A DNA stretch of 64,000 nt from a bacterium (GTDB taxonomy: Bacteria; Armatimonadota; JACIXR01): contig JACIXR010000011.1 of the NCBI GenBank assembly GCA_014360495.1, positions 1-64,000 on the forward strand. The letters run 5' to 3'. The first letter of the stretch is position 1; each line of letters begins with the position of its first letter. The notes under the pieces were generated by a model. The model worked only from the letters and a program-made list of their open reading frames with translations, ran no database searches and had not been told where the DNA came from. Positions 1-64,000 of the stretch are shown here, one piece after another. A program made the position numbers and the translations under genes.

Positions 1-25
1 GGGTTGGGGACGAAGTCCCCAACCC
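1..25. repeat. Perfect 11-bp hairpin, possible terminator
   Basis: Bases 1-11 and 15-25 are exact inverted repeats (GGGTTGGGGAC and its complement) around a 3-base GAA loop. It lies 33 bp beyond the stop codon of the leftward isomerase gene. C/T-rich sequence follows on the plus strand. The T-tract expected for a leftward terminator would lie outside the window, so the direction of action cannot be decided. Confidence 0.5.
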
Positions 26-57
26 GCCCCTTTCTTTTCACCTCCGATAGCCTTATT

Positions 58-1023
58 TTACGCCCACCATACCTTGGGCGGCGGCTCCTGTATAACCACT
101 TGCTTGAGGAAATCAACCGCCTTCCTCAAGCCCTCGCTCACTGACATCAAGCTGTCCTCATGCTCAATTGATAGCACCCAGTCGTAGCCGACAAGCCTCA
201 GATTGGAGACTATATCCTTCCATACATCGTAATTGTGTCCGTAGCCAACCGTGCGGAAAATCCAAGAGCGTTTGATTTCCTCCGTGTAGGGCTTCGTGTC
301 CAAAACACCGTTTATTGAGGTATTTATCGGGTCTACTTTCGTGTCCTTAGCGTGGAAGTGATAAATGGCTCCCTTGAGCTGTCTAATCGCAGCTACTGGG
401 TCAATGCCCTGCCAGAAGAGATGGCTTGGGTCAAAGTTGGCTCCTATTTCCTCGCCAACCGCTTCCCTCAGCTTCAGGAGCGTCTCGGGATTGTAGACGA
501 TGAAGCCGGGATGCATCTCAAGACAAATCATCTTCACTCCATGCTTCTTGGCGAAGGCTACCTCCTCTTTCCAGAAGGGAATAGCAACTTCCTCCCATTG
601 ATACTTGAGAATTTCCAGGAAATCGGGAGGCCAAGGGCAGGTCACCCAGTTGGGATATTTCGCCCCAGGATGGTCGCCCGGACAACCGGAGAAGGTTATC
701 ACTCTCTCCACGCCGAGCTTTCCCGCGAGCTCAATCGTCCTGTGCTGGTCTTCAAGGAATTTTTTAGCTATCTCCTTGTCGGGATGGATGGGGTTGCCGT
801 GGACGGAGAGCGCGGAGATGACCAAATCCCTCTTCTCAATCGCCTTAAGAAAAGCCTTCCTCTTAGCGTCGTCCTCAAGGAGTTCCGCTGGCTTGCAGTG
901 AGCATCGCCGGGATATCCTCCACATCCTATCTCAACTGCTTCCAAGCCGAGTTCCTTGAAGTAATCAAGCGCCTCTTCAAAAGGCTTATCGGACATCAAA
1001 ACCGTAAAAATGCCTATCTTCAT
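58..1023 (-). CDS. Sugar phosphate isomerase/epimerase (xylose isomerase-like TIM barrel)
   Basis: The 321-residue product has the features of the AP endonuclease 2/xylose isomerase-like TIM-barrel family: an N-terminal MKIGIFTVLMS strand, an EIG motif on the next strand, and late metal-ligand-like motifs (CLEMHPG, NFDPSHLFWQG, HFHAKD, SIEHED). Members usually isomerise or epimerise sugars or inositols with a divalent metal; the substrate cannot be read here. A clear AAGGAGGTG site lies 8 bases before the ATG. It is the second gene of a leftward pair with a Gfo/Idh/MocA oxidoreductase 26 bp upstream, a combination typical of inositol or keto-sugar catabolism. No signal peptide, so cytoplasmic. 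Confidence 0.85.
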   Translation of the reverse strand: MKIGIFTVLMSDKPFEEALDYFKELGLEAVEIGCGGYPGDAHCKPAELLEDDAKRKAFLKAIEKRDLVISALSVHGNPIHPDKEIAKKFLEDQHRTIELAGKLGVERVITFSGCPGDHPGAKYPNWVTCPWPPDFLEILKYQWEEVAIPFWKEEVAFAKKHGVKMICLEMHPGFIVYNPETLLKLREAVGEEIGANFDPSHLFWQGIDPVAAIRQLKGAIYHFHAKDTKVDPINTSINGVLDTKPYTEEIKRSWIFRTVGYGHNYDVWKDIVSNLRLVGYDWVLSIEHEDSLMSVSEGLRKAVDFLKQVVIQEPPPKVWWA

Positions 1024-1049
1024 TTATGGCACCTCCTTTTTAAATATCT

Positions 1050-2213
1050 TTAAACCTCTTCAATTTTAACCCATCTTTTCTCTTGTATGGACTTCTCAAC
1101 GGCGGCGAGGACTTCCTGGCATTTAACTCCATCGTAGAAGTTAGGAGTGGGCAGTTCTCCTTTGTCAATGGCGATCATTAGGTCGTATACCTGATGGACG
1201 AAGGTATGCTCGTAGCCTATTATGTGTCCTGCTGGCCACCAAGCCTTCATATAGGGATGTATGGAATCGGTGGCTAAAATCTTTCTGAAGCCCTGGATGT
1301 GAGGTGGGTCCTCACGGGAGAAGAATTCCAATTCGTTCATATTCTCAAAGCACCAGCGGATAGACCCCTTTGAGCCGTTTATCTCAAAGAAGTTGTAGTT
1401 CTTATGACCGGGGGCGAAGCGGGTGGCTTCAAAGGAGCCGAGTGCTCCGTTCTCAAAGCGGGCGAGGAAAAGCGTGGCGTCATCAACAGTTACCTCTCCC
1501 ATCTCCTTACCGGCTACGGCAGCGAGGGCGCCCGTCTCGGTGGGAATAGGTCTCTGCTTGATGAAAGTCTCCCACATACCTACGACCTCTGTTATCTCGC
1601 CAACGAGATATCTGGCGAGGTCAATGAGGTGGGCGCCGAGGTCTCCCAAAGCGCCCGAGCCAGCGACCTTCTTATCCAAGCGCCAGACGAGGGGGAAGGA
1701 GGGGTCAACTATCCAGTCCTGTAGATACTGTCCACGGAAGTGATAGATTTGCCCTATGCGTCCTTCTTCAATGAGTTGCTTAGCGAGCGCCACAGCAGGG
1801 CACTTGCGATAATTGAAATTGACCATATGAATTACTCCCGCTTCCTCAACCGCCTTGAGCATAGCTCTTGCCTCCTCAATAGTGTTTGCGAGTGGTTTTT
1901 CGCAAAAGATATGCTTCTTTGCCTTAGCAGCTGCGATTGCTATCTCGGCGTGGGTATCGCCGGGAGTGCTGATATCAATGAGGTCTATATCATCCCTCTC
2001 CAAGAGCTTCTGCCAGGATGTCTCATAGCTTTCCCAGCCGTAGAGCTCCATTGCTTCCTTTACAGCTGATTCCGTTCTTCCCACGATAGCCCTCATAACG
2101 GGCTTGCAGGGGACATCGGGGAAGAAAAAGGGGACCTGTCTGTAGGCGTTGCTATGGGCTTTGCCCATAAATTTATAGCCTACGAGACCGACTCCGATCT
2201 CCTTTTTCGCCAA
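1050..2213 (-). CDS. Gfo/Idh/MocA family NAD(P)-dependent oxidoreductase
   Basis: The 387-residue protein has an N-terminal Rossmann fold ([17 protein letters not shown]), the family hallmark HIFCEKPLA with its catalytic lysine, and a C-terminal alpha/beta domain with [16 protein letters not shown] (the usual GxHxxD-type element). Family members oxidise or reduce sugars and polyols with NAD(P). The start is TTG at 2213, with AGGAGGG eight bases upstream; the ATG overlapping that site is in another frame. First gene of the leftward pair with the downstream isomerase. A TTGACT-17-GATAAT promoter lies about 35 bases upstream. Substrate unknown. Confidence 0.9.
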
Positions 2214-2246
2214 AGCAACATCCCTCCTTTATGTTAGTTTTAATCT

Positions 2247-2275
2247 ATTATCAAGGAAAAGCCTAAATCAGTCAA
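2247..2275 (-). promoter_or_regulatory. Promoter of the leftward oxidoreductase-isomerase operon
   Basis: On the minus strand, TTGACT (2275-2270) and GATAAT (2252-2247) are separated by 17 bases. Predicted transcription starts near 2240, giving a leader of about 27 bases that contains the AGGAGGG ribosome site of the TTG-started gene. Confidence 0.6.
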
Positions 2276-2396
2276 TATCAATTTTTTATAAATTAGGCTC
2301 GCCCCTTTTCTTGTTTATGCTAAAGTGAGATTGATTTGTTTGTTAATTATAAAGGGCATCGTGGGGAGTAGGCAGATGTATCTTACATACATGAAA

Positions 2397-2425
2397 ATGA
2401 CAAATAGGAGTAGTTCTGTTATAAT
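2397..2425 (+). promoter_or_regulatory. Near-consensus promoter giving a leaderless lptF-like transcript
   Basis: ATGACA (2397-2402) and a perfect TATAAT (2420-2425) are spaced by exactly 17 bases. The start site expected 6-7 bases after the -10 box coincides with the GTG start codon at 2432. No Shine-Dalgarno sequence can be placed between. Confidence 0.65.
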
Positions 2426-2431
2426 ATTTTT

Positions 2432-3517
2432 GTGTTGCGATTGTATCAGAGATATTTGATGAGCGAAATGGTTGTCCCATTTTTAGGAGGAGTGGGGATT
2501 TTCGCTGTTATCTTGGTGGGCAACCTGATTTTCATTCTCATCAATCCCTTAGCTCAAAGGCTTATCACCCTTTCAGATTTATGGATGCTCATCCTCTACA
2601 AACTTCCCTCCTTTTTAACTCTCTCAATCCCTCCCGCAATCCTCTTCGCCTCCTCATTAGCAGTGGCGAGATTGGGAAGGGAAGGGGAGACCACCGCTAT
2701 GAGAATGGCGGGATTGTCTCTCCGAAGAATATTCCTCCCTTTCCTATACGCTGGTCTATTTGCAAGCATTTTCTCCTTTTTTCTAAATGAGGAATTGGTT
2801 CCAATAGGTAATAGGAGGGCGCAGAGAATTCTCCGGATGGTCTGGTTCGGTCAAACAACGCCTATCCCCCTTGAGAGGGTGTTCTTTCAAAGTGATAAAT
2901 ACACTTTCTACATAGATAGAGTGGAAAAGTTGGGGGACGAAGTGAGGCTTTATAACATATTAGTGATGGAAAGGCAGGGAAAGCGGTTTCCCAATCTTTA
3001 TACCGCGTCCTGGGGGGAATGCGGACGAGATAGCAATGTATGGAACCTTTACGATGGCATTCTCCATCAGCTGGATGACAAGGGATATGTAAGGCAGGAG
3101 GTGAAGTTTGACAATGCGGAGCTTTCCCTTGAACGACCTTTCCAGGACATCTGGCTAACCCATAAAACGCCTGAGGAGATGAGCGCAAGGGAGCTATTGA
3201 AGGAGATAAAGACTTGGAAGAAAAGCGGGGTAAGGGGGGTAGGGAATATGCTGATGGAATATCATTGTAAATTTGCCATTCCTTTTGCTTGCCTGATTTT
3301 AGCCTTAATAGCACCTCCATTCTCCCATCGCTATGCAAGGAAGGGAGGAAGTATGGGGGGTTTTTTGATTGCTATTTTGCTCTTTTTCATTTACTATAAT
3401 GCATACCTGCTTTTCAGGATGTTGGGTGCAAATCATCTTTTGCCTCCATTCTTAGCTGCTTGGGCGCCAAATATCATATTCGGCGCCTTTGGTTTATATC
3501 TGTATTTCAAAGAATGA
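2432..3517 (+). CDS. LptF/LptG family permease (YjgP/YjgQ)
   Basis: The 361-residue protein matches the LptF/LptG layout: N-terminal RYLMSEMVVPFL, membrane helices near residues 15-35, 55-75 and 95-115, a periplasmic beta-rich middle section (about 125-265), and three C-terminal helices. LptF and LptG form the inner-membrane ABC permease that extracts lipopolysaccharide and delivers it to the outer membrane, so this gene argues for a diderm cell. GTG start, apparently leaderless. Only one copy is seen, and whether it is LptF or LptG is not decidable. A lipoprotein peptidase gene follows after 16 bp. Confidence 0.85.
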   Translation: MLRLYQRYLMSEMVVPFLGGVGIFAVILVGNLIFILINPLAQRLITLSDLWMLILYKLPSFLTLSIPPAILFASSLAVARLGREGETTAMRMAGLSLRRIFLPFLYAGLFASIFSFFLNEELVPIGNRRAQRILRMVWFGQTTPIPLERVFFQSDKYTFYIDRVEKLGDEVRLYNILVMERQGKRFPNLYTASWGECGRDSNVWNLYDGILHQLDDKGYVRQEVKFDNAELSLERPFQDIWLTHKTPEEMSARELLKEIKTWKKSGVRGVGNMLMEYHCKFAIPFACLILALIAPPFSHRYARKGGSMGGFLIAILLFFIYYNAYLLFRMLGANHLLPPFLAAWAPNIIFGAFGLYLYFKE

Positions 3518-3533
3518 AAAGGAGGAGAAAATT

Positions 3534-4718
3534 TTGACCAAGAGGAGAATATCTCTTCTTTTCGCGTTATCTCTTTTAATCCTCTCGGGATGTGGGGACC
3601 TATTGGATTGGCTTGGATTTGACCATCGGACAGGAAGCACTCCGAGCGGGGATAGAATGTGGACTGTTATGGTCTATATAGCGTCGGATAACAATATGGG
3701 GAGTATCGCTGCTTATAATATCAACCAGATGGAGAGCGTGGGCTCAAGCTCAAATATCGCCATCCTGGTGCAATGGGATACGGGAAAAGGATGCAAGAGA
3801 TATTACATCCAAAGAGATAACGACCGTGAAATGATAAATTCGCCTGTCGTGCAAAGTTTGCCCGACCAGAATACCGGCGACCCTGATGTTTTAGCCAATT
3901 TCATAAAATGGGCGGTGGCGAATTATCCAGCTAAACATTATTGTCTGATTCTTTGGAATCACGGCTCAGGGTGGAAGCCAGCAGCGCGGAGGATTCAGCC
4001 GAGGGCAATCTGTTTTGATGATTCAAGCAATGACGCTTTGGATACTGATGAACTGAGGATTGCTTTGGAGAAGGCGGGCGTTAAGATAGACCTCTTGGGG
4101 ATGGATGCCTGCCTTATGCAGATGGTGGAGGTTGCAACCGAGGTCAATGATTGGGTGAATTATGTATGCGCCTCCCAAGAAGATGAGCCGTGGGATGGTT
4201 GGGCTTACGACGCCTTCTTGTCTTCCCTTCGGGCAACTCCTTCTATGGACGCGACCCAATTAGGTCAAGCTATCGTTGACGCTTATATAAACTACTACAA
4301 AAATTCCAACTGGGAAGTAACTCTATCATTGGTCTCAACCTCCTCTCTAATGGATTTCGCCTCCACTATAAGCTCTTTGGGGAATAAGCTCGCCTCTTTG
4401 TATCCATCAGGTTCCATTGATTCAGCAATTCAATCAGCTCAACGCTTCTCCGATGACGATTATAGGGATGTTTTCCATTTCGCTCAGCTCGTAAAGGAGA
4501 AGGTTAGTGGGGCAAGTGGGGAAGCAGAAGCGGTGTTGAATCTTAAAAGTAAAGTGGTTATTTACAATGGTCAGCTGAACAAATCAAACGCACAGGGACT
4601 ATCAATTTATCTTCCCCAAAAATCCTTCCTTAATTACCAGAATTCCTATAGCTCGCTACTTTTTGGAAAGATGGCAGACGGATGGATTAATTTCCTCAAA
4701 AAGTTGAATGGACTATAA
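3534..4718 (+). CDS. Clostripain-family (peptidase C11) lipoprotein
   Basis: The chosen TTG start at 3534 follows a GGAGGAG site; an earlier in-frame ATG at 3489 would overlap the upstream gene. The 394-residue product begins with a lipoprotein signal ending in a LSGC lipobox, so it should be anchored by a lipidated cysteine. The C11 catalytic pair is visible: histidine in LILWNHGSGW and cysteine in LLGMDACLMQ. The motif MVYIASDNNM is also typical. Clostripain-like enzymes cleave after basic residues, often after self-activation. Substrate unknown. It lies between the Lpt permease and a GH5-like gene. Confidence 0.85.
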   Translation: MTKRRISLLFALSLLILSGCGDLLDWLGFDHRTGSTPSGDRMWTVMVYIASDNNMGSIAAYNINQMESVGSSSNIAILVQWDTGKGCKRYYIQRDNDREMINSPVVQSLPDQNTGDPDVLANFIKWAVANYPAKHYCLILWNHGSGWKPAARRIQPRAICFDDSSNDALDTDELRIALEKAGVKIDLLGMDACLMQMVEVATEVNDWVNYVCASQEDEPWDGWAYDAFLSSLRATPSMDATQLGQAIVDAYINYYKNSNWEVTLSLVSTSSLMDFASTISSLGNKLASLYPSGSIDSAIQSAQRFSDDDYRDVFHFAQLVKEKVSGASGEAEAVLNLKSKVVIYNGQLNKSNAQGLSIYLPQKSFLNYQNSYSSLLFGKMADGWINFLKKLNGL

Positions 4719-4731
4719 AGGAGGGATGAAA

Positions 4732-5901
4732 TTGAAGAAGGCGGGAATCATTTTCGTCTTTCTTCTCCCCGTTCTTTGTTTTGGGGAGGAAAAGACTTAT
4801 CTCAGGCGAGTGGGAGCCGATTTATATCTTGGGGAGAAACCCTTTCGCATAGTTGCGGTGAACAAATTTGACCTCTTCCTCCGTTTCCTATCCGGTGGCG
4901 AGGATAAACAGCAGGCTGTAAGGGCGATTGAGGAATGCGCTAAGCAAGGATTTAAGGTCATTCGCTTCTCAGGGGTTGGTTATTATCCAAGGGATATGCG
5001 TCATTGGGCAAGAGAGAACATTTACTGGAAGGCTTTTGATGAGCTGGTTGATACCGCTAAGAAGAATGGTGTCTACCTGATACCGACATTGAATTGGAAC
5101 ATCTTTCTCTTCCCCGATATGGCGGGCGAATGCGTTCAGGATATGCTGAATAATCCCGATTCTCGCTCCCGCCAGTATCTCTGGCTTTACACTTATCAAA
5201 TCGTCTCACGCTACAAGGATGAGCCGACGATTCTCTTTTGGGAGCTTACGAACGAGATGAACCTTTTAGCCGACCTCGCTTTTATGAATCCCTACGGCTT
5301 TTCAAGTGGAAATTGGATTGAGCTTGGCACCTCCTATATGCGTCTAAGGAGGGACCATTTCACAACGGATGAGATGATTCCATTCATCAAGGAATGGGCA
5401 AGCTTCATTAAGAGCCTTGATAAGAACCATTTGATTGGGAGCGGTTTCAGCATTCCGAGACCCGCTGCCCAGCATCTTCGTTTGGCAAAGGGAAAGGGGG
5501 ATTGGACTGAGGATAGCGTAGAGGAGTTCGAGACCTACTTGAGGGATGTCCATCCCGACCCTGTGGATATCATAAGCATTCACTTCTATCCTCGCGATGG
5601 CAATCTTCGCTTCGGCAATAAGGACGAGAATTCGGCGAAGGTTTTGGAGACAATAAAGAGGGTAGCGGATAGGATTGGCAAGCCGATTTATATAGGGGAA
5701 ACGGGAGATGACTACGAGAAGAATCCCGATTCCCTTTTCTTGAAAAATGTTTTTGATGAGGTAGTTAAACTTAATATCCCCATCACCCTCATTTGGAACT
5801 GGATGAGCCCAAATGACGCATACGATGTTAACCCCGAGCGCACGCCAAATATAGTTTCGCTCATGAAGAGAGCCAACGAATTGTTTGAGAAATCAAAGTA
5901 A
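4732..5901 (+). CDS. Secreted GH5-like (clan GH-A) glycoside hydrolase
   Basis: An N-terminal signal peptide (KKAGIIFVFLLPVLCFG) precedes a TIM-barrel hydrolase of roughly 390 residues. The acid/base motif is LFWELTNEMN (NE at the end of strand 4) and the nucleophile motif is YIGETGDDYE (strand 7), as in GH5-type cellulases and mannanases. WNWMSPND near the C-terminus fits strand 8. The AGGAGG site ends one base before ATG 4726 but seven before TTG 4732, so TTG is preferred. It follows the clostripain-like gene by 13 bp. Beta-mannan or beta-glucan are plausible substrates, by inference only. Confidence 0.8.
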   Translation: MKKAGIIFVFLLPVLCFGEEKTYLRRVGADLYLGEKPFRIVAVNKFDLFLRFLSGGEDKQQAVRAIEECAKQGFKVIRFSGVGYYPRDMRHWARENIYWKAFDELVDTAKKNGVYLIPTLNWNIFLFPDMAGECVQDMLNNPDSRSRQYLWLYTYQIVSRYKDEPTILFWELTNEMNLLADLAFMNPYGFSSGNWIELGTSYMRLRRDHFTTDEMIPFIKEWASFIKSLDKNHLIGSGFSIPRPAAQHLRLAKGKGDWTEDSVEEFETYLRDVHPDPVDIISIHFYPRDGNLRFGNKDENSAKVLETIKRVADRIGKPIYIGETGDDYEKNPDSLFLKNVFDEVVKLNIPITLIWNWMSPNDAYDVNPERTPNIVSLMKRANELFEKSK

Positions 5902-5917
5902 CTTCGGGAAGAACCCT

Positions 5918-7846
5918 TCAATCGGGCAGAAGCTCAATCTCGCTCACCTGCGCTGCGTCTTTCCATATATCGCTTGCGGATTTATAAATCATTAATCTGA
6001 AATGCTTTATTAGGACAGGCTTTTCCAACTTATATTCAAATTTCCTCTTGTTTCCATATCCCTTAACGGAGAAAATCGTTTTCCATTCCTTTCCATCAAG
6101 GCTGACCTCTCCATCAAAATCGACTGGATGTCCTTTTGGGTCAGCGAAGTAGATTATCACTCTTCCTAATTCGTGTTCCTTTGGAAGATGGAGGGCTACC
6201 CAATGAGGGTGGGGAGTTAAGGCGGAATGCCATCTTTTCCCTTCAAAATCGTTCTCTCCCGCTATTATCCCATCGTTGACTTTGTTCGTGCATCCCCTTT
6301 CCCAGTCCAATTCTGAATCGGAAGTGGCAGTTACTCCATATCTCGCCAAGGCGAAATCATCCTTATTCACGGAAATCCTTGCAACGAAGGCGAGCGGGAA
6401 TTCCCCCAGCAACTCTCCTTTTAGAGAGAGAACCGAGATTTTTCCCCTTATCTCCTCCTTCTTTATCTCCTCGGCTCTTAAGCTGAGCCTGAGCTCAGCG
6501 GGAAGCTGGACGAAAAGAGAACTCGGCGTTACCCTCACTCCATCTTCCACTTCAAAAATCACTTTTACCTTTTCTTTTCCTCCCGATATGCTTCTAAGCG
6601 CCAGCGTTATGTTCTTATCCTTCTCTACTTCAAGCCGGGGTTCCCCCTTATAATCTATCGTCGCTTGTAGCTTATGAGAAGATAAATCAATCTTATATGG
6701 CGAACGGCTCCAGAGAGTCTTTATCTCTTTATCGTCAACCAACTTCCATTCCTTGAGGGCTTTGAGATTTGAGGGTGATGAGGATATCTCCACCGGGGCA
6801 TTGTAATATTTGAGGGAGATTTTCGCCATCTTCACGACTCTTTCCGTCAGTTCCCTTATCGTTTTAGGGGGTGTGAAACCGCCAATCGCCACATTTGCGA
6901 TGTTCTCGCTTATCGGCTCTCTCCATTCCCTTGGTATTCCCTTAGTTCCCCTGAGGATTCCCAATAGAGCCCCCAAAGTAGCGCCAGTGCAATCCGTATC
7001 ATCACCGCAATTCACCGCAATGCATATTGATTTGCCGAAATCTCCCTCCCCGTAAAGCCATCCCAAGATGACGAAGGCTACATTCTGGGGAGCCATAAAC
7101 CATCCTGTTTTCCTTGATGCCTCAACGACCCTTTCCCTTGCGGTTCTCCAATCCAGCCCTTCCCTCCACGCCCTTATGGCTGTCCTCACGCTCTCGGCGA
7201 CGCCACAATTCTTGGGAATATAGCTGAGGGAAATTCTTAGAAGCTCATCCCTATCGCTAATCACGAAAGCGGCGCTTTCCAAAACCGCCATAAAGACCTC
7301 CGCATAGGTTCCCTCGGCGACGCCGTGGTCAACGCAGGCGTCCTCAAAAGCATATTTCGCGGCGAGGGAGGGAACGCCTGGGAATAGGCAAGCCCAAATT
7401 TCCGAGCGAATCCAAGCGCCATTGCTATCGCGCCAGGGGTTGTTGAAATGACCGCTCAGGGGAGGCAAAACCCCTTTTCTTATATTCTTCTTCCCGATTC
7501 CATATTCGTTCCAATCAACGACTACATATTTAAGCCAGTATTGGGCGAGTGTATGGGCATTGATGTTTGGTCCGTTCTCCTCCAAAGCCTTGAGCCAGAG
7601 CAATTGGAGGTCCAAATCGTCGTTGGGAACGGGTTCCTTTGGGACTGGTTCGTAAAAGGTTAGATTGTGCATTTCCCTTTGTCCCTCAAATGGCATACCG
7701 AGGGTCCCGCCAATCGCTTTCCCCAGCCAGCAGGCGTAGACTTTGTCATAGAACTCGTTCTCGTTAAGGATTATCTTGCTTTTCTCTTTGCCCTCAACCT
7801 GCAACAAAGCAAGCGATAAGATGAGAAAGAATGGGAATTTTCTCAT
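5918..7846 (-). CDS. Secreted ADP-ribosylglycohydrolase-fold protein with C-terminal F5/8 type C domain
   Basis: An N-terminal signal peptide (MRKFPFFLILSLALL) is followed by an ADP-ribosylglycohydrolase (DraG) fold, about residues 30-340. Motifs that look like the dinuclear metal site are PNDDLDLQLL, NPWRDSNGAW and NCGDDTDCTGA. The last 140 residues (from about YGVTATSDSELDW) look like a discoidin/F5-8C sugar-binding module, with a beta-sandwich linker between. Start is ATG 7846, eight bases after GGAGG; GTG 7855 overlaps that site. Export and a sugar-binding domain suggest a carbohydrate-related role rather than protein de-ADP-ribosylation (inference). It ends 16 bp from the convergent GH5-like gene. 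Confidence 0.8.
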   Translation of the reverse strand: MRKFPFFLILSLALLQVEGKEKSKIILNENEFYDKVYACWLGKAIGGTLGMPFEGQREMHNLTFYEPVPKEPVPNDDLDLQLLWLKALEENGPNINAHTLAQYWLKYVVVDWNEYGIGKKNIRKGVLPPLSGHFNNPWRDSNGAWIRSEIWACLFPGVPSLAAKYAFEDACVDHGVAEGTYAEVFMAVLESAAFVISDRDELLRISLSYIPKNCGVAESVRTAIRAWREGLDWRTARERVVEASRKTGWFMAPQNVAFVILGWLYGEGDFGKSICIAVNCGDDTDCTGATLGALLGILRGTKGIPREWREPISENIANVAIGGFTPPKTIRELTERVVKMAKISLKYYNAPVEISSSPSNLKALKEWKLVDDKEIKTLWSRSPYKIDLSSHKLQATIDYKGEPRLEVEKDKNITLALRSISGGKEKVKVIFEVEDGVRVTPSSLFVQLPAELRLSLRAEEIKKEEIRGKISVLSLKGELLGEFPLAFVARISVNKDDFALARYGVTATSDSELDWERGCTNKVNDGIIAGENDFEGKRWHSALTPHPHWVALHLPKEHELGRVIIYFADPKGHPVDFDGEVSLDGKEWKTIFSVKGYGNKRKFEYKLEKPVLIKHFRLMIYKSASDIWKDAAQVSEIELLPD

Positions 7847-7906
7847 TAATCTCACCTCCGATTGATGTTAAAATTTTAAAAACAAACGAGAAAGGAAGGC
7901 AATAAG

Positions 7907-8833
7907 ATGAAAAGGATTTGCATCATAGGAGGAACAGGTCATATCGGAAAGAATTTAACGGAAATGCTTGTTGACGAGGGCTATGAAGTCTTCGTCCTCG
8001 CCCGTGGCGAACAGCCCATTCCCTCTAAACCCCAATGGGAGAGGGTCAAATTCATTAGGAAGTTTTACGATGAGAATCTTAAAGATTGGGAGGAAATCTT
8101 CAAATCCATTCAGCCAGATGTTTTGATAGACATATTGGGGAGTTATGCTCCCGCTGTTTATAAAGTAGCGCTCCCCTATATTGAGCAGTTCATCCTATGT
8201 GGCTCGGTTTGGATGTTCGGAGAGCCGAAGTTAGTGCCGACGCCCGAGGAGACGCAATCTCCCTGCATTTTTCCTGGATATGCGAAGAGATATTCCGAGA
8301 TGTTGGAGCTAAAGGGAAGGGCGAAAAGGGATGGGATAAAGTTCACAGCGATTATGCCTCCCAACATCTGTGGACCGGGCAAGATTCCCCTTGATTGTTA
8401 TGGAGGGAGGAGTTTGGAGCGTCATCTCGCCCACAAGCGAGGTGAGCCCGTTCCCCTTCCCGAGCCCGGCAATACCCTAATTGGTCCTTGCGACGCGGAG
8501 GATGTGGCGAGGGGTTACTTCTTAGCGGTTATGAATCCTGATGATTCGGCGGATGAGATATTCAATGTGGGCTCCGCTTATGCCCTCACGGCGAAGGAAT
8601 TTGTTGAGACATATGGGCGGATTTATGGAGTGAAGATACCGATAGAGTGGCATAGTTGGAGGGAATATTCGGAGGAAATCAATCCCGATGTTGGGGCGAA
8701 TTTTCATTTCAAGGCACATATGTGTCCGAGCATAAAAAAGATAACCGAGAAGCTCGGCTATAAGCCGAGATACACTCCCGAAGAAACAATGGAACGAGCA
8801 GTAAACTGGATGAGAGAAAACGGAATGATATAA
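7907..8833 (+). CDS. NAD-dependent epimerase/dehydratase (extended SDR)
   Basis: The 308-residue protein opens with the nucleotide-binding motif GGTGHIGKNL and has a Rossmann core. The usual SDR YxxxK motif appears as YAKRYSEMLE at about residue 125 but is not a perfect match (Y, then A-K-R-Y), so catalysis may differ. Later motifs PPNICGPG and FNVGSAYALTAKEFVE resemble NAD-dependent sugar-nucleotide epimerases. An AAGGAAGG site precedes the ATG. It diverges from the ADP-ribosylglycohydrolase-like gene across 60 bp and is followed by a zinc dehydrogenase. Confidence 0.8.
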   Translation: MKRICIIGGTGHIGKNLTEMLVDEGYEVFVLARGEQPIPSKPQWERVKFIRKFYDENLKDWEEIFKSIQPDVLIDILGSYAPAVYKVALPYIEQFILCGSVWMFGEPKLVPTPEETQSPCIFPGYAKRYSEMLELKGRAKRDGIKFTAIMPPNICGPGKIPLDCYGGRSLERHLAHKRGEPVPLPEPGNTLIGPCDAEDVARGYFLAVMNPDDSADEIFNVGSAYALTAKEFVETYGRIYGVKIPIEWHSWREYSEEINPDVGANFHFKAHMCPSIKKITEKLGYKPRYTPEETMERAVNWMRENGMI

Positions 8834-8844
8834 GAAAAAAATGC

Positions 8845-8872
8845 TTTACTATGGCGGGTTTATTGATAAAAT
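8845..8872 (+). promoter_or_regulatory. Promoter of the dehydrogenase-membrane protein-gpsA operon
   Basis: TTTACT (8845-8850) and TAAAAT (8867-8872) are 16 bases apart. The predicted start near 8879 would leave a leader of about 16 bases ending in a strong AGGAGGTGA site before ATG 8895. Confidence 0.5.
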
Positions 8873-8894
8873 TTCAAAAAGGAGGTGATTGATT

Positions 8895-9938
8895 ATGAGA
8901 AAGGCGAAAGCTGCTGTCCTTTATAAGCCATTTGATTTGAGGATTGAGGAGGTGGATGTGAGAGAGCCGGCGGAAGATGAGGTTGTGATAAGAATTAAAG
9001 CGGTGGGAGTCTGTGGCTCCGATATCCATTTCTACAAAGAAGGTAAGATAGGGAAGTTTGTTGTAGAGAAGCCCTTGATATTGGGGCATGAATCCGCTGG
9101 GGAAATCGTTGAGGTGGGAAAGAATGTGAAGGAGAGGAAGGTTGGCGATAGGGTGGCGATTGAGCCGGGCATTCCCTGCAGAAAATGCGAGTATTGCAAG
9201 GGAGGAAAATACAATCTCTGCCCGGATATGAAATTCCTCTCATGCCCTCCCTATGACGGGTTCTTCGTTGAGTACGCTGTTGTCCCCTGGGATTTCACAT
9301 TCATCCTTCCTGAAGGCGTCTCCTTTGAAGAGGGAGCCATGGTTGAGCCCCTCTCGGTGGGCATGCAGGCGGCGAAGCGCTCTGGCGTCTCCGCAGGGGA
9401 TACGGTGGCAATCCTGGGAGCGGGACCCATTGGTCTCTGTACCCTCCAGGTAGTTAAGGCTTTCGGCGCTTCCCCCATTATAATCACGGATGTCGTTCCC
9501 AACCGTCTTGAGCTGGCTTCTAAAATGGGAGCTACCTACACGATTAACGCGAAAGAAGAGGATGTTGTCAAGAAAATCAACGAGCTGACGAACGGACGAG
9601 GAGTTGATGCGACTTTTGAATGCGCCGGGCAAACGGCTACAACTCAAATCACTCCTTACATAACAAAGCCCGGAGGAGTTATCACCCTTGTGGGAGTGAC
9701 CTCCGAGGAGGTCTATCCTATGCCGATGCTTGAAATTGCCCATATGCGGGAGCTTGATGTGAGAGGCGTGTTCCGATATGCGAATGTCCATGCCCTCACA
9801 GTCAAGCTCTTGGGGGAGGGGAAGCTTGACGCCAAGCCTCTCATAACGCATAGCTTCTCCCTTGAGGAAACAAAGGAGGCATTGGAATTCGTGGACCAAA
9901 ATAAGGATAAAGTCATAAAGGCAGTAATTAAACCTTAA
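8895..9938 (+). CDS. Zinc-dependent medium-chain dehydrogenase (sorbitol/xylitol dehydrogenase-like)
   Basis: The 347-residue MDR-family enzyme shows the catalytic zinc ligands in GVCGSDIHFY and GHESAGEIVEVG, a structural zinc lobe with four cysteines (CRKCEYCKGGKYNLC), and the NAD-binding motif GAGPIGLCTLQ. CGSDIHFY is typical of sorbitol and xylitol dehydrogenases, so polyol/ketose interconversion is likely. ATG 8895 lies nine bases after AGGAGG; an in-frame TTG at 8889 is too close. A DUF6785-like membrane protein gene begins two bases after the stop, so the two are translationally linked. Confidence 0.88.
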   Translation: MRKAKAAVLYKPFDLRIEEVDVREPAEDEVVIRIKAVGVCGSDIHFYKEGKIGKFVVEKPLILGHESAGEIVEVGKNVKERKVGDRVAIEPGIPCRKCEYCKGGKYNLCPDMKFLSCPPYDGFFVEYAVVPWDFTFILPEGVSFEEGAMVEPLSVGMQAAKRSGVSAGDTVAILGAGPIGLCTLQVVKAFGASPIIITDVVPNRLELASKMGATYTINAKEEDVVKKINELTNGRGVDATFECAGQTATTQITPYITKPGGVITLVGVTSEEVYPMPMLEIAHMRELDVRGVFRYANVHALTVKLLGEGKLDAKPLITHSFSLEETKEALEFVDQNKDKVIKAVIKP

Positions 9939-9940
9939 TA

Positions 9941-12025
9941 ATGAAAGAGCAAGCGGTTACTCCGAGAGCGATATTAATAGGGGCGCTTCTCATTCCCCTT
10001 AATGTTTATTGGGTAACCGTGATGGAGGTGAGGTGGTATACCTTAGATGGTTCCTGCCTCCCCCTCTTCATCACTCCAGTGTTTTTTCTCTTCACCCTTG
10101 TGGTATTCAATCTCTTCATTTACCACAAGGGTGCCGTCCATCCTTTTTTCCTCTTCTTCCTTTTCTCCCTGTTTGACCTTCTCTGGGTAATTGTTCTTGG
10201 CTACAACACGCCGCTTCGCCTTTACCAAATACTGATTTTCCTCGCTGTTTTTGATTACTTTCTATATATCTTGCCTAAACGGGTCAATATCCGTCCCCTA
10301 AACGGTGGAGAACTGCTCGTAATTTACATAATGCTCGTTATGTCCATGACCATGGCGGGGCACGATACGATTCAGAACCTCTTCGGCGTCCTCGGTCACC
10401 CTTACTACTATGCCACACCGGAAAACAAATGGAAGAAGTTGTTCTTCAAGTACCTACCGAAATGGCTCTTCGTGTCAGATAAAGAAGCCCTGGAGGCTTT
10501 CTATGGTGGAGGCGCTACCCATTACCTTCTACGCCATTTTCACATCTGGGCTAAGCCTCTATTTTATTGGAGCATATATGTTATGGCTTTGGTCTTTATG
10601 ATGCTCTGCCTCAATGTGATGGTGCGAAAGCAATGGACGGAGCAGGAGAAGCTTTCCTTCCCCATCATCCAGCTCCCCTTGGAGATAGCGAGGGGAGGAG
10701 GTGAGGTTCCCCTCTTCAAGAACCGCCTTCTATGGGTTGGTTTCGCCGTTGCCTTCGTTGTCGGTTCAATTAATGGGATAGCATCACTCCTCCCCTATAT
10801 CCCTCGCCTCCCCGTAAGCGCTTGGGACCCCGCTAACGACTTGGGGCAGTATGTAACGACTTCTCCTTGGAACGCTATAGGTTGGACTCCTTTATCAAAA
10901 TATCCCTTTGCCATTGGTCTTGCCTTCTTCATTCCAGCCGACCTCTCCTTCTCCTGCTGGTTCTTCTATGTCTTTAGAAAGCTCCTTCAGGTTTTGGGAA
11001 GGGCAACGGGTTGGGAAGGGTCTATGCGTGGTTTTCCCTTCTTTGGTGAACAAGCCTCCGGGGCTTGGCTCGCTCTTGCTTTAGTGGCGCTCTGGGGGAC
11101 GAAGAGCTTCCTTTGGGGAGTTATAAAGAAGGCTTTCGGCAAGGGACAGCTTGACGATTCCGGGGAGCCCATATCCTATCGCACTGCGGTAATCGGCTTC
11201 TTCCTCGGCTGGGTTGTCCTCTTAGTCTTCGCCTATAAGGCGGGGCTCGCCATTTGGGCAGCGCTGATTTTCTTCACGATTTATTTCCTCTTAGCTTTGG
11301 CTATGTCAAGGGTAAGGGCAGAATTGGGAACTCCCCACGAGATTTACTTCGTCAACCCCGAGAACATTATGGGAACGCTTATGGGCTCAAAGTTCATAGG
11401 AAAACAGAACTCAACAGTTCTTTGGTCCCTCTATTGGATAAATAGATGCTATAGAAATCATCCAATGCCTGCCCAGCTTGAAGCCTTTAAGATGGCTGAT
11501 GTCGCCAGGATTGAGCAGAAACGGATACTTTGGGTCATCTTCTTTGCCACCTTCCTCGCCCTTCTCTCTGCCTATTTCTTTAACCTCTTCGTCTGCTATG
11601 AAGATGGAGCACAGGCTAAATGTATGGGATATAAAAGTTGGCTCGGTTGGGAATCCTTTAATAACTTGGCTGATTGGATGAACTACGGCAAGCTAGTTGA
11701 GAAAGATAGAGTTATAGCCTTCTCCATCGGATTCATATTCGTTATTCTACTGCGAATAGCGAGATGGAATCTATGGTGGTGGCCATTTCATCCCGCTGGC
11801 TATGCCCTTGCCGTCTCATTCGCTATGGATTACTTCTGGTTCTCCTTCTTCATCTCCTGGCTCTTGAAGATTATCATCCTGCGCGCTGGGGGGATGAAGC
11901 TTCACAGGAGGGCGATACCTTTCTTCCTCGGGCTCATCCTCGGTGATTATGTTATAGGCTCGATTTGGGCTATCCTTGGTCCCTTCGCCTTCCTACAAAG
12001 AATCCAATTCAAGACGTTCATCTGA
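9941..12025 (+). CDS. Large polytopic membrane protein, DUF6785/DUF6784-like
   Basis: The 694-residue protein has an N-terminal segment (TPRAILIGALLIPLNVYWVT) and a run of about twelve or more hydrophobic helices throughout. Large soluble loops lie near residues 150-200 and 480-540. From memory it resembles the DUF6785/DUF6784 proteins common in Armatimonadota and Planctomycetes, of unknown function. Its size and helix count suggest a transporter (inference). It is packed between a polyol dehydrogenase (2-bp gap) and gpsA (ATG overlapping its TGA), so uptake of a sugar or polyol is a reasonable hypothesis. No signal peptide distinct from the first helix. Confidence 0.7.
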   Translation: MKEQAVTPRAILIGALLIPLNVYWVTVMEVRWYTLDGSCLPLFITPVFFLFTLVVFNLFIYHKGAVHPFFLFFLFSLFDLLWVIVLGYNTPLRLYQILIFLAVFDYFLYILPKRVNIRPLNGGELLVIYIMLVMSMTMAGHDTIQNLFGVLGHPYYYATPENKWKKLFFKYLPKWLFVSDKEALEAFYGGGATHYLLRHFHIWAKPLFYWSIYVMALVFMMLCLNVMVRKQWTEQEKLSFPIIQLPLEIARGGGEVPLFKNRLLWVGFAVAFVVGSINGIASLLPYIPRLPVSAWDPANDLGQYVTTSPWNAIGWTPLSKYPFAIGLAFFIPADLSFSCWFFYVFRKLLQVLGRATGWEGSMRGFPFFGEQASGAWLALALVALWGTKSFLWGVIKKAFGKGQLDDSGEPISYRTAVIGFFLGWVVLLVFAYKAGLAIWAALIFFTIYFLLALAMSRVRAELGTPHEIYFVNPENIMGTLMGSKFIGKQNSTVLWSLYWINRCYRNHPMPAQLEAFKMADVARIEQKRILWVIFFATFLALLSAYFFNLFVCYEDGAQAKCMGYKSWLGWESFNNLADWMNYGKLVEKDRVIAFSIGFIFVILLRIARWNLWWWPFHPAGYALAVSFAMDYFWFSFFISWLLKIIILRAGGMKLHRRAIPFFLGLILGDYVIGSIWAILGPFAFLQRIQFKTFI

Positions 12026-13023
12026 TGAGAATCGGGATACTGGGAGCTGGCTCTTGGGGAACCGCGTTAGCTTTTCTTTTAGGGAAAAAGGGAGAGGATG
12101 TCCTTTTATGGGCGAGGAGAAAGGAGGTCGCGGATTGGATTAATGATAAGAACGAGAATCGCTTCTATCTTCCCGGCATCATCTTACCACTGAATATAAG
12201 GGCTACGATTGAGATTGACGAAGCGGTTGAAGGGAAGGATGTTATAGTCCTAGCGGTTCCCTCTTTCGCCATGCGGGAGGTTGTAGAGAGGCTTTCCCAT
12301 TGCGATATAGGGAGTGCTATTGTTGTGAGCGCTGCTAAGGGGTTGGAGGAGGAAAGCGGAAAGAGGATGTCGGAGGTCATCTTGGAGATTATGCCTTCTT
12401 TGAAGGAGAGGTTACTCGTCCTTTCTGGACCTAATTTGGCGGGTGAGATAGTGAGGGAGATTCCCACGACGAGCGTTGTTGCGGGAGAAGAGAGCCTCTC
12501 AAGCTTCGTTCAGGAGCTTTTCGCAACTCATTATTTCAGAGTTTACAGGAACGAGGATATAATCGGGGTGGAATTGGGAGGTGCTTTGAAGAACATCATA
12601 GCGATAGGAGCGGGTATAAACGATGGGTTGGGATTCGGAGATAACACCAAATCGGCTTTAATGACGAGGGGATTGGCGGAGATGATAAGATTGGGGTTGA
12701 GGTTGGGAGCATCCCTTCAGACCTTCTTCGGATTGGCGGGATTGGGCGATTTGGTAGCGACCTGCGCGAGTCCCTTGAGCAGAAACAGAAGATTGGGAGA
12801 GCTGATTGCAAAAGGAAGGAGCTTGGAGGAGGCTAAGAGAGAGATTGGGCAGGTGGCAGAGGGCGAGCCAACGACGAGAGCGGCTTATAATTTGGCTATG
12901 AGTTTGGGTGTGGAGATGCCCATAACCTGCGAGATTTACAATGTCCTGTTCAAGGAAAAAGACCCACGCCAAGCTGTGATAGACCTAATGACCCGCCCCT
13001 TAAAGGCTGAGAGATATCCCTGA
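12025..13023 (+). CDS. gpsA: NAD(P)-dependent glycerol-3-phosphate dehydrogenase
   Basis: GpsA reduces dihydroxyacetone phosphate to sn-glycerol 3-phosphate for phospholipid synthesis. The 332-residue product starts with the Rossmann motif MRIGILGAGSWGTALAFLL and contains VVSAAKGLEEE, LSGPNLAGEI and the catalytic-lysine segment GALKNIIAIGAGI. GDNTKSALMTRGLAEM follows, as in the family. The start is taken as ATG 12025, which overlaps the upstream TGA in TGATG; an in-frame ATG at 11965 lies inside the previous gene and would precede the Rossmann start by 20 unrelated residues. Length is normal. Confidence 0.95.
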   Translation: MRIGILGAGSWGTALAFLLGKKGEDVLLWARRKEVADWINDKNENRFYLPGIILPLNIRATIEIDEAVEGKDVIVLAVPSFAMREVVERLSHCDIGSAIVVSAAKGLEEESGKRMSEVILEIMPSLKERLLVLSGPNLAGEIVREIPTTSVVAGEESLSSFVQELFATHYFRVYRNEDIIGVELGGALKNIIAIGAGINDGLGFGDNTKSALMTRGLAEMIRLGLRLGASLQTFFGLAGLGDLVATCASPLSRNRRLGELIAKGRSLEEAKREIGQVAEGEPTTRAAYNLAMSLGVEMPITCEIYNVLFKEKDPRQAVIDLMTRPLKAERYP

Positions 13024-13218
13024 TTATAATTCCATAATAAAGGATTTACTATAAAGATTTCTCATTAATTCCCCTGCCCGATAATCACGGAAAAAGCAAG
13101 AGAAATCAAATCTTGAGACAACATCTCTATCGCTAATGGGTTAAAATCCCTCTTCTTGGCTTTTTAGGACTTCATGAGAATTGTGTTTCTTGAAACGCCA
13201 AAACTTACTTTGTCGCTT

Positions 13219-13434
13219 CTACTCCGATTCTATTTCCACTATTTTCCTTCTCTTGGTTTCGCCCCTGATTATCCTTACTTTTCCTCCGAAATGGCGGGAA
13301 AGAAGCCTGATAATTGCCTCGTTTGCCTTGCCCTTTTCCGCTGGCTCCTTTACCTTCACAACCAATGGTTCTCCCTCTATTATCTCCTCTTTTCCTGCGC
13401 TTGGAATTACTTTAATCTCCAATATCCTCTTCAT
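13219..13434 (-). CDS. YggU/DUF167 family protein (UPF0235)
   Basis: This 71-residue protein has the DUF167 pattern: an early IKVIPSAGKEEI strand, the central VVKVKEPAEKGKANEAIIRLLS and a C-terminal GETKRRKIVEI. The KANEA motif is the family hallmark. Function is unknown; homologues are small single-domain alpha/beta proteins. ATG 13434 lies only 26 bp from the divergent GxGYxYP gene, and a possible -10 box ends about ten bases before it, so the mRNA may be leaderless. About 195 bp of apparently non-coding sequence separates it from gpsA. Confidence 0.85.
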   Translation of the reverse strand: MKRILEIKVIPSAGKEEIIEGEPLVVKVKEPAEKGKANEAIIRLLSRHFGGKVRIIRGETKRRKIVEIESE

Positions 13435-13440
13435 ATCAGT

Positions 13441-13450
13441 TATAATTTTA
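13441..13450. promoter_or_regulatory. Overlapping divergent -10 boxes
   Basis: TATAAT on the plus strand (13441-13446) overlaps TAAAAT on the minus strand (complement of 13445-13450). They serve ATG 13461 (rightward) and ATG 13434 (leftward). Expected starts near 13453 and 13438 give leaders of about 8 and 4 bases. No good -35 hexamer is seen on either side. Confidence 0.4.
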
Positions 13451-13460
13451 ACGAGATAAA

Positions 13461-16388
13461 ATGCCCTTATCTATTTCCATCTTCAATAAAGAGAAGAGAC
13501 TCTTTCCCTTCCTTCTTTTATTGCTATCTTCTCTTGTTTACTGCCATCCCAAAGTTGCCATATTCTCTCAGCCCCTTTTCCCTCGCTTCGGAGCTAATCC
13601 CTCTCTTCATCCCCGTTCCATTGCCCAGTATCTCCAGGCGTTCGGCATCCCCACCGATTTATTAGACGCTAACGATTTAGCGAATCCCAAGGTATTCAAT
13701 TCCAAAAAATACTGTATCTTGATTTATCCCTATGGCAACACCTTCCCTCTTGATACAATAGATAACATTATAGCCTTTCATACCAAAGGTGGAAGCATAA
13801 TAGCGGTCTCCGTTCCCTTCTGCCATCCCTGCCTCGCTAAGGGTGCTAAGGATTGGCAGTTCGCTTTGAGGGAGGAAGACCATGCCGAAAGGACTCCTCA
13901 GCCCCATAGTGGGAAATATGCCCTTTATTTAAGAAAGGGAAGCGAAAATTGGACAATCATAAGATCGGCTTATATTGATAGGGAAGCTGATATCTATACC
14001 CTTTCGGCTTGGGTCAAGGTCATCAGCGGCAACATCGGTGAGGATAGGGTGGGGGATAGGTTGTTTTTGAGATTTTGGGATGAGAAGGGAAATTTCCTCG
14101 GACAGGATGGACCATCCATCCCTCAGAAGAAGGACAAATGGCTCTTCATTTCCCAAGATGTGATAGTCCCAAAGGAGACAAAGAGAGTAGATGTTATATT
14201 GGCTCTATATTCTTCTTCGGGCGAGCTATTGATTGATGATGTTTCCTTAAAAGTGAAGGGGAAAAATAAAGAACTTCTGCCCAATGGAGGATTTGAGCTG
14301 ATGGCGGCTCCCTGGGAAGATAGGGGGCATAAGGATGAATGGCTATCTCATAAAGGTCTTGGGATAGGCGGTTTTTGGACGCCCCAAGGGAACGAGAAGA
14401 TGGTCTATCTCAAAAATAAAGACCCTTTGGAACTTGAATTCATAGATTGGAAAAAATATGAGACTGTATTAAGTCAAACATTGGACCCCGAGAGCCTTCC
14501 CAAAGAAGATATGGTTTTGCCAATCGCCGGCTACAGGGTGAACGGGAAATTCTATCCCGCCATAGCGGTTATCAAACATAATTGCAGGCAATTTAGAGGT
14601 GCGATTGATATCTTGCTTGGGCAGGTCTTCAATCCCAATAAAGGAAGGATTCCCTCGGAGCTGGGAAGGTTTTTCGATACAAGCGAAAGGCAACCGCTTT
14701 TAGACCTGCGCCAAGTTTACCTTCATTCGGTCCTTTATATTCTTTCGGAGAAGGGTTTGATTTCCAAGCAAAAAAGAGGGGAAATTATAAGGCTCGCTGA
14801 GGGAGATTATCGGGAGAGAGTGAGAAATAAAATCAAAGGTAAGCTCGTTTCCTTTCCCTCCGTCTTCCCCCACAGCTCTCCTCCCCAGAAAAGGCTTATC
14901 GTCAGCGATGTGAGGGAATTAGCAGATGATGAGAAGCTTCTTTTAACATCACTGCAAGGGATAGTGAATAGGGATTCGCCTTCCATATATCTTATCTTCA
15001 ATCCCATTGATGAGCGCTGGCTTGAATGGTTGAGGGAAAGGGGAGATATAAGCGAGATTGAGAGGGTGAAAAATCCTTTTTCTCTACTTTCTCGTTTCAG
15101 GAACAAGATTAGAGGGATGGTGATTTATGACCCGAAGGTGCCTGCCAGCGTGGATGCAGGGACGATGCTTGCGGGAATAGAAAGAGTGGTTATTGCATCC
15201 CCTCGCTTGGCTTCCCGCTTGTCTCTTCCCGTTCTCTGGGATTTAAGGGGGAAGTGGAGGAAGAATTGGGAGGTCTACAGATGGGCGTATAAAAATCTTT
15301 GGTCAAAATTGAATCATCAATTTTTGGTATCCATCCCTCATAGCTGGGTTGTGATGAGGGATTACGCCATTGAATTCAGGGCTTTTACCTTCTGGATTAG
15401 CGGTGAGGTAGATGGGGATACGCCAGAAGGGGATCCCTTAGAGGAGCAATTGGTGATTGAGGAGGTGCTTGCTTCCGCTCCGCCCAATATCGGGATAATA
15501 GGCGTTCCCTATGCTGGAAAGGGGGTAGGGATACAGGAGGCGCCAGGGGTTGGATTGTGGAGCAGATATGCTAAATTTTTGGCTTGGTCTCATATCCCGA
15601 ATTTGAGTGTTCATAGCGGGACGAGGCGGGTGGAATACAAGCAAACTTCAGCGGAATGTCCCTCCCTTGAGGATAAAATATACATCACTTTCCTCGTCTC
15701 GGACGGGGATGCTCCTATAAATTGGTATGATTTCTTCCTTTGGAGGTATTGGGATGACCCTCTGAGGGGGACTTTACCTTTGACTTGGAGCGTTGGACCA
15801 ACTGTTTACGATTTGATTCCCGATGTTATGGATTATTATTATTCCAAAGCGGGAATAAACGATTATTTCGTCTGTGCCTTCGGGGTTGGCTATGCTTTTA
15901 CCGATATCTATGCCGACGAATATGAAAATAAAAAGGAAATATGGGAGGATTTTCTTAGATTGACGAGGGCTTATATGGGGAAAATGGGATTGGATTGCCT
16001 TTGGACCCATCACGAAGGAGAGAGATATTTGAAAATCTATGGGGAGAAGCTTAACTTGAAGTGCATATTGGCTGACTACGGACGCGTTCCCGATATCAAT
16101 TCCTATGAGAAGGCTGTTTTTCTCCTCCCCTCAGGCGTTCCTGTCTTCCGCTCACTCACGACATTTGACCCCGAAGGAGGGGAGAAGAAAAGCTTCTACC
16201 TTCTTATAGGGGAGACCAAGAAATTCACTCCGAATATTCGTCCCGCCTTTATGCATATCTTCGTCCAATGCTATCCAATGTCTCCTTCTCTGATTAAGAG
16301 ATTATGGGATGAGTTAGGGAAGGAATATGTTCCCCTTCGTCCAGACCATCTCGCAGAACTGTTCAAGAAGGCTCATTCCCAGCCGTGA
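13461..16388 (+). CDS. Secreted GxGYxYP-family protein with carbohydrate-binding-like region
   Basis: The 975-residue protein begins with a hydrophobic signal (RLFPFLLLLLSSLVYC). Residues about 30-120 look like a glutamine-amidotransferase-like fold and about 150-280 like a CBM4/9-type beta sandwich (ALYLRKGSENWT to LLIDDVSLKVKG). From about residue 480 it follows the GxGYxYP proteins, putative glycoside hydrolases: LLTSLQGIVNRDSPSIYL, FLVSDGDAPINW and CAFGVGYAFTDIYADEY, the last covering the name-giving motif with F replacing the second Y. Enzymatic activity is not established for the family. It overlaps the convergent hydrolase gene by 16 bp. Confidence 0.75.
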   Translation: MPLSISIFNKEKRLFPFLLLLLSSLVYCHPKVAIFSQPLFPRFGANPSLHPRSIAQYLQAFGIPTDLLDANDLANPKVFNSKKYCILIYPYGNTFPLDTIDNIIAFHTKGGSIIAVSVPFCHPCLAKGAKDWQFALREEDHAERTPQPHSGKYALYLRKGSENWTIIRSAYIDREADIYTLSAWVKVISGNIGEDRVGDRLFLRFWDEKGNFLGQDGPSIPQKKDKWLFISQDVIVPKETKRVDVILALYSSSGELLIDDVSLKVKGKNKELLPNGGFELMAAPWEDRGHKDEWLSHKGLGIGGFWTPQGNEKMVYLKNKDPLELEFIDWKKYETVLSQTLDPESLPKEDMVLPIAGYRVNGKFYPAIAVIKHNCRQFRGAIDILLGQVFNPNKGRIPSELGRFFDTSERQPLLDLRQVYLHSVLYILSEKGLISKQKRGEIIRLAEGDYRERVRNKIKGKLVSFPSVFPHSSPPQKRLIVSDVRELADDEKLLLTSLQGIVNRDSPSIYLIFNPIDERWLEWLRERGDISEIERVKNPFSLLSRFRNKIRGMVIYDPKVPASVDAGTMLAGIERVVIASPRLASRLSLPVLWDLRGKWRKNWEVYRWAYKNLWSKLNHQFLVSIPHSWVVMRDYAIEFRAFTFWISGEVDGDTPEGDPLEEQLVIEEVLASAPPNIGIIGVPYAGKGVGIQEAPGVGLWSRYAKFLAWSHIPNLSVHSGTRRVEYKQTSAECPSLEDKIYITFLVSDGDAPINWYDFFLWRYWDDPLRGTLPLTWSVGPTVYDLIPDVMDYYYSKAGINDYFVCAFGVGYAFTDIYADEYENKKEIWEDFLRLTRAYMGKMGLDCLWTHHEGERYLKIYGEKLNLKCILADYGRVPDINSYEKAVFLLPSGVPVFRSLTTFDPEGGEKKSFYLLIGETKKFTPNIRPAFMHIFVQCYPMSPSLIKRLWDELGKEYVPLRPDHLAELFKKAHSQP

Positions 16389-17437
16389 GCTATTCTCTTG
16401 AATTCCCAATAAGCGGGTTTCGGGCGGAGGTCATATGTTAAAAGCCCCATAGGGATGAGGCTATTGGGGTCAGCCTCATTTCCCCGCCAATCATTGAGAG
16501 TGTGGAATGTGGCGACTTTTATATAGGGGCGCTTCTTTATCTCAGCGAAGCTTTCCCTTAAGAGCCTTGCCTGTCTTTCCCAATCGTTTGTTGCCCATCC
16601 ATATTCCGTAATCCAGATGGGCTTATCGCCGTCGCCCATTTTTACCATCAAATCCCTTATTTCATCTATCCACTTGGTCCTTATGCCGTCTTCAGAATAT
16701 GGATGAATCGCAACTGCGTCAAAGTACGCTTTCCCTCCATTCTCGTAAATCCCTTGGAGGAAAGCTGTCCTGCTTTCCAGCCCTCCCACGGAGACGATGC
16801 AATTTGGATTTCCCCTCTTTAGCCCTCTGTAAACCCTCTTTAGCAGTTCAGTATAGACCTTTGGGTCCCCGCCAAATCTTATATCCTTCGGCTTTCCATT
16901 CTCGTCTTTATCTATGAAGGGCATTCCCATTCCATCGGGCTCATTCCAGAACTCGTAATATTTTATCTTGTCCTTATATCGCCTTGCCGTTTCCTCGGCG
17001 AAATCTTCCAAGATATCGTAGTATTCCTCCTTGGGCGCCACCACCCCTATGAGATTGCTAAATCCCCTCTTATGGAACAACTCCTTCTCTTCCTCTGAGA
17101 GCCCCGAAGCCCATTCAGGGGTTGTGCAGAAACAGCAGATTATCTCGAATCCGTTTTTCGTGACGAGGTCAACGAACTTATCAGTATATGACCAATCCCT
17201 TTTTCCTTTCTTTCCCTCAACATCTGCCCAGGATATCCCCAATCTCGTGCAGGTCACACCTCCCGCCTTCATATAGCTTATGAGAGTGGGAACCCTGAAG
17301 CGAAAGTCAGCTCCCCAACTGCTTCCCGAGACTCCCCAAACGACATTCACTCCATATAAAAGGCTCTTCTCCTTTGGTAAAGCGATGGACAGAAAAATCA
17401 AAAGAAACAAAAATTTACCAAAGCTTAGGAATTTCAA
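16373..17437 (-). CDS. Secreted clan GH-A glycoside hydrolase (GH39/GH5-like)
   Basis: The 354-residue protein has an N-terminal signal (FGKFLFLLIFLSIALP) and a TIM barrel. The acid/base motif is YYEFWNEPDG and the nucleophile motif IWITEYGW, as in GH39 and related clan GH-A families. HPYSEDGI and TFHTLNDWRG fit strands 6 and 8. The start is TTG 17437 behind a long AGGAGGGAGG tract; it lies inside the upstream Gfo/Idh gene, a 23-bp overlap that implies coupled translation. Its 3' end overlaps the convergent GxGYxYP gene. Substrate unknown; a beta-linked plant glycan is likely. Confidence 0.8.
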   Translation of the reverse strand: MKFLSFGKFLFLLIFLSIALPKEKSLLYGVNVVWGVSGSSWGADFRFRVPTLISYMKAGGVTCTRLGISWADVEGKKGKRDWSYTDKFVDLVTKNGFEIICCFCTTPEWASGLSEEEKELFHKRGFSNLIGVVAPKEEYYDILEDFAEETARRYKDKIKYYEFWNEPDGMGMPFIDKDENGKPKDIRFGGDPKVYTELLKRVYRGLKRGNPNCIVSVGGLESRTAFLQGIYENGGKAYFDAVAIHPYSEDGIRTKWIDEIRDLMVKMGDGDKPIWITEYGWATNDWERQARLLRESFAEIKKRPYIKVATFHTLNDWRGNEADPNSLIPMGLLTYDLRPKPAYWEFKRIAHGWE

Positions 17438-18470
17438 CCTTCTTTCCTCCCTCCTTTAGTGATATAGCTGCGCAAATCCCGGGGATTGTATATTTCACAG
17501 CCTCGTAGACATCAATTGGAGGTCTTGTATCCTCCAATATGCTTCTTACGAAATCCCTCGCGAGGAAGTATTCCGTTGTGCCGTGTCCTCCCAAGAGGGC
17601 TTCCCTTGGAGCATTGGGATGGGTAGTGGGGGAATTGATTGAGATGTAGCCCTGAAGATTGGGGATATGCTCGGTGTAAAGAAGGGTATGAGTGGACCAA
17701 TTGTAGCGGTCGGTTTCAAGGAATCCTTTGGTTCCGTAAATTGAGAAGAAGAGATGCATCGGTTCCTTTGCTATGGAGAAGCCGGCGAGGAATTTCAAGA
17801 CGGCACCCTTCTCCGTTTCAAAAATAGCGACATTCATATCCATTGCTCCGAGCTCGGGGGCTACATTGACGCCCGTGGAGAGCCCGATGGCGGAGATGCA
17901 GGCGTCTTCCATTAAATAGAGGAGTGGTCCGAGGTTATGGGTGCAGTAGAGGATGGGGATGAGGGAGGCGCGCCAGGTTAGGTTTCCCTTGGCATCTCGC
18001 ATAATTGACCTGCAATCGTGGACATACTCTCCCTCAGCATAAATTATTTTGCCAATCACTCCCTCTTTTATTATCTTCTTCCAAGTTTCAACGAAGGGCA
18101 TATAGTTGTAATTTTCCGCTAACATATATTTCTTCTTCGTTTTCCCAACTGTCTTTATTAGGCTTTCGCATTCCTCTATTGTCATAGCGGAAGTTACCTC
18201 ACAGAGGACATTTTTGCCTGCCTCAAGAGCTGTTACGGATTGTTGATAATGTAAGGGAAGGGGCGAGCAAATGACCGCTATATCAAAATCGTCTTGGATG
18301 AACTCGGCGAAATCTTTATAAGTTCGCTTCACATTGTATTGCTTCTCAAAGAACCTCAGGAGCTCCTCGTCGGGGTCGCAGACGGCATAGACCTCTGTTT
18401 CGGGAAGATGGCTGAAGACGAGGAAATAGGAATGTCCTCTTCTCAATCCAACAACGCCAACTTTAAGCAT
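17415..18470 (-). CDS. Gfo/Idh/MocA-like protein lacking the EKP lysine
   Basis: The 351-residue protein has a Rossmann N-terminus (VGVVGLRRGHSYFLVFSH) and typical following strands (EVYAVCDPDEELLRFF, VICSPLPLHYQQS). Where relatives have GKHVxCEKP, it reads GKNVLCEVTSAM, so the conserved catalytic lysine is missing. The C-terminal substrate domain is present. It may have changed chemistry or a binding role (inference). ATG 18470 follows a GAGGTG site. It is the first gene of a leftward operon, overlapping the clan GH-A hydrolase gene by 23 bp, so it probably acts on the same sugar. Confidence 0.8.
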   Translation of the reverse strand: MLKVGVVGLRRGHSYFLVFSHLPETEVYAVCDPDEELLRFFEKQYNVKRTYKDFAEFIQDDFDIAVICSPLPLHYQQSVTALEAGKNVLCEVTSAMTIEECESLIKTVGKTKKKYMLAENYNYMPFVETWKKIIKEGVIGKIIYAEGEYVHDCRSIMRDAKGNLTWRASLIPILYCTHNLGPLLYLMEDACISAIGLSTGVNVAPELGAMDMNVAIFETEKGAVLKFLAGFSIAKEPMHLFFSIYGTKGFLETDRYNWSTHTLLYTEHIPNLQGYISINSPTTHPNAPREALLGGHGTTEYFLARDFVRSILEDTRPPIDVYEAVKYTIPGICAAISLKEGGKKVEIPKLW

Positions 18471-18491
18471 GGATAATTCACCTCAAGGGAA

Positions 18492-18520
18492 AATATAAGG
18501 AGAAGGAAAAGCCTTGTAAA
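18492..18520 (-). promoter_or_regulatory. Promoter of the Gfo/Idh-hydrolase operon
   Basis: On the minus strand TTTACA (18520-18515) and TATATT (18497-18492) are 17 bases apart. The expected start near 18485 gives a leader of about 15 bases with the GAGGTG ribosome site. Confidence 0.55.
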
Positions 18521-18859
18521 GTTTTTTGTGAGATTGATATCGTCATTTCGTAATGTGCATCAGCCCTTTCTATCATGACGATGAACCAGATTAAAATTGG
18601 TTCTTAAAAAACCTAATTCTTTCAAATTGTTATGAAGGGGGTTAAAATAACGAAAAACAAAATGTCTCGGATAAAAATCTATATCCAAAGACGCGAGTCC
18701 GACGAAGGAGGACATGGCAATTTTCATTCCTTCTCCATGATTAAATACGAGATTGCCACGCCTTCTGCTTCGCAGAAGGCTCGCAATTACAGTCAGTCCA
18801 GTTGTCATTGAAAGGGTAAATAAAGAAATAATCGTGCCGAATAAAAAAATCCCTAATCG
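18521..18859. other. Intergenic stretch upstream of the Gfo/Idh operon and downstream of proB
   Basis: No convincing gene is visible. It contains one member of the dispersed palindrome family (18752-18786). A weakly related segment (GGCAAT preceded by an ACGAAGGAGGACA-like stretch) lies near 18695-18720. Confidence 0.5.
18752..18786. repeat. Dispersed palindromic repeat, copy 1
   Basis: An inner stem CCTTCTGC/GCAGAAGG closes a TTC loop, flanked by ATTGC and GCAAT with a short unpaired bulge. Other copies lie at 22712, 25184, 35623, 37140 and 49565. It sits about 70 bp beyond the stop codon of proB. Confidence 0.7.
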
Positions 18860-19945
18860 TCAGGGAATTATTGCGAGATTGTCCCTATGGACGACTTCTT
18901 CGTAGCCTTTATAGCCGAGTATTTTCTCTATTTCCTTTGAATGATGTCCCATGATGAGTCTCAACTCCGATGAATCGTAGTTCGTCAACCCTCGTGCGAA
19001 TTCCTTTCCCTCGCAGATGATTCTCACCACATCCCCCCTCTTGAATATCCCTTCAATGCCGATGATTCCCACGGGGAGCAAGCTCTTCCCTTCCTCAACT
19101 ATAGCTTTCATTGCTCCTTCGTTAACGAGGAGCTTGCCCTTAGGGCGGGAGATGAATGTCAGCCAGCGCTTCTTCGCTTGCATCTTCTTTTTGGCTGGAA
19201 TGAATGTCCCCAAGGGTTCTTTATTCAAAATGACTCTTTGAACCACATCCTCTTCCCTTCCCTTTGCGATAACCACATCAACGCCAGAGGCAGTTGCTAT
19301 TCTCGCGGATTCCAATTTGGATTTCATCCCACCCCTTCCCCATCTACCCGCTGGACCAGCCAGCGAGAGAATCTCGGGGGTGAGAGAATCAATTCTTGGG
19401 ATCAGCTTTCCCTCTTCATCAAGCAGTCCCTCAACATCGGATAAGAGGAGGAGCAAATCAGCTGAGATTGTTGCGGATACCATCGCCGCCAATATATCGT
19501 TATCGCCGAACTTTATCTCTTCCGTTGCGACCGTGTCGTTCTCGTTTATTATCGGGATAGCCCCGAGCTGAAGGAGAGAAAGGAGGGTATTGCGGGCGTT
19601 GAGGAAGCGGTCTCTCGTTGCTAGGTCATCGTGTGTCAAGAGGACTTGACCTATCGTCAAATCATAGCGTGAGAAGGCGGATTCATACATCCTCATAAGG
19701 ATTCCCTGACCAATCGCCGCCATAGCTTGAACGAAGGGAAGGGAGAAGCTGTCGGAGAGCTTAAGATGGGATAAACCCGCTCTAATAGCTCCCGATGTAA
19801 CCAGAATGACCTTTACTCCTCTTCTATAGACCTCCGCTATATCCTCCGCCAATTGGGCGATGTAATCTTCGTCAATCTCTTCGCCTTCACCCATTAGAGT
19901 GCTCGTTCCCACTTTTATAACAGCGGTTTGGACCTTCTCTCTCAT
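18860..19945 (-). CDS. proB: Glutamate 5-kinase with PUA domain
   Basis: ProB phosphorylates L-glutamate in the first step of proline synthesis. The 361-residue protein has the amino-acid kinase domain (VIKVGTSTLM, VILVTSGAIRAGL, PIINENDTVA, GDNDILAAMVS, GRGGMKSKLESARIA) and a C-terminal PUA domain from about residue 275 (KGKLLVNEGAMKAI, IFKRGDVVRI). Length is normal. It is the last gene of a leftward operon behind envelope redox genes, its ATG overlapping the stop of the LolA-like gene by four bases. proA lies separately at 35.8 kb. Confidence 0.95.
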   Translation of the reverse strand: MREKVQTAVIKVGTSTLMGEGEEIDEDYIAQLAEDIAEVYRRGVKVILVTSGAIRAGLSHLKLSDSFSLPFVQAMAAIGQGILMRMYESAFSRYDLTIGQVLLTHDDLATRDRFLNARNTLLSLLQLGAIPIINENDTVATEEIKFGDNDILAAMVSATISADLLLLLSDVEGLLDEEGKLIPRIDSLTPEILSLAGPAGRWGRGGMKSKLESARIATASGVDVVIAKGREEDVVQRVILNKEPLGTFIPAKKKMQAKKRWLTFISRPKGKLLVNEGAMKAIVEEGKSLLPVGIIGIEGIFKRGDVVRIICEGKEFARGLTNYDSSELRLIMGHHSKEIEKILGYKGYEEVVHRDNLAIIP

Positions 19946-20652
19946 AATCGAAAGTCCACTCTAAGAGCGCCCTTGGGAGGCTTGAATTTGAAGGTGGAGG
20001 GAGGGATAAGGGAGTTGAGTTTCAGGTTGGAAACGATTTCCTCCATCGTGGCGTATTCGGTGATTATCTGTGTTTTAAGGGGAAGCGAGGTTTTCTTATC
20101 TATATATATCAAGATATTCTCGTCGTTTTTCCCCTTTAGGGAGATGAGTGAATAGGAGGAATTTGGTGGAGTTTTCTCAAGGGAAGCGGAGACGATTCCC
20201 ACGAGGAGCTTTTGCTGTAAATTGGGAGTGAGGACGAAGGACAGAAGAGAGAATCCGGTTGCCTTCTCAATCCTCTCCGGTGTGGGCTCGAAGGAGCTGT
20301 AGCGGTTCGTTTGATGATTGTAATAATAGAGCTGATTTCCATCGCAAACGAAGAGAATCGTCTTCTGTCCTTCTTGCTGGGCTTCAACTCGGAAAAGGAG
20401 TGGCTTCTGCATATAGACATCAGCCGAGCTCTTTTCCGTTTTGCTGAGCTTTTTCCCTCTATAGGTAAGGGTAAGATTGGAAGTGAACTGAACGCTTTTC
20501 AGATTCTTCATCGCCGATTCCATCTTGTTCAAAGCGGCTTGGACATCGGAAGGGAGAACAATAGGCTTCGGTGGAGGGGTTTTCGCCCTCCGAGTAGAAC
20601 AGCCGAAGATAAAAAGGATTAATGGGAAAAGAAAAATTATTCTTTTAATAAT
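19942..20652 (-). CDS. LolA-like lipoprotein, probable ATT start
   Basis: The chain (MESAMKNLKSVQFTSNLTLTYRG, LPLKTQIITEYA, STFKFKPPKGA) resembles LolA/DUF2092-type envelope proteins that bind lipid tails. The first canonical in-frame start, TTG 20532, would leave no export signal. Upstream the frame stays open and encodes a perfect lipoprotein signal, beginning IKR and ending IFGC. No ATG, GTG or TTG exists there; ATT 20652 is 11 bases after a GGGAG tract. With that start the protein has 236 residues. It overlaps the end of the TlpA gene by 16 bp. The function is inferred. Confidence 0.6.
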   Translation of the reverse strand: MIKRIIFLFPLILFIFGCSTRRAKTPPPKPIVLPSDVQAALNKMESAMKNLKSVQFTSNLTLTYRGKKLSKTEKSSADVYMQKPLLFRVEAQQEGQKTILFVCDGNQLYYYNHQTNRYSSFEPTPERIEKATGFSLLSFVLTPNLQQKLLVGIVSASLEKTPPNSSYSLISLKGKNDENILIYIDKKTSLPLKTQIITEYATMEEIVSNLKLNSLIPPSTFKFKPPKGALRVDFRL

Positions 20653-21128
20653 CCCTCTATCATCTCCCGCAAAATGTCTTCGTTTTGTGGCTTATATCCG
20701 AGTATATCCTTTCTAATTTTACCAGTCTTATCTATAAGGAGCAACCTGGGTATAGCAACCACTTTATAGCTCTTTCCCACATTTCCCTTTTCGTCAACGA
20801 GTATGGGAAAGGTGAGCGGATTATTTCTAAGGAAATCCGCAATCGTATCCCTATCCTCATTGCTTATACCGAGAACGACGAGATTTTTATCCTTGAATTC
20901 CTGGTGCAATTTCTCTATTATCGGGAGCTCCTCCCTACAGGGAGGGCACCAAGTTGCCCAGAAATCAATGAGCACGACTTTACCCTTCAAATCAGATAGC
21001 TTATAAAGTTTCCCATCCAAAGCCTTGAGGGAGAAATCCGTAGCTTGCTTTCCCTCCAAGTTGACTTTAGGGGCGCATCCGAAGAGCAAGAGGAGAAAAG
21101 CGAGGAAAGGGACTAATCTCCCAATAAT
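20637..21128 (-). CDS. TlpA-like thioredoxin-fold lipoprotein, probable ATT start
   Basis: The thioredoxin domain has the redox motif FWATWCPPCREELP (CPPC), the cis-proline segment VVAIPRLLLID and a TlpA-type central insert. Such proteins reduce disulfides outside the cytoplasm, for example in cytochrome c maturation. The only canonical start, TTG 21089, falls directly before LFGC and would destroy the signal peptide. Extending upstream gives IGRLVPFLAFLLLLFGC, a textbook lipoprotein signal, from ATT 21128, which is 11 bases after AAGGAG. This gives 163 residues, overlapping the upstream fusion gene by 16 bp. The domain is nearly identical to that of the upstream fusion. Confidence 0.7.
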   Translation of the reverse strand: MIGRLVPFLAFLLLLFGCAPKVNLEGKQATDFSLKALDGKLYKLSDLKGKVVLIDFWATWCPPCREELPIIEKLHQEFKDKNLVVLGISNEDRDTIADFLRNNPLTFPILVDEKGNVGKSYKVVAIPRLLLIDKTGKIRKDILGYKPQNEDILREMIEGLLKE

Positions 21129-22240
21129 TTCGTAATCAACTCCTTCAATATTTTCTCGTTTTGGGGGTTATAGCCTGTTATATCCTTTACGATTTTTCCA
21201 TTCTTGTCGACCAGGATGACGCGAGGTATAGAGGTAACTTTGTATGCTCTGGCCACAGCTCCTTCCGAATCCAAGAGATTTGTGAAGGTCAACTTCTGTT
21301 GGTTGACAAATTGTTGAAGTGTCACCTTATCCTCATCATTTATTCCCAAGACGACCAACCCCTTGCCGCTGAATTCCTTATGTAATTTCTCAATAATGGG
21401 AAGCTCTTCCTGACAGGGAGGGCACCAAGTTGCCCAGAAATCAATGAGCACGACTTTACCCTTTAGGTCGGAGAGCTTATAGGTTTTCCCATCAAGGGAT
21501 TGGAGGGTGAAATCGGGAGCGAGTTGTCCTTCCAAGTTCTCCTCCTTAGGAGGGACATATTCCTTTGCGCCTGGAGGTGGTGTGAAAGCGAATGTTCCCT
21601 CGGGGAAAGAAGGATTGGCTTGAAGGGATATAACTTTGTAAATCATCTCTCCCTGTCCTCCGGGAGGAATAAACGAGACTTGAAGGACTTTATATTCCTT
21701 GGCGTCAACCACTATCTTGATTACAGAGCCATCCTCCTTGTCAGTGAAAGTGATGAGGTGGGCGCTTTTCTTGTTGAGAATTGTTTTGCCCAGAGAGGAT
21801 TTCCCCAATGTGGATAGGAAGTTCTGGCTAGTGAAGGTCTTCTTGCAGATTGGGGATAGAGCTATGGAAATCGGCATAAAGAAGAAGATGCCTTCCTGTA
21901 CTGCTTGGGATGGGACTAGGTTCTTGCTGTATTCATTATCCGTAGAAGAATAGGTCCAGATGTATTCACCGTCATAGACTATTGTGGAGAGCATGGCACC
22001 TTCTCCAATACTCGCCTTGAACTTACCCTTGGTGTTGTCCATCAACAACTCTCCCTTGAGCGTTTGAGACATCGGTCCCATCTTTATAATGAGCTGAAGG
22101 GAGGCTTTAGCCGTCTTATAGTTGGCGTTGTTCTTGTCTATTTTCTCAAGAACCGCCATTATGTCCTTGGGAATGGTTGCTCCCAAAACGAGCAACGTGC
22201 TTCCCACCAACAACAAAATTCCTACAACCGCTCTTCGCAT
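21113..22240 (-). CDS. LolA-like/TlpA fusion protein, exported
   Basis: The 375-residue product has a signal peptide (RRAVVGILLLVGSTLLVLG) and a LolA/DUF2092-like beta domain to about residue 230 (LKGELLMDNTKGKFKASI, GTFAFTPPPGA). A TlpA-type thioredoxin domain follows at about 237-375, with CPPC in FWATWCPPCQEELP and cis-proline in VTSIPRVILVD. Fusion of a lipoprotein-binding-like fold to a thiol reductase suggests redox work at the cell envelope (inference). ATG 22240 follows an AGGAGG site. It heads the operon with separate TlpA and LolA-like genes and proB. Confidence 0.8.
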   Translation of the reverse strand: MRRAVVGILLLVGSTLLVLGATIPKDIMAVLEKIDKNNANYKTAKASLQLIIKMGPMSQTLKGELLMDNTKGKFKASIGEGAMLSTIVYDGEYIWTYSSTDNEYSKNLVPSQAVQEGIFFFMPISIALSPICKKTFTSQNFLSTLGKSSLGKTILNKKSAHLITFTDKEDGSVIKIVVDAKEYKVLQVSFIPPGGQGEMIYKVISLQANPSFPEGTFAFTPPPGAKEYVPPKEENLEGQLAPDFTLQSLDGKTYKLSDLKGKVVLIDFWATWCPPCQEELPIIEKLHKEFSGKGLVVLGINDEDKVTLQQFVNQQKLTFTNLLDSEGAVARAYKVTSIPRVILVDKNGKIVKDITGYNPQNEKILKELITKLLGD

Positions 22241-22271
22241 TTCTAAAAACCTCCTTCAAATGTTTTTTAAA

Positions 22272-22300
22272 ATTTTAACAGAAAAACTCAAATTTGTGAA
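22272..22300 (-). promoter_or_regulatory. Promoter of the LolA-TlpA/proB operon
   Basis: On the minus strand TTCACA (22300-22295) and TAAAAT (22277-22272) are 17 bases apart. The expected start near 22265 gives a leader of about 25 bases containing AAGGAGG. Confidence 0.45.
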
Positions 22301-22795
22301 CAAGTTTTCGCGAGAAGACATATTTTGTAAGGAGATGTGCAATTTGATTCTCAAAAGGAAGAGTTAAAAAGGGGATGACAAAAGCTATCTTCCGGGTTCT
22401 TCCCTTTGATGGGGAACCAATTCCTTTTCGCCGGCGTGTGGAACGAATGAGAAGGTTCCTGAGAAAAGAAAGGTTCGTTTGAAAGGAGTTTATCTTCTTG
22501 CACTTAAAAGTTTTTGCCAATAAGAAGCATTCTTAAAAATTTTGTCTTTTTCAACGGAGTTGATGATTTTGAAGGATGTTCCCTCACGCTCCTCTATGAA
22601 TTCGCTTATCGGAAAGGGATATTGGCTTTTTTCGCTGCAAGGACAATGCCTAACTCTTTCTCAACACACTAGTAAGAGGCAACTTTTATTTCTTCTTTTC
22701 AAAAAGACGAGATTGCCACGGCTTTCCGAAGGAAAGCCTCGCGACGACATTCCTACCCATTGTCATTGCGGGGGAATTGCCTTAAGAGTCAAATT
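22301..22795. other. Intergenic stretch between the redox operon and obgE
   Basis: I see no recognisable gene. A short open frame of about 56 codons on the minus strand (about 22490-22660) has no recognisable domain and no good start. The dispersed palindrome copy 2 lies at 22712-22745, about 50 bp beyond the obgE stop codon. Confidence 0.4.
22712..22745. repeat. Dispersed palindromic repeat, copy 2
   Basis: Inner stem GGCTTTCC/GGAAAGCC with a GAA loop (22720-22738), preceded by ATTGCCAC and followed by TCGCG. It shares the ATTGC-stem-loop-GC layout with the copies at 18752, 35623 and 37140. Confidence 0.65.
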
Positions 22796-23839
<1,044 letters not shown>

Positions 23840-24103
23840 TCATCCCCCTTGCCCATCGGGATAGACGCTTACTTTGGTCTTTCCTTTGCTCTTCTCAAAC
23901 TTCACATAGCCGTCAATCAAAGCAAAGAGGGTGTAATCGGAGCCAACTCCCACATTTTTCCCTGGGTGGAACTTAGTTCCTCTCTGGCGGACGAGGACGG
24001 AGCCAGCTTTTACGAATTCACCGGCGAACTCCTTCACTCCCAATCTCTTTCCTGCGCTATCCCTTCCATTACGAGATGAACCTCCAGCTTTCTTATGCGC
24101 CAT
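23840..24103 (-). CDS. rpmA: Large ribosomal subunit protein bL27
   Basis: The 87-residue product starts [16 protein letters not shown] and contains [20 protein letters not shown] and [20 protein letters not shown], characteristic of bL27. bL27 sits near the peptidyl-transferase centre and its N-terminus reaches the tRNA ends. No extra N-terminal cleavage sequence, as found in Firmicutes, is present. It lies three bp after rplU and six bp before the proposed obgE ATT codon, the widespread rplU-rpmA-obgE order. Confidence 0.97.
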
Positions 24104-24106
24104 TTA

Positions 24107-24427
24107 CTACTCACCTCCTATCTCTATTTTCTCAATTGCCAATCGGGTCAGGAGCTGTCTATGTCCCTTTCTCCTTCGGTAATTTTTCTTGGGCTTATAT
24201 TTAAAGACGCGGATTTTCTCTCCTTTGAAATGCTTCAAAACACGAGCGATGACCCTTGCCTCCGGAACATAAGGTGAGCCGAATAAGTGTTCCGAGCCGG
24301 TATCAACGAAGAGGACCTTATCAAGGGAGATGGTGGCTCCCTCGGGGGAGTCAATCTTCTCAACCTCTATTATATCGTTTTCCTTTACCTTATATTGCTT
24401 TCCGCCAGTTTCAACGATAGCCTGCAT
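24107..24427 (-). CDS. rplU: Large ribosomal subunit protein bL21
   Basis: With ATG 24427, placed just after an AAGGAGG site, the protein has 106 residues and begins MQAIVETGGKQYKVKEND, the bL21 signature. The C-terminal KYKPKKNYRRRKGHRQ is the conserved basic rRNA-binding motif. A longer in-frame start adds a non-conserved segment and was rejected. First gene of the rplU-rpmA-obgE operon, with a strong promoter 36 bases upstream. Confidence 0.97.
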   Translation of the reverse strand: MQAIVETGGKQYKVKENDIIEVEKIDSPEGATISLDKVLFVDTGSEHLFGSPYVPEARVIARVLKHFKGEKIRVFKYKPKKNYRRRKGHRQLLTRLAIEKIEIGGE

Positions 24428-24462
24428 AGAAAGAACCTCCTTGTTAGGGGGTGGCATAGAAG

Positions 24463-24491
24463 ATTATAAAAATGAAATCAACCTTCGTCAA
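24463..24491 (-). promoter_or_regulatory. Promoter of rplU-rpmA-obgE
   Basis: TTGACG (24491-24486) and TATAAT (24468-24463) on the minus strand are spaced by 17 bases. The start near 24456 would give a leader of about 28 bases ending in the AAGGAGG site. No room is left for a folded L21 leader. Confidence 0.7.
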
Positions 24492-24560
24492 GTTTATACA
24501 CAATTCCATAAGATATTGGGCTCATTTTGTTTCTTTTCGGGCGTCCCAAATTTATTATTT

Positions 24561-25070
24561 CTAATCCAAAATCGGTGGGAGGTAGGGACGCCAATCCTCC
24601 CTTTCAAGACAAAGGCGATATTTCGTCAGGCTTATAAAGGGAGTGAAGGAGGGTTTCTTTGGCTGGCGGAGGAGTCGCATTCCCGCCTGCTTTGGCGTCT
24701 TATCTTTCTTCTTCGCATTACAGCGCTTACAACAGCAAACGAGATTATCCCAATCCGTCTTCCCACCCATCTTCTTTGGTATCACATGGTCAACCGTGAG
24801 CTCTCCTCCCTTTTGCCCACAATATTGGCAGGTGTAGTTATCCCGGGCAAGGATATTCTTTCGGGTTAGCTTCAACTCGGGAATTGGTCTTGAGACTTTA
24901 TATTTCAATCTTATTACGGAAGGAGCTTGAATAGCTCCGCTGGGAGTTCTAATATAGGTTCCATCATAATGGATGACATCGGCTTTACCGACAAACAGAA
25001 GACCTATCGCCCTTTTCAGGCTACAGACATTGAGCGGTGTAAAATCGTGATTGAGCAAGAGAACTTCCAT
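24561..25070 (-). CDS. HNH endonuclease family protein
   Basis: From ATG 25070 the product has 169 residues. The N-terminus MEVLLLNHDFTPLNVCSLKRAI and the core NYTCQYCGQKGGELTVDHVIPKKMGG are typical of the widespread small HNH proteins. A CxxC pair and a second CxxC (CCCKRCNAKK) form the zinc site, and DH is the catalytic histidine motif. These proteins are present in many bacterial chromosomes; their role is unclear, possibly DNA repair or recombination. It lies leftward ahead of the rplU promoter. Only a weak AAAAGGT site precedes the ATG. Confidence 0.85.
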   Translation of the reverse strand: MEVLLLNHDFTPLNVCSLKRAIGLLFVGKADVIHYDGTYIRTPSGAIQAPSVIRLKYKVSRPIPELKLTRKNILARDNYTCQYCGQKGGELTVDHVIPKKMGGKTDWDNLVCCCKRCNAKKKDKTPKQAGMRLLRQPKKPSFTPFISLTKYRLCLEREDWRPYLPPILD

Positions 25071-25183
25071 ACCTTTTATTAAGTATATCAATTTAAAAAA
25101 GAAAATCAAGGGATTGGGCGAAGAAAAGAAGTTCTCTTTTAAAAGAAATGATGCGAGCGAAGCCCATTTGATATTTCTCATTG

Positions 25184-25241
25184 ATAGGAGCGAAGCGACG
25201 AATCCTTTCTGTCATTGCGAGCCTTATGTGGGCTCGCAAAT
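25184..25241. repeat. Dispersed palindromic repeat, copy 3 (two-part, inverted)
   Basis: A stem TTGCGAGCC (25215-25223)/GGCTCGCAA (25231-25239) is preceded by AGGAGCGAAGCGACGAAT (about 25187-25204). That second block matches the tail block of the copies at 35674 and 37191, here on the other side of the hairpin. Thus the unit is two-part, and this copy is reversed relative to those. Confidence 0.65.
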
Positions 25242-25320
25242 GAAAATATCTGTAGCTTCCTCTAACTTTTCCCTTGACCATCACGCGTGAGACTATACGA
25301 TTAAAATGGTGAGTTGATTT

Positions 25321-27708
25321 ATGAAGAAAAAGAACAGTTCCTTCGCGAGAATCTCGCAATTATTGATAATCTTTCTCGCCTTTTTCTCCCCTTGTTTAAT
25401 GGCGGGAAATAAAATTGGTAAAGGAGGTAAAAGCTCTATGGAAAATCAGGATTGGCTTGTTTTGTCTCGCTACGATGTTGACCATCTGAAAGAAATCGCC
25501 ATGCCGGTTGGAGGCATCGGAACGGGTTTCTTCTGTCTGGGAGGAAAAGGACAACTCACTGATTGGCAACTTATGAGCCGACCCCATAGGGGTTGGCGTC
25601 CTCTCTATTCCCACTTCCTCCTTTGGGTGAAGAAGGGGAACGAGCGCAAGCTGAGAATTTTGGAGGGGGATATAACCGAGGGGCTTGCCTCAGATTTCGG
25701 CGCTCCCCAATATATGGCTGGCATCCCAAGGATGAAACCAAAGGGATTTGAGGCATCATATCCCTTCGGAAGAGCTATCTTGGAGGACGAATATACTCCC
25801 GTCTCGGTTTCCATTGAGGCTTTCAATCCCTTGATACCTGGGGATGTATGGGCATCAAGCCTTCCAATGGGGCTGATAACCATAACCCTAAAGAATCGCA
25901 CCGATTCCCCCTTGGACTGCTCCCTCACTTTACTCCTCACCAATTTCGTTGGATGTGATGGAATAGCTGTGGATTTGAAAGACAATATAACGGAGAGAGC
26001 CGAGGTAGCAGGTTGGAAGGGGATGCTTTTCTCCAAAATCAGAGAGGAGCGAAATCCAAGGTGGGGGACAATTGCTGTTCTCTCCGATGGGAAAGATGTG
26101 AGAGTGGCAAGGAGATGGAAGTTCAGGGACCGTCCCTGGGGTGGTGAGGTTCTGGGGATAATAGACGAGATTATGGAGAAGGGATATATTGAGGATGACG
26201 AGCCCGATAAACCCTGCCCTCCTAGCCCACAAGATACCTGGGACAGCTCCCTTTCCGCTTTATTCTCGCTAAAGCCGAAGGAGAGCAAGTCCGTTCGTTT
26301 TCTCATCACTTGGCATTTCCCCTATCGTGATTTGAGGGAAATAGGCTGGTGGTCGGGAGGTGAAGGGGATTCACCCATAGTGAAGAATTTCTATGCCACC
26401 CTATTTGAGGATGCAGTTGATGTGGCGAGGAAGGTAATCCCCAAATTGGATGAGTTGCGTTCAAGGACGGTTCGCTTCGTCAACAGCGTTGTTAAGTTGG
26501 ATGCTCCCCACGCCTTCAAAGAAGCTGCATTGTTTAACCTAACATCCCTTCGCAGTCACACTTGTTTCAGGCTTGAGGATGGCAGTTTCTGGGGATTTGA
26601 GGGATGTGGAGGGACAGGAGGCTGTTGTTTGGGCTCCTGCACCCATGTTTGGAATTATGAGCAGGCGACATACTCCCTCTTTCCCGAGCTCCATCGCAGT
26701 ATGTTGGAGAGCCATCTTCAATATGGGGTCACGGAGAATGGAGGGGAGCGTTTTCGCCTCACCTTCCCCCTTGATAAACAGAGCTTCAATGGAGCGGCTG
26801 CCGATGGGCAGATGGGATTGATAGTTCGCTGTTATATGCAGTCTCTTAAGGAGAGTCCTGAATGGCTCAGGAAATGGTATCCTAAGATAAAATCTATGAT
26901 GGAATTCTGCTGGCTTCCCGGCGGATGGGATGCGGATAAGGATGGTGTGATGGAGGGCGTTCAGCACAATACATATGATGTGGAGTTTTTCGGACCGAAT
27001 GCTATGTGCGAGAGCTGGTATCTTGCTGCGTTAGCCGCTATGGAGAAGATGGCGGAAAGGGTAGGGGATGAGGAGTTCGCCAAGACCTGTCGAGAATTGA
27101 GGGAGAAGGGAAGCAAGTGGATGGACGAGAATCTCTTCAACGGAAGGTATTATATTCAGAAAATTCAGCCGGCGAAGGGAGAGGTATTGCCTATGACTTC
27201 CTTAACGGGTGAGCATAGGAATCCCAATCCACGCTTTCAGGTGGGGAATGGTTGTTTGATAGACCAACTGGTGGGTCAATACAAGGCGAATAGGGCGGGA
27301 TTGGGAGATTTACTTGACCGCTCGCATATTCGGAGGGCGCTCCAGCACATATTCAAATATAATTTCCGAAAGAATTTCCGCGACCATTACAACAATATGA
27401 GGACATTTGCTCAGGGGGATGAGAGCGGGACGCTCATCTGCACTTGGCCTGATGGAGACCGACCGGAGTCGCCCCTATCTTACTGGAGCGAGTGTATGAC
27501 GGGATTTGAATATCAATTGGCGGTTTTGCTTTTGGATTATGGATTTCCCAAGGAGGCGGAGATTGTCGCAAAGGCGGTTAGGGATAGGCATAATGGAGCG
27601 AATCGCAATCCCTTCAATGAGCCCGAGTGCGGGAGCTATTACGCTCGGGCAATGGCAAGCTGGGCTCTATTGGAAGCATACAAACCCGGCTGGAAACCAG
27701 AGAGATAA
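25321..27708 (+). CDS. Secreted GH116-like glycosidase (GBA2-type beta-glucosidase family)
   Basis: The 795-residue protein has a signal peptide (SQLLIIFLAFFSPCLMAG) and then the GH116/GBA2 N-terminal hallmark IAMPVGGIGTGFFCLGGKGQLTDW split over residues about 60-85. An (alpha/alpha)6 catalytic domain follows from about residue 390. Likely catalytic elements are the glutamate in THVWNYEQATYSLFP and the aspartate in NTYDVEFFGPN, by recalled family pattern. Characterised relatives cleave beta-glucosides or beta-xylosides. It is a single-gene unit; a poor promoter (TTGACC-16-TACGAT, 25274-25301) lies just upstream. Confidence 0.8.
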   Translation: MKKKNSSFARISQLLIIFLAFFSPCLMAGNKIGKGGKSSMENQDWLVLSRYDVDHLKEIAMPVGGIGTGFFCLGGKGQLTDWQLMSRPHRGWRPLYSHFLLWVKKGNERKLRILEGDITEGLASDFGAPQYMAGIPRMKPKGFEASYPFGRAILEDEYTPVSVSIEAFNPLIPGDVWASSLPMGLITITLKNRTDSPLDCSLTLLLTNFVGCDGIAVDLKDNITERAEVAGWKGMLFSKIREERNPRWGTIAVLSDGKDVRVARRWKFRDRPWGGEVLGIIDEIMEKGYIEDDEPDKPCPPSPQDTWDSSLSALFSLKPKESKSVRFLITWHFPYRDLREIGWWSGGEGDSPIVKNFYATLFEDAVDVARKVIPKLDELRSRTVRFVNSVVKLDAPHAFKEAALFNLTSLRSHTCFRLEDGSFWGFEGCGGTGGCCLGSCTHVWNYEQATYSLFPELHRSMLESHLQYGVTENGGERFRLTFPLDKQSFNGAAADGQMGLIVRCYMQSLKESPEWLRKWYPKIKSMMEFCWLPGGWDADKDGVMEGVQHNTYDVEFFGPNAMCESWYLAALAAMEKMAERVGDEEFAKTCRELREKGSKWMDENLFNGRYYIQKIQPAKGEVLPMTSLTGEHRNPNPRFQVGNGCLIDQLVGQYKANRAGLGDLLDRSHIRRALQHIFKYNFRKNFRDHYNNMRTFAQGDESGTLICTWPDGDRPESPLSYWSECMTGFEYQLAVLLLDYGFPKEAEIVAKAVRDRHNGANRNPFNEPECGSYYARAMASWALLEAYKPGWKPER

Positions 27709-27715
27709 GAAAAAC

Positions 27716-28198
27716 TTATAGCGGTTTCTCAATCAAGGGAAGACTTTGCACTAAGAGATTGTGGCTCGTTTCGTAGTCGGGATGCAGCCGCTCAACGATT
27801 TTCCAGAATCTTTTCGTATGTCTCTTCACGAACAGATGAGCCATCTCATGAGCGACGATATATTCCACCAATCTCAAAGGCAGAAGAACGACATTGATCT
27901 TCACGAATATCTTATTCCCCTTCAATTTCGCCACCCTTTTCGGGTTTCTGTCTATCTTATCCACCACTTTAAAATCAATATTTCCATATATCTCAATCCC
28001 TCCCCTCTGCTTCAATTCCTCAAATGTTTTCACTAATTGGCGATAGAGTAGACCCCTTAGGAACTCTTTTATTATATAATCCTCAGCTTTCCCTCCCGTT
28101 TCCAAAAGCAATAAACCATCTCTCAACTCTGCCGATTCCTCTTTGCTTTCCCTCGCGACAACTTTATAATTTTGCCCGAAAACCGATACCTCCCTCAT
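27716..28198 (-). CDS. DUF45/YgjP-type zinc metallopeptidase linked to the RM operon
   Basis: The 160-residue protein has the zincin motif HEMAHLFVKRH (HExxH-type, here HEMAH) and HTKRFWKIVERLHPDY, typical of DUF45/WLM-type proteins. ATG 28198 overlaps the hsdR stop in ATGA, so it is co-translated as the last gene of the type I restriction-modification operon. Such genes recur beside hsdR. The role is unproven; control of HsdR by proteolysis is one possibility (inference). It converges on the GH116-like gene with an 8-bp gap. Confidence 0.85.
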   Translation of the reverse strand: MREVSVFGQNYKVVARESKEESAELRDGLLLLETGGKAEDYIIKEFLRGLLYRQLVKTFEELKQRGGIEIYGNIDFKVVDKIDRNPKRVAKLKGNKIFVKINVVLLPLRLVEYIVAHEMAHLFVKRHTKRFWKIVERLHPDYETSHNLLVQSLPLIEKPL

Positions 28199-31100
28199 TC
28201 TCCAACCTCCTTCAAAGCCTCCATTATCGCGGTATGCAATCCGTTAATCAGTTCCTCATCATAAGCCCTATCCTTAAGCCAGCTGAGAAGACGAATGCGA
28301 ACCTCTATTCTCACCTGAACGCTCACCGATTTCTGCAAATACCAACCCTTAAAGAGAAGCTTTTTATCCCGAAGTGTTGATAGAAGCCTGTTCACGAAAT
28401 CCAAAACCTTCTCCTTTTCCACCTGGGGAAGGCGGGATTTTATAGCCTCAAATATAGGATGTTTATCCTTTCCTATCTCCTTTTCTTCCTGTTTCCAATC
28501 GGATATTTGCTTCGCAAACTCCAAAATCCTCTCATAGGCTTCCTCAACTCTTAGTCTCTTTAACCTCAATGCCTCATATGTTGCTTCAATCTCCTTGCTC
28601 AGATTTAAAAGGAAAGAGGAAGATGGATGGCTGGCGAGTTGTGTTCTGACATCTTTTTGCATACTTGTAATGGCATCAATTGCCGAGCCGAGATTCTTCT
28701 GAACTTGGCTTTGTAGATGTTTAATGAATTCTTGATTTATCTCCAAGGTCGGAAAAGCCCTCTCTATCTCGTCTACATCCATTGTTCTTTGTATCTTCTG
28801 AATTGTTTTCCTTGAGAGTTCCTCTATTTTCAATTCATCAAGGCTTGCCCTTCTGAACTTTTTATTGTAGGCGATGAATACTTTGACCAACCAATCGTAG
28901 TCTCGGAGATAAGGCAGCAAGAAATCTTCACCGCCGAGCATCTCATAGCACTTCATCAATTTTCTCATCTTTTCCTCAAAAATTTTTCCCTCTTCTAAAG
29001 TGACCAATTTCTCCAATGCAGATTGTAAGCTTTCCCAGGTATCCTCTTTCTTTATTCCTTCAAAAATTTTCAATATTTCGTTAAGAAGCCTTTCAAAATC
29101 TTTCTTTTCTTGTGTTAAATCCCTTATAACCGTCTTTAGCTCGGCTGAATCCGAAGCCTCAAATTGGCATAAGGCTTTTTGGAGTTCCTCCAAAACGCCG
29201 ATATAATCGCAAATCAGCCCGAAGCCTTTCGTTGAGTAGGGTCTATTTGTCCTCGCTATTGCCTGCAGAAGCCTGTGCTCCTTCAAGGGTTTGTCAAGAT
29301 ACATACACCACAAAATAGGGGCATCAAAGCCAGTTATGAGCATATCAGTGACGATGAGGATTTTGGGATTCTCCCTGATTTTGAAATTGTTGATAATGCG
29401 CTCGTGGATTTGTTTTATATCAGTGGTTGAATACTCTTTCGTAAATTTAAGAAAATAATCTCTTATTAGCTCGTTATCGTTTGGATTGAATGTCATCACA
29501 ATCTCGCTTTCCTCGGACGGGAGAAGCTTATCAATTTCCTTTTTGTAGCAAACGCAGGCTTCCCTATCTATTGTCACGAGCATAGCTTTCAAGCCAGTGG
29601 GTTCTACTATTTCCCTGAAATGGGAAACGATATCTTCAGCAATTGCCTTAATTCTTTCCGGCTTTTTTGCAAGGGTTTTTATGACCTTTACTTTTTTCCT
29701 CAGTTCTTTCTTTTCCTCGGGAGATAGGGTCTCTATTTCCTCTTCCTCAAATCTTGCGAACTGCTCGAGCTCCTCAAGTTTGAGGTGATAATCGGGCAGT
29801 CTCGCTTGATAGGAGAGCGGGACTGTGAACCCATCCCTGAGGGAATCAGCCATAGAATATCTATCAAGATAAAGCTCATCAGGCGGACAGAATTTTTGGA
29901 ATGTGTTTCTATCCGATTTGGAGAGTGGGGTTCCTGTGAAGCCGAAGACGAAGGCATTCTTGAATATACTGCTCCAGAGGGTTCGGAACTTTCCGTATTG
30001 TGTTCTATGCACCTCATCTGCTAAGATTATCACATTTTCCCTCTCTATTTTTAACGATTCGCCAATATTCTCTAATTCAAGAAATTCCTTGGGGCTGAAT
30101 TTCTCAACAGTTACGAGAAATATTCCTCTTTTTCCTTCACTTCCCCATTTCAATGTCTCTATGAGCTCTCTGATTGAGCCGATTCTCTCAATGGGAATGC
30201 CTATGAAGGCGAAATCTTTTTCGATTTGCTCTTCAAGGTCTTTTCTATCAACCATAACGAATATGCTCGGTCTTTCCGCTTCGGGAGAATGGTAAAGCTT
30301 CCAAGCGGAGAAAGCCATTGTGTAGGTTTTCCCCGAGCCCTGCCAGTGCCAGATGAGACCGAATTTCTTATCATCCTTACCGGTTAATGTATCAATGACT
30401 CTTCGGAAAATCTTATTGCTTGCTCTGAATTGCTGATAGCGGGCAAGGACTTTGGAAACTCTATCCTCCTTCTGTCTTATGAAGAGGAAATTTTCAAGGA
30501 GGTCTAAGAGGTTAAAAGGTGAAAGCATACCATAAATAGTAATCTTGAGGTAATCATCCTTGAATTGAGTGGGCTCAAAGGGATAGGGGTCTTTCCATTC
30601 GGAGAGGAGGTCCTTTTCCTCGCTTTCCTCGGCAAAGGAATTTGGAAAATAGAGGGTTTTTATGCCATCAGTGGCGATAGAGAACTGGACATATTTGAAG
30701 AGCTCGGGGGTAGTATACTCGTAGCGTTTGATTTGTCTGTAGGCGTCAAGCCAGCCGACTTCTTCCCTTGTTGGGCTTTTGCATTCAATGAGTACAAGGG
30801 GAATGCCGTTTATGAATAGGAGGACATCGGCTCTTATGGAGCCAGTCAAATCTTCAAGGGTAAATTGGCGAGTGAAGATGAATTCGTTATTTTGGATGTT
30901 TTCAAAATCAAGGAGCTTCACAACTTGCTCTTTCTTTTCCCTTTCAAGGGGGACGAGGAGCCCGTTTTTGAGGATATCAAGGAAACTCTTGATTCCTACA
31001 ATATTAGCTGGGAGGTTTCTTAGGTAAGAAAGAATGTAACTAAGGTCTGATTCGGTGAAGGAGAATTTTGGATTTAACCTCTGGACTGCGTTTTTGAGGG

Positions 31101-31236
31101 AGCGGGTGAGGATTGGCTCGCTGAGATTATCTTCTCTGAGCTGATTTATTTCGTCCGGCTCGGCGTATCTCCAGCGGAGCTTTTTGAGCTCTTCAACTAT
31201 GAAATCCTCTACAGTTCCCTTTTCGGTGTAAGGCAT
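28195..31236 (-). CDS. hsdR: Type I restriction enzyme, R (motor/nuclease) subunit
   Basis: HsdR translocates and cuts unmodified DNA in complex with HsdM and HsdS. The 1013-residue protein has the N-terminal PD-(D/E)xK nuclease region (GSIRADVLLFINGIPLVLIECK, the ExK in IECK), Walker A HWQGSGKTYTMAF, the Walker B/DEAD-like box LADEVHRTQYG, motif III FGFTGTP and a motif VI-like RLLQAIARTNR. Length is normal. It starts 8 bp after the HEPN-like gene and overlaps the metallopeptidase gene. No frameshift is visible, so the enzyme looks intact. Confidence 0.95.
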   Translation of the reverse strand: MPYTEKGTVEDFIVEELKKLRWRYAEPDEINQLREDNLSEPILTRSLKNAVQRLNPKFSFTESDLSYILSYLRNLPANIVGIKSFLDILKNGLLVPLEREKKEQVVKLLDFENIQNNEFIFTRQFTLEDLTGSIRADVLLFINGIPLVLIECKSPTREEVGWLDAYRQIKRYEYTTPELFKYVQFSIATDGIKTLYFPNSFAEESEEKDLLSEWKDPYPFEPTQFKDDYLKITIYGMLSPFNLLDLLENFLFIRQKEDRVSKVLARYQQFRASNKIFRRVIDTLTGKDDKKFGLIWHWQGSGKTYTMAFSAWKLYHSPEAERPSIFVMVDRKDLEEQIEKDFAFIGIPIERIGSIRELIETLKWGSEGKRGIFLVTVEKFSPKEFLELENIGESLKIERENVIILADEVHRTQYGKFRTLWSSIFKNAFVFGFTGTPLSKSDRNTFQKFCPPDELYLDRYSMADSLRDGFTVPLSYQARLPDYHLKLEELEQFARFEEEEIETLSPEEKKELRKKVKVIKTLAKKPERIKAIAEDIVSHFREIVEPTGLKAMLVTIDREACVCYKKEIDKLLPSEESEIVMTFNPNDNELIRDYFLKFTKEYSTTDIKQIHERIINNFKIRENPKILIVTDMLITGFDAPILWCMYLDKPLKEHRLLQAIARTNRPYSTKGFGLICDYIGVLEELQKALCQFEASDSAELKTVIRDLTQEKKDFERLLNEILKIFEGIKKEDTWESLQSALEKLVTLEEGKIFEEKMRKLMKCYEMLGGEDFLLPYLRDYDWLVKVFIAYNKKFRRASLDELKIEELSRKTIQKIQRTMDVDEIERAFPTLEINQEFIKHLQSQVQKNLGSAIDAITSMQKDVRTQLASHPSSSFLLNLSKEIEATYEALRLKRLRVEEAYERILEFAKQISDWKQEEKEIGKDKHPIFEAIKSRLPQVEKEKVLDFVNRLLSTLRDKKLLFKGWYLQKSVSVQVRIEVRIRLLSWLKDRAYDEELINGLHTAIMEALKEVGE

Positions 31237-31244
31237 AGATGGTC

Positions 31245-32624
31245 TTACTCCTTTACTTCCTTAGCGATTTTAATAGCTTCGGAAAGGTTGGCTACAAGTT
31301 CATCATTCTTGTTTTGATCAACGAAAGCGTCGTCTAATAACTTCACTAATTTGTTTTTGCTCATTTTGCATAGGCAGGATGTAATTATTAGAAGCCTTAA
31401 GTAATCTAAAATAGTATGTAAGAAAGCTTGTTGGTCACCATATTTGTTTGATATAGATTTCTCTTGCTCCTTTGAGAGAAATTCCCCGTGGACATACCCG
31501 CTTCTGATTTTATAAGCCTCCCTGAGTCTATTTTTTACATCAACTGCATCAAAACCTAATAATCCCAAAAGCTTAGCTGCTCTTAAGCGAAGACGGTAAG
31601 AAGCTTCTTGTTCTTCAAGCATAAGCAGGGCTTCTAAACCCATCACTACCTTTGCAACTCTCTCTTCAAAGCGCCCCTCCCTCAATAGGGCATCTTCGTA
31701 GAAGGTATTTGCAACGAAAATGTGCTCTAACTTGTTATTTTGAGCCTGCGTTGGGTTATATAAATTTAGCAAGGGTTTCTCTATTTTCCCCCAGAAATTC
31801 CTTAATCTTTCTTCGTCTTCTTCTCTAACTGTGTAAGGGGGCGTTGGTGGCGGTAAGTAGTTTAACGGAAAGGATTGGCTGGGCACCATACTAAGTGCCT
31901 CTGAAGTCATAAAAGTATGCACTGTTTTGACGCCACCAACTCTGAAAAGCCTTAAAAATTTAGATATTAGTTCTATTTTATCCGTGAGAGCTTTACCATT
32001 AGTGGTTTCAATTTCTATATCCATTATGGTAAATTCCGTAAACGCGTATAATGAAGGAGGTTCAGGTACCAACGCTGGGACAGGTGATTCTATCCAAATA
32101 TCTTCTTCCCTTGGTTTTCGCAAAACTATCCATTGGAAAGGGGTTACCTTTTCAGTCTCCAACCTAACACCCAGCAATATTACTTTCGCCCAGTACTTTA
32201 ATGGTTCTCCCTTGATTTCTTTTAAGAAGCGATTTATCAAGTCTTGCACGATTGAATCTTCTATTTTTTGTTCCTTTTCGTATTGTTTTAAATACTGGTC
32301 TGCTAACATACCAATGAATAACCTTAAGTGTCCTTCGCCTTTGCTATAAGCTGCGCTTAAAATGTTCAAAGCCTCACGGGACTCTTCGCGATTGATTATC
32401 TGGTCTATAAGCCTCCCCATCGAAAAGCCGATTTTAAACTTTAAAGTTGGTTTATAGAAAAGTCCTTCTGACCATCCTAATATTAAGTTTTTGCGCTGAT
32501 AGGGTGTAAGCTCGAGGCTTATCGTTTGGTCAGCTATGGCCTCCTCTATAACTTGCTTAGCGACAAAAGCAACTTTTTGCAAAGATGCGATTAATCTTTT
32601 GTCATCCGTTATTTTCTCAACCAT
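31245..32624 (-). CDS. HEPN (Apea-like) domain protein inside the type I RM operon
   Basis: The 459-residue protein has no recognised N-terminal domain. Its C-terminal third (ERVAKVVMGLEALLML to RSGYVHGEFL) resembles the Apea-like HEPN domain, with the RX4-6H nuclease motif as RSGYVH. HEPN proteins are often RNases of toxin, abortive-infection or defence systems; RNase activity here is inferred. It sits between hsdS (15-bp gap) and hsdR (8-bp gap) on the same strand, so it is co-expressed with the RM subunits. Base use is A+T-richer than the metabolic neighbours. Confidence 0.75.
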   Translation of the reverse strand: MVEKITDDKRLIASLQKVAFVAKQVIEEAIADQTISLELTPYQRKNLILGWSEGLFYKPTLKFKIGFSMGRLIDQIINREESREALNILSAAYSKGEGHLRLFIGMLADQYLKQYEKEQKIEDSIVQDLINRFLKEIKGEPLKYWAKVILLGVRLETEKVTPFQWIVLRKPREEDIWIESPVPALVPEPPSLYAFTEFTIMDIEIETTNGKALTDKIELISKFLRLFRVGGVKTVHTFMTSEALSMVPSQSFPLNYLPPPTPPYTVREEDEERLRNFWGKIEKPLLNLYNPTQAQNNKLEHIFVANTFYEDALLREGRFEERVAKVVMGLEALLMLEEQEASYRLRLRAAKLLGLLGFDAVDVKNRLREAYKIRSGYVHGEFLSKEQEKSISNKYGDQQAFLHTILDYLRLLIITSCLCKMSKNKLVKLLDDAFVDQNKNDELVANLSEAIKIAKEVKE

Positions 32625-32639
32625 TCATGTATCATACTC

Positions 32640-33914
32640 CTATATTCTCACTCTAATTTTCCCTGTTAGGAGCAAATCCATCAAACTCTTCTTTATTCTC
32701 TCCAATTTCTCCTTTATCTTTCTTTCAATCTCAATTTTCTCATCAACAGTTGAGAGAATCTCAGCGATTTTCTCCTGTTCGGGAAGAGGGGGAAGGGGAA
32801 GCAAAAATCCCTTTATTGTAGCAAGGTTTAGCGAAGGCATCGTGGTTTGCGTCAAGTATTCGCTTGTCTTTACGCGACAAAGGCAATAAAAGAGGAACAA
32901 ATTATTTACTCCTTTAGAAAGTGGGTTTATGACAGCCAAATGGTTAACAACATAGCTATCTTCTATTAGCATTGCTCTCTTTTCAAGTTTTATTGATTCG
33001 CCACTTTTGGGGAAAATGATTGCTCCCTTTTTAAATTTTTTAAGCCTTAATTCCGAAACAGCTCTTTCATTTATAAGGTCAAAATGGACAGTATATTTTC
33101 CCTTTGCTAATTCATTTAAATGTTGCACTCTAATGAATGGGAATTTACCTTTCTCAAAGTACTTCTTCTCTTGGGGTGCTGTGTTTCCAGATGAAATAGT
33201 TGAAATATCTCCCAATCTCACCACTTCCCAATCTTTAGGGATTCTTCCGATTTGGGTATCTTTGAATTCTTTATGACCGATTCCTTTCGTTAGAAGTTCT
33301 TGCATTAATCCCTTTTTCAATCGTTCCGTCTTGGCTATTATCTCCTCTGTTCTCTGGATTACCTCATCAACAGTTGAGAGAATCTCAGCGATTTTCTCCT
33401 GTTCGGGAAGAGGAGGTAAGATAATAGGGGTAGATTTTAAAACGGGTAAGTTTATATTTTTAAGCGTGCTGCCGGCATGCCCTGAAAGTATGTGGTTCCA
33501 GTAAAATCTTGAACGGAAGAAGAAGTGCAAATATTTGGGGTAGCCATTGTCTTTTAACCTGATTTTAATTAAGTATGAGCCGAAGATAACATCTTTTAAA
33601 TGTTTGTCAACCAAAACTGACATACCTGCAGTCCCTGCGCGCGAGACGATCAAGTCGTCAATTTGCAAAAAATACCTTTGAATATCTTTTCTTTGTTCAG
33701 TAATTTGGCAGTAGGGTAAACTATCCCATTCAACTTTGTAGTTCTTGATATCAGTTGTTCTTAACATTCTTAGCTGAGTTCTTTCTTGCACAGCTTTTGC
33801 TGTGATTCCGTAATATACATTTGATGCTATATCTCCTAACCTCACCACTTCCCAATCTTTAGGAATTCTTCCGATTTGTGTGTCCTTGAAATTTGTTTCT
33901 TTATAAAATCTCAT
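32640..33914 (-). CDS. hsdS: Type I restriction enzyme specificity subunit
   Basis: The 424-residue protein has two target-recognition halves, each beginning FKDTQIGRIPKDWEVVRLGDI (split here at the last residue) and each ending with LPPLPEQEKIAEILSTVDE and a coiled-coil spacer. This is the usual pseudo-twofold HsdS architecture. The shared spacers are also repeated at DNA level (51-bp exact direct repeat at 32739 and 33363). Its ATG overlaps the hsdM stop by four bases. The DNA target cannot be predicted from sequence alone. Confidence 0.95.
   Translation of the reverse strand: MRFYKETNFKDTQIGRIPKDWEVVRLGDIASNVYYGITAKAVQERTQLRMLRTTDIKNYKVEWDSLPYCQITEQRKDIQRYFLQIDDLIVSRAGTAGMSVLVDKHLKDVIFGSYLIKIRLKDNGYPKYLHFFFRSRFYWNHILSGHAGSTLKNINLPVLKSTPIILPPLPEQEKIAEILSTVDEVIQRTEEIIAKTERLKKGLMQELLTKGIGHKEFKDTQIGRIPKDWEVVRLGDISTISSGNTAPQEKKYFEKGKFPFIRVQHLNELAKGKYTVHFDLINERAVSELRLKKFKKGAIIFPKSGESIKLEKRAMLIEDSYVVNHLAVINPLSKGVNNLFLFYCLCRVKTSEYLTQTTMPSLNLATIKGFLLPLPPLPEQEKIAEILSTVDEKIEIERKIKEKLERIKKSLMDLLLTGKIRVRI
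32739..32789. repeat. 51-bp exact direct repeat in hsdS, copy A
   Basis: Bases 32739-32789 are identical to 33363-33413. They encode the LPEQEKIAEILSTVDE block closing the second target-recognition half. They could allow recombination that removes or exchanges a half. Confidence 0.85.
33363..33413. repeat. 51-bp exact direct repeat in hsdS, copy B
   Basis: Identical to 32739-32789 and in the same orientation; it encodes the LPEQEKIAEILSTVDE block after the first target-recognition half. A second pair of near-identical blocks lies at about 33226-33265 and 33839-33878, encoding the repeated IGRIPKDWEVVRLGDI. Confidence 0.85.
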
Positions 33915-35458
33915 TTCCTTTTCAAATTTATAATTTCCCTTATATATTCCTCTAATTTCCTTTCTATTTCTTCCCTTTCCCTCTCCATCTCCTTCAGCTC
34001 GCTGAATTCCCTCTCTATATCTATCTCCTCTTCTTCCTCAACTGGCATCACATATAGCGTGACATTAAGATTGTAATCATTCCTGACAACTTCCTCCCTA
34101 TCCACGACCCTCGCAAACCCCGGGACATCCTTAAACTCCCTATATGCTCGCACTATCCTTTCAATATTCTCCTCCGATAACGAATTCAATCTCCTTATCG
34201 TGGGATGGGGAATAAATTCTTTACTGGCATTGATAAAGAGCAACTTCCCCTTCCTCTCGGAGGGTTTATTCTCCCTGAAAATCATTATCACACCTGGAGC
34301 TCCCGTATTGTAGAATAGCTTCTCCGGCGTTAGAATAACGCATTCAACCCAATCCAAGTCAATTATCTTCTGCCTTATAGCTTTCTCCTTCCCTCCCCGG
34401 AAAAGACACCCATTGTCAACAACGACCCCAATTCTTCCATCCTCCTTCACCGAAGCGAGCATATGCTGTATCCACGCCCAATCAGCGCTGTTATCAGGCG
34501 GATAACCAAAGGAAAACCTCTCGCTTAGCTCAACTTCCCTTAAAGTCTCCTCCCCATATCCATCCTGATTCCAGGGGATATTCGCGATGACTACATCAAA
34601 TTGGGTCAAGGTTCCGTCTTCCCTCTTTGTTTTGGGAAAGCTCAGCGTATCTCCCGAATAAACTAAGCCATTGCCTATATCGTGCATCCAGAGGTTGAGC
34701 TTGCAAATAGCGTGAATATCGGGATTTCTCTCCTGCCCATAAAGGAAAAGCTTATTAGCGTCTTCCTTTCCATATTTTTCCTTCACATATAGATAGGAAA
34801 CAATAAGCATACCGCCCGAGCCACAGCAAGGGTCGTAGACGCTTTCCCCAGGCTTAGGGTCCAATATCTCCACCATCAATCTTATTATTTCCCTTGGAGT
34901 GTAAATTTCACCCTCCTTAGCTCTTTGGGGGGCGAACTTCATCAAAATATGCTCATAGGCATCGCCCAAAACATCGGGAGAGACTCCATCCCCACCCAAA
35001 TTGTATTGGTCGAAGAGCTGGACGAGCCTTTGGAGGAGGATTCTGTTCTCCTCATTTCTCGCGAATTCAAGAAAATTCATTCTATTGATGACGCCTTCAA
35101 GCTCTGGATTGCGTTTAGCAATCTCACTTATCGCTTCCGCCAGCCTTTCGGGGAGAGCTTTAGTATCCTTCGTTATTTCCTCCCATAACAGTTCTTTTGG
35201 GATGTGGAAGGTGTGATAGTCTTGATGTTCGGCTTCGCGAACGGCGATGCTCTCATCCAAGCCTTCTCTAATTAGTCGCCGTTTTGTTTCTTCAGTTTCC
35301 GCTTTCCAGCGGTCGCTGATATGTTTGAGGAAGAGGAGGATAAGGATGAACTTGTAATCAACTGCGGTTCTTATGAGGTCGGCTGCTCTATCTACGAGGG
35401 AGTTGAGTTCGTCTCTGCTAAGTGTCTTTTTAAAGAGGGTTTTTTGATTTTGTTTCAT
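33911..35458 (-). CDS. hsdM: Type I restriction enzyme N6-adenine methyltransferase subunit
   Basis: The 515-residue HsdM has the N-terminal helical domain (ELNSLVDRAADLIR), the AdoMet motif I region VYDPCCGSGGMLIVS, and a motif IV region reading VVIANIPWNQDGYG. Motif IV is normally N-P-P-F/Y/W; here the second residue is isoleucine, a departure worth noting. The C-terminal coiled region (EEEEIDIEREFSEL) fits HsdS contact. It is the first gene of the operon hsdM-hsdS-HEPN-hsdR-DUF45. Only a weak GGCGGTGA precedes its ATG. Confidence 0.95.
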   Translation of the reverse strand: MKQNQKTLFKKTLSRDELNSLVDRAADLIRTAVDYKFILILLFLKHISDRWKAETEETKRRLIREGLDESIAVREAEHQDYHTFHIPKELLWEEITKDTKALPERLAEAISEIAKRNPELEGVINRMNFLEFARNEENRILLQRLVQLFDQYNLGGDGVSPDVLGDAYEHILMKFAPQRAKEGEIYTPREIIRLMVEILDPKPGESVYDPCCGSGGMLIVSYLYVKEKYGKEDANKLFLYGQERNPDIHAICKLNLWMHDIGNGLVYSGDTLSFPKTKREDGTLTQFDVVIANIPWNQDGYGEETLREVELSERFSFGYPPDNSADWAWIQHMLASVKEDGRIGVVVDNGCLFRGGKEKAIRQKIIDLDWVECVILTPEKLFYNTGAPGVIMIFRENKPSERKGKLLFINASKEFIPHPTIRRLNSLSEENIERIVRAYREFKDVPGFARVVDREEVVRNDYNLNVTLYVMPVEEEEEIDIEREFSELKEMEREREEIERKLEEYIREIINLKRK

Positions 35459-35803
35459 GTAGAAATTTCACCGCCTTTTAATCTCGCAAATGCTTCACTT
35501 ATATATTTAATTTTATCAATTTTTCTCATCTTTTGACAAATCAATAAATGAAGGTGGAAACGGGAATATATATTATGTCGGTTTGGAGATTGCCTATAGA
35601 AAGCAGTGACAATCGGCAAGGGATTGCCACGGGCTCCCTTTGAGAGCCCTTGCAATGACACCCTCTTACTGCCATTGCGAGGAGCGAAGCGACAAAGCAA
35701 TCTCACCATGAAATCAAAATCTTTGAGGATTCTAAATTTTATGGCTATAATAATTCAAGAAAAAGATTTCTCCATCAACCCGAAGAGAAGGAGGTTGTTT
35801 TCT
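35459..35803. other. Intergenic region between divergent hsdM and proA
   Basis: It holds a two-part dispersed palindrome (35623-35702) and the AAGGAGG site of proA just before ATG 35804. An in-frame upward extension of proA to 35606 runs through the palindrome and is not conserved-looking. No other gene is seen. Confidence 0.5.
35623..35702. repeat. Dispersed palindromic repeat, copy 4 (two-part)
   Basis: Part one (35623-35656): ATTGC, then stem GGGCTC/GAGCCC with a 7-base loop, then GCAAT. Part two (35674-35702): ATTGC, GAGGAGCGAAGCGAC, then GCAAT. The same two-part order occurs at 37140. Confidence 0.75.
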
Positions 35804-37072
35804 ATGGAAATTCCTGAAAGCATAATGGAAGCAGTGAAAGAAAAAGCGAGAAAAGCAAAGGAAGCGTCTTATAAAATGGCTATTGCGAGCACGAGCGAGA
35901 AAAACGAGGCTTTGAAGAAGGTCGCTGAATCCCTCTGGAGCAGAAAAGAGGAAATCCTTTCCGCAAATGAAAAAGATATAAACGGAGCTAAAGAGAAAGG
36001 ACTTCCTCCCCATCTCATAGACCGCCTCGCCTTGAACGAAAAAAGATTAAAAGATATCTGCGATTCCATTGAGGAAGTAATCGCTCTTCCCGACCCAGTT
36101 GGAGAGATAATAGAGGGTTGGAAAAGACCAAATGGATTGGTCATCCAGAAAGTAAGGGTTCCCTTGGGTGTTATCGGGATAATCTATGAGGCGCGCCCGA
36201 ATGTAACTGTTGACGCCGCCACTCTATGCCTGAAGGCGGGGAACTGCGTTGTTCTGCGTGGTGGTTCGGAGGCGATTAGTTCCAACGTTTGCTTAGTTGA
36301 GATAATGCGCCAGGCTTTAAGTGAGACCGCTCTGCCACCTGATGCAGTGCAAATCATAGAGGATACATCTCGTCTCAGCGCCCTTGCTTTGATGCGCCAA
36401 TCCGAATACCTGGATGTCCTGATACCCCGAGGAGGAGCGGGATTGATAAAATCCGTTTTGGAAAACGCTCGCCTCCCTGTGATAGAGACCGGCGTGGGAA
36501 ACTGCCATACCTATGTCCATGAGGACGCGGATATAGAGATGGCGGAGAGAATAGTGATAAACGCGAAGTGTCAACGCCCCTCGGTTTGCAACGCTATGGA
36601 AACGCTTCTCGTCCATAAAAATATCGCTCCCCAATTCCTTCCTCGTTGTCTCCAAAAGCTGATGGAGTTGGGAGTGGAGATAAGAGGATGCGAACGGACG
36701 AGGGAGTTATTCCCCGAAGCAAAGCCAGCTACGGAGGAGGATTGGTATACGGAATATCTCGCCCTAATCCTCGCAGTTAAAGTGGTTGATTCCCTTGACG
36801 AGGCTATCGCTCATATTAATAAGTATGGGAGCAAGCACTCGGAGGCTATAATAACTTCAAATGTGACATCTGCGAAGAGATTCTGCGATGAGGTGGATGC
36901 GTCAACGGTTTATGTAAATGCCTCCACTCGCTTCACGGATGGCGGGCAGTTCGGCTTGGGAGCTGAGATAGGGATATCCACACAGAAGCTCCACGCTCGT
37001 GGACCAATGGGGCTGAGGGAGTTGACATCTTATAAATGGGTGGTCTACGGCGAGGGGCAGATTAGGACATAA
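35804..37072 (+). CDS. proA: Glutamate-5-semialdehyde dehydrogenase
   Basis: ProA reduces gamma-glutamyl phosphate to the semialdehyde in proline synthesis, partnering ProB (18.9 kb). ATG 35804 follows AAGGAGG by eight bases and gives a normal 422 residues. Aldehyde-dehydrogenase-type motifs include VRVPLGVIGIIYEARPNVT, CLKAGNCVVLRGGSEA, LIPRGGAGLIKSV, the catalytic-cysteine region CQRPSVCNAMETLL, and GLGAEIGISTQKLHARGPMG (given in part). It is a single-gene unit divergent from hsdM, not linked to proB. Confidence 0.95.
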   Translation: MEIPESIMEAVKEKARKAKEASYKMAIASTSEKNEALKKVAESLWSRKEEILSANEKDINGAKEKGLPPHLIDRLALNEKRLKDICDSIEEVIALPDPVGEIIEGWKRPNGLVIQKVRVPLGVIGIIYEARPNVTVDAATLCLKAGNCVVLRGGSEAISSNVCLVEIMRQALSETALPPDAVQIIEDTSRLSALALMRQSEYLDVLIPRGGAGLIKSVLENARLPVIETGVGNCHTYVHEDADIEMAERIVINAKCQRPSVCNAMETLLVHKNIAPQFLPRCLQKLMELGVEIRGCERTRELFPEAKPATEEDWYTEYLALILAVKVVDSLDEAIAHINKYGSKHSEAIITSNVTSAKRFCDEVDASTVYVNASTRFTDGGQFGLGAEIGISTQKLHARGPMGLRELTSYKWVVYGEGQIRT

Positions 37073-37139
37073 CCCATTGCTCTCGCTTTGCGAACCTGTG
37101 TTGATTTAGCCACTCTCGTCTTCGGGTGGACAACATGAG

Positions 37140-37217
37140 ATTGCGAGGCTTCCCGTAGGGAAGCCTCGCAATGACAGGGGAAAGATGTCTTTGCGAGGAG
37201 CGAAGCGAGGAAGCAAT
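37140..37217. repeat. Dispersed palindromic repeat, copy 5 (best, two-part)
   Basis: A perfect 15-bp stem (ATTGCGAGGCTTCCC at 37140-37154, its complement at 37158-37172) closes a GTA loop. Part two, TTGCGAGGAGCGAAGCGAGG then AAGCAAT, lies at 37191-37217. It sits between the convergent 3' ends of proA and the DUF4091 gene, so it may also terminate transcription both ways. Confidence 0.85.
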
Positions 37218-37264
37218 CCCGGCTCTTAGTCCGTTAATCCCAAATCCTTCTCGTAAACTTTCCT

Positions 37265-40200
37265 TTAGACTTGCATTAACCTTGCCTTTATGTATTTTTC
37301 CGGAAAATCGGAGATATATAGGCTGATTTCTGCAGGAAACGAAGAAATTGAAAGATTAATCGTTTGCTCCCTTTTATCCATTGAAAGCCAATATCTTTTA
37401 CCATCAACCTCCAACACGAGCTTCTTCTTCTCCTTCAGCTCCTCACTGACGCTCAGAGCGACCGATAGCGTCGCCTCACCCCTCTCATTTGGCAGGATGA
37501 CCCTTGAGAAAGCTTTCAATGGCTCAGGGATGGCATAGGGAATCTGCCACTCCTCAACCTGATTGTCATATTTCAAGCGAAGATTGTATTTATGCTCGCC
37601 GATTGATGATGGCACTTTCAAGCTCACCTTGACCTCGCCTCTCGGAGGAACCCTGAGAGCCTTACCATCAATCAAAATTTCTTTCTCCTCATTCCCTCTA
37701 TTGAAGACCTTTAGATTCAAGAATTCGTCTCCGAAGAGAGTGGGAGGCACAACCTCGCTCAGTATTATGCTTGATGCCGTGAGTTTAGCTATCCCAAATC
37801 GGGAGGGATTATGGAACCAGCCGAATGTAGGAGACCAAGCCCAATGAGAGGTTTCCCCATCCACGACTGAATGATTTCTGCAAAGATTTAAACGAATTTG
37901 GGGTGTTTTGCCCTTCGGCAAAACACCCCAAGGTATCTTCAACTCGCATTCCCATCTCTCCTCCTCTATCTTCGTTCCAACCTCTATCTCGGGATTCCAA
38001 CTCGTGTCAAAGACTATCTCATCGTAAACTGAACCGCTTGCATTGACGATTATATGGGCATAGCGATGGGGCTCGTCAGCCGAGGCGAGGAATATTTCCA
38101 CCCCCTCATCCTGCCATATTCCATCCCCATCCCTCGCCCACTTCGCCATCTTCATCTTCTTAGTATCTCCTCCGCAGATGAAACCTATGTAAAGCGCCCC
38201 ATCATCGTATCCGATATATGCCCTCGTCTCTATCTCCTTCCGCATCGGCTTTCCCGTTTCCGAGTCAAAAAACATGTTAACCGAGCTTGACCCAATCCAT
38301 TCCTCTTCCCTCACTTCACCGTCTACTTTCGGTGCGGTTGAGAGCTGAGGGATGGATAAAATGGGCAGAGGCACTTCCCTTGAAATCTCCGCCATCTCGG
38401 GAGGCAAAAGAAGAACGCTGAGCTTTATCTCTTTCTTTATGCTTTTCTCCGAAATCTTCTTCCCTTTTAGAGCCAAACTCACTCTCTCAAGCTCCTTCCC
38501 CAAGAGACTCCTCGCTTCCATAAGCTCCTTATTTGAATAGCCTCTCTTACCTACCTCGTTCCCCCATGGAACGCTCTCCTCAACAGCCCTTAGCGTCTCC
38601 TCCGCTTCCCTGGCGAGCTTTTCCCAATCCTTCCCTTTCCTCTTTTTCACTTCTTCAATCATCTTGCTCAATGTATAAGCGTAGCAATAATCGTTTATCC
38701 CCTCCCTAATCGCTTCCCATTGGATAGTGGGGATGATATCAATTAGACTGCTATAATCGTTGGGTCGGGAGAACCAGGGATAGGTTGTGCACTGGTCTTT
38801 TGGCTCAACCTTGTTCGCATTGATTCCGTCAAAATCGTTGAATGGGTCTTCGTGGGGACGGACGAATGTCCAAGACACCTCGGCATCCGCCTTCGTCTTA
38901 TAGAAAAGCCAGCCAGTTAGATAGCGATTAGGGAAGATTCTTCCCTCCTGTCCCAAATAGCAGCCCGAACCATACCAGAAGAACTTCTGTCTTCTAACAT
39001 CGCACTGATGCCTGACCCACTTTGCCATTTCTTCACTGTATATCAACCCCACGCTGAAACAGGGAGCGGTCATCCATTGTCCCGCAACCTCGTATGTCCC
39101 TCTATCGTAGAATGTGACATATGTCTTAGCACCTCCCTCATACCAACAGCGATATTGTTGAAGGGCGGCGAGGTTCTCCGGTCCAGGTTCATCCCATCCA
39201 TAGAAGAGCCAGTCCAATTCCGTCGGCTTGAGGGTATCAACAACGCGCTTCGCTACTTTTATGACCGCCTGCTTAAGCTCCTCAGGCCACTCCTTGTTCA
39301 AGTCAACCTGTAACCCCAAAGCCTGAGCGCATTCGCCCTCCACCCAAGCTCCAATGGTATGCGGTCCCTTGAATCCGACCTGCTTCATAAGATTGGCAAA
39401 TCTTATCAGGGGAGAAGCGTCGTATTTAACAACTCCTTCCTTCAATCCGCTCAAATCCAACTTCCCGAAAGGAAGTTCCGTGAAGCCATCTATCCCGTGT
39501 TCCTTTATTCCCCTCAATATCCTCAAAACCTTCTCGTCGGGAAGATTTCCCCAAAGCCAAGTATCGCTATAGAGGAGCCATCGCCTATTTTCGGGCTTCA
39601 GCAGGCGGAAGGGATAGATATGGAGGGAAACGGGGAGATTGAGGGAGCTTTTCCCTTTCGCTTGGATTTTCAAAGTGAATTGGTAATCGCCTGAGGGAAG
39701 ATTTTCAGACGCTTTAATGGTGAGCCAGAAAAGCCTGCTTTCGCCTTGAGGGATATCAAGTGAGCGTCTCTCCAATGTTCCACCCTTAGCGGGGAGGAGG
39801 ACATAGCCATTGCTTGCGGGGAGGAGAAGCTCGGGCGTTATGTAATAAGTGCGACCTCGCCAATCCGTCCTCTGTGCCCAGAAATGGGCATAGCGAATCT
39901 CAATGGAGGGATTGGACCCCTTTTTCAGAGGCTGAACTTTTATAGATAGGCTGGAAAGGGGTTCAAGGGCATAGACTGCAAACCAAAGGGAGGTCATTTC
40001 CCCCTGTGCCAAGGAACATTGAAGCTTCCCGATACGCTCCTCTTTTTTCGGCTTGCTCCAGGGTTTTATATCAAATGGCTCGGGACGAGTATAGGGAATG
40101 AAACCAGCTTTCCTTTCCTGAGATGTAGGAGGAGGGGCTTGCCAATCCTCAATCTGGCGTGGCGCTTCTTTGAAGGGTGGTCCAGGGTCCACTTTTTCGT

Positions 40201-40291
40201 AAACCGTTCCGAAAATCTCAACTGGACCCTTTACTTCCTCCCCCAAAAGGGGAAGGACAACAAGCAAAAACATCAACGGAAGGAATCTCAT
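37265..40291 (-). CDS. Secreted DUF4091 protein with C-terminal CBM9-like domain
   Basis: From ATG 40291 (eight bases after AGGAGG) the product has 1008 residues with signal peptide MRFLPLMFLLVVLPLLG. A beta-sandwich N-terminal part leads to a TIM-barrel-like domain and the DUF4091 motif IQWEAIREGINDYCYAY at about 540-560. A CBM9/DOMON-like sugar-binding module follows from about residue 655 (APKVDGEVREEEWIGS, AYIGYDDGALYIGF, DEGVEIFLAS). DUF4091 proteins are presumed glycoside hydrolases without firm biochemistry. The gene lies 16 bp after the six-hairpin glycosidase-like gene, forming a two-gene secreted sugar operon. Confidence 0.8.
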   Translation of the reverse strand: MRFLPLMFLLVVLPLLGEEVKGPVEIFGTVYEKVDPGPPFKEAPRQIEDWQAPPPTSQERKAGFIPYTRPEPFDIKPWSKPKKEERIGKLQCSLAQGEMTSLWFAVYALEPLSSLSIKVQPLKKGSNPSIEIRYAHFWAQRTDWRGRTYYITPELLLPASNGYVLLPAKGGTLERRSLDIPQGESRLFWLTIKASENLPSGDYQFTLKIQAKGKSSLNLPVSLHIYPFRLLKPENRRWLLYSDTWLWGNLPDEKVLRILRGIKEHGIDGFTELPFGKLDLSGLKEGVVKYDASPLIRFANLMKQVGFKGPHTIGAWVEGECAQALGLQVDLNKEWPEELKQAVIKVAKRVVDTLKPTELDWLFYGWDEPGPENLAALQQYRCWYEGGAKTYVTFYDRGTYEVAGQWMTAPCFSVGLIYSEEMAKWVRHQCDVRRQKFFWYGSGCYLGQEGRIFPNRYLTGWLFYKTKADAEVSWTFVRPHEDPFNDFDGINANKVEPKDQCTTYPWFSRPNDYSSLIDIIPTIQWEAIREGINDYCYAYTLSKMIEEVKKRKGKDWEKLAREAEETLRAVEESVPWGNEVGKRGYSNKELMEARSLLGKELERVSLALKGKKISEKSIKKEIKLSVLLLPPEMAEISREVPLPILSIPQLSTAPKVDGEVREEEWIGSSSVNMFFDSETGKPMRKEIETRAYIGYDDGALYIGFICGGDTKKMKMAKWARDGDGIWQDEGVEIFLASADEPHRYAHIIVNASGSVYDEIVFDTSWNPEIEVGTKIEEERWECELKIPWGVLPKGKTPQIRLNLCRNHSVVDGETSHWAWSPTFGWFHNPSRFGIAKLTASSIILSEVVPPTLFGDEFLNLKVFNRGNEEKEILIDGKALRVPPRGEVKVSLKVPSSIGEHKYNLRLKYDNQVEEWQIPYAIPEPLKAFSRVILPNERGEATLSVALSVSEELKEKKKLVLEVDGKRYWLSMDKREQTINLSISSFPAEISLYISDFPEKYIKARLMQV

Positions 40292-40307
40292 TTTCATCTC
40301 CTCCTTT

Positions 40308-42674
40308 CTATTCATATTGGATGAGTATTTTTGCCCTATCTACAGGCTTATCAAGGGAGAAATCGCAGTAAACGCTTGTCTCAATGACCGACATCCTCGC
40401 GCTCACTTCCTCCCCATTAATCTCCATCCTCCTCAACTTGCTCCCCTTTGGCAGGAGGATGTGGAAAGATGGAACGGTACCGCTTGAGGAGATTTCCATC
40501 TCTATCTCCTTCTTATTAGGTTCATGGCGGTAATAGTAAGCGAGATAGGCTTCCGAAGCTCCATACCGGGCAACGACTTTCGCCTCGTTTTCCTTAGCGG
40601 GAATCCAGCGGGGAGCTATCGTCGTCTTCCTCAACAGCTTATCCTCATCCCTTATGCCCGCCAGCCCTTCAATGAGAGCCGAGATGACCGCCGAAGCCGA
40701 CCATCCCTTTGGACCACCGCCCTGGTCCTTTCCATCGGGAGTATAAAGGAAGGCTATTTCTCCATCCTCCTTTATCTTCTCAGCGATTCTTTTGAGGATA
40801 TCAACCCCATATTCCTCCTCTCCGTGCCAAAGCGCTGCCTTCGCAAGCTCTCCCGCCACGAAACCGGCTATCCCTCCATTTATATATGTCCCCGGCTTCA
40901 TCCACTCATGAGCCTTGAAGACGGGATAGGGAGGATGGATGCTGAACCATTCAGCGAAATATTCTCCCTTCGTCTCTTCCCTCCTTCTTTTATATTCCCT
41001 TATTATGCTTACAGCTTGAGATTGGTCGGGCAGACCCCTATTAATATCATAGGCATTGCTTAGGCTGAGTATCTTCCTCTCATCAACTCCCGGAGCACCA
41101 GGATGATTTAAATGGACTTGATGGGTATAGAATTTGCCGTTCCAGCAAACTTGATTGGTTCTCTCCTTGAAATGCCTTGCTATCTCCCTCCATCTACTTG
41201 CCTCATTATCGTCCCCAATAGCAGCCAGCATCTTCGCCAGGAGGATTGAGGCATAGAACATTCCGCTGTTATCTCCATGCATAATGCTCATCGGCATACC
41301 CTCTTCTATTTTCCTGTTATCCGCGGGATAACCGTAGGTGAAATCCCAAGTATCTATGCTGAAGGTTCGTTTAACCAGCTGATGCTTTTCGTCCCATCTT
41401 TTGGGGTCCCTCATACAATACTCCATTCCCTTTATCAACTTCGGCAATGCGGATTTCAACCATTCATCATCGCCCGTCGCCTGCCAAGCTTGATAGCATC
41501 CCTCAACCATAAGATACTCTATATCTGCTTCCATCTCCAGCCTCACATAGGCTAAATTGTTCTTCTCGTCAATAATCCGATGCTTGGGCTCAACGTAAGT
41601 GGTATGTGGGTCGGTGGGAGGTATTATCATCTCGTAGAAGAAGCCCTCGGGATGTTGTATCCTCAAGAAATGGTCAAGGGCGGAGCGAACATCTTCCTCC
41701 CACCATTTATAGCCTTTCATCTCGTGGATATGGTCCCTCAGCCAAGTGGGATTCATCGCCACCGGATTGCCATCAATGTTAAATAAAAACCTGTCCTTCT
41801 TGACGGTCTTCTTTAAACTCCGAAAAAGTTCGTCCCAGAGACCGCTTCTTGTCTCAATCTTCGTAATCGCGTCAACCTCAAAAGGCACTTCTAACACCTT
41901 CCCTTCTTTATTTTTGATTTTTATCGTATGTGTCCCTAGCGCTCCGCTCGCTCTTAATTCAAATTCCCCTTCATTTTGACGCAAAATCCACCTACGATAT
42001 TCACGTTTTTCCCCATCCAAAAGGGAGAAAGAAAGGGGAGATTTCCCTTCATAGCGGACATGCAATTTGAAGGGTTCAAGGGGTTGAACGATGGGAGGAA
42101 GGGATATCTCTATCTTTTGCCCACCCAATTCATATTGCCTCGCCGAATCATAGGATTTCAAAGAAAAAGAGGAAAAGGCACTTTTGCCATCGCCTACCCT
42201 CAATCCCACCATATTTCCCTTTAGTTTTATGCCCTCAAGATAAAGATAGAGTTTCCCATTTAAATAGGCGAGAATATTCGTTCCATAGCGAATAATCCTC
42301 AAATCATACCATTTTCCCATCTCTATCTTGAAAGGGATGTTCGCGATTGAGGGAGAGGCTTTGCCTTCTCCCATTGAGATTGCCCTCAGGGAGTTGGATG
42401 GTTGGTCTAAATAGATTTGGAAGAAATGGGAGGCGGTTTCATCAGCTCCGATGATTATACAGGCTTCTCCGTTTTCCCTCTTTTCCAGTATCTTCACCCT
42501 CACATCCAAGACGAAATCTTGGGGAGCGGGATTGGAATAAAGGACAACGGAATTATCAAGATAGAGGACATCATCCAGCAAATCGGCCTGCCCCGAGAGA
42601 ACCTGCCATTTCCCCTGAGCGAATGTATACAAGCAGAGAAGGGCGATAGAGAAAAATTTAAACATAATCTTCAT
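40308..42674 (-). CDS. Secreted (alpha/alpha)6-barrel glycosidase-like protein with LamG-like N-terminal domain
   Basis: From ATG 42674 the product has about 788 residues with a short signal (FKFFSIALLCLYTFAQG). Residues about 20-180 look like a concanavalin/LamG or DUF1080-type beta sandwich (ACIIIGADETASHFFQIYL, IRYGTNILAYLNGKLYLYL). From about 270 an (alpha/alpha)6 six-hairpin domain follows, with motifs NPTWLRDHIHEMKGY, MEADIEYLMVEGCYQAW, IDTWDFTYGYP and KPGTYINGGIAGFVAGELA. It resembles glycogen-debranching or rhamnosidase-type hydrolases; the exact GH family is not assigned. The carboxylates in WLRDH and IDTWD are candidate catalytic groups. Confidence 0.65.
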   Translation of the reverse strand: MKIMFKFFSIALLCLYTFAQGKWQVLSGQADLLDDVLYLDNSVVLYSNPAPQDFVLDVRVKILEKRENGEACIIIGADETASHFFQIYLDQPSNSLRAISMGEGKASPSIANIPFKIEMGKWYDLRIIRYGTNILAYLNGKLYLYLEGIKLKGNMVGLRVGDGKSAFSSFSLKSYDSARQYELGGQKIEISLPPIVQPLEPFKLHVRYEGKSPLSFSLLDGEKREYRRWILRQNEGEFELRASGALGTHTIKIKNKEGKVLEVPFEVDAITKIETRSGLWDELFRSLKKTVKKDRFLFNIDGNPVAMNPTWLRDHIHEMKGYKWWEEDVRSALDHFLRIQHPEGFFYEMIIPPTDPHTTYVEPKHRIIDEKNNLAYVRLEMEADIEYLMVEGCYQAWQATGDDEWLKSALPKLIKGMEYCMRDPKRWDEKHQLVKRTFSIDTWDFTYGYPADNRKIEEGMPMSIMHGDNSGMFYASILLAKMLAAIGDDNEASRWREIARHFKERTNQVCWNGKFYTHQVHLNHPGAPGVDERKILSLSNAYDINRGLPDQSQAVSIIREYKRRREETKGEYFAEWFSIHPPYPVFKAHEWMKPGTYINGGIAGFVAGELAKAALWHGEEEYGVDILKRIAEKIKEDGEIAFLYTPDGKDQGGGPKGWSASAVISALIEGLAGIRDEDKLLRKTTIAPRWIPAKENEAKVVARYGASEAYLAYYYRHEPNKKEIEMEISSSGTVPSFHILLPKGSKLRRMEINGEEVSARMSVIETSVYCDFSLDKPVDRAKILIQYE

Positions 42675-42792
42675 AAGGCAAGATAGCCTTTTTGATTTTC
42701 TATATGTTATGCAAATTTTAGAAGCAAAGCAATAAAAAATGACGAGCCCTGAAGGCGTAGGGATATTCAATGAAATGATAAGAATTCTTGCC

Positions 42793-42821
42793 TTTAATCC
42801 CTCTTTGAATTAAATTATTAT
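42793..42821 (+). promoter_or_regulatory. Promoter of pyrK-pyrD, near-leaderless
   Basis: TTTAAT (42793-42798) and TATTAT (42816-42821) are 17 bases apart. Transcription expected near 42828 leaves about five bases before ATG 42833. No Shine-Dalgarno sequence precedes that ATG. Confidence 0.5.
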
Positions 42822-42832
42822 CAAGCAAAAAT

Positions 42833-43582
42833 ATGGAAATCGTGCATCTCGCTGATGTCTTGGAGAAAAGATTCCTTAAGGAGGATATCTTTCTAATCCG
42901 TCTCTTTGCTCCCGATATAGCAAGGAACTGCCAGCCGGGACAATTCCTCAATCTCAGATGCTCTCAGCTCTACGACCCACTCCTCCGCAGACCCATTAGT
43001 ATCTTTGACGCCGATAAAGATAAGGGCGAGATATCCCTCCTCATCAAAATAGTCGGCAAGGGGACGAATCTCCTCTCAAGGATTGAGGAGGGCGATAAAC
43101 TGGATGTCCTTGGTCCGCTGGGAAATTCCTTCCCAAAAGATGATTTCCGCAATCCCCTTCTCGTGGCGGGTGGAATCGGCATTGCTCCTCTTTATTTCCT
43201 CGCCAAAAATCTCATTCATCCCACGTTCATCTGGGGAGCGAAAAGCGAAAGAGAATTTTTCTTGCTTGATGAATTGAGGAAATCATCTCGTCTCTTCCTC
43301 TTCACTGAGGATGGCTCTTTTGGGGAAAAGGGATTGGCAACGGACAAGCTTTCTTCCCTATCTCGGGGGCACGATGTCATCTTCGCCTGTGGACCAGTTC
43401 CTATGCTAAAAGAAGTGGTGAGGATAGCAAAGGAAATCTACATCCCTTCCTTTATCTCCCTTGAGGAGAGGATGGCTTGTGGCTTCGGAGCCTGTTTAGG
43501 CTGTGCCGTGAGAACTAAGCGTGGCTATAAAATCCTCTGCAAAGATGGACCGATTCTCCCCGGGGAGGAGGTGGTATTTTGA
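42833..43582 (+). CDS. pyrK: Dihydroorotate dehydrogenase B, electron-transfer subunit
   Basis: PyrK passes electrons from PyrD's FMN through FAD and a 2Fe-2S cluster to NAD. The 249-residue protein has the FAD-binding segment DPLLRRPISIFD, the NAD-binding motif VAGGIGIAPLYFLAK, FACGPVPMLKEV, and the C-terminal cluster motif MACGFGACLGCAV followed by a last cysteine in ILCKDGP. It overlaps pyrD by four bases, as expected for a heteromeric class 1B enzyme. Confidence 0.95.
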   Translation: MEIVHLADVLEKRFLKEDIFLIRLFAPDIARNCQPGQFLNLRCSQLYDPLLRRPISIFDADKDKGEISLLIKIVGKGTNLLSRIEEGDKLDVLGPLGNSFPKDDFRNPLLVAGGIGIAPLYFLAKNLIHPTFIWGAKSEREFFLLDELRKSSRLFLFTEDGSFGEKGLATDKLSSLSRGHDVIFACGPVPMLKEVVRIAKEIYIPSFISLEERMACGFGACLGCAVRTKRGYKILCKDGPILPGEEVVF

Positions 43583-44478
43583 ATCTCTCGGTCTCCTTGG
43601 GAAATTTGAAATTGAGAAATCCGATAATGATTGCTTCGGGTGTTTTCTCCCTTGAATCCGCCCATCTCTTCCCATTGGATAATATAGGTGCGATAATAAC
43701 GAAGACGATAACCCTGAATCCAAGGGAGGGTAATCCTCCTCCACGCCTATGGGAAACACCGGCGGGTCTTATAAATTCAATAGGTCTTCAAAATGTTGGA
43801 TTGGAAAGGTTTATGAAGGAGGAATTGCCATCCTATTTAGAGCTCGGAGCGCCGATAATCGTCAGCATATCGGGGGAGAGGGAGGAGGATTTTCCCTTTA
43901 TGGCGGAGAAATTGGTTGGGAAGGGGATAGCGGGACTTGAGTTGAATCTGTCCTGTCCCAATGTCGCTAAGGGAGGAATTCAATTCGGCAAGGATGCGAA
44001 GATGGTGAAGAGGATAGTGAAGATGGTGAAAGAGGCTTCCTCCCTTTGGATTATGCCCAAATTGACCCCTCAGGCGCCTGACATAGTGGAGACGGCGCTG
44101 GCGGGAGAGGAGGGTGGAGCGGATGCGCTCTCGCTTGTGAACACATTCTTAGCGATGGCAATAGATATAAGGAGTCGTTCATCTCGCATAGGGACACTAA
44201 TGGGCGGTTTATCTGGACCGGCGATAAAACCGATAGCATTGAGGATGGTTTACGAGGTAGCGAGGGCAGTGAAGATACCAGTCGTAGGCTGTGGCGGGAT
44301 AATGAGCGCCGAGGATGCTCTGGAATTCATAATCGCAGGCGCCACAGCGGTAGAGATAGGAACAGCCTGCCTCATCAACCCCCAATCTCCAAAGGAGATA
44401 TTGGAAGGAATAAAGCGCTTTTTAGAAGAGGAAAAAATAGAAGACATAAACGAGCTCATCAAAACCCTTCGGGATTGA
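43579..44478 (+). CDS. pyrD: Dihydroorotate dehydrogenase B, catalytic subunit
   Basis: The class 1B enzyme oxidises dihydroorotate to orotate in pyrimidine synthesis. The 299-residue protein starts at TTG 43579, overlapping the pyrK stop in TTGA. Motifs: NPIMIASGVFSLE, NSIGLQNVGLERF, GLELNLSCPNVAKGG (catalytic cysteine in SCPN), GGLSGPAIKPIALRMVYEV (shortened) and VVGCGGIMSAEDALEFI. Length is normal. Confidence 0.95.
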   Translation: MNLSVSLGNLKLRNPIMIASGVFSLESAHLFPLDNIGAIITKTITLNPREGNPPPRLWETPAGLINSIGLQNVGLERFMKEELPSYLELGAPIIVSISGEREEDFPFMAEKLVGKGIAGLELNLSCPNVAKGGIQFGKDAKMVKRIVKMVKEASSLWIMPKLTPQAPDIVETALAGEEGGADALSLVNTFLAMAIDIRSRSSRIGTLMGGLSGPAIKPIALRMVYEVARAVKIPVVGCGGIMSAEDALEFIIAGATAVEIGTACLINPQSPKEILEGIKRFLEEEKIEDINELIKTLRD

Positions 44479-44620
44479 AAGATTCCCGCTTTCGGGATAT
44501 GACTTCCCAAAGATATTTACAAAAAATAAAAGTGGAGGAATTGATTTAGCCGATAGACAGCACACTTTCTATTTTTGTCAAATTATGTGATGTGTGTCTC
44601 CTTTGATTTACCCTTTCGTT

Positions 44621-44648
44621 TTGACAATTTTCGCTATTCCTGTATAAT
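44621..44648 (+). promoter_or_regulatory. Consensus promoter of the ffh-rpsP-rplS operon
   Basis: TTGACA (44621-44626) and TATAAT (44643-44648), both perfect, are separated by 16 bases. The start near 44655 gives a leader of only about 8 bases before ATG 44663, just holding an AAGGA-like site. Confidence 0.75.
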
Positions 44649-44662
44649 TCTATAAGGACGCT

Positions 44663-45952
44663 ATGTTTGAATCTCTCACCGCAAGGCTTCAAGCTATCTT
44701 CAATAAGCTGAGAGGGAAAGCCCGCCTCAGCCCGCAGGATATTGATTCTGCTCTGCGGGAGGTGAGACTATCCCTCTTGGAAGCCGATGTCCATTATAAA
44801 GTCGTTAAGGAATTCCTGGATAAAGTGCGACAAAGAGCCTTGGGAGAGGAGGTTATGTCCTCCTTCACTCCCGCCCAGCAGGTCATAAAAATCGTCAGGG
44901 ACGAGATGATAAATATCCTCGGGAAAGAAGAAGAAGTCCACCTCTCTCCCAACCCTCCCACAACTATTATGCTCGTTGGATTACAGGGCGGAGGTAAAAC
45001 AACCACAGCCGGAAAATTGGCTCTATTTTTCAAGAAAAAGGGCAAGAGACCTCTCCTCGTCGCCACCGATGTCCGCAGACCCGCCGCCATTGAACAGTTG
45101 AAGAAGGTGGGCAAAGCCATCGGCTGCGATGTTTTCTCCTCTGACGACAAGGACCCTCTCAATATAGCGAGAAATGGGGTTTCCTTTGCTAAAGAGAAAG
45201 GCCATGATTTAGTGATTATAGATACACAGGGACGCCTCCATCTTGACGATGAGCTATTAGGAGAATTAGAGGAGATGGAAAAGGCGATAAATCCCCAGGA
45301 AATCCTCTTGGTTTTGGACGGGATGACGGGACAGGATGCGGTCAACATCGCCCTGGGCTTCTCTAAGATACGAGTAGACGGTTTCATTTTGACCAAACTT
45401 GATGGCGATGCAAGAGGAGGCGCCGCTCTTTCTCTCTCCTTCGTCACTCAAAAGCCGATAAAGTTCATCGGAATAGGGGAAAGATATGATGCCCTTGAAC
45501 CATTTCATCCCGATAGGCTCGTCTCCCGCATTTTGGGGATGGGCGATATGCTCAGTTTAATAGAGAAGATAGAAGCAACGCTTGAGGAGACTAAGGAGGA
45601 ACCCCTTGCTTCCTTCGCCGATTTCACCCTCAACGACTTCCTCAAGGAATTGAGAAGAATGCATAAGCTCGGTCCGTTGGAGCAAATCATCTCTCTTTTA
45701 CCAGGCGCCAGCAATATCAAAGTTGGGCCTCAGGAAGAGAAGATGTTGAAGAAGTTTGAGGCTATAGTTCTATCTATGACTAAAGAGGAAAGGGAGAATC
45801 CTTCAATAATAGATGCGAGTAGGAAGAGAAGAATCGCTAAGGGCTCGGGAACGACGGTTCAGGATGTGAATCTCCTCTTGAAACGATTCTTTGAAGCTAA
45901 GGAATTGGCTAAAACACTCTCATCCCAAAGGAGGTTGAGAAGATGGCTGTAA
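44663..45952 (+). CDS. ffh: Signal recognition particle GTPase
   Basis: Ffh binds signal sequences and 4.5S RNA to target membrane proteins. The 429-residue protein has the N domain (LTARLQAIFNKLRGK), G domain with LQGGGKTTTAGKLA, DVRRPAAIEQL, DTQGRLHLD and LTKLDGDARGGAAL, and a C-terminal M domain (GDMLSLIEKIEATLEE, LPGASNIKV). Length is typical. It heads a long operon; rpsP begins before its stop codon. Confidence 0.97.
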   Translation: MFESLTARLQAIFNKLRGKARLSPQDIDSALREVRLSLLEADVHYKVVKEFLDKVRQRALGEEVMSSFTPAQQVIKIVRDEMINILGKEEEVHLSPNPPTTIMLVGLQGGGKTTTAGKLALFFKKKGKRPLLVATDVRRPAAIEQLKKVGKAIGCDVFSSDDKDPLNIARNGVSFAKEKGHDLVIIDTQGRLHLDDELLGELEEMEKAINPQEILLVLDGMTGQDAVNIALGFSKIRVDGFILTKLDGDARGGAALSLSFVTQKPIKFIGIGERYDALEPFHPDRLVSRILGMGDMLSLIEKIEATLEETKEEPLASFADFTLNDFLKELRRMHKLGPLEQIISLLPGASNIKVGPQEEKMLKKFEAIVLSMTKEERENPSIIDASRKRRIAKGSGTTVQDVNLLLKRFFEAKELAKTLSSQRRLRRWL

Positions 45953-46227
45953 GGATAAGGCTCTTGCGGATGGGCTCCAAGAAAAGACCCTCCTATCGTG
46001 TTGTCGCAGTGGATTCCCGAAGCAAACCCCAAGGTCCCTACCTTGAGATGCTGGGACATTATAACCCTCTGCGTGAACCTCCTATCGTCAAGTTAGACGA
46101 GGAGAAGATAATAAAATGGCTACTCAACGGCGCCCAGCCGAGCGAGACAGTTTTGAGCCTTCTCAAAAAAGAGGGAATCTGGGATAAATTCCTGGAGAGA
46201 AAACAAGCTCTAAGCGGAGGTAGATAG
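45943..46227 (+). CDS. rpsP: Small ribosomal subunit protein bS16
   Basis: The 94-residue protein opens AVRIRLLRMGSKKRPSYRVV, the bS16 signature, and has PYLEMLGHYNPL. ATG 45943 follows AGGAGG and overlaps the end of ffh by 10 bp. bS16 helps assemble the 30S 5' domain. Order ffh-rpsP-khpA-ylqD-rimM-trmD-rplS matches the Bacillus arrangement. Confidence 0.97.
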   Translation: MAVRIRLLRMGSKKRPSYRVVAVDSRSKPQGPYLEMLGHYNPLREPPIVKLDEEKIIKWLLNGAQPSETVLSLLKKEGIWDKFLERKQALSGGR

Positions 46228-46230
46228 CCT

Positions 46231-46461
46231 ATGCGTGAGTTAGTTGAGAGATTGGTGCAGGCTATAGTTGACCAACCCGAAAAAGTGCAGGTAACCGAGG
46301 TTAAGGGGGAGAGGACGATAGTTTATGAGGTGCGGGTGGCTGAGGAGGATTTGGGGAAGGTCATAGGGAAAGAGGGGCGCATCGCCAACGCTCTTCGCAC
46401 AATCCTCAAGGCGGCTGCAGCTAAGCTCGGCAAGAAGGTTTCGCTGGAGATTCTGCAATGA
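46231..46461 (+). CDS. khpA: KH-domain RNA-binding protein (KhpA/YlqC)
   Basis: The 76-residue single KH domain has the GxxG loop as [16 protein letters not shown]. KhpA (YlqC) binds RNA together with KhpB in Gram-positive bacteria. It lies three bp after rpsP and overlaps the YlqD-like gene by four bases, the canonical place. Confidence 0.92.
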
Positions 46462-46862
46462 GCACGCTCGTTAAATGCAATGTAATCGTGAAGGTCATTA
46501 TGACGGAGGAGTTCCGCAAGAGAACTTTGGCGGAGATGGAGGAACTCCTTGAGAAGGTCAAGGAAGCACAGCAGAAGATTGATTTTCAATCCCGCATATA
46601 TCTCGCTGACCTCCAAAAAGTTGACATCCAAAAGGCAGCTGCCTTTCGCAGACAATGGGAGGAGGAAAGGGCTGAGAGGGAGGAATTCAGAAAGGATTTG
46701 GAGCAGAGGATAGAGAGATTGCGCACAATCCCCGAGGGAGAGGAGTTCCTCCTCACCACTCTTGAAGCCTATGTTGAGGCGAAAGAAAATGAGCCTCTCC
46801 CCATCTTCTCCCCTCCACAGATAATCGTCAAAGACGATAAGGTAGTTGAGATAAGGAGATAG
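46458..46862 (+). CDS. YlqD-like protein
   Basis: The 134-residue protein is highly charged and helical in the middle ([20 protein letters not shown], then [20 protein letters not shown]), with short beta segments at both ends ([25 protein letters not shown]). It agrees with YlqD in size, pattern and position between khpA and rimM. Function unknown. ATG overlaps the khpA stop (ATGA). Confidence 0.75.
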
Positions 46863-46876
46863 GTCTCTTCAACCCA

Positions 46877-47338
46877 ATGCCAATCATCGGGAAGGTCCTT
46901 TCTACCTTCGGAAGGAAGGGCGAAATCAAGTTATTGCCCCTTAAGAAGGGGGATGTGAAGCTCCTTGAGGGGAGAAAGGGCTTTCTTTCCTCTCAATATA
47001 AGACGAGGGAGGTGGAGATTGAGAAAGCTTGGCAACACAAGGGAATGTGGATTCTGAAGTTCAAGGGAATAGATACTATAAAAGAAGCTTGGCGCCTAAG
47101 GGAAAGCTATCTGGAGATAGAGGAGGAGATATTTCCAGAGGAGGAAAGTCCCATCGGATTTGAGGTTTACAGCGAGGGAGGAGAGAATCTGGGCAAGGTT
47201 GTTGATATCATCTCCACTCCCGCCCACGGTGTCCTGTTAACCGATAAGGATGTGCTCATTCCATTCGTTGCGGAATGGATTGTGGCGATGTTTCCACAGG
47301 AGAGAAAGCTGATTGTGAAGGAGATAAAAGAAGGATGA
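46877..47338 (+). CDS. rimM: 16S rRNA processing/maturation factor RimM
   Basis: The 153-residue protein has the N-terminal beta barrel (IIGKVLSTFGRKGEIKLLP) and a C-terminal PRC barrel with IGFEVYSEGGENLGKVVDI and VLIPFVAEWIVAM. RimM binds S19 and aids 30S head assembly. It lies 14 bp after the YlqD-like gene and overlaps trmD by four bases. Confidence 0.95.
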   Translation: MPIIGKVLSTFGRKGEIKLLPLKKGDVKLLEGRKGFLSSQYKTREVEIEKAWQHKGMWILKFKGIDTIKEAWRLRESYLEIEEEIFPEEESPIGFEVYSEGGENLGKVVDIISTPAHGVLLTDKDVLIPFVAEWIVAMFPQERKLIVKEIKEG

Positions 47339-48129
47339 GGATAGACATTATAAGCCTATTCCCTCAGGTCTTCCTGCCATACATCAATACGAGCATGATG
47401 CGAAAGGCGCAGGAGCAGGGCGTTGCGAGGATTTATCTCCATAATCTGCGGGATTTCGCCACAGATAAACATAGGACGACCGATGATTATCCTTATGGCG
47501 GAGGAGCGGGAATGCTCCTCAAGCCCGAGCCGATTTACAATGCGCTTGAGGAAGTGAAGAGGGAATGCGCAAAAGAAGGATGTGAGGGGCATAAGGTCAT
47601 CTTGACAACTCCTCAAGGCATACCATTCAAACAGAGAATTGCGGAAGAGTTGGCGAAGGAGGGGCATCTTGTTATAATTTGTGGACACTACGAGGGTGTA
47701 GATGATAGAATTTTAGATTGGGTTGATGAGGAGATATCCCTGGGCGACTTCGTCCTCACGGGAGGAGAGATAGCCGCTCTCGCCATAGTTGACGCTGTAG
47801 TTAGATTGTTGCCCTCTGTCCTCTCGGAGGAGGAAGCGGTTAGGGAAGAATCCTTCAGCTCCGGTATCTTGGAGCACCCTCAATTCACGCGCCCTGCGAA
47901 TTTTTTGGGCGAGGAGGTTCCCGAGGTTCTGCTATCGGGAAATCATCAGGAGGTAGCGAGATGGAGGAGGCGGCGCGCCCTTGAAAGGACGCTTTTCCGC
48001 CGTCCAGAGCTCTTAGCCTCCGCCTCCCTCTCGGAGGGAGATATTGAGATTTTGAGGGAAATCTTGGAGGATTTGAAATCAATTTTGAGAAAACATAAGA
48101 CTTTCAAAGAAAGGAAGATGCGAAGATGA
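47335..48129 (+). CDS. trmD: tRNA (guanine-N1)-methyltransferase
   Basis: TrmD makes m1G37 in tRNAs to prevent frameshifting. ATG 47335 overlaps the rimM stop, giving 264 residues that begin [13 protein letters not shown]. Motifs: [64 protein letters not shown] (the knot, here shortened) and LEHPQFTRP. An earlier in-frame start at 47275 lies inside rimM and adds unrelated residues. Confidence 0.96.
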
Positions 48130-48479
48130 AAGGAGACATGCTTCTTCGCTCGGTTGAAGAGAAAATGCTGAGACAGGATGTGCCCGATTTCGCTCCTGGC
48201 GATACCGTTCGGGTGCACCAAATCATTCGTCAGGCTGATAGGGAAAGGATACAGGTATTTGAGGGAGTTGTTATAAGGAAAAGGGGTGGTGGAGCATCCG
48301 CCACATTCACGGTAAGGAAAATCTCCCATCACGGGATAGGTGTGGAGAAGACATTCCCCCTTCATTCCCCCCTCATCGCAAAGATAGAAGTTGTTAGGAG
48401 AGGGAAGATCAGGAGGGCTCGCCTTTACTATCTGCGGGAGCGAAAGGGCAAAGCAGCCCGTATAGAGGAAAAGAGATAA
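48126..48479 (+). CDS. rplS: Large ribosomal subunit protein bL19
   Basis: The 117-residue protein has [40 protein letters not shown] (split) and [18 protein letters not shown], typical of bL19, which lies at the subunit interface. ATG overlaps the trmD stop by four bases. Confidence 0.96.
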
Positions 48480-48489
48480 CAAAGATTTT

Positions 48490-49206
48490 ATGGAGGGTAT
48501 CCTCCAAACCATCCTGAGAGAGATAAGGGAGTCCTGGAAGCTCTATGCGATAGGTGGAGGGGCTCTCTTCCTTCGTTTATTGCTCGCTATTCCCTTCGCT
48601 TGGTGGCGTGCTTTCGTCAGGAAATTCTATCTCGCTTTGGCGAGCACTGTATCAAAAAGGGAGCTCGTAAAGGAAAAAGCTGAGGAATGGCTCAGGGCGA
48701 GTTCCGATTTCCTTGAATCAATAGCATTAGCTGTAGGCATAGTCGTAGCAATCGTTAATCCCTTCGTCATCCAGGCTTTCCTTATCCCCTCGGGCTCAAT
48801 GATTCCCACTTTGAAAGTTGGAGATAGGATAATGGCTGATAAATTCGTCTTCCACATCCGAGACCCTCAAAGGGGAGAGGTTATAGTATTCCGCGCACCA
48901 CCCCAAGCGGATATCCAAGAGAGAAACTTCGTGAAGAGAGTGATTGGTTTGCCTGGAGAGGTAGTGGAGGTGAGGGATGGGAAGGTGTTCATAAATGGGA
49001 AGCCTTTGAAAGAGCCCTACATCTACGAGCCTCCCTATTATGAGTTCGGTCCCTATAAGGTTCCCCCGAATTCCTATTTCGTTATGGGGGATAACAGGAA
49101 CGATTCCAATGATAGCCACGTTTGGGGTCCTCTTTCCCGGGATAGGATAACAGGGAGGGCGCTTTTCATCTGGTGGCCGATAAGCAGGTGGGGAGTGATA
49201 AAGTAA
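48490..49206 (+). CDS. lepB: Signal peptidase I
   Basis: LepB removes signal peptides outside the inner membrane. The 238-residue protein has the catalytic serine in IPSGSMIPTL (Ser103), the lysine in NFVKRVIGLPGE (about Lys149), and the box MGDNRNDSNDSHVWG. The N-terminal region is unusually long: a hydrophobic segment at about residues 20-45 precedes the usual anchor at about 78-98. The gene starts 10 bp after rplS. Many exported hydrolases in this window would be its substrates. Confidence 0.95.
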   Translation: MEGILQTILREIRESWKLYAIGGGALFLRLLLAIPFAWWRAFVRKFYLALASTVSKRELVKEKAEEWLRASSDFLESIALAVGIVVAIVNPFVIQAFLIPSGSMIPTLKVGDRIMADKFVFHIRDPQRGEVIVFRAPPQADIQERNFVKRVIGLPGEVVEVRDGKVFINGKPLKEPYIYEPPYYEFGPYKVPPNSYFVMGDNRNDSNDSHVWGPLSRDRITGRALFIWWPISRWGVIK

Positions 49207-49541
49207 AGAAGGGAAAGTTCGGAGAGGAGATAGCGAGGCGATTTCTCGTGTCGCTTGGCTATCAAATCATCGCAACGAATTTCAGGACGAAAATTGGAGA
49301 GATAGACATAATAGCGAAAGATAAGGATGATTATGTTTTCGTTGAAGTGAAGATGAGGGGAGATGTTGATAAGTGGGGTTTACCCGCTGAGGCGGTCACA
49401 GCCAAGAAGAGGGAGAAAATAGAGAACGTTGCCCTTCTTTATCTTCAGAAGGAAGGACTTGGCGAAGTCTCAATGAGATTTGAAGTAGTAGAAGTCCTCC
49501 CCAAGTTAGGCAAAGCAAGGCTGATAAAGGATATTTTTTAA
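49173..49541 (+). CDS. UPF0102 (YraN) family nuclease-fold protein
   Basis: The product of up to 122 residues shows the YraN pattern: GKFGEEIARRFLVSLGYQII, NFRTKIGEIDIIAKD, and DYVFVEVKMRG, which carries the E-x-K of a PD-(D/E)xK fold. Function is uncertain, likely DNA processing. GTG 49173 or GTG 49188 could be the start; both lie inside lepB and neither has a good ribosome site. Last gene of the ffh operon. Confidence 0.88.
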   Translation: MADKQVGSDKVKKGKFGEEIARRFLVSLGYQIIATNFRTKIGEIDIIAKDKDDYVFVEVKMRGDVDKWGLPAEAVTAKKREKIENVALLYLQKEGLGEVSMRFEVVEVLPKLGKARLIKDIF

Positions 49542-49564
49542 AACCCATTCCCAACTTCCTTTGT

Positions 49565-49597
49565 CACTGTGAACCTCCCGTAGGGAAGCCGTGTCAA
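49565..49597. repeat. Dispersed palindromic repeat, copy 6 (degenerate)
   Basis: CACTGTGAACCTCCCGTAGG followed by GAAGCCGTGTCAAT aligns with the perfect copy at 37140 but with mismatches that break the stem ends. It lies between the convergent ends of yraN and the deacetylase-like gene. Confidence 0.55.
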
Positions 49598-49612
49598 TCT
49601 CTTCCTTAACAC

Positions 49613-50983
49613 TTACAAAGCTGGTTTTGCGGACCAGGACTGTAATCTCACCAGCTTTATTATCCTCTCCCCCTTAAAGCCCTTAGGATAAAGCCAGGTT
49701 CCCTCGTAATGAGGGAGCGTTAGCTCCCTCTCAATTAGAGGGAAATCGCTTCCTTCCTCAATGCTTAGCTCACCCTTATTCCTTCCTTCCCTCAAAGAGA
49801 GAACGCATTTAGCCATAGCCTTAGCAAAACTTCCTGCCCCCACTTCCATCTCATTGACTCTCATCTTCCCCGGAATCCTATTATGCCTAATAATATACCT
49901 ATTCACCTCCTCGCACTTCTTCATAAAGTCTTCAAATCCCACCTTCATCCCTCTTTTGAAGGAAGGCATCGCCTCTACTGGTCCTATTGTCCGCCGATAA
50001 GGAATGCGATTGGGAAAGCCCTTATGAGAAGAATAATAAGAAATAGCCCAAGCGAAGAAGGAAAATATCTCCGAGGCGGAAAAGATGCGATTTTCAACTA
50101 TTTTGTAGTTCAGTTCATCCAAAATCCCCTCCGCTAATCTGAGAAGGACTTCTAAGGAAATCCATTCCGAAGAGGGTTTGTATCTCTCGTAAACATCTCT
50201 ATAAGTTATGAACTCAACATCTCCCCTTCCCCTGAGCCAATCAAGGAACTCCTTAATATCCCTCATCAAATCTAAAACGAATTCCTTCGGGCGCAGAGGG
50301 GCTGGTTTGTATTCCTCCTCTGGCGTGTTCTTCCCATTTGAGAAGTTAACGCTATCCCAAAACTCGCTCGTAACCAACATACAGGGATGCGTTCCCAAAA
50401 CTATCAAACCCTGCTTTTCCTCCAATCGTTTAAAGCTTTCCTTCATTTTCTCAAGCCGATTGTCAAGATAGAAATGGCTTTCAAACACAAAATCCCAAGT
50501 GAGCCCATTGAGGGTATTGCAATACCAAACGAGCTTTCCATCTAAAGGATGAATAAAGCTCGCCTCCATTATTGGCATACCCAATAGATACATCGCGTAG
50601 AGAACTTGTGGCGTCGCGCTATTCCCCGGCTGCATGAAAGCAATCGGCGATTGAGAGAAAATCTCCCTCAAATCGTTTAGCCCCTTTATCTCCCTCCTTA
50701 TCACTTCCTCAACTCCCTTATCCCAATCCAAATCCTCAAGATACTCGGGAAATGTCGGATGGAGTGAATGGAAATTGGAATGGTAGTTGATTTCGTGGAA
50801 TTGAAGAAGCTCTATCAAATCCTCCCTACCTCTCTCCCGCAAAGCCCTCGCCCTCTCCCCCACAAGATTGAAGCTACCTCTTATTCCTCTTTCCCTTAAA
50901 GTTTTAGCCCAGAACTCCGTCGCCTCATCAGCCTCAGGAGTTATGAAATCCTCATCATCAAAGGAAAATATAACTTCAGGCAT
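49613..50983 (-). CDS. Polysaccharide deacetylase-like (NodB-fold) protein
   Basis: The 456-residue protein begins with a NodB-like strand, EVIFSFDDEDF (aspartate pair), followed by a histidine motif, NYHSNFHSLHP, as in the DD/HxxxH metal site of carbohydrate esterase family 4. GTHPCMLVT is a further likely ligand region. The C-terminal about 200 residues are unfamiliar. No signal peptide, so it may act in the cytoplasm. Start ATG 50983 follows GGGAGG. It diverges from the GH16/GH97 fusion gene across 45 bp. Confidence 0.7.
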   Translation of the reverse strand: MPEVIFSFDDEDFITPEADEATEFWAKTLRERGIRGSFNLVGERARALRERGREDLIELLQFHEINYHSNFHSLHPTFPEYLEDLDWDKGVEEVIRREIKGLNDLREIFSQSPIAFMQPGNSATPQVLYAMYLLGMPIMEASFIHPLDGKLVWYCNTLNGLTWDFVFESHFYLDNRLEKMKESFKRLEEKQGLIVLGTHPCMLVTSEFWDSVNFSNGKNTPEEEYKPAPLRPKEFVLDLMRDIKEFLDWLRGRGDVEFITYRDVYERYKPSSEWISLEVLLRLAEGILDELNYKIVENRIFSASEIFSFFAWAISYYSSHKGFPNRIPYRRTIGPVEAMPSFKRGMKVGFEDFMKKCEEVNRYIIRHNRIPGKMRVNEMEVGAGSFAKAMAKCVLSLREGRNKGELSIEEGSDFPLIERELTLPHYEGTWLYPKGFKGERIIKLVRLQSWSAKPAL

Positions 50984-51010
50984 TTTCTGTTCCTCCCTTC
51001 CGAAATAATC

Positions 51011-51018
51011 AATATAAT
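51011..51018. promoter_or_regulatory. Overlapping divergent -10 boxes upstream of the GH16/GH97 gene
   Basis: TATAAT on the plus strand (51013-51018) overlaps TATATT on the minus strand (complement of 51011-51016). The rightward start near 51025 gives a leader of about four bases before ATG 51029, with no ribosome site. The leftward gene keeps a normal GGGAGG site. -35 boxes are poor on both sides. Confidence 0.4.
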
Positions 51019-51028
51019 TCTAACGATT

Positions 51029-54000
51029 ATGAAGATGAAACTCAGCCAATTCTTAATCCTTACATTCTTAGCCATTTTTATCGCTTCCGGTGAGGTTCAT
51101 CCCTCCAATCAAGGACTTCCCATGTTCGTTCTAAAAGTTAATTGCGGCGGAGATGCCGTTGACGGTGCCCTTGCTGATAAGCCTTTCTCCAAGGACGGTT
51201 GGGGTTATTTAAAGAACGGTTCCTTATCCTATTCCACAAAGGAATCGGTTAAGCCCGATTGCGGATATCCTCAGGCAATCAGAAGCTTCAGATGCGATGC
51301 AAAAAATCCCAAATCCCCCATGCGCTATCTCATCCATCTTCCAAATGGGACCTATACTGTTAAATTGATATTTGCCGAGCTTATTCACAATAAGCCCGGG
51401 ATGAGGCTTTTTGATGTATATATCCAAAACAAACCAGTTCTCCGGAACTACGATGTCTTTCGGTGGGCTAAGGGGAAAAGCAAAGGCAAGGAGGAAATAT
51501 TCAAAGGGATAAAGGTCTCCGATGGCGTCTTGCAAATTGATTTCCTATCCAAGAAAGATAGAGCTATCGTCAATGTGATTGAAATCATCAGCGATGAGAG
51601 GCTCCCACCTCCTGCGGAGAAAGCGGGATATACAAAGCTCGTCTTCTGGGACGATTTCAATTCAATTGACACGATAGACATAAAGGCAACGGGTGCTCCG
51701 GGATATAAATGGTATATTGACCTTCCTTGGGGCTTCCCACCTACTTCTGCTGAAAGGATAAAAGTGCAAAACTCTATGTTGAAAATTGACGCTGGGCGTT
51801 GGAATTGGGGAATCTCATCATATAGCGTCAAAGGAAAGACCGGCAGAGTCTTTAGATTCGGCTACTTTGAAGCGAAAATTCGTTTTGACCAAGCCTTGGC
51901 GGAGAAAAGCAGTGGCTGGCCCTCCTTCTGGAGTCTATCCCTTGAGCATTGCTTCGGCGACCCCACCCATTGGAACGAATTGGATTTCTTTGAAGCTTTT
52001 CACGCTCCCTATCAAAAATACGATGGCGCCTTCTATGGGACAATTCACGATTGTGCTCAGGATTCAAAAATTCACTACCAAAATTCCAACAATAGGGTTG
52101 AAGTGCCGGGGATAAATTGGAATGAATGGCATATCATCGGTTGCCTCTGGCAGCCGGGATGCGTTATCTGGTTTCTTGATAACAAACCCCTCATAATCCA
52201 GCGCTATTCTCCCGATTCTTTACCCGACCCTCCCCAGGTCTCTGGCACGAGCTCCCAAGCCCCTATGGGAACCTTCAGCATAATTGACAAGCAAAGAAAT
52301 CTCATTATACTTGGCTCTGGTGAGAACTGGCCCCTGTATGTTGATTGGGTCAGAGTCTATCAATCTGGAAAGGAGGAGATGGATATGAAGGCAAATCCCT
52401 TTGAATTTGATGAGCTGGAAGTCAAATCTCCCGATGGTAGGATATCGCTCAAGGTCAAATTGGAGGAGGGGAAGCTGGTATATTGGGTGGAAAAGGATGG
52501 AGAAGTGCTTATTGAGAAGTCGCCAATGGGAATCTTCACGAGCGTGGCTGATTTCACGCGCGATTTATCCCTTCTCTCCTTCACAAGAAAAACGATTGAG
52601 GAAAAATATCCGATGATTGGGAGGAAGAAGGAGATTTACGAGAATCATTGCAATGAGCTCGTTTTGAAGCTCGGGAAGAAGCTCAGCATTTTATATCTCG
52701 TTTTACGTGCTTATAATGACGGCGTCGCCTACCGCTATCATATCCCGGGTGAGGGGGAGTTGAAGATAAGCTTTGAGACGAGCGGATTCAGGATTCCCGA
52801 GTCCGCGATCGGCTGGGCGCATCCCTTCACGCCCAACTACGAGGCTTTCTATCCCAAACGTTCCTATCGGGAGTTGCTTGAGGGGAATTTTGGTATGCCT
52901 GTTCTCCTAAATGTAAAGGACAATTGGCTTCTCCTTACCGAAGCCGCCGTTTACGGGGATTACTGTGGCTCCCATATTGAAGGGGATAAGGAAAATGGGA
53001 TTTTGAAAGTCGTCTTCGCTCCCGACCAGAAAAACGCTGTTGTCAGCAAGCTTCCCTTCTACAGCCCCTGGCGGGTTGCAATGATTGGCTCCCTTGCAGA
53101 TATAGTTGAATCAACTTTGATTGAGAACCTCAACCCCGATTGCGAGATAGCTGATACATCCTGGATAAAGCCCGGCAGAAGCGCTTGGTCTTGGTTGTCA
53201 GGAGATAGCACGGAAGACTACGAAACACAGGTCAAATATGTTGATTTCGCTCATAAAATGGGATGGGAATACTATCTCTGTGATGAAGGTTGGAAAGCGG
53301 AATGGCTTCCCAAATTAGTTGAATATGCGAAAGAAAAGGGGATTGGGATATTCGTCTGGTATCATTATAAGGAAGTGGAAACGGACGAGGATTTGCATAG
53401 CAAGTTTTCCTGGCTGTCCAGAATCGGAGTTAAGGGGGTGAAGGTGGATTTCTTTGATAGCGATTGTCAGGAAAGGATTCAAATGTATGATAAGGTCGCC
53501 AAAGGAGCCCTTCAGTATAAACTAATGGTTGTATATCATGGAGCAACAAAGCCCTCCGGGGAGAGGAGGAGATGGCCTCATATCTTAACGAGAGAGGGAG
53601 TTTTGGGGGCGGAGTATTACAAATGGTCTGAGGGACCAACAGCCGAACACAATTGCACCCTTCCCTTTACCCGCAACGCTCTCGGTCCAATGGATTACAC
53701 TCCCGTAACTTTCTCCAATATGAGGAAGCAAACCACCTATGCCCATCAGCTTGCCTTAGCGGTTGTCTTTGAATCCAACATCCAGCATCTCGCGGATAAG
53801 CCCGAGGCATACGAAAGCATTGGAGAGGCAATAGAGTTCCTCAAGGATTGTCCCGCTACTTGGGACGATACAAAGCTTCTTGAGGGCTATCCGGGGAGGT
53901 TCGTTACCATAGCTAGGAGAAGCGGGAATAAGTGGTTCATAGGCGCGATTTGCGGCGGTGGGATATCAAGGGAGGCAGATATATCGCTGGAATTTCTGGA

Positions 54001-54154
54001 GGAAGGAAGGGAATATATAGCGGAAATCTATAGGGACGGCGATAGTCCAGAGGAGATAATCCACGAGAAAAAAGCAGTTCGAAAGGGAGACATCTTGAAA
54101 ATCCCCTTGAAGACAAACGGCGGCTGCGCCATAGAGATAAAACCTTCTGCCTAA
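51029..54154 (+). CDS. Secreted malectin-GH16-GH97 fusion protein
   Basis: The 1041-residue protein has a signal peptide (SQFLILTFLAIFIASG), a malectin-like sugar-binding domain (about 32-192), a GH16-type beta-jelly-roll domain (about 200-450) with the catalytic pattern ELDFFE (Glu317, Asp319, Glu322), and a GH97 domain (about 455-1040) with SPDGRISLKVKL at its start and VKGVKVDFFDSD in the barrel. GH16 enzymes cleave beta-glucans or galactans internally; GH97 enzymes cleave alpha-glucosides or alpha-galactosides. One polypeptide would attack two linkage types. ATG 51029 appears near-leaderless. A six-hairpin gene follows 15 bp downstream. Confidence 0.85.
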   Translation: MKMKLSQFLILTFLAIFIASGEVHPSNQGLPMFVLKVNCGGDAVDGALADKPFSKDGWGYLKNGSLSYSTKESVKPDCGYPQAIRSFRCDAKNPKSPMRYLIHLPNGTYTVKLIFAELIHNKPGMRLFDVYIQNKPVLRNYDVFRWAKGKSKGKEEIFKGIKVSDGVLQIDFLSKKDRAIVNVIEIISDERLPPPAEKAGYTKLVFWDDFNSIDTIDIKATGAPGYKWYIDLPWGFPPTSAERIKVQNSMLKIDAGRWNWGISSYSVKGKTGRVFRFGYFEAKIRFDQALAEKSSGWPSFWSLSLEHCFGDPTHWNELDFFEAFHAPYQKYDGAFYGTIHDCAQDSKIHYQNSNNRVEVPGINWNEWHIIGCLWQPGCVIWFLDNKPLIIQRYSPDSLPDPPQVSGTSSQAPMGTFSIIDKQRNLIILGSGENWPLYVDWVRVYQSGKEEMDMKANPFEFDELEVKSPDGRISLKVKLEEGKLVYWVEKDGEVLIEKSPMGIFTSVADFTRDLSLLSFTRKTIEEKYPMIGRKKEIYENHCNELVLKLGKKLSILYLVLRAYNDGVAYRYHIPGEGELKISFETSGFRIPESAIGWAHPFTPNYEAFYPKRSYRELLEGNFGMPVLLNVKDNWLLLTEAAVYGDYCGSHIEGDKENGILKVVFAPDQKNAVVSKLPFYSPWRVAMIGSLADIVESTLIENLNPDCEIADTSWIKPGRSAWSWLSGDSTEDYETQVKYVDFAHKMGWEYYLCDEGWKAEWLPKLVEYAKEKGIGIFVWYHYKEVETDEDLHSKFSWLSRIGVKGVKVDFFDSDCQERIQMYDKVAKGALQYKLMVVYHGATKPSGERRRWPHILTREGVLGAEYYKWSEGPTAEHNCTLPFTRNALGPMDYTPVTFSNMRKQTTYAHQLALAVVFESNIQHLADKPEAYESIGEAIEFLKDCPATWDDTKLLEGYPGRFVTIARRSGNKWFIGAICGGGISREADISLEFLEEGREYIAEIYRDGDSPEEIIHEKKAVRKGDILKIPLKTNGGCAIEIKPSA

Positions 54155-54169
54155 ATATAGGGCTTAGAT

Positions 54170-55288
54170 ATGGAAGGGGACAAGCAAATATTAAAAGAGG
54201 CTTACAATAAGCTGAGAGGTTATCTTTTGGAATGCTCTGAGAATGCGAGCGTTGAATTGAAAGGTGGGATTAAGACGATTGCTCCAAGCAAGGGGCATTA
54301 TTATGGGATTTGGCCGGACGATTTCCTTTTCCCCCACATTGTTTGTCCTGAGCTTGCGAATAAGGATAAATTGCAGAGGATAATTGAATTTCTCACAGAT
54401 AGCGTGGTTGATTTGGAAAGGGTGCCGGATAGGGTTGAACCTGATGGTCTCCCTATAATGTTTCCCGGCTGGTATGATGGTCCTATAGGGGAGAGGATGC
54501 CTGTCCATCTTCCAGCCGCTTGGACGAGGCTTCTCAGCTACTTTGAGGAATGGGGCGTAGATATCCCCCAAAAGGAAAGATGGGCAAGGGTGATAAAGAG
54601 AAGCTTTGAGCAAATATCGTTCAGCTGTGGTCTTGTCTATATTGACCCCCAAAGACCCTATGTAGGCTTTGGCTATCAAGACAACATAGCCATCACTGGG
54701 TTTGCCTTGATGAGCAGTCTTGTTATTTATAGAGGATTACAGAGAGCGGTTGAGTTATTTAATGGCTATCTTGAAGAGGACTTACTTGAATATTGGAAAG
54801 ATTTAGCGAGGGGAATCAGGGAGAATTTGTGGCGTTTATACGACCCTGAAATCGAGGGCTTCGTGGCAGGTAGCAAGGATTGTCATCAATTTGATGTATG
54901 GGGAAATGGTCTCGCTTATGGCTTAGTGGTGGAGGAGAGTATAAAGAAAAGCATTCAAGGATTTTATCTAAGGAATTGGGATAGAATAATAAGGTTTGGG
55001 TTTACAAGGCAGATAGCGGAGGAGGAAGGTTGGCAGAGGCTATTGGTGAAGGCGGAATTGGGGAAGTATATGAACGGAGGATACTGGGCGACTGGCACAG
55101 GCTATATCCTTCCAGTGATTTACGAAGCGGATAAGCAATTGGCTTACAAGTTATTAGGAGAGCTCTTAGAGAATCTTCCTCGCTTTCATTTTGCGGAGTG
55201 GGTTGATGGGGAAGGAAACGAATCTCCCGCGAAATACTTCCTAATGGCGATTTCCATTCCCCTCCTAGCACTCAAATCCCTATTATAG
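54170..55288 (+). CDS. Cytoplasmic six-hairpin glycosidase-like protein
   Basis: The 372-residue protein has no signal peptide and an all-helical pattern with repeated hairpins. Motifs HYYGIWPDDFLFPHIV, DNIAITGFALMSS, CHQFDVWGNGLAYGLV and YMNGGYWATGTGYILP fit an (alpha/alpha)6 barrel; aspartates in WPDDF and FDVWG are possible catalytic groups. No GH family can be assigned. It lies 15 bp after the fusion gene, with only a weak AGGG site, so the two are probably co-transcribed and work on the same glycan in different compartments. Confidence 0.65.
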   Translation: MEGDKQILKEAYNKLRGYLLECSENASVELKGGIKTIAPSKGHYYGIWPDDFLFPHIVCPELANKDKLQRIIEFLTDSVVDLERVPDRVEPDGLPIMFPGWYDGPIGERMPVHLPAAWTRLLSYFEEWGVDIPQKERWARVIKRSFEQISFSCGLVYIDPQRPYVGFGYQDNIAITGFALMSSLVIYRGLQRAVELFNGYLEEDLLEYWKDLARGIRENLWRLYDPEIEGFVAGSKDCHQFDVWGNGLAYGLVVEESIKKSIQGFYLRNWDRIIRFGFTRQIAEEEGWQRLLVKAELGKYMNGGYWATGTGYILPVIYEADKQLAYKLLGELLENLPRFHFAEWVDGEGNESPAKYFLMAISIPLLALKSLL

Positions 55289-55329
55289 TAGGAAACGCCC
55301 TAATCGCCTACTTCTAAATAGGTTCCGAA

Positions 55330-55750
55330 GGAAGGGAATCTGTGGGCACACAAGGAAGAATTGTCTTTGATTCTTCGCCAAATCCCCGAATGTAGGCGGA
55401 GAAAAATGAGTAATTAAAGCGTGTAATCTCATACTATCTTGTCTGAGCGAGATAGAGAGAAGGACTCCTTATTGTGTCGTTCACAACTTCTCAAAAGGAA
55501 TAGTTATGGAAGTCAATCTCCAAGAGCGTCGTAGCTATAACTTGTTTGACCGCCGAAATAATCGGTCATACTCCTTTGCCTTCCTGCGCTATCATAAGTA
55601 TAAGATATACATCTTCTGTTTGGCAAGGTCTTCCTGGTATTGATGCTGAGTTATATCGTTCAAGGCATCCCTCACTTGAACCAACCTGCTTTGAAAACCA
55701 TACAAATGATATAATAGTTTTGCCTATCTGTCAATAGCATCTCGCTTCCT
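55330..55750 (-). pseudogene. Degraded RHS/YD-repeat gene fragment
   Basis: On the minus strand one open segment (55650-55513) reads TYDSAGRQRSMTDYFGGQTS then YSYDALGD and a stop. These are two YD-repeat units spaced as in RHS proteins. Neighbouring frames carry ERYNSASIPGR and, further on, YEITRF, resembling the RYYDPxxGRF region of the RHS core, so frameshifts and stops interrupt a former gene. No start codon or ribosome site remains. RHS proteins are large secreted toxins or wall proteins. The identification rests on short motifs. Confidence 0.45.
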
Positions 55751-55819
55751 CTTGGAAAGATTCCATTCGTTGTATTCCATAATATATATGTGTCCATTTT
55801 TGCGAGTTTTGCTCGCTCA

Positions 55820-56023
55820 TTATTTCAAAAATTTGCAGAGCTTTCTTTTCACCAAGCGAAATCTTCTTCTAACCGTTCCCTTTGGGCATTGGAGGAAGTT
55901 CGCTATCGCCAAATCCTCCTTAATCGCTCCATCCCCACTCAATAGCCTCTTCACTATTCCCCTTATTATCCTGAAACATCTATTATGGATGTAATAATCC
56001 CAACCTTTAAGCCATTGCCCAAA
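55820..56023 (-). pseudogene. Sigma-70 region 4-like helix-turn-helix remnant
   Basis: A 67-codon open frame between stop codons ends in AIANFLQCPKGTVRRRFRLV then KRKLCKFL. This matches the region 4.2 pattern of ECF sigma factors (IAxxLgCPxGTVxxRLxRAxxxL). Region 2 is absent, and the preceding sequence (WLKGWDYYIHNRCFRIIRGI) is only vaguely like sigma linkers. No convincing start is present. It may be a truncated sigma gene or a small DNA-binding protein. Confidence 0.35.
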
Positions 56024-56122
56024 TCAATTTAATTATGAAGAAAAAGGAGAGCTAACTTTGTTTATAAGGTCGTTTGGATTTAATCTCCGCAAGATTTGAA
56101 TAGATAACTTGCTACCAAATAA

Positions 56123-56151
56123 TTGCTCTATTTTACCCTTGAATTTATAAT
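56123..56151 (+). promoter_or_regulatory. Promoter of comM
   Basis: TTGCTC (56123-56128) and TATAAT (56146-56151) are 17 bases apart. The start near 56158 gives a leader of about 23 bases with a TTGGAGAG site before ATG 56181. Confidence 0.6.
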
Positions 56152-56180
56152 TTTTTAAAAATTTATTTGGAGAGTGAAAG

Positions 56181-57707
56181 ATGTTTGCGAGAACATTTAG
56201 CGGCGTCCTCGTGGGAGTTGATGCTTACCTCGTTGAGGTTGAAGCTGACACCTCCCTCGGCTTGCCACAATTCCATGTAGTAGGACTACCAGATACCTCG
56301 GTGCAGGAAGCAAGGGAAAGAGTTCGTTCCGCTATTAAAAATAGCGGATTTGATTTCCCCTACAATAAACGCCTCACAATAAACCTCGCGCCCGCAGACA
56401 TCCGAAAAGAAGGCTCTTTTTACGATTTAAGCATCGCAGTGGGATTGCTCGCCGCCACAGACCAGCTTGATTCTCGCAACTTGGATGAATTCATCCTCGT
56501 TGGGGAATTGGCTTTGGAAGGGACCGTGCGGGAAGTATCGGGAGTCCTCCCAATCGCCTTGATGGCGAGAAGGGAGGGAAAGAAATTGATAATTCCCAAG
56601 GCTAATGCCAATGAGGTCTCATTCGTTGAGGGCATAACCGCCTATCCCGTCACGAATCTCGCGGAGACAATCGCATTCCTGAGGGGCGATATAGAAATCC
56701 CTCCCGTCCCCTTCCAACCTATCCCACAAGATGACCTCCTTAATTACGATTTGGATTTTAGCGATGTAAAGGGGCAGGAGCACGCAAAAAGAGCCCTTGA
56801 GGTAGCAGCAGCTGGACAGCATAATGTGCTTCTCATAGGTCCGCCTGGTTCCGGAAAGACCATGCTCGCCAAACGCCTGCCAACAATCCTACCGCCTTTG
56901 AGCCTTGAAGAGGCGCTTGAGACCACGAAAATCTATAGCGTCGCTGGGCTTCTTTCCCATAGCACGCCAATCATCCTTCAGCGCCCCTTCAGAAGCCCCC
57001 ATCATACCATATCAACAGCTGGCTTGGCAGGGGGAGGAACCGTTCCACGCCCCGGAGAGATATCGCTCGCCCACAATGGTGTCTTATTTTTGGATGAGTT
57101 TCCCGAGTTCCGTAGGGATAGCTTGGAAGTCCTTCGCCAGCCCCTTGAAGAGGGATATGTTTCCATCTCAAGAGCAAAGCTGACGATTACCTATCCCGCT
57201 CGCTTCACTCTCGTAGCGGCTATGAATCCCTGCCCCTGTGGCTATTTCGGAGATGCCACGAGGACTTGCACTTGCACTCCCATGCAAATACACAAATATC
57301 TCGCGAAAATCTCCGGTCCTCTGCTTGATAGAATAGATATCCATATAGAGGTCCCTCGCCTTCCCCAGGAGAAGCTCCTTCAAGAGGCGCAAGGGGAGAG
57401 CTCGGCGAAGATAAGAGAGAGGGTGATGAGGGCGAGGGAGATACAAGCGAAGAGGTTTGCCGGAACGAACATCTTTTTCAATGCCCATATGAACTCCAAG
57501 CAGATAAGGGAGTTCTGTCCTTTATCATCGGATGTTAAGGATGTTTTGAGGTCGGCAATAAGCAGATTGGACCTATCTGCGAGGGCTTACGATAGGATTA
57601 TAAAAGTTGCGAGGACGATTGCGGATTTAGAAGGAAGCGAGAATATAGAAGTTCATCACATCGGCGAGGCAATCCAGTACCGCTCCTTGGATAGGAAGTT
57701 TTGGTAA
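56181..57707 (+). CDS. comM: YifB/ComM family Mg-chelatase-like AAA ATPase
   Basis: The 508-residue protein has an N-terminal Lon-like fold domain (FSGVLVGVDAYLVEVEAD, ADIRKEGSFYDLSIAVGLL), an AAA+ core with GPPGSGKTMLAKRLP, PHHTISTAGLAGGG, LFLDEFPEF, and the cysteine motif NPCPCGYFGD. The C-terminal Mg-chelatase helical domain closes it. ComM acts as a branch-migration helicase during natural transformation in Haemophilus and Vibrio. Length is normal. Promoter and ribosome site are conventional. Single gene, convergent with reverse gyrase (62-bp gap). Confidence 0.93.
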   Translation: MFARTFSGVLVGVDAYLVEVEADTSLGLPQFHVVGLPDTSVQEARERVRSAIKNSGFDFPYNKRLTINLAPADIRKEGSFYDLSIAVGLLAATDQLDSRNLDEFILVGELALEGTVREVSGVLPIALMARREGKKLIIPKANANEVSFVEGITAYPVTNLAETIAFLRGDIEIPPVPFQPIPQDDLLNYDLDFSDVKGQEHAKRALEVAAAGQHNVLLIGPPGSGKTMLAKRLPTILPPLSLEEALETTKIYSVAGLLSHSTPIILQRPFRSPHHTISTAGLAGGGTVPRPGEISLAHNGVLFLDEFPEFRRDSLEVLRQPLEEGYVSISRAKLTITYPARFTLVAAMNPCPCGYFGDATRTCTCTPMQIHKYLAKISGPLLDRIDIHIEVPRLPQEKLLQEAQGESSAKIRERVMRAREIQAKRFAGTNIFFNAHMNSKQIREFCPLSSDVKDVLRSAISRLDLSARAYDRIIKVARTIADLEGSENIEVHHIGEAIQYRSLDRKFW

Positions 57708-57769
57708 GACCCTTTAAGCGTTTGCTTCCAGCATAAAATGTATTAAAGATTCACAAAAAACTTTTTGCC

Positions 57770-60700
57770 TCAGCGAGGTTCTCTAATCAAATCTACGCTT
57801 GAAAGCATAGGGTATTTGACTCCGTTTTCCATACTGCTTCTAATGATTTCCCTCACCTCGGCGTATATCTGGCGCAAAACATCCTCAAAGTCCTTCTTTC
57901 CGCTTTCTATGTTGTCCATCTCTTCCTCTAACCTTCTCGTTGTTTCTTCGTTAAGATATTTGCTGAAGTTGAGCTGAGAAAATCCATAAACTCTTATCCC
58001 CAAAGAAGTTGCAACCAAGAGCGATTTCCTCACCTCTTTCACATAATTTCTCTTCTTCAAGATTTCAAGAATTTTCGCATAGGTTGATGGTCTCCCAATC
58101 CCCTTATCCTTCATCATAGAGACTATCTCCGAGTAGGTGAAAGGACTATGAGCGGGGACAACTCTCTTCGCGCTCTCCAAAATCCTTGATTTCCCTTCCT
58201 GCAAGCCAGAGATATTCCGTGCCTGCAGTTTGATGATTTTTGTGAAGCCATCCTCTAAAATCCTGTTTATGAACTCAAACTCCCTTTCTTCATCTCCCGC
58301 CAAAACTTTAAACTTTATCCTCTCAACCTGTGCGGGCTTCATTTGGCTCGCGATGAACCTCTTGAAGATGATGTCATAGGCTCTGATATCCCTGTCCGTT
58401 AGGGGCGAAGGAAATCTTAACAATTTCAGACCAATCAGGTTCTTCAATTTCTGGGAATCAACTGCCATCGTTGGTCTTATACATTCATGGGCACCCTCCG
58501 ACTCCCATTTCCTCGCCCTGAAGTAATCCTCTCCAAAGGTTGAGGAGATATATTCCTTCGCGATATTTATCCCCACAGAGCTAACAGTCGTGCTGCTCGT
58601 CCTATGATATGTGATTAAACCGTTCTCAAACAATTTCTGGGCTATCTGCATCGCCTCATTGGCGTCTATTTTTAGAAAAGTCGTTAAGGTGGAGAGCAAT
58701 GTATCGGTGGTAAAGGGCGGATAGGGATTCACTTCGTCCTCGTATACATTAACATCTTTAAGTTCAACGAAACCATTTGAGATGATTTTATCGTAGGTTC
58801 CCTTCTTTGCCCTGAAGCTGATTTGCAGACCATTTTCCAGCTTCAAACTTATCAATTCCTCTCTCTCCTTGAGCTTTTTCGTCCTATCTACAATCCAGCC
58901 CAAGACGGGAGTTTGAACCCTACCAGCGGAAAGCCTGTTGTTCCTGAAGACCTTCCAAAGCACGGGAGAAATTCCAAATCCAATCCACCTATCCTGCACC
59001 CTCCTGACGATTTGGGCTTTGACCAAATTCAAATCGAAATCCTCCAGATTCTCCAATACCCTCAAGATTTCTTTCCTCGTAACCTCGTGGAAACGCACTC
59101 TTTTTATGTTCTCGTTCATCGGTTTCAAGAGCAGGCATAAGTCAAAGGCGATTTTCTCTCCCTCGCTGTCGGGGTCAGTGCCGATAATCACCTCATCCAC
59201 CAAACTCGCTATCCTTCTTAAAGCATCTATTCTCGCTTCCGCGTCTACGAACTTATTGCCACCACAGGGGCAAGCCTCTTCCTCCTCTTCAATTTCCCTC
59301 CCACATAAAATACATCTCTTTATCGGTTTGAAATAGGGGATGAAGGTGTCCTTAATCTCAACACCGAACAAACCCTCTTGCAAGCTCAAGTCCGTTATAT
59401 GTCCTTTGCTCGCAGCTATTATGAAATAAGAATTCGCCCCGAAGACCTCATTCACTACCAAATTCTCATAGCTTTTTCTTGCGGGTTTGCCAAAAAACCT
59501 CGCTATAGTTTTAACCTTCGTAGGAGATTCCACTATGAGCAATTTAGTGGTCAGAGCTATCTTTGCTTCCTCAACTTTCAATTTATCCTCCAAGGCGAGC
59601 GAGATTCTCTTTCTATCCTCGTCTATTTCCCTTAGCACTTCTTCTAAGTTTATTTCCTCAAATTGTTTCCATTCAATTTCCTCAAAGTAACTTAACTCCT
59701 TCTTCAAAGAATTAAAAGCCTTTTCTTCATCCACTATCACAACGCTTAACCCCTTCGTTATCCCACTGATGAACAATCTGCTCGTCCTTCCGCTTGCCTG
59801 AACATAAGCCACGGAATCGGGAATTAAAAATGTATACTCTCCCTCTTTGTCGCTGAAACTTATTGTCGGCGATTCCCTTATAGCCTTTAAGATATCCTCG
59901 TCTTTCAGAATCTTCTTGAAGAATTCCAATCCCTTTTGTGCTATCTTCCTGACGAATTCCAAAAAGCCGTCCAAACTCCTGTTTTCAATCAAACTTTTCC
60001 GCACCGCCTCCAATTGTTCGGCGGTTAATGTCTTTATCTTTATCAAATCAGCAACAAGATATTCATATTCCCTTTGATACTTCTCCTTGATAGCTTGCTG
60101 GATGTTATTCAAGAGCATCAACCACTTAGTCGGATGGAACTCCTCTATTTTGATTCTGATGACGAATTTAGGAACTCCCACGAAGATGGCATACCTTATC
60201 CTTCCCGGCAAATCTATTCCCCTCACAAGGGGACTTCTTGTTGTCACCATCCCTATTAAAGCATCCAATTCGCCCGATTTAAATGCCTCAAAGGCTTTCT
60301 TATCCGGTTTCAAAAAAGCCTTTACTTTTACTCCCTTTCCCGTTAGGAATTCCTCTAATTGCTCTGCAAATTCACTGCCCTTGTCCATCGGGACGAATAT
60401 CAAGCCGCCAGTTCCCAAGATATTGACCAGCCTGAGTGTTTCCTCCTTTATATCCGCAGCCTCAATGAAACAATCAACGATATTTCTCCCGAATTCCGGC
60501 TTCAAGCCTATTGAGAATCCGAAGATTGAATTCAAAATCGTGAGGCTTTTGGTCCTTTTAGCCCGCTGGGTAGCCCCGCTAACTAAAAGCTGGGATTGAA
60601 TTTTCCTGCCATATCTAAGTTTAGAAATCTGAAGAACCGCTTCCTTTACATCTATCCTCTGTTCAAAAACATCCTCAACTATCCCCTTTATCTCATCGGG

Positions 60701-61351
60701 AAGATTCATCATCCTCAAAACAAATCTTATAGCCTTGCTTTTCCTCAAGAAGCTGTCTACATCGTCAACGAAGACGACATCCACGTTTTGCCTATTAATC
60801 TCTTCCTTTTTCATTATGCTAAGATGAGTGGTGATGATTATCTCCGCGGAATCCATTTTTAAGAGTTCTGAATCCTTTTCCCTCCTGGAAAGCATTGAGT
60901 GGTAGCTTGCCACTACGACATCCAAATTCAATTCCTTTGCGTATCTCTTCAGCTTCTCTGCCACTTCGTTGACCAGGAGGCTCGTCGGCAGGATTATCAA
61001 GCATCTTCGCCTCAAAAACTTGGCGGAATACAAGCTCAAAATTATTTGGGTAGTGGTTTTCCCTGAGCCGGTGGGAGCAATCAATGCGAAGCTCTCCCCC
61101 TCCAAAAATCTTCTCACCCAAAACCTTTGTAGAGCCCACATCTTTGTCCTCACAACCGTTCTGAACAGCTCTTCCACTTCCTCAACCCTTCTCTTTCTTT
61201 CCTCTATTCCCAATAGAGGACCAAACCTCAGCTGCTCGTTTTCGTTGGGCAAACAAAGCTCACAGGGCAGACCCTTGGCCAGCCTTTCGGAGCCGATATC
61301 GTTTCCACAATTTGGGCAAAGGTTCTTGTAAACGATTTTTAAGTCCATCAT
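57770..61351 (-). CDS. rgy: Reverse gyrase
   Basis: Reverse gyrase adds positive supercoils and is the hallmark enzyme of extreme thermophiles. From ATG 61351 it has 1193 residues: an N-terminal zinc finger (CPNCGNDIGSERLAKGLPCELC, given as CPNC and CELC), an SF2 helicase-like part with PTGSGKTTTQIIL and VVFVDDVDSF, then a type IA topoisomerase with LLIVESPTKVKTIARFFG, a four-cysteine second zinc motif (CILCGREIEEEEEACPCG) and the active-site tyrosine in LITYHRTSS. An upstream ATG at 61381 lies before the -10 box, so 61351 or 61348 is preferred. The gene looks intact. Confidence 0.95.
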   Translation of the reverse strand: MMDLKIVYKNLCPNCGNDIGSERLAKGLPCELCLPNENEQLRFGPLLGIEERKRRVEEVEELFRTVVRTKMWALQRFWVRRFLEGESFALIAPTGSGKTTTQIILSLYSAKFLRRRCLIILPTSLLVNEVAEKLKRYAKELNLDVVVASYHSMLSRREKDSELLKMDSAEIIITTHLSIMKKEEINRQNVDVVFVDDVDSFLRKSKAIRFVLRMMNLPDEIKGIVEDVFEQRIDVKEAVLQISKLRYGRKIQSQLLVSGATQRAKRTKSLTILNSIFGFSIGLKPEFGRNIVDCFIEAADIKEETLRLVNILGTGGLIFVPMDKGSEFAEQLEEFLTGKGVKVKAFLKPDKKAFEAFKSGELDALIGMVTTRSPLVRGIDLPGRIRYAIFVGVPKFVIRIKIEEFHPTKWLMLLNNIQQAIKEKYQREYEYLVADLIKIKTLTAEQLEAVRKSLIENRSLDGFLEFVRKIAQKGLEFFKKILKDEDILKAIRESPTISFSDKEGEYTFLIPDSVAYVQASGRTSRLFISGITKGLSVVIVDEEKAFNSLKKELSYFEEIEWKQFEEINLEEVLREIDEDRKRISLALEDKLKVEEAKIALTTKLLIVESPTKVKTIARFFGKPARKSYENLVVNEVFGANSYFIIAASKGHITDLSLQEGLFGVEIKDTFIPYFKPIKRCILCGREIEEEEEACPCGGNKFVDAEARIDALRRIASLVDEVIIGTDPDSEGEKIAFDLCLLLKPMNENIKRVRFHEVTRKEILRVLENLEDFDLNLVKAQIVRRVQDRWIGFGISPVLWKVFRNNRLSAGRVQTPVLGWIVDRTKKLKEREELISLKLENGLQISFRAKKGTYDKIISNGFVELKDVNVYEDEVNPYPPFTTDTLLSTLTTFLKIDANEAMQIAQKLFENGLITYHRTSSTTVSSVGINIAKEYISSTFGEDYFRARKWESEGAHECIRPTMAVDSQKLKNLIGLKLLRFPSPLTDRDIRAYDIIFKRFIASQMKPAQVERIKFKVLAGDEEREFEFINRILEDGFTKIIKLQARNISGLQEGKSRILESAKRVVPAHSPFTYSEIVSMMKDKGIGRPSTYAKILEILKKRNYVKEVRKSLLVATSLGIRVYGFSQLNFSKYLNEETTRRLEEEMDNIESGKKDFEDVLRQIYAEVREIIRSSMENGVKYPMLSSVDLIREPR

Positions 61352-61360
61352 ATTAAAAAA

Positions 61361-61366
61361 ATTATA
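61361..61366 (-). promoter_or_regulatory. -10 box of reverse gyrase, leaderless
   Basis: A perfect TATAAT (61366-61361 on the minus strand) predicts transcription from about 61354, within three bases of ATG 61351. The -35 is uncertain (TTTTGA at 61388-61383 with 16-base spacing). No ribosome-binding site is present. Confidence 0.45.
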
Positions 61367-61413
61367 ATCCTTGATTCCCATTTCAAAAAAATAATAATGA
61401 GCTTTTAAAAAGA

Positions 61414-61442
61414 TTGAGTTTTTGAATTTTATGCTATAAAAT
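61414..61442 (+). promoter_or_regulatory. Promoter of the DUF6512-flavodoxin pair
   Basis: TTGAGT (61414-61419) and TAAAAT (61437-61442) are 17 bases apart, starting transcription near 61449. About 110 bases of leader would precede the membrane protein gene; I see no fold that I can name. Confidence 0.4.
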
Positions 61443-61559
61443 GATTAACGTTGACCTATCGTCAAAATGGAGAGCTAAAGGATGTAAGATGGGTTTTTTA
61501 GAAAATTAGCGAAGGCGAAGATAATCCGCTTTGAGAAACCTGTTCTTTATTCCTTGGAG

Positions 61560-62102
61560 GTGAAATCCGAAACGAAACCCAAGATTTTAAGACTTGAACT
61601 ACTCGGGGCTCTCTTTATTGTTCTGCTCGGTAGTGTGCTTCATTTCACTTTTGATTGGTCAAATAAGCTTTGGCTTGTGGGCATCTTCTCTGCGGTAAAC
61701 GAAAGCACATGGGAGCATTTGAAATTAGCAGTGATTCCCGCTCTATTATGGTTGTTAATAGAAATGGGAATATTAAAAGAAAGACCGGAGAATTTCTTCC
61801 TTGCTAAAGCTACGGGAATTTATTCAATGCCGCTTCTCATCATAATGATTTTTTACTCTTACAAGGCTGTTTTAGGGAAAAATCTCCTGTTTTTGGATAT
61901 TTTAACCTTCGTTATCGCGGTGGTTATTGGTCAGATGGTCAGTTACAAAATGATGTTTATAGGAAATCTCCCAAGAGTTTGCGATAAGATTGCCGTCATT
62001 TTTATTATTTTGCTATTATTTGCTTTCGCCATTTTTACTTTTTATCCACCCCATATCTTTCTCTTTCAGGACCCCATCACTTTGAGATATGGCATCGTAT
62101 AA
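61560..62102 (+). CDS. Small integral membrane protein, DUF6512-like
   Basis: The product of about 180 residues has a polar N-terminus, then four to five hydrophobic helices (LELLGALFIVLLGSVLHF, VIPALLWLLIEMGIL, LLIIMIFYSYKAVLG, LTFVIAVVIGQMVSY, IAVIFIILLLFAFAIF). The motif GIFSAVNESTWEHLKL is, from memory, the DUF6512 signature; function unknown. TTG 61554, GTG 61560 or a later codon could be the start, because GGAGG itself overlaps the first two. The gene and the overlapping flavodoxin gene are visibly A+T-rich. Confidence 0.7.
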   Translation: MKSETKPKILRLELLGALFIVLLGSVLHFTFDWSNKLWLVGIFSAVNESTWEHLKLAVIPALLWLLIEMGILKERPENFFLAKATGIYSMPLLIIMIFYSYKAVLGKNLLFLDILTFVIAVVIGQMVSYKMMFIGNLPRVCDKIAVIFIILLLFAFAIFTFYPPHIFLFQDPITLRYGIV

Positions 62103-62568
62103 GTTTAAAACGCTGATTTTGTATTTCTCTTTTCATCACAAAAACACGGAGAAAGTCGCCAAGGCGATGGGCGAGGTTTTAAACGCTGATTTGGTTGAGA
62201 TAACGAAAGCCAGCCCAGAAATGATTTTTGACTATGATTTAATTGGTTTCGGTTCTGGTATTTATGCTTTTTCCCATCATAAGTTGCTTTTTGAATATTT
62301 GAACAAATTAAACACCGTCTCAAATAAGAATGCTTTTATTTTCTCCACCTGTGGAGCGCCCGTTGGAATAAAGTTTCATAAAAAATTGAGGAAGGAATTG
62401 GTTAAGAAAGGTTTTGAAATAGTAGGGGAGTTCAATTGTTTGGGGTGGATTACTTTCGGTCCTTTTAAGCTCTTTGGAGGGATAAATAAAGGAAGACCAA
62501 ACGAGTTAGACATCTTAAAAGCGAAGGAATTCGCGAAAACCCTAATGGCGAAGATTTGCCCAAAATAA
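62089..62568 (+). CDS. Flavodoxin-like protein
   Basis: The 159-residue protein begins with a flavodoxin strand and phosphate-loop region, LILYFSFHHKNTEKVAKAMG, and continues YDLIGFGSGIYAFSHH and FIFSTCGAPVG, fitting an FMN-binding alpha/beta fold. The loop has SFHHKNT rather than the usual (T/S)xTGNT, so FMN binding could be altered. A low-potential electron carrier or flavin reductase role is likely. ATG 62089 overlaps the upstream gene by 14 bp. Confidence 0.75.
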   Translation: MASYKFKTLILYFSFHHKNTEKVAKAMGEVLNADLVEITKASPEMIFDYDLIGFGSGIYAFSHHKLLFEYLNKLNTVSNKNAFIFSTCGAPVGIKFHKKLRKELVKKGFEIVGEFNCLGWITFGPFKLFGGINKGRPNELDILKAKEFAKTLMAKICPK

Positions 62569-62922
62569 GAATGACTCACATTAGAAGATAGTAGAGGGTA
62601 GGATATTAGATGTAGTGACCAACGAATATCCTTTCCACGAGCAATAACCAACACTTTACAAGCATTTTAAGAACATTCACTTTAAAACAAAGGAAATTTT
62701 TAAGGTTGAGCTCTGAGGAAGTCCACGAAGTTTTTCCGGAAGATAAAGAAATTTTGAGCGATGGAATAGGTTAATATAAAGGGAAGCGCGGAATTTGTCA
62801 GAAAGCGATGCCGAGAAATAGACATTGAGTTAAGAAATATTCGCGAACTTGAAAAATAAATCCTTGACTGCTTTTTCTTCCCAAATTAGAACTTAATAAA
62901 ATTTCTGAAAGGAGGAATTTTT
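62569..62922 (+). other. Gap with decayed coding traces
   Basis: Two short open segments on the plus strand look coding-like but are separated by stops. One, LRLSSEEVHEVFPEDKEILS, lies at about 62695-62770; the next, VNIKGSAEFVRKRCREIDIE followed by LRNIRELEK and a stop, at about 62775-62862 in another frame. They may be the end of a frameshifted gene. AAGGAGG precedes ATG 62923. Confidence 0.3.
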
Positions 62923-63981
62923 ATGCCCAAGAGAAAACTGAGAGTAGGAATCATCGGCGTAGGAGGAATCGCTCAAGCCCATATGCAGAGCTACGCCAAG
63001 CTCAAGGACAAAGTAGAGCTCGTAGCCTTCTGCGACACCATTTTGGAGAGGGCTGAGCAGGGAGCGAAACAATATGGAGCGCGAAACGCCAAGGTCTTCA
63101 CCGACTATAGGGAAATGCTGGAGATGAAAGACCTTGACGCAGTTGATATCTGCACTCCTAATAAGTTCCATGCTCCTCAGGCGATAGACGCGCTCAAGGC
63201 GGGAAAGCATGTCTATTGCGAGAAGCCTATGGCTATGAATACGGAAGAAGCGGAGGAAATGGTGCGAACCGCAAAGGAAACGGGCTTAAAGCTGAGCGTA
63301 GGCTATCCCTCAAGATTCTCCGATGATGCTCAATTCCTCAAGAGCCTGATAGCGAGTGGAGAACTGGGAGAGATATATTACGCTGAGGCAGCCGCAATCA
63401 GAAGAAGAGGTGTGCCCACTTGGGGTGTCTTCCTCTCCAAGGAGCTGCAGGGAGGTGGTCCCCTCATAGATATAGGAACCCATATCGTTGACCTCACCCT
63501 TTGGCTAATGGGTGATTATTCAAAGCCCGTTGCCGTCCTGGGAACTACTTACCAGAAGTTAGCACCCCTCGGTGGATACAACATCTGGGGTCCTTGGGAC
63601 CCGAAGAAGTTTGAGGTTGAGGATTCTGCCTTCGGCTTGGTCAAGCTGGAGAGCGGTGCCACCCTTATGGTGAAGTCCTCCTGGGCTTTGAACCTTCTCG
63701 AACCCCAACCATCCTTTATCTGTGGGACGAAGGGAGGAGCAATCTTCGGTGGTGGCTCAGTGAGGATTTTCAGCCACACCCATAACAGGCTCATTGATAT
63801 CACGCCCGTCCCCACGCAAAGCAGTGGGAGCCTCTTCGATAGGGAGATATCGGATTGGGTGGACGCTTTGTTGAACGATAGGGAGCCATTGGTTAAAGCT
63901 GAGGAAGCGGCTCAGGTGACGAGAATCTTGGACCTCATTTATAAATCTGCCGACCTCGGCAAGGCAATCAATCTCGTTTGA
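62923..63981 (+). CDS. Gfo/Idh/MocA family oxidoreductase
   Basis: The 352-residue protein has the Rossmann motif VGIIGVGGIAQAHMQSYAK, the catalytic-lysine motif GKHVYCEKPMAMN, and the C-terminal domain motif GGGPLIDIGTHIVDLTLWL (in part) with histidine in GTHIVD. It should oxidise or reduce a sugar or cyclitol with NAD(P). ATG 62923 lies after a clear AAGGAGG site. The next gene begins 14 bp downstream with its own AAGGAGGG, implying an operon running out of the window. Confidence 0.92.
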   Translation: MPKRKLRVGIIGVGGIAQAHMQSYAKLKDKVELVAFCDTILERAEQGAKQYGARNAKVFTDYREMLEMKDLDAVDICTPNKFHAPQAIDALKAGKHVYCEKPMAMNTEEAEEMVRTAKETGLKLSVGYPSRFSDDAQFLKSLIASGELGEIYYAEAAAIRRRGVPTWGVFLSKELQGGGPLIDIGTHIVDLTLWLMGDYSKPVAVLGTTYQKLAPLGGYNIWGPWDPKKFEVEDSAFGLVKLESGATLMVKSSWALNLLEPQPSFICGTKGGAIFGGGSVRIFSHTHNRLIDITPVPTQSSGSLFDREISDWVDALLNDREPLVKAEEAAQVTRILDLIYKSADLGKAINLV

Positions 63982-63995
63982 AAGGAGGGTTGAAA

Positions 63996-64000
63996 ATGGT
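63996..64000 (+). CDS. Start of a further gene, cut by the window edge
   Basis: AAAGGAGGG followed by ATG 63996 right after the Gfo/Idh stop codon marks the next gene of the operon. Only five bases of it are visible, so nothing can be said about the product. Confidence 0.5.

What the first reader, a model, noticed from the sequence alone, without database searches (positions are those of the whole stretch)
20637..21145. Two consecutive lipoprotein genes with matching ATT starts
Both the TlpA and LolA-like genes lack any ATG/GTG/TTG before their lipobox signals, yet both frames begin ATT ATT followed by a basic residue pattern and a hydrophobic run ending in FGC. In both, the first ATT is 11 bases after a GGAG-type tract and overlaps the upstream gene's end by 16 bp. 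With obgE this makes three ATT candidates in 3.2 kb with nearly identical spacing (10-11), longer than the 8 bases seen for ATG genes. This looks like a rule rather than an error.
Basis: partly seen in the sequence, partly recalled or inferred. Interest (0 to 1): 0.75.

Follow-up and report, generated by a model that had tools for sequence, protein, structure and literature searches.

The report
Bacterial genes starting at AUU/AUA codons
Two neighbouring lipoprotein genes have no normal start codon and most likely begin at AUU; the same is true of a small conserved set of housekeeping genes (AUA, AUU or CUG starts) in related species, so this group of bacteria seems to use such starts far more often than is usual.

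Summary
tlpA2 (20637-21128, -) and lolA (19942-20652, -) have no usable ATG/GTG/TTG ahead of their signal peptides; each has ATTATT 11 nt after AAGGAG/GGGAG and overlaps the upstream gene by 16 bp. Congener G002 has the same ATTATT in both genes, with an in-frame TGA one codon earlier, so an assembly error is very unlikely. The matching geometry is not independent evidence: both upstream genes end in paralogous TlpA tails whose Leu-Leu codons supply ATTATT. The scan widened the case: pyrE (ATA, three species), ftsY (ATA, three), rnc (ATA/ATT), infC (ATT/ATA), obgE (ATT in two species, TTG in the third), deoA (CTG in two) and recN (CTG in one) lack an ordinary start at the conserved N-terminus. 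In other genera of the phylum pyrE and ftsY have canonical starts. 4 of 297 ortholog pairs lack one in both species. ATT itself is not enriched genome-wide (3 seen, 3.1 expected), so an 'ATT rule' is too narrow. Best reading: about 1-2% of genes start at near-cognate codons behind a strong, slightly long-spaced Shine-Dalgarno, usually beside or inside the end of an upstream gene. AUU/AUA starts are known, but not in so large a set. No protein-level proof.

The parts
20637..21128 (-). tlpA2: thioredoxin-like (TlpA/AhpC-TSA) lipoprotein CDS read from the first ATT
   Evidence: Pfam AhpC-TSA 1.6e-33; no usable canonical start upstream of the signal peptide
21123..21128 (-). ATT ATT, proposed start (first ATT 21128-21126)
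   Evidence: conserved in G002 with an in-frame TGA one codon upstream
21140..21145 (-). AAGGAG Shine-Dalgarno of tlpA2, 11 nt before ATT
   Evidence: 16S 3' end GGATCACCTCCTTT present
19942..20652 (-). lolA-like (DUF2092/LolA) lipoprotein CDS read from the first ATT
   Evidence: Pfam DUF2092 7.6e-13, LolA 1e-5; N-terminus conserved in G001 and G002
20647..20652 (-). ATT ATT, proposed start (first ATT 20652-20650)
   Evidence: conserved in G002; G001 has TTC GCT at this place
20664..20668 (-). GGGAG Shine-Dalgarno of lolA, 11 nt before ATT
21113..22240 (-). upstream LolA-TlpA fusion gene with ATG start; its last 16 bp overlap tlpA2 and its Leu-Leu codons supply ATTATT
22796..23833 (-). obgE read from ATT 23833 (GGGGG+10)
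   Evidence: Pfam GTP1_OBG; ATT near the equivalent place in G002, TTG in G001

Best explanation
tlpA2 and lolA are translated from the ATT (most likely the first of ATTATT) by ordinary fMet initiator tRNA. A strong Shine-Dalgarno holds the ribosome in place, and ribosomes finishing the overlapping upstream gene deliver it there (translational coupling). They belong to a small set in this genus that starts at near-cognate AUA, AUU or CUG codons: infC, obgE, pyrE, ftsY, rnc and deoA, with recN, dnaX and one unnamed gene as weaker members. Shown: no usable canonical start, conservation across species, SD geometry, and proximity or overlap with an upstream stop. Inferred: that initiation really occurs at these codons, that it is weak, that coupling drives it, and that IF3 limits it as in infC.
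For: G002 tlpA2 and lolA: GGGAGGCGAT-TGA-GAA-ATT-ATT, so the start must lie between the stop and the signal peptide. pyrE: ATA in three species at SD+11, with little similarity in the spacer. ftsY: ATA at SD+9 in three species, with a TAA just upstream in two. rnc: ATA/ATT/ATT after TAA GCC. obgE: ATT in G000 and G002, TTG in G001. infC: ATT/ATA/ATA with the same SD+10-11 geometry. recN: the CTG is position 1 of TIGR00634, ATA in G001. deoA: CTG in two species. 4 of 297 ortholog pairs lack a canonical start in both species. Stops of upstream genes end from -19 to +34 nt of these starts. In other genera of the phylum with a readable locus, pyrE and ftsY have a canonical codon close to the N-terminus. 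The upstream tails use TTA then TTA/TTG for Leu-Leu in all four G000/G002 junctions; one such junction has P = 0.042 from codon usage.
Against: G001 lolA has TTC GCT AAG at the ATTATT position and no near-cognate codon with an SD, so at least one member is unexplained. dnaX starts at ATG in G001 and G002. The bulk SD scan shows no ATT excess. In rnc and at the TlpA junctions the start region is also coding sequence of the upstream gene, so its conservation has another cause. No proteomic or ribosome-profiling data were available.
Confidence: 0.74

Rival explanations
1. The SD and the terminating upstream ribosome set the start almost regardless of codon, so the first codon could be GAA/GGG/TTC and the ATTs are incidental.
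For: G001 lolA has TTC at the same place with GGAGG intact; ATTATT is also the Leu-Leu of the upstream gene.
Against: Where the upstream frame does not dictate the bases (pyrE, recN, obgE) the codon is AUA/AUU/CUG or swaps with TTG. In pyrE of G000 the codon before ATA is a stop.
Confidence: 0.1
2. The proteins start at the downstream canonical codons (TTG 21089, TTG 20532) and are cytoplasmic.
For: These are the first canonical codons.
Against: They would remove the signal peptide and lipobox, which are conserved in all species that have the genes. G002 tlpA2 has no canonical codon in its first 35 or so codons.
Confidence: 0.06
3. A -1 frameshift from the upstream gene makes a TlpA-(membrane segment)-TlpA/LolA fusion.
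For: The downstream frame is -1 to the upstream one at both junctions.
Against: By eye there is no slippery heptamer at the junctions. The fusion would place a lipobox signal inside an exported protein. It cannot explain pyrE or obgE.
Confidence: 0.04
4. Indels or base errors in the assemblies, or dead genes.
For: In obgE of G000 an ATG overlapping the rpmA stop lies one base out of frame before a CCCCC run; L127 holds a methylase-like fragment without a start.
Against: Independent assemblies of three species agree for pyrE, ftsY, rnc and infC, and two agree for tlpA2, lolA and obgE. The reading frames are intact.
Confidence: 0.05

Closest known systems
infC (IF3) AUU/AUA/AUC start with IF3 autocontrol
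   Same: AUU or AUA start behind a strong SD; this genus's own infC has it at SD+10-11, like tlpA2, lolA and pyrE
   Different: known as isolated genes (infC, pcnB in E. coli); here it covers about ten unrelated genes; IF3 control untested
S. aureus infC AUA, cvfC1 AUU, ccpN AUA, citZ AUA (PMC13009471)
   Same: conserved AUU/AUA starts with extended SD motifs, and wider SD spacing than E. coli
   Different: three or four genes shown by ribosome profiling and reporters; here a larger set, by sequence only, with several inside overlapping genes
Streptomyces sigR GTC start repressed by IF3 (PMC5472188)
   Same: rare start codon that lowers expression through IF3
   Different: single gene, different codon; IF3 control shown by experiment there, untested here
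Termination-reinitiation at overlapping genes (PMC6728339)
   Same: starts lie near or upstream of the preceding stop
   Different: the described overlaps use ATGA/TGATG; here the start is AUU/AUA and the 16-bp overlap is longer

Membership tests
infC-type near-cognate start (AUU/AUA with strong SD) | no ATG/GTG/TTG able to give the conserved N-terminus | tested here: met
   tlpA2, lolA, pyrE, ftsY, rnc, obgE
infC-type near-cognate start (AUU/AUA with strong SD) | AUU/AUA at SD distance, conserved between species | tested here: met
   pyrE, ftsY, infC, rnc in three species; tlpA2, lolA, obgE in two; G001 lolA fails
infC-type near-cognate start (AUU/AUA with strong SD) | translation repressed by IF3 | not testable with these tools
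   IF3 is present in all three species
infC-type near-cognate start (AUU/AUA with strong SD) | decoded by ordinary initiator tRNA | tested here: inconclusive
   one initiator-type tRNA(CAT) gene was seen and no initiator-like tRNA with another anticodon was noticed
Translationally coupled gene pair | start overlaps or adjoins the upstream stop | tested here: met
   stop end at +16 for tlpA2 and lolA, +4 ftsY, -3 recN, -1 unnamed gene, -19 pyrE, +34 rnc
Translationally coupled gene pair | downstream expression depends on upstream translation | not testable with these tools
   needs reporters
Bacterial lipoprotein | n-region, hydrophobic run, lipobox Cys | tested here: met
   read by eye: basic residue, hydrophobic run and FGC in G000, WGC/SGC in G002; no signal-peptide predictor was run

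The most novel reading that the evidence does not exclude
Initiation fidelity is relaxed in this whole genus: a conserved regulon of housekeeping genes (infC, obgE, ftsY, pyrE, rnc, deoA, lipoproteins) shares AUA/AUU/CUG starts with a long-spaced SD, and its output rises and falls together with IF3 activity or upstream translation.
Probability: 0.25. Interest if true: 0.78.

Novelty: new variant of a known kind. Interest (0 to 1): 0.58.

Why it matters
Standard gene finders, as far as I know, accept only ATG, GTG and TTG, so they would cut or misplace these genes, here removing signal peptides. If confirmed, the genus would be a natural test case for how start-codon choice, SD strength and gene overlap trade off. 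It would also raise the question whether near-cognate starts are a regulated class and not rare curiosities.

Tried and rejected
An EM over all 64 start codons drifted into codon-bias artefacts and was dropped. An SD-anchored scan showed no ATT excess, so 'ATT genome-wide' was rejected. A changed initiator tRNA was looked for and not seen. The anti-SD is normal. IF3 aligns over nearly its full length with solved IF3s; a few substitutions at otherwise constant places (H to F, T to V) were not pursued. I first took obgE for an indel; G002's ATT reversed that. dnaX was downgraded because both relatives use ATG. The raw rate of 'no start' frames does not by itself separate this genome from a control (11/981 against 3/277); only conservation and SD-linked near-cognate codons do. 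The binomial P was computed on a hand-set 8 of 9 and should not be relied on. The one genome-contig scan did not name the genus.

Full report
Observation. The window is G000:C11:1-64000 of a 2.55-Mb genome with two congeners held, G001 and G002. On the minus strand the order is rplU-rpmA-obgE-(LolA-TlpA fusion)-tlpA2-lolA-proB (gene names partly from Pfam, and partly by eye). tlpA2 and lolA lack a usable canonical start. The frame of each reads GAA/GGG-ATT-ATT, 11 nt after AAGGAG/GGGAG, with a 16-bp overlap of the gene before. The signal peptide and lipobox follow directly, Cys at residue 18 in both.

Independence. The two junctions look alike partly because both upstream genes end in paralogous TlpA domains (QNEKILKELITKLLGD* and QNEDILREMIEGLLKE*). 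GGAG comes from Lys/Arg-Glu codons and ATTATT from Leu-Leu codons in the other frame. The equal spacing is therefore one observation, not two. Still, the Leu pair is written TTA-TTA/TTG in all four G000/G002 junctions, a pairing expected in 4% of Leu-Leu pairs, which hints at selection in the second frame.

Comparison. In G002 both genes read ...GGGAGGCGAT TGA GAA ATT ATT. The stop leaves only GAA, ATT, ATT and the signal-peptide codons. In G001 no tlpA2 copy was seen in the locus, and lolA reads GGAGGCGATAGAGAA TTC GCT AAG; its start is unexplained (an ATT overlapping the upstream stop, TAATT, is possible but would give an uncharged signal peptide).

Other genes. A search for coding frames without a canonical start, made without reference to ATT, and ortholog comparison gave: infC ATT/ATA/ATA (G000/G001/G002); pyrE ATA in all three; ftsY ATA in all three; rnc ATA/ATT/ATT; obgE ATT/TTG/ATT; tlpA2 ATT/-/ATT; lolA ATT/?/ATT; deoA CTG/CTG; recN CTG/ATA (G001 also has a TTG two codons upstream); an unnamed gene ATA/ATA (G000 also has a GTG inside the SD). 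dnaX has ATA in G000 but ATG in the other two, so it is weak. rnc has a second AUH codon at the upstream stop, so its exact start is open. Among 297 ortholog pairs, pyrE, ftsY, rnc and lolA lack a canonical start in both species (that list was cut in the output, and most other pairs with similarity upstream of the first canonical codon have an ordinary ATG, GTG or TTG a few codons on). The swap of ATT with TTG in obgE and of CTG with ATA in recN is what one expects of a start codon and not of an internal Ile.

Beyond the genus. In the other genera of the phylum whose locus could be read, pyrE and ftsY carry a canonical codon close to the N-terminus. The habit thus looks derived in this genus. 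A control genome of the phylum gave three start-less frames in 277 genes, none of them an evident SD-linked AUA/AUU case on reading.

Bulk statistics. ATT is not enriched at SD-linked positions (3 against 3.1 expected). SD spacing is longer for the near-cognate set (median 10, 11 genes) than for ATG genes verified by orthology (median 9, 79 pairs), one-sided P = 0.004; spacings of the set were read by hand. The binomial value printed used a hand-set count and is not used here.

Machinery. IF3 is present and aligns over nearly its full length with solved IF3s. One initiator-type tRNA(CAT) was seen and none with another anticodon was noticed. The 16S 3' end is GGATCACCTCCTTT in all three species. 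Nothing exotic is needed: near-cognate pairing helped by the SD and by ribosomes finishing the gene before.

Known context. E. coli infC and pcnB start at AUU; S. aureus uses AUA/AUU in infC, cvfC1, ccpN and citZ with extended SDs, at roughly a tenth of AUG output in poor medium for the three tested (PMC13009471). Streptomyces sigR uses GTC under IF3 control (PMC5472188). Coupling at overlapping genes is well described (PMC6728339; abstract only). The present set extends this kind to perhaps 1-2% of genes in one genus.

Verdict. Actual initiation at these codons is inferred from sequence, not shown.

Noticed in passing
window 20637-22240: Tandem TlpA domains: a LolA/DUF2092-TlpA fusion followed by a free TlpA lipoprotein; G001 shows only the fusion, and in G002 the two gene ends are near-identical in DNA, which suggests gene conversion.
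   Followed up: partly
window 23825-23848: obgE: an ATG overlapping the rpmA stop (ATGA) lies one base out of frame, just before a CCCCC run; read-level check advisable.
   Followed up: partly
L134 (G000 infC), L135 and L136: IF3 C-domain of the genus has F where the three solved bacterial IF3s aligned have His (MAH/ITH/VAH), and V for a shared T; possible link to start fidelity, untested.
   Followed up: no
L122:4539-4615: Initiator tRNA appears to read C1-U72 with C at position 73 before CCA, where E. coli (from memory) has C1-A72 and A73.
   Followed up: no
L127, minus strand 8448-9132 (reverse-strand coordinates): Methyltransferase-like frame without a start codon for 50 codons, beside a CCCCCC run; probably a broken gene or indel.
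   Followed up: no
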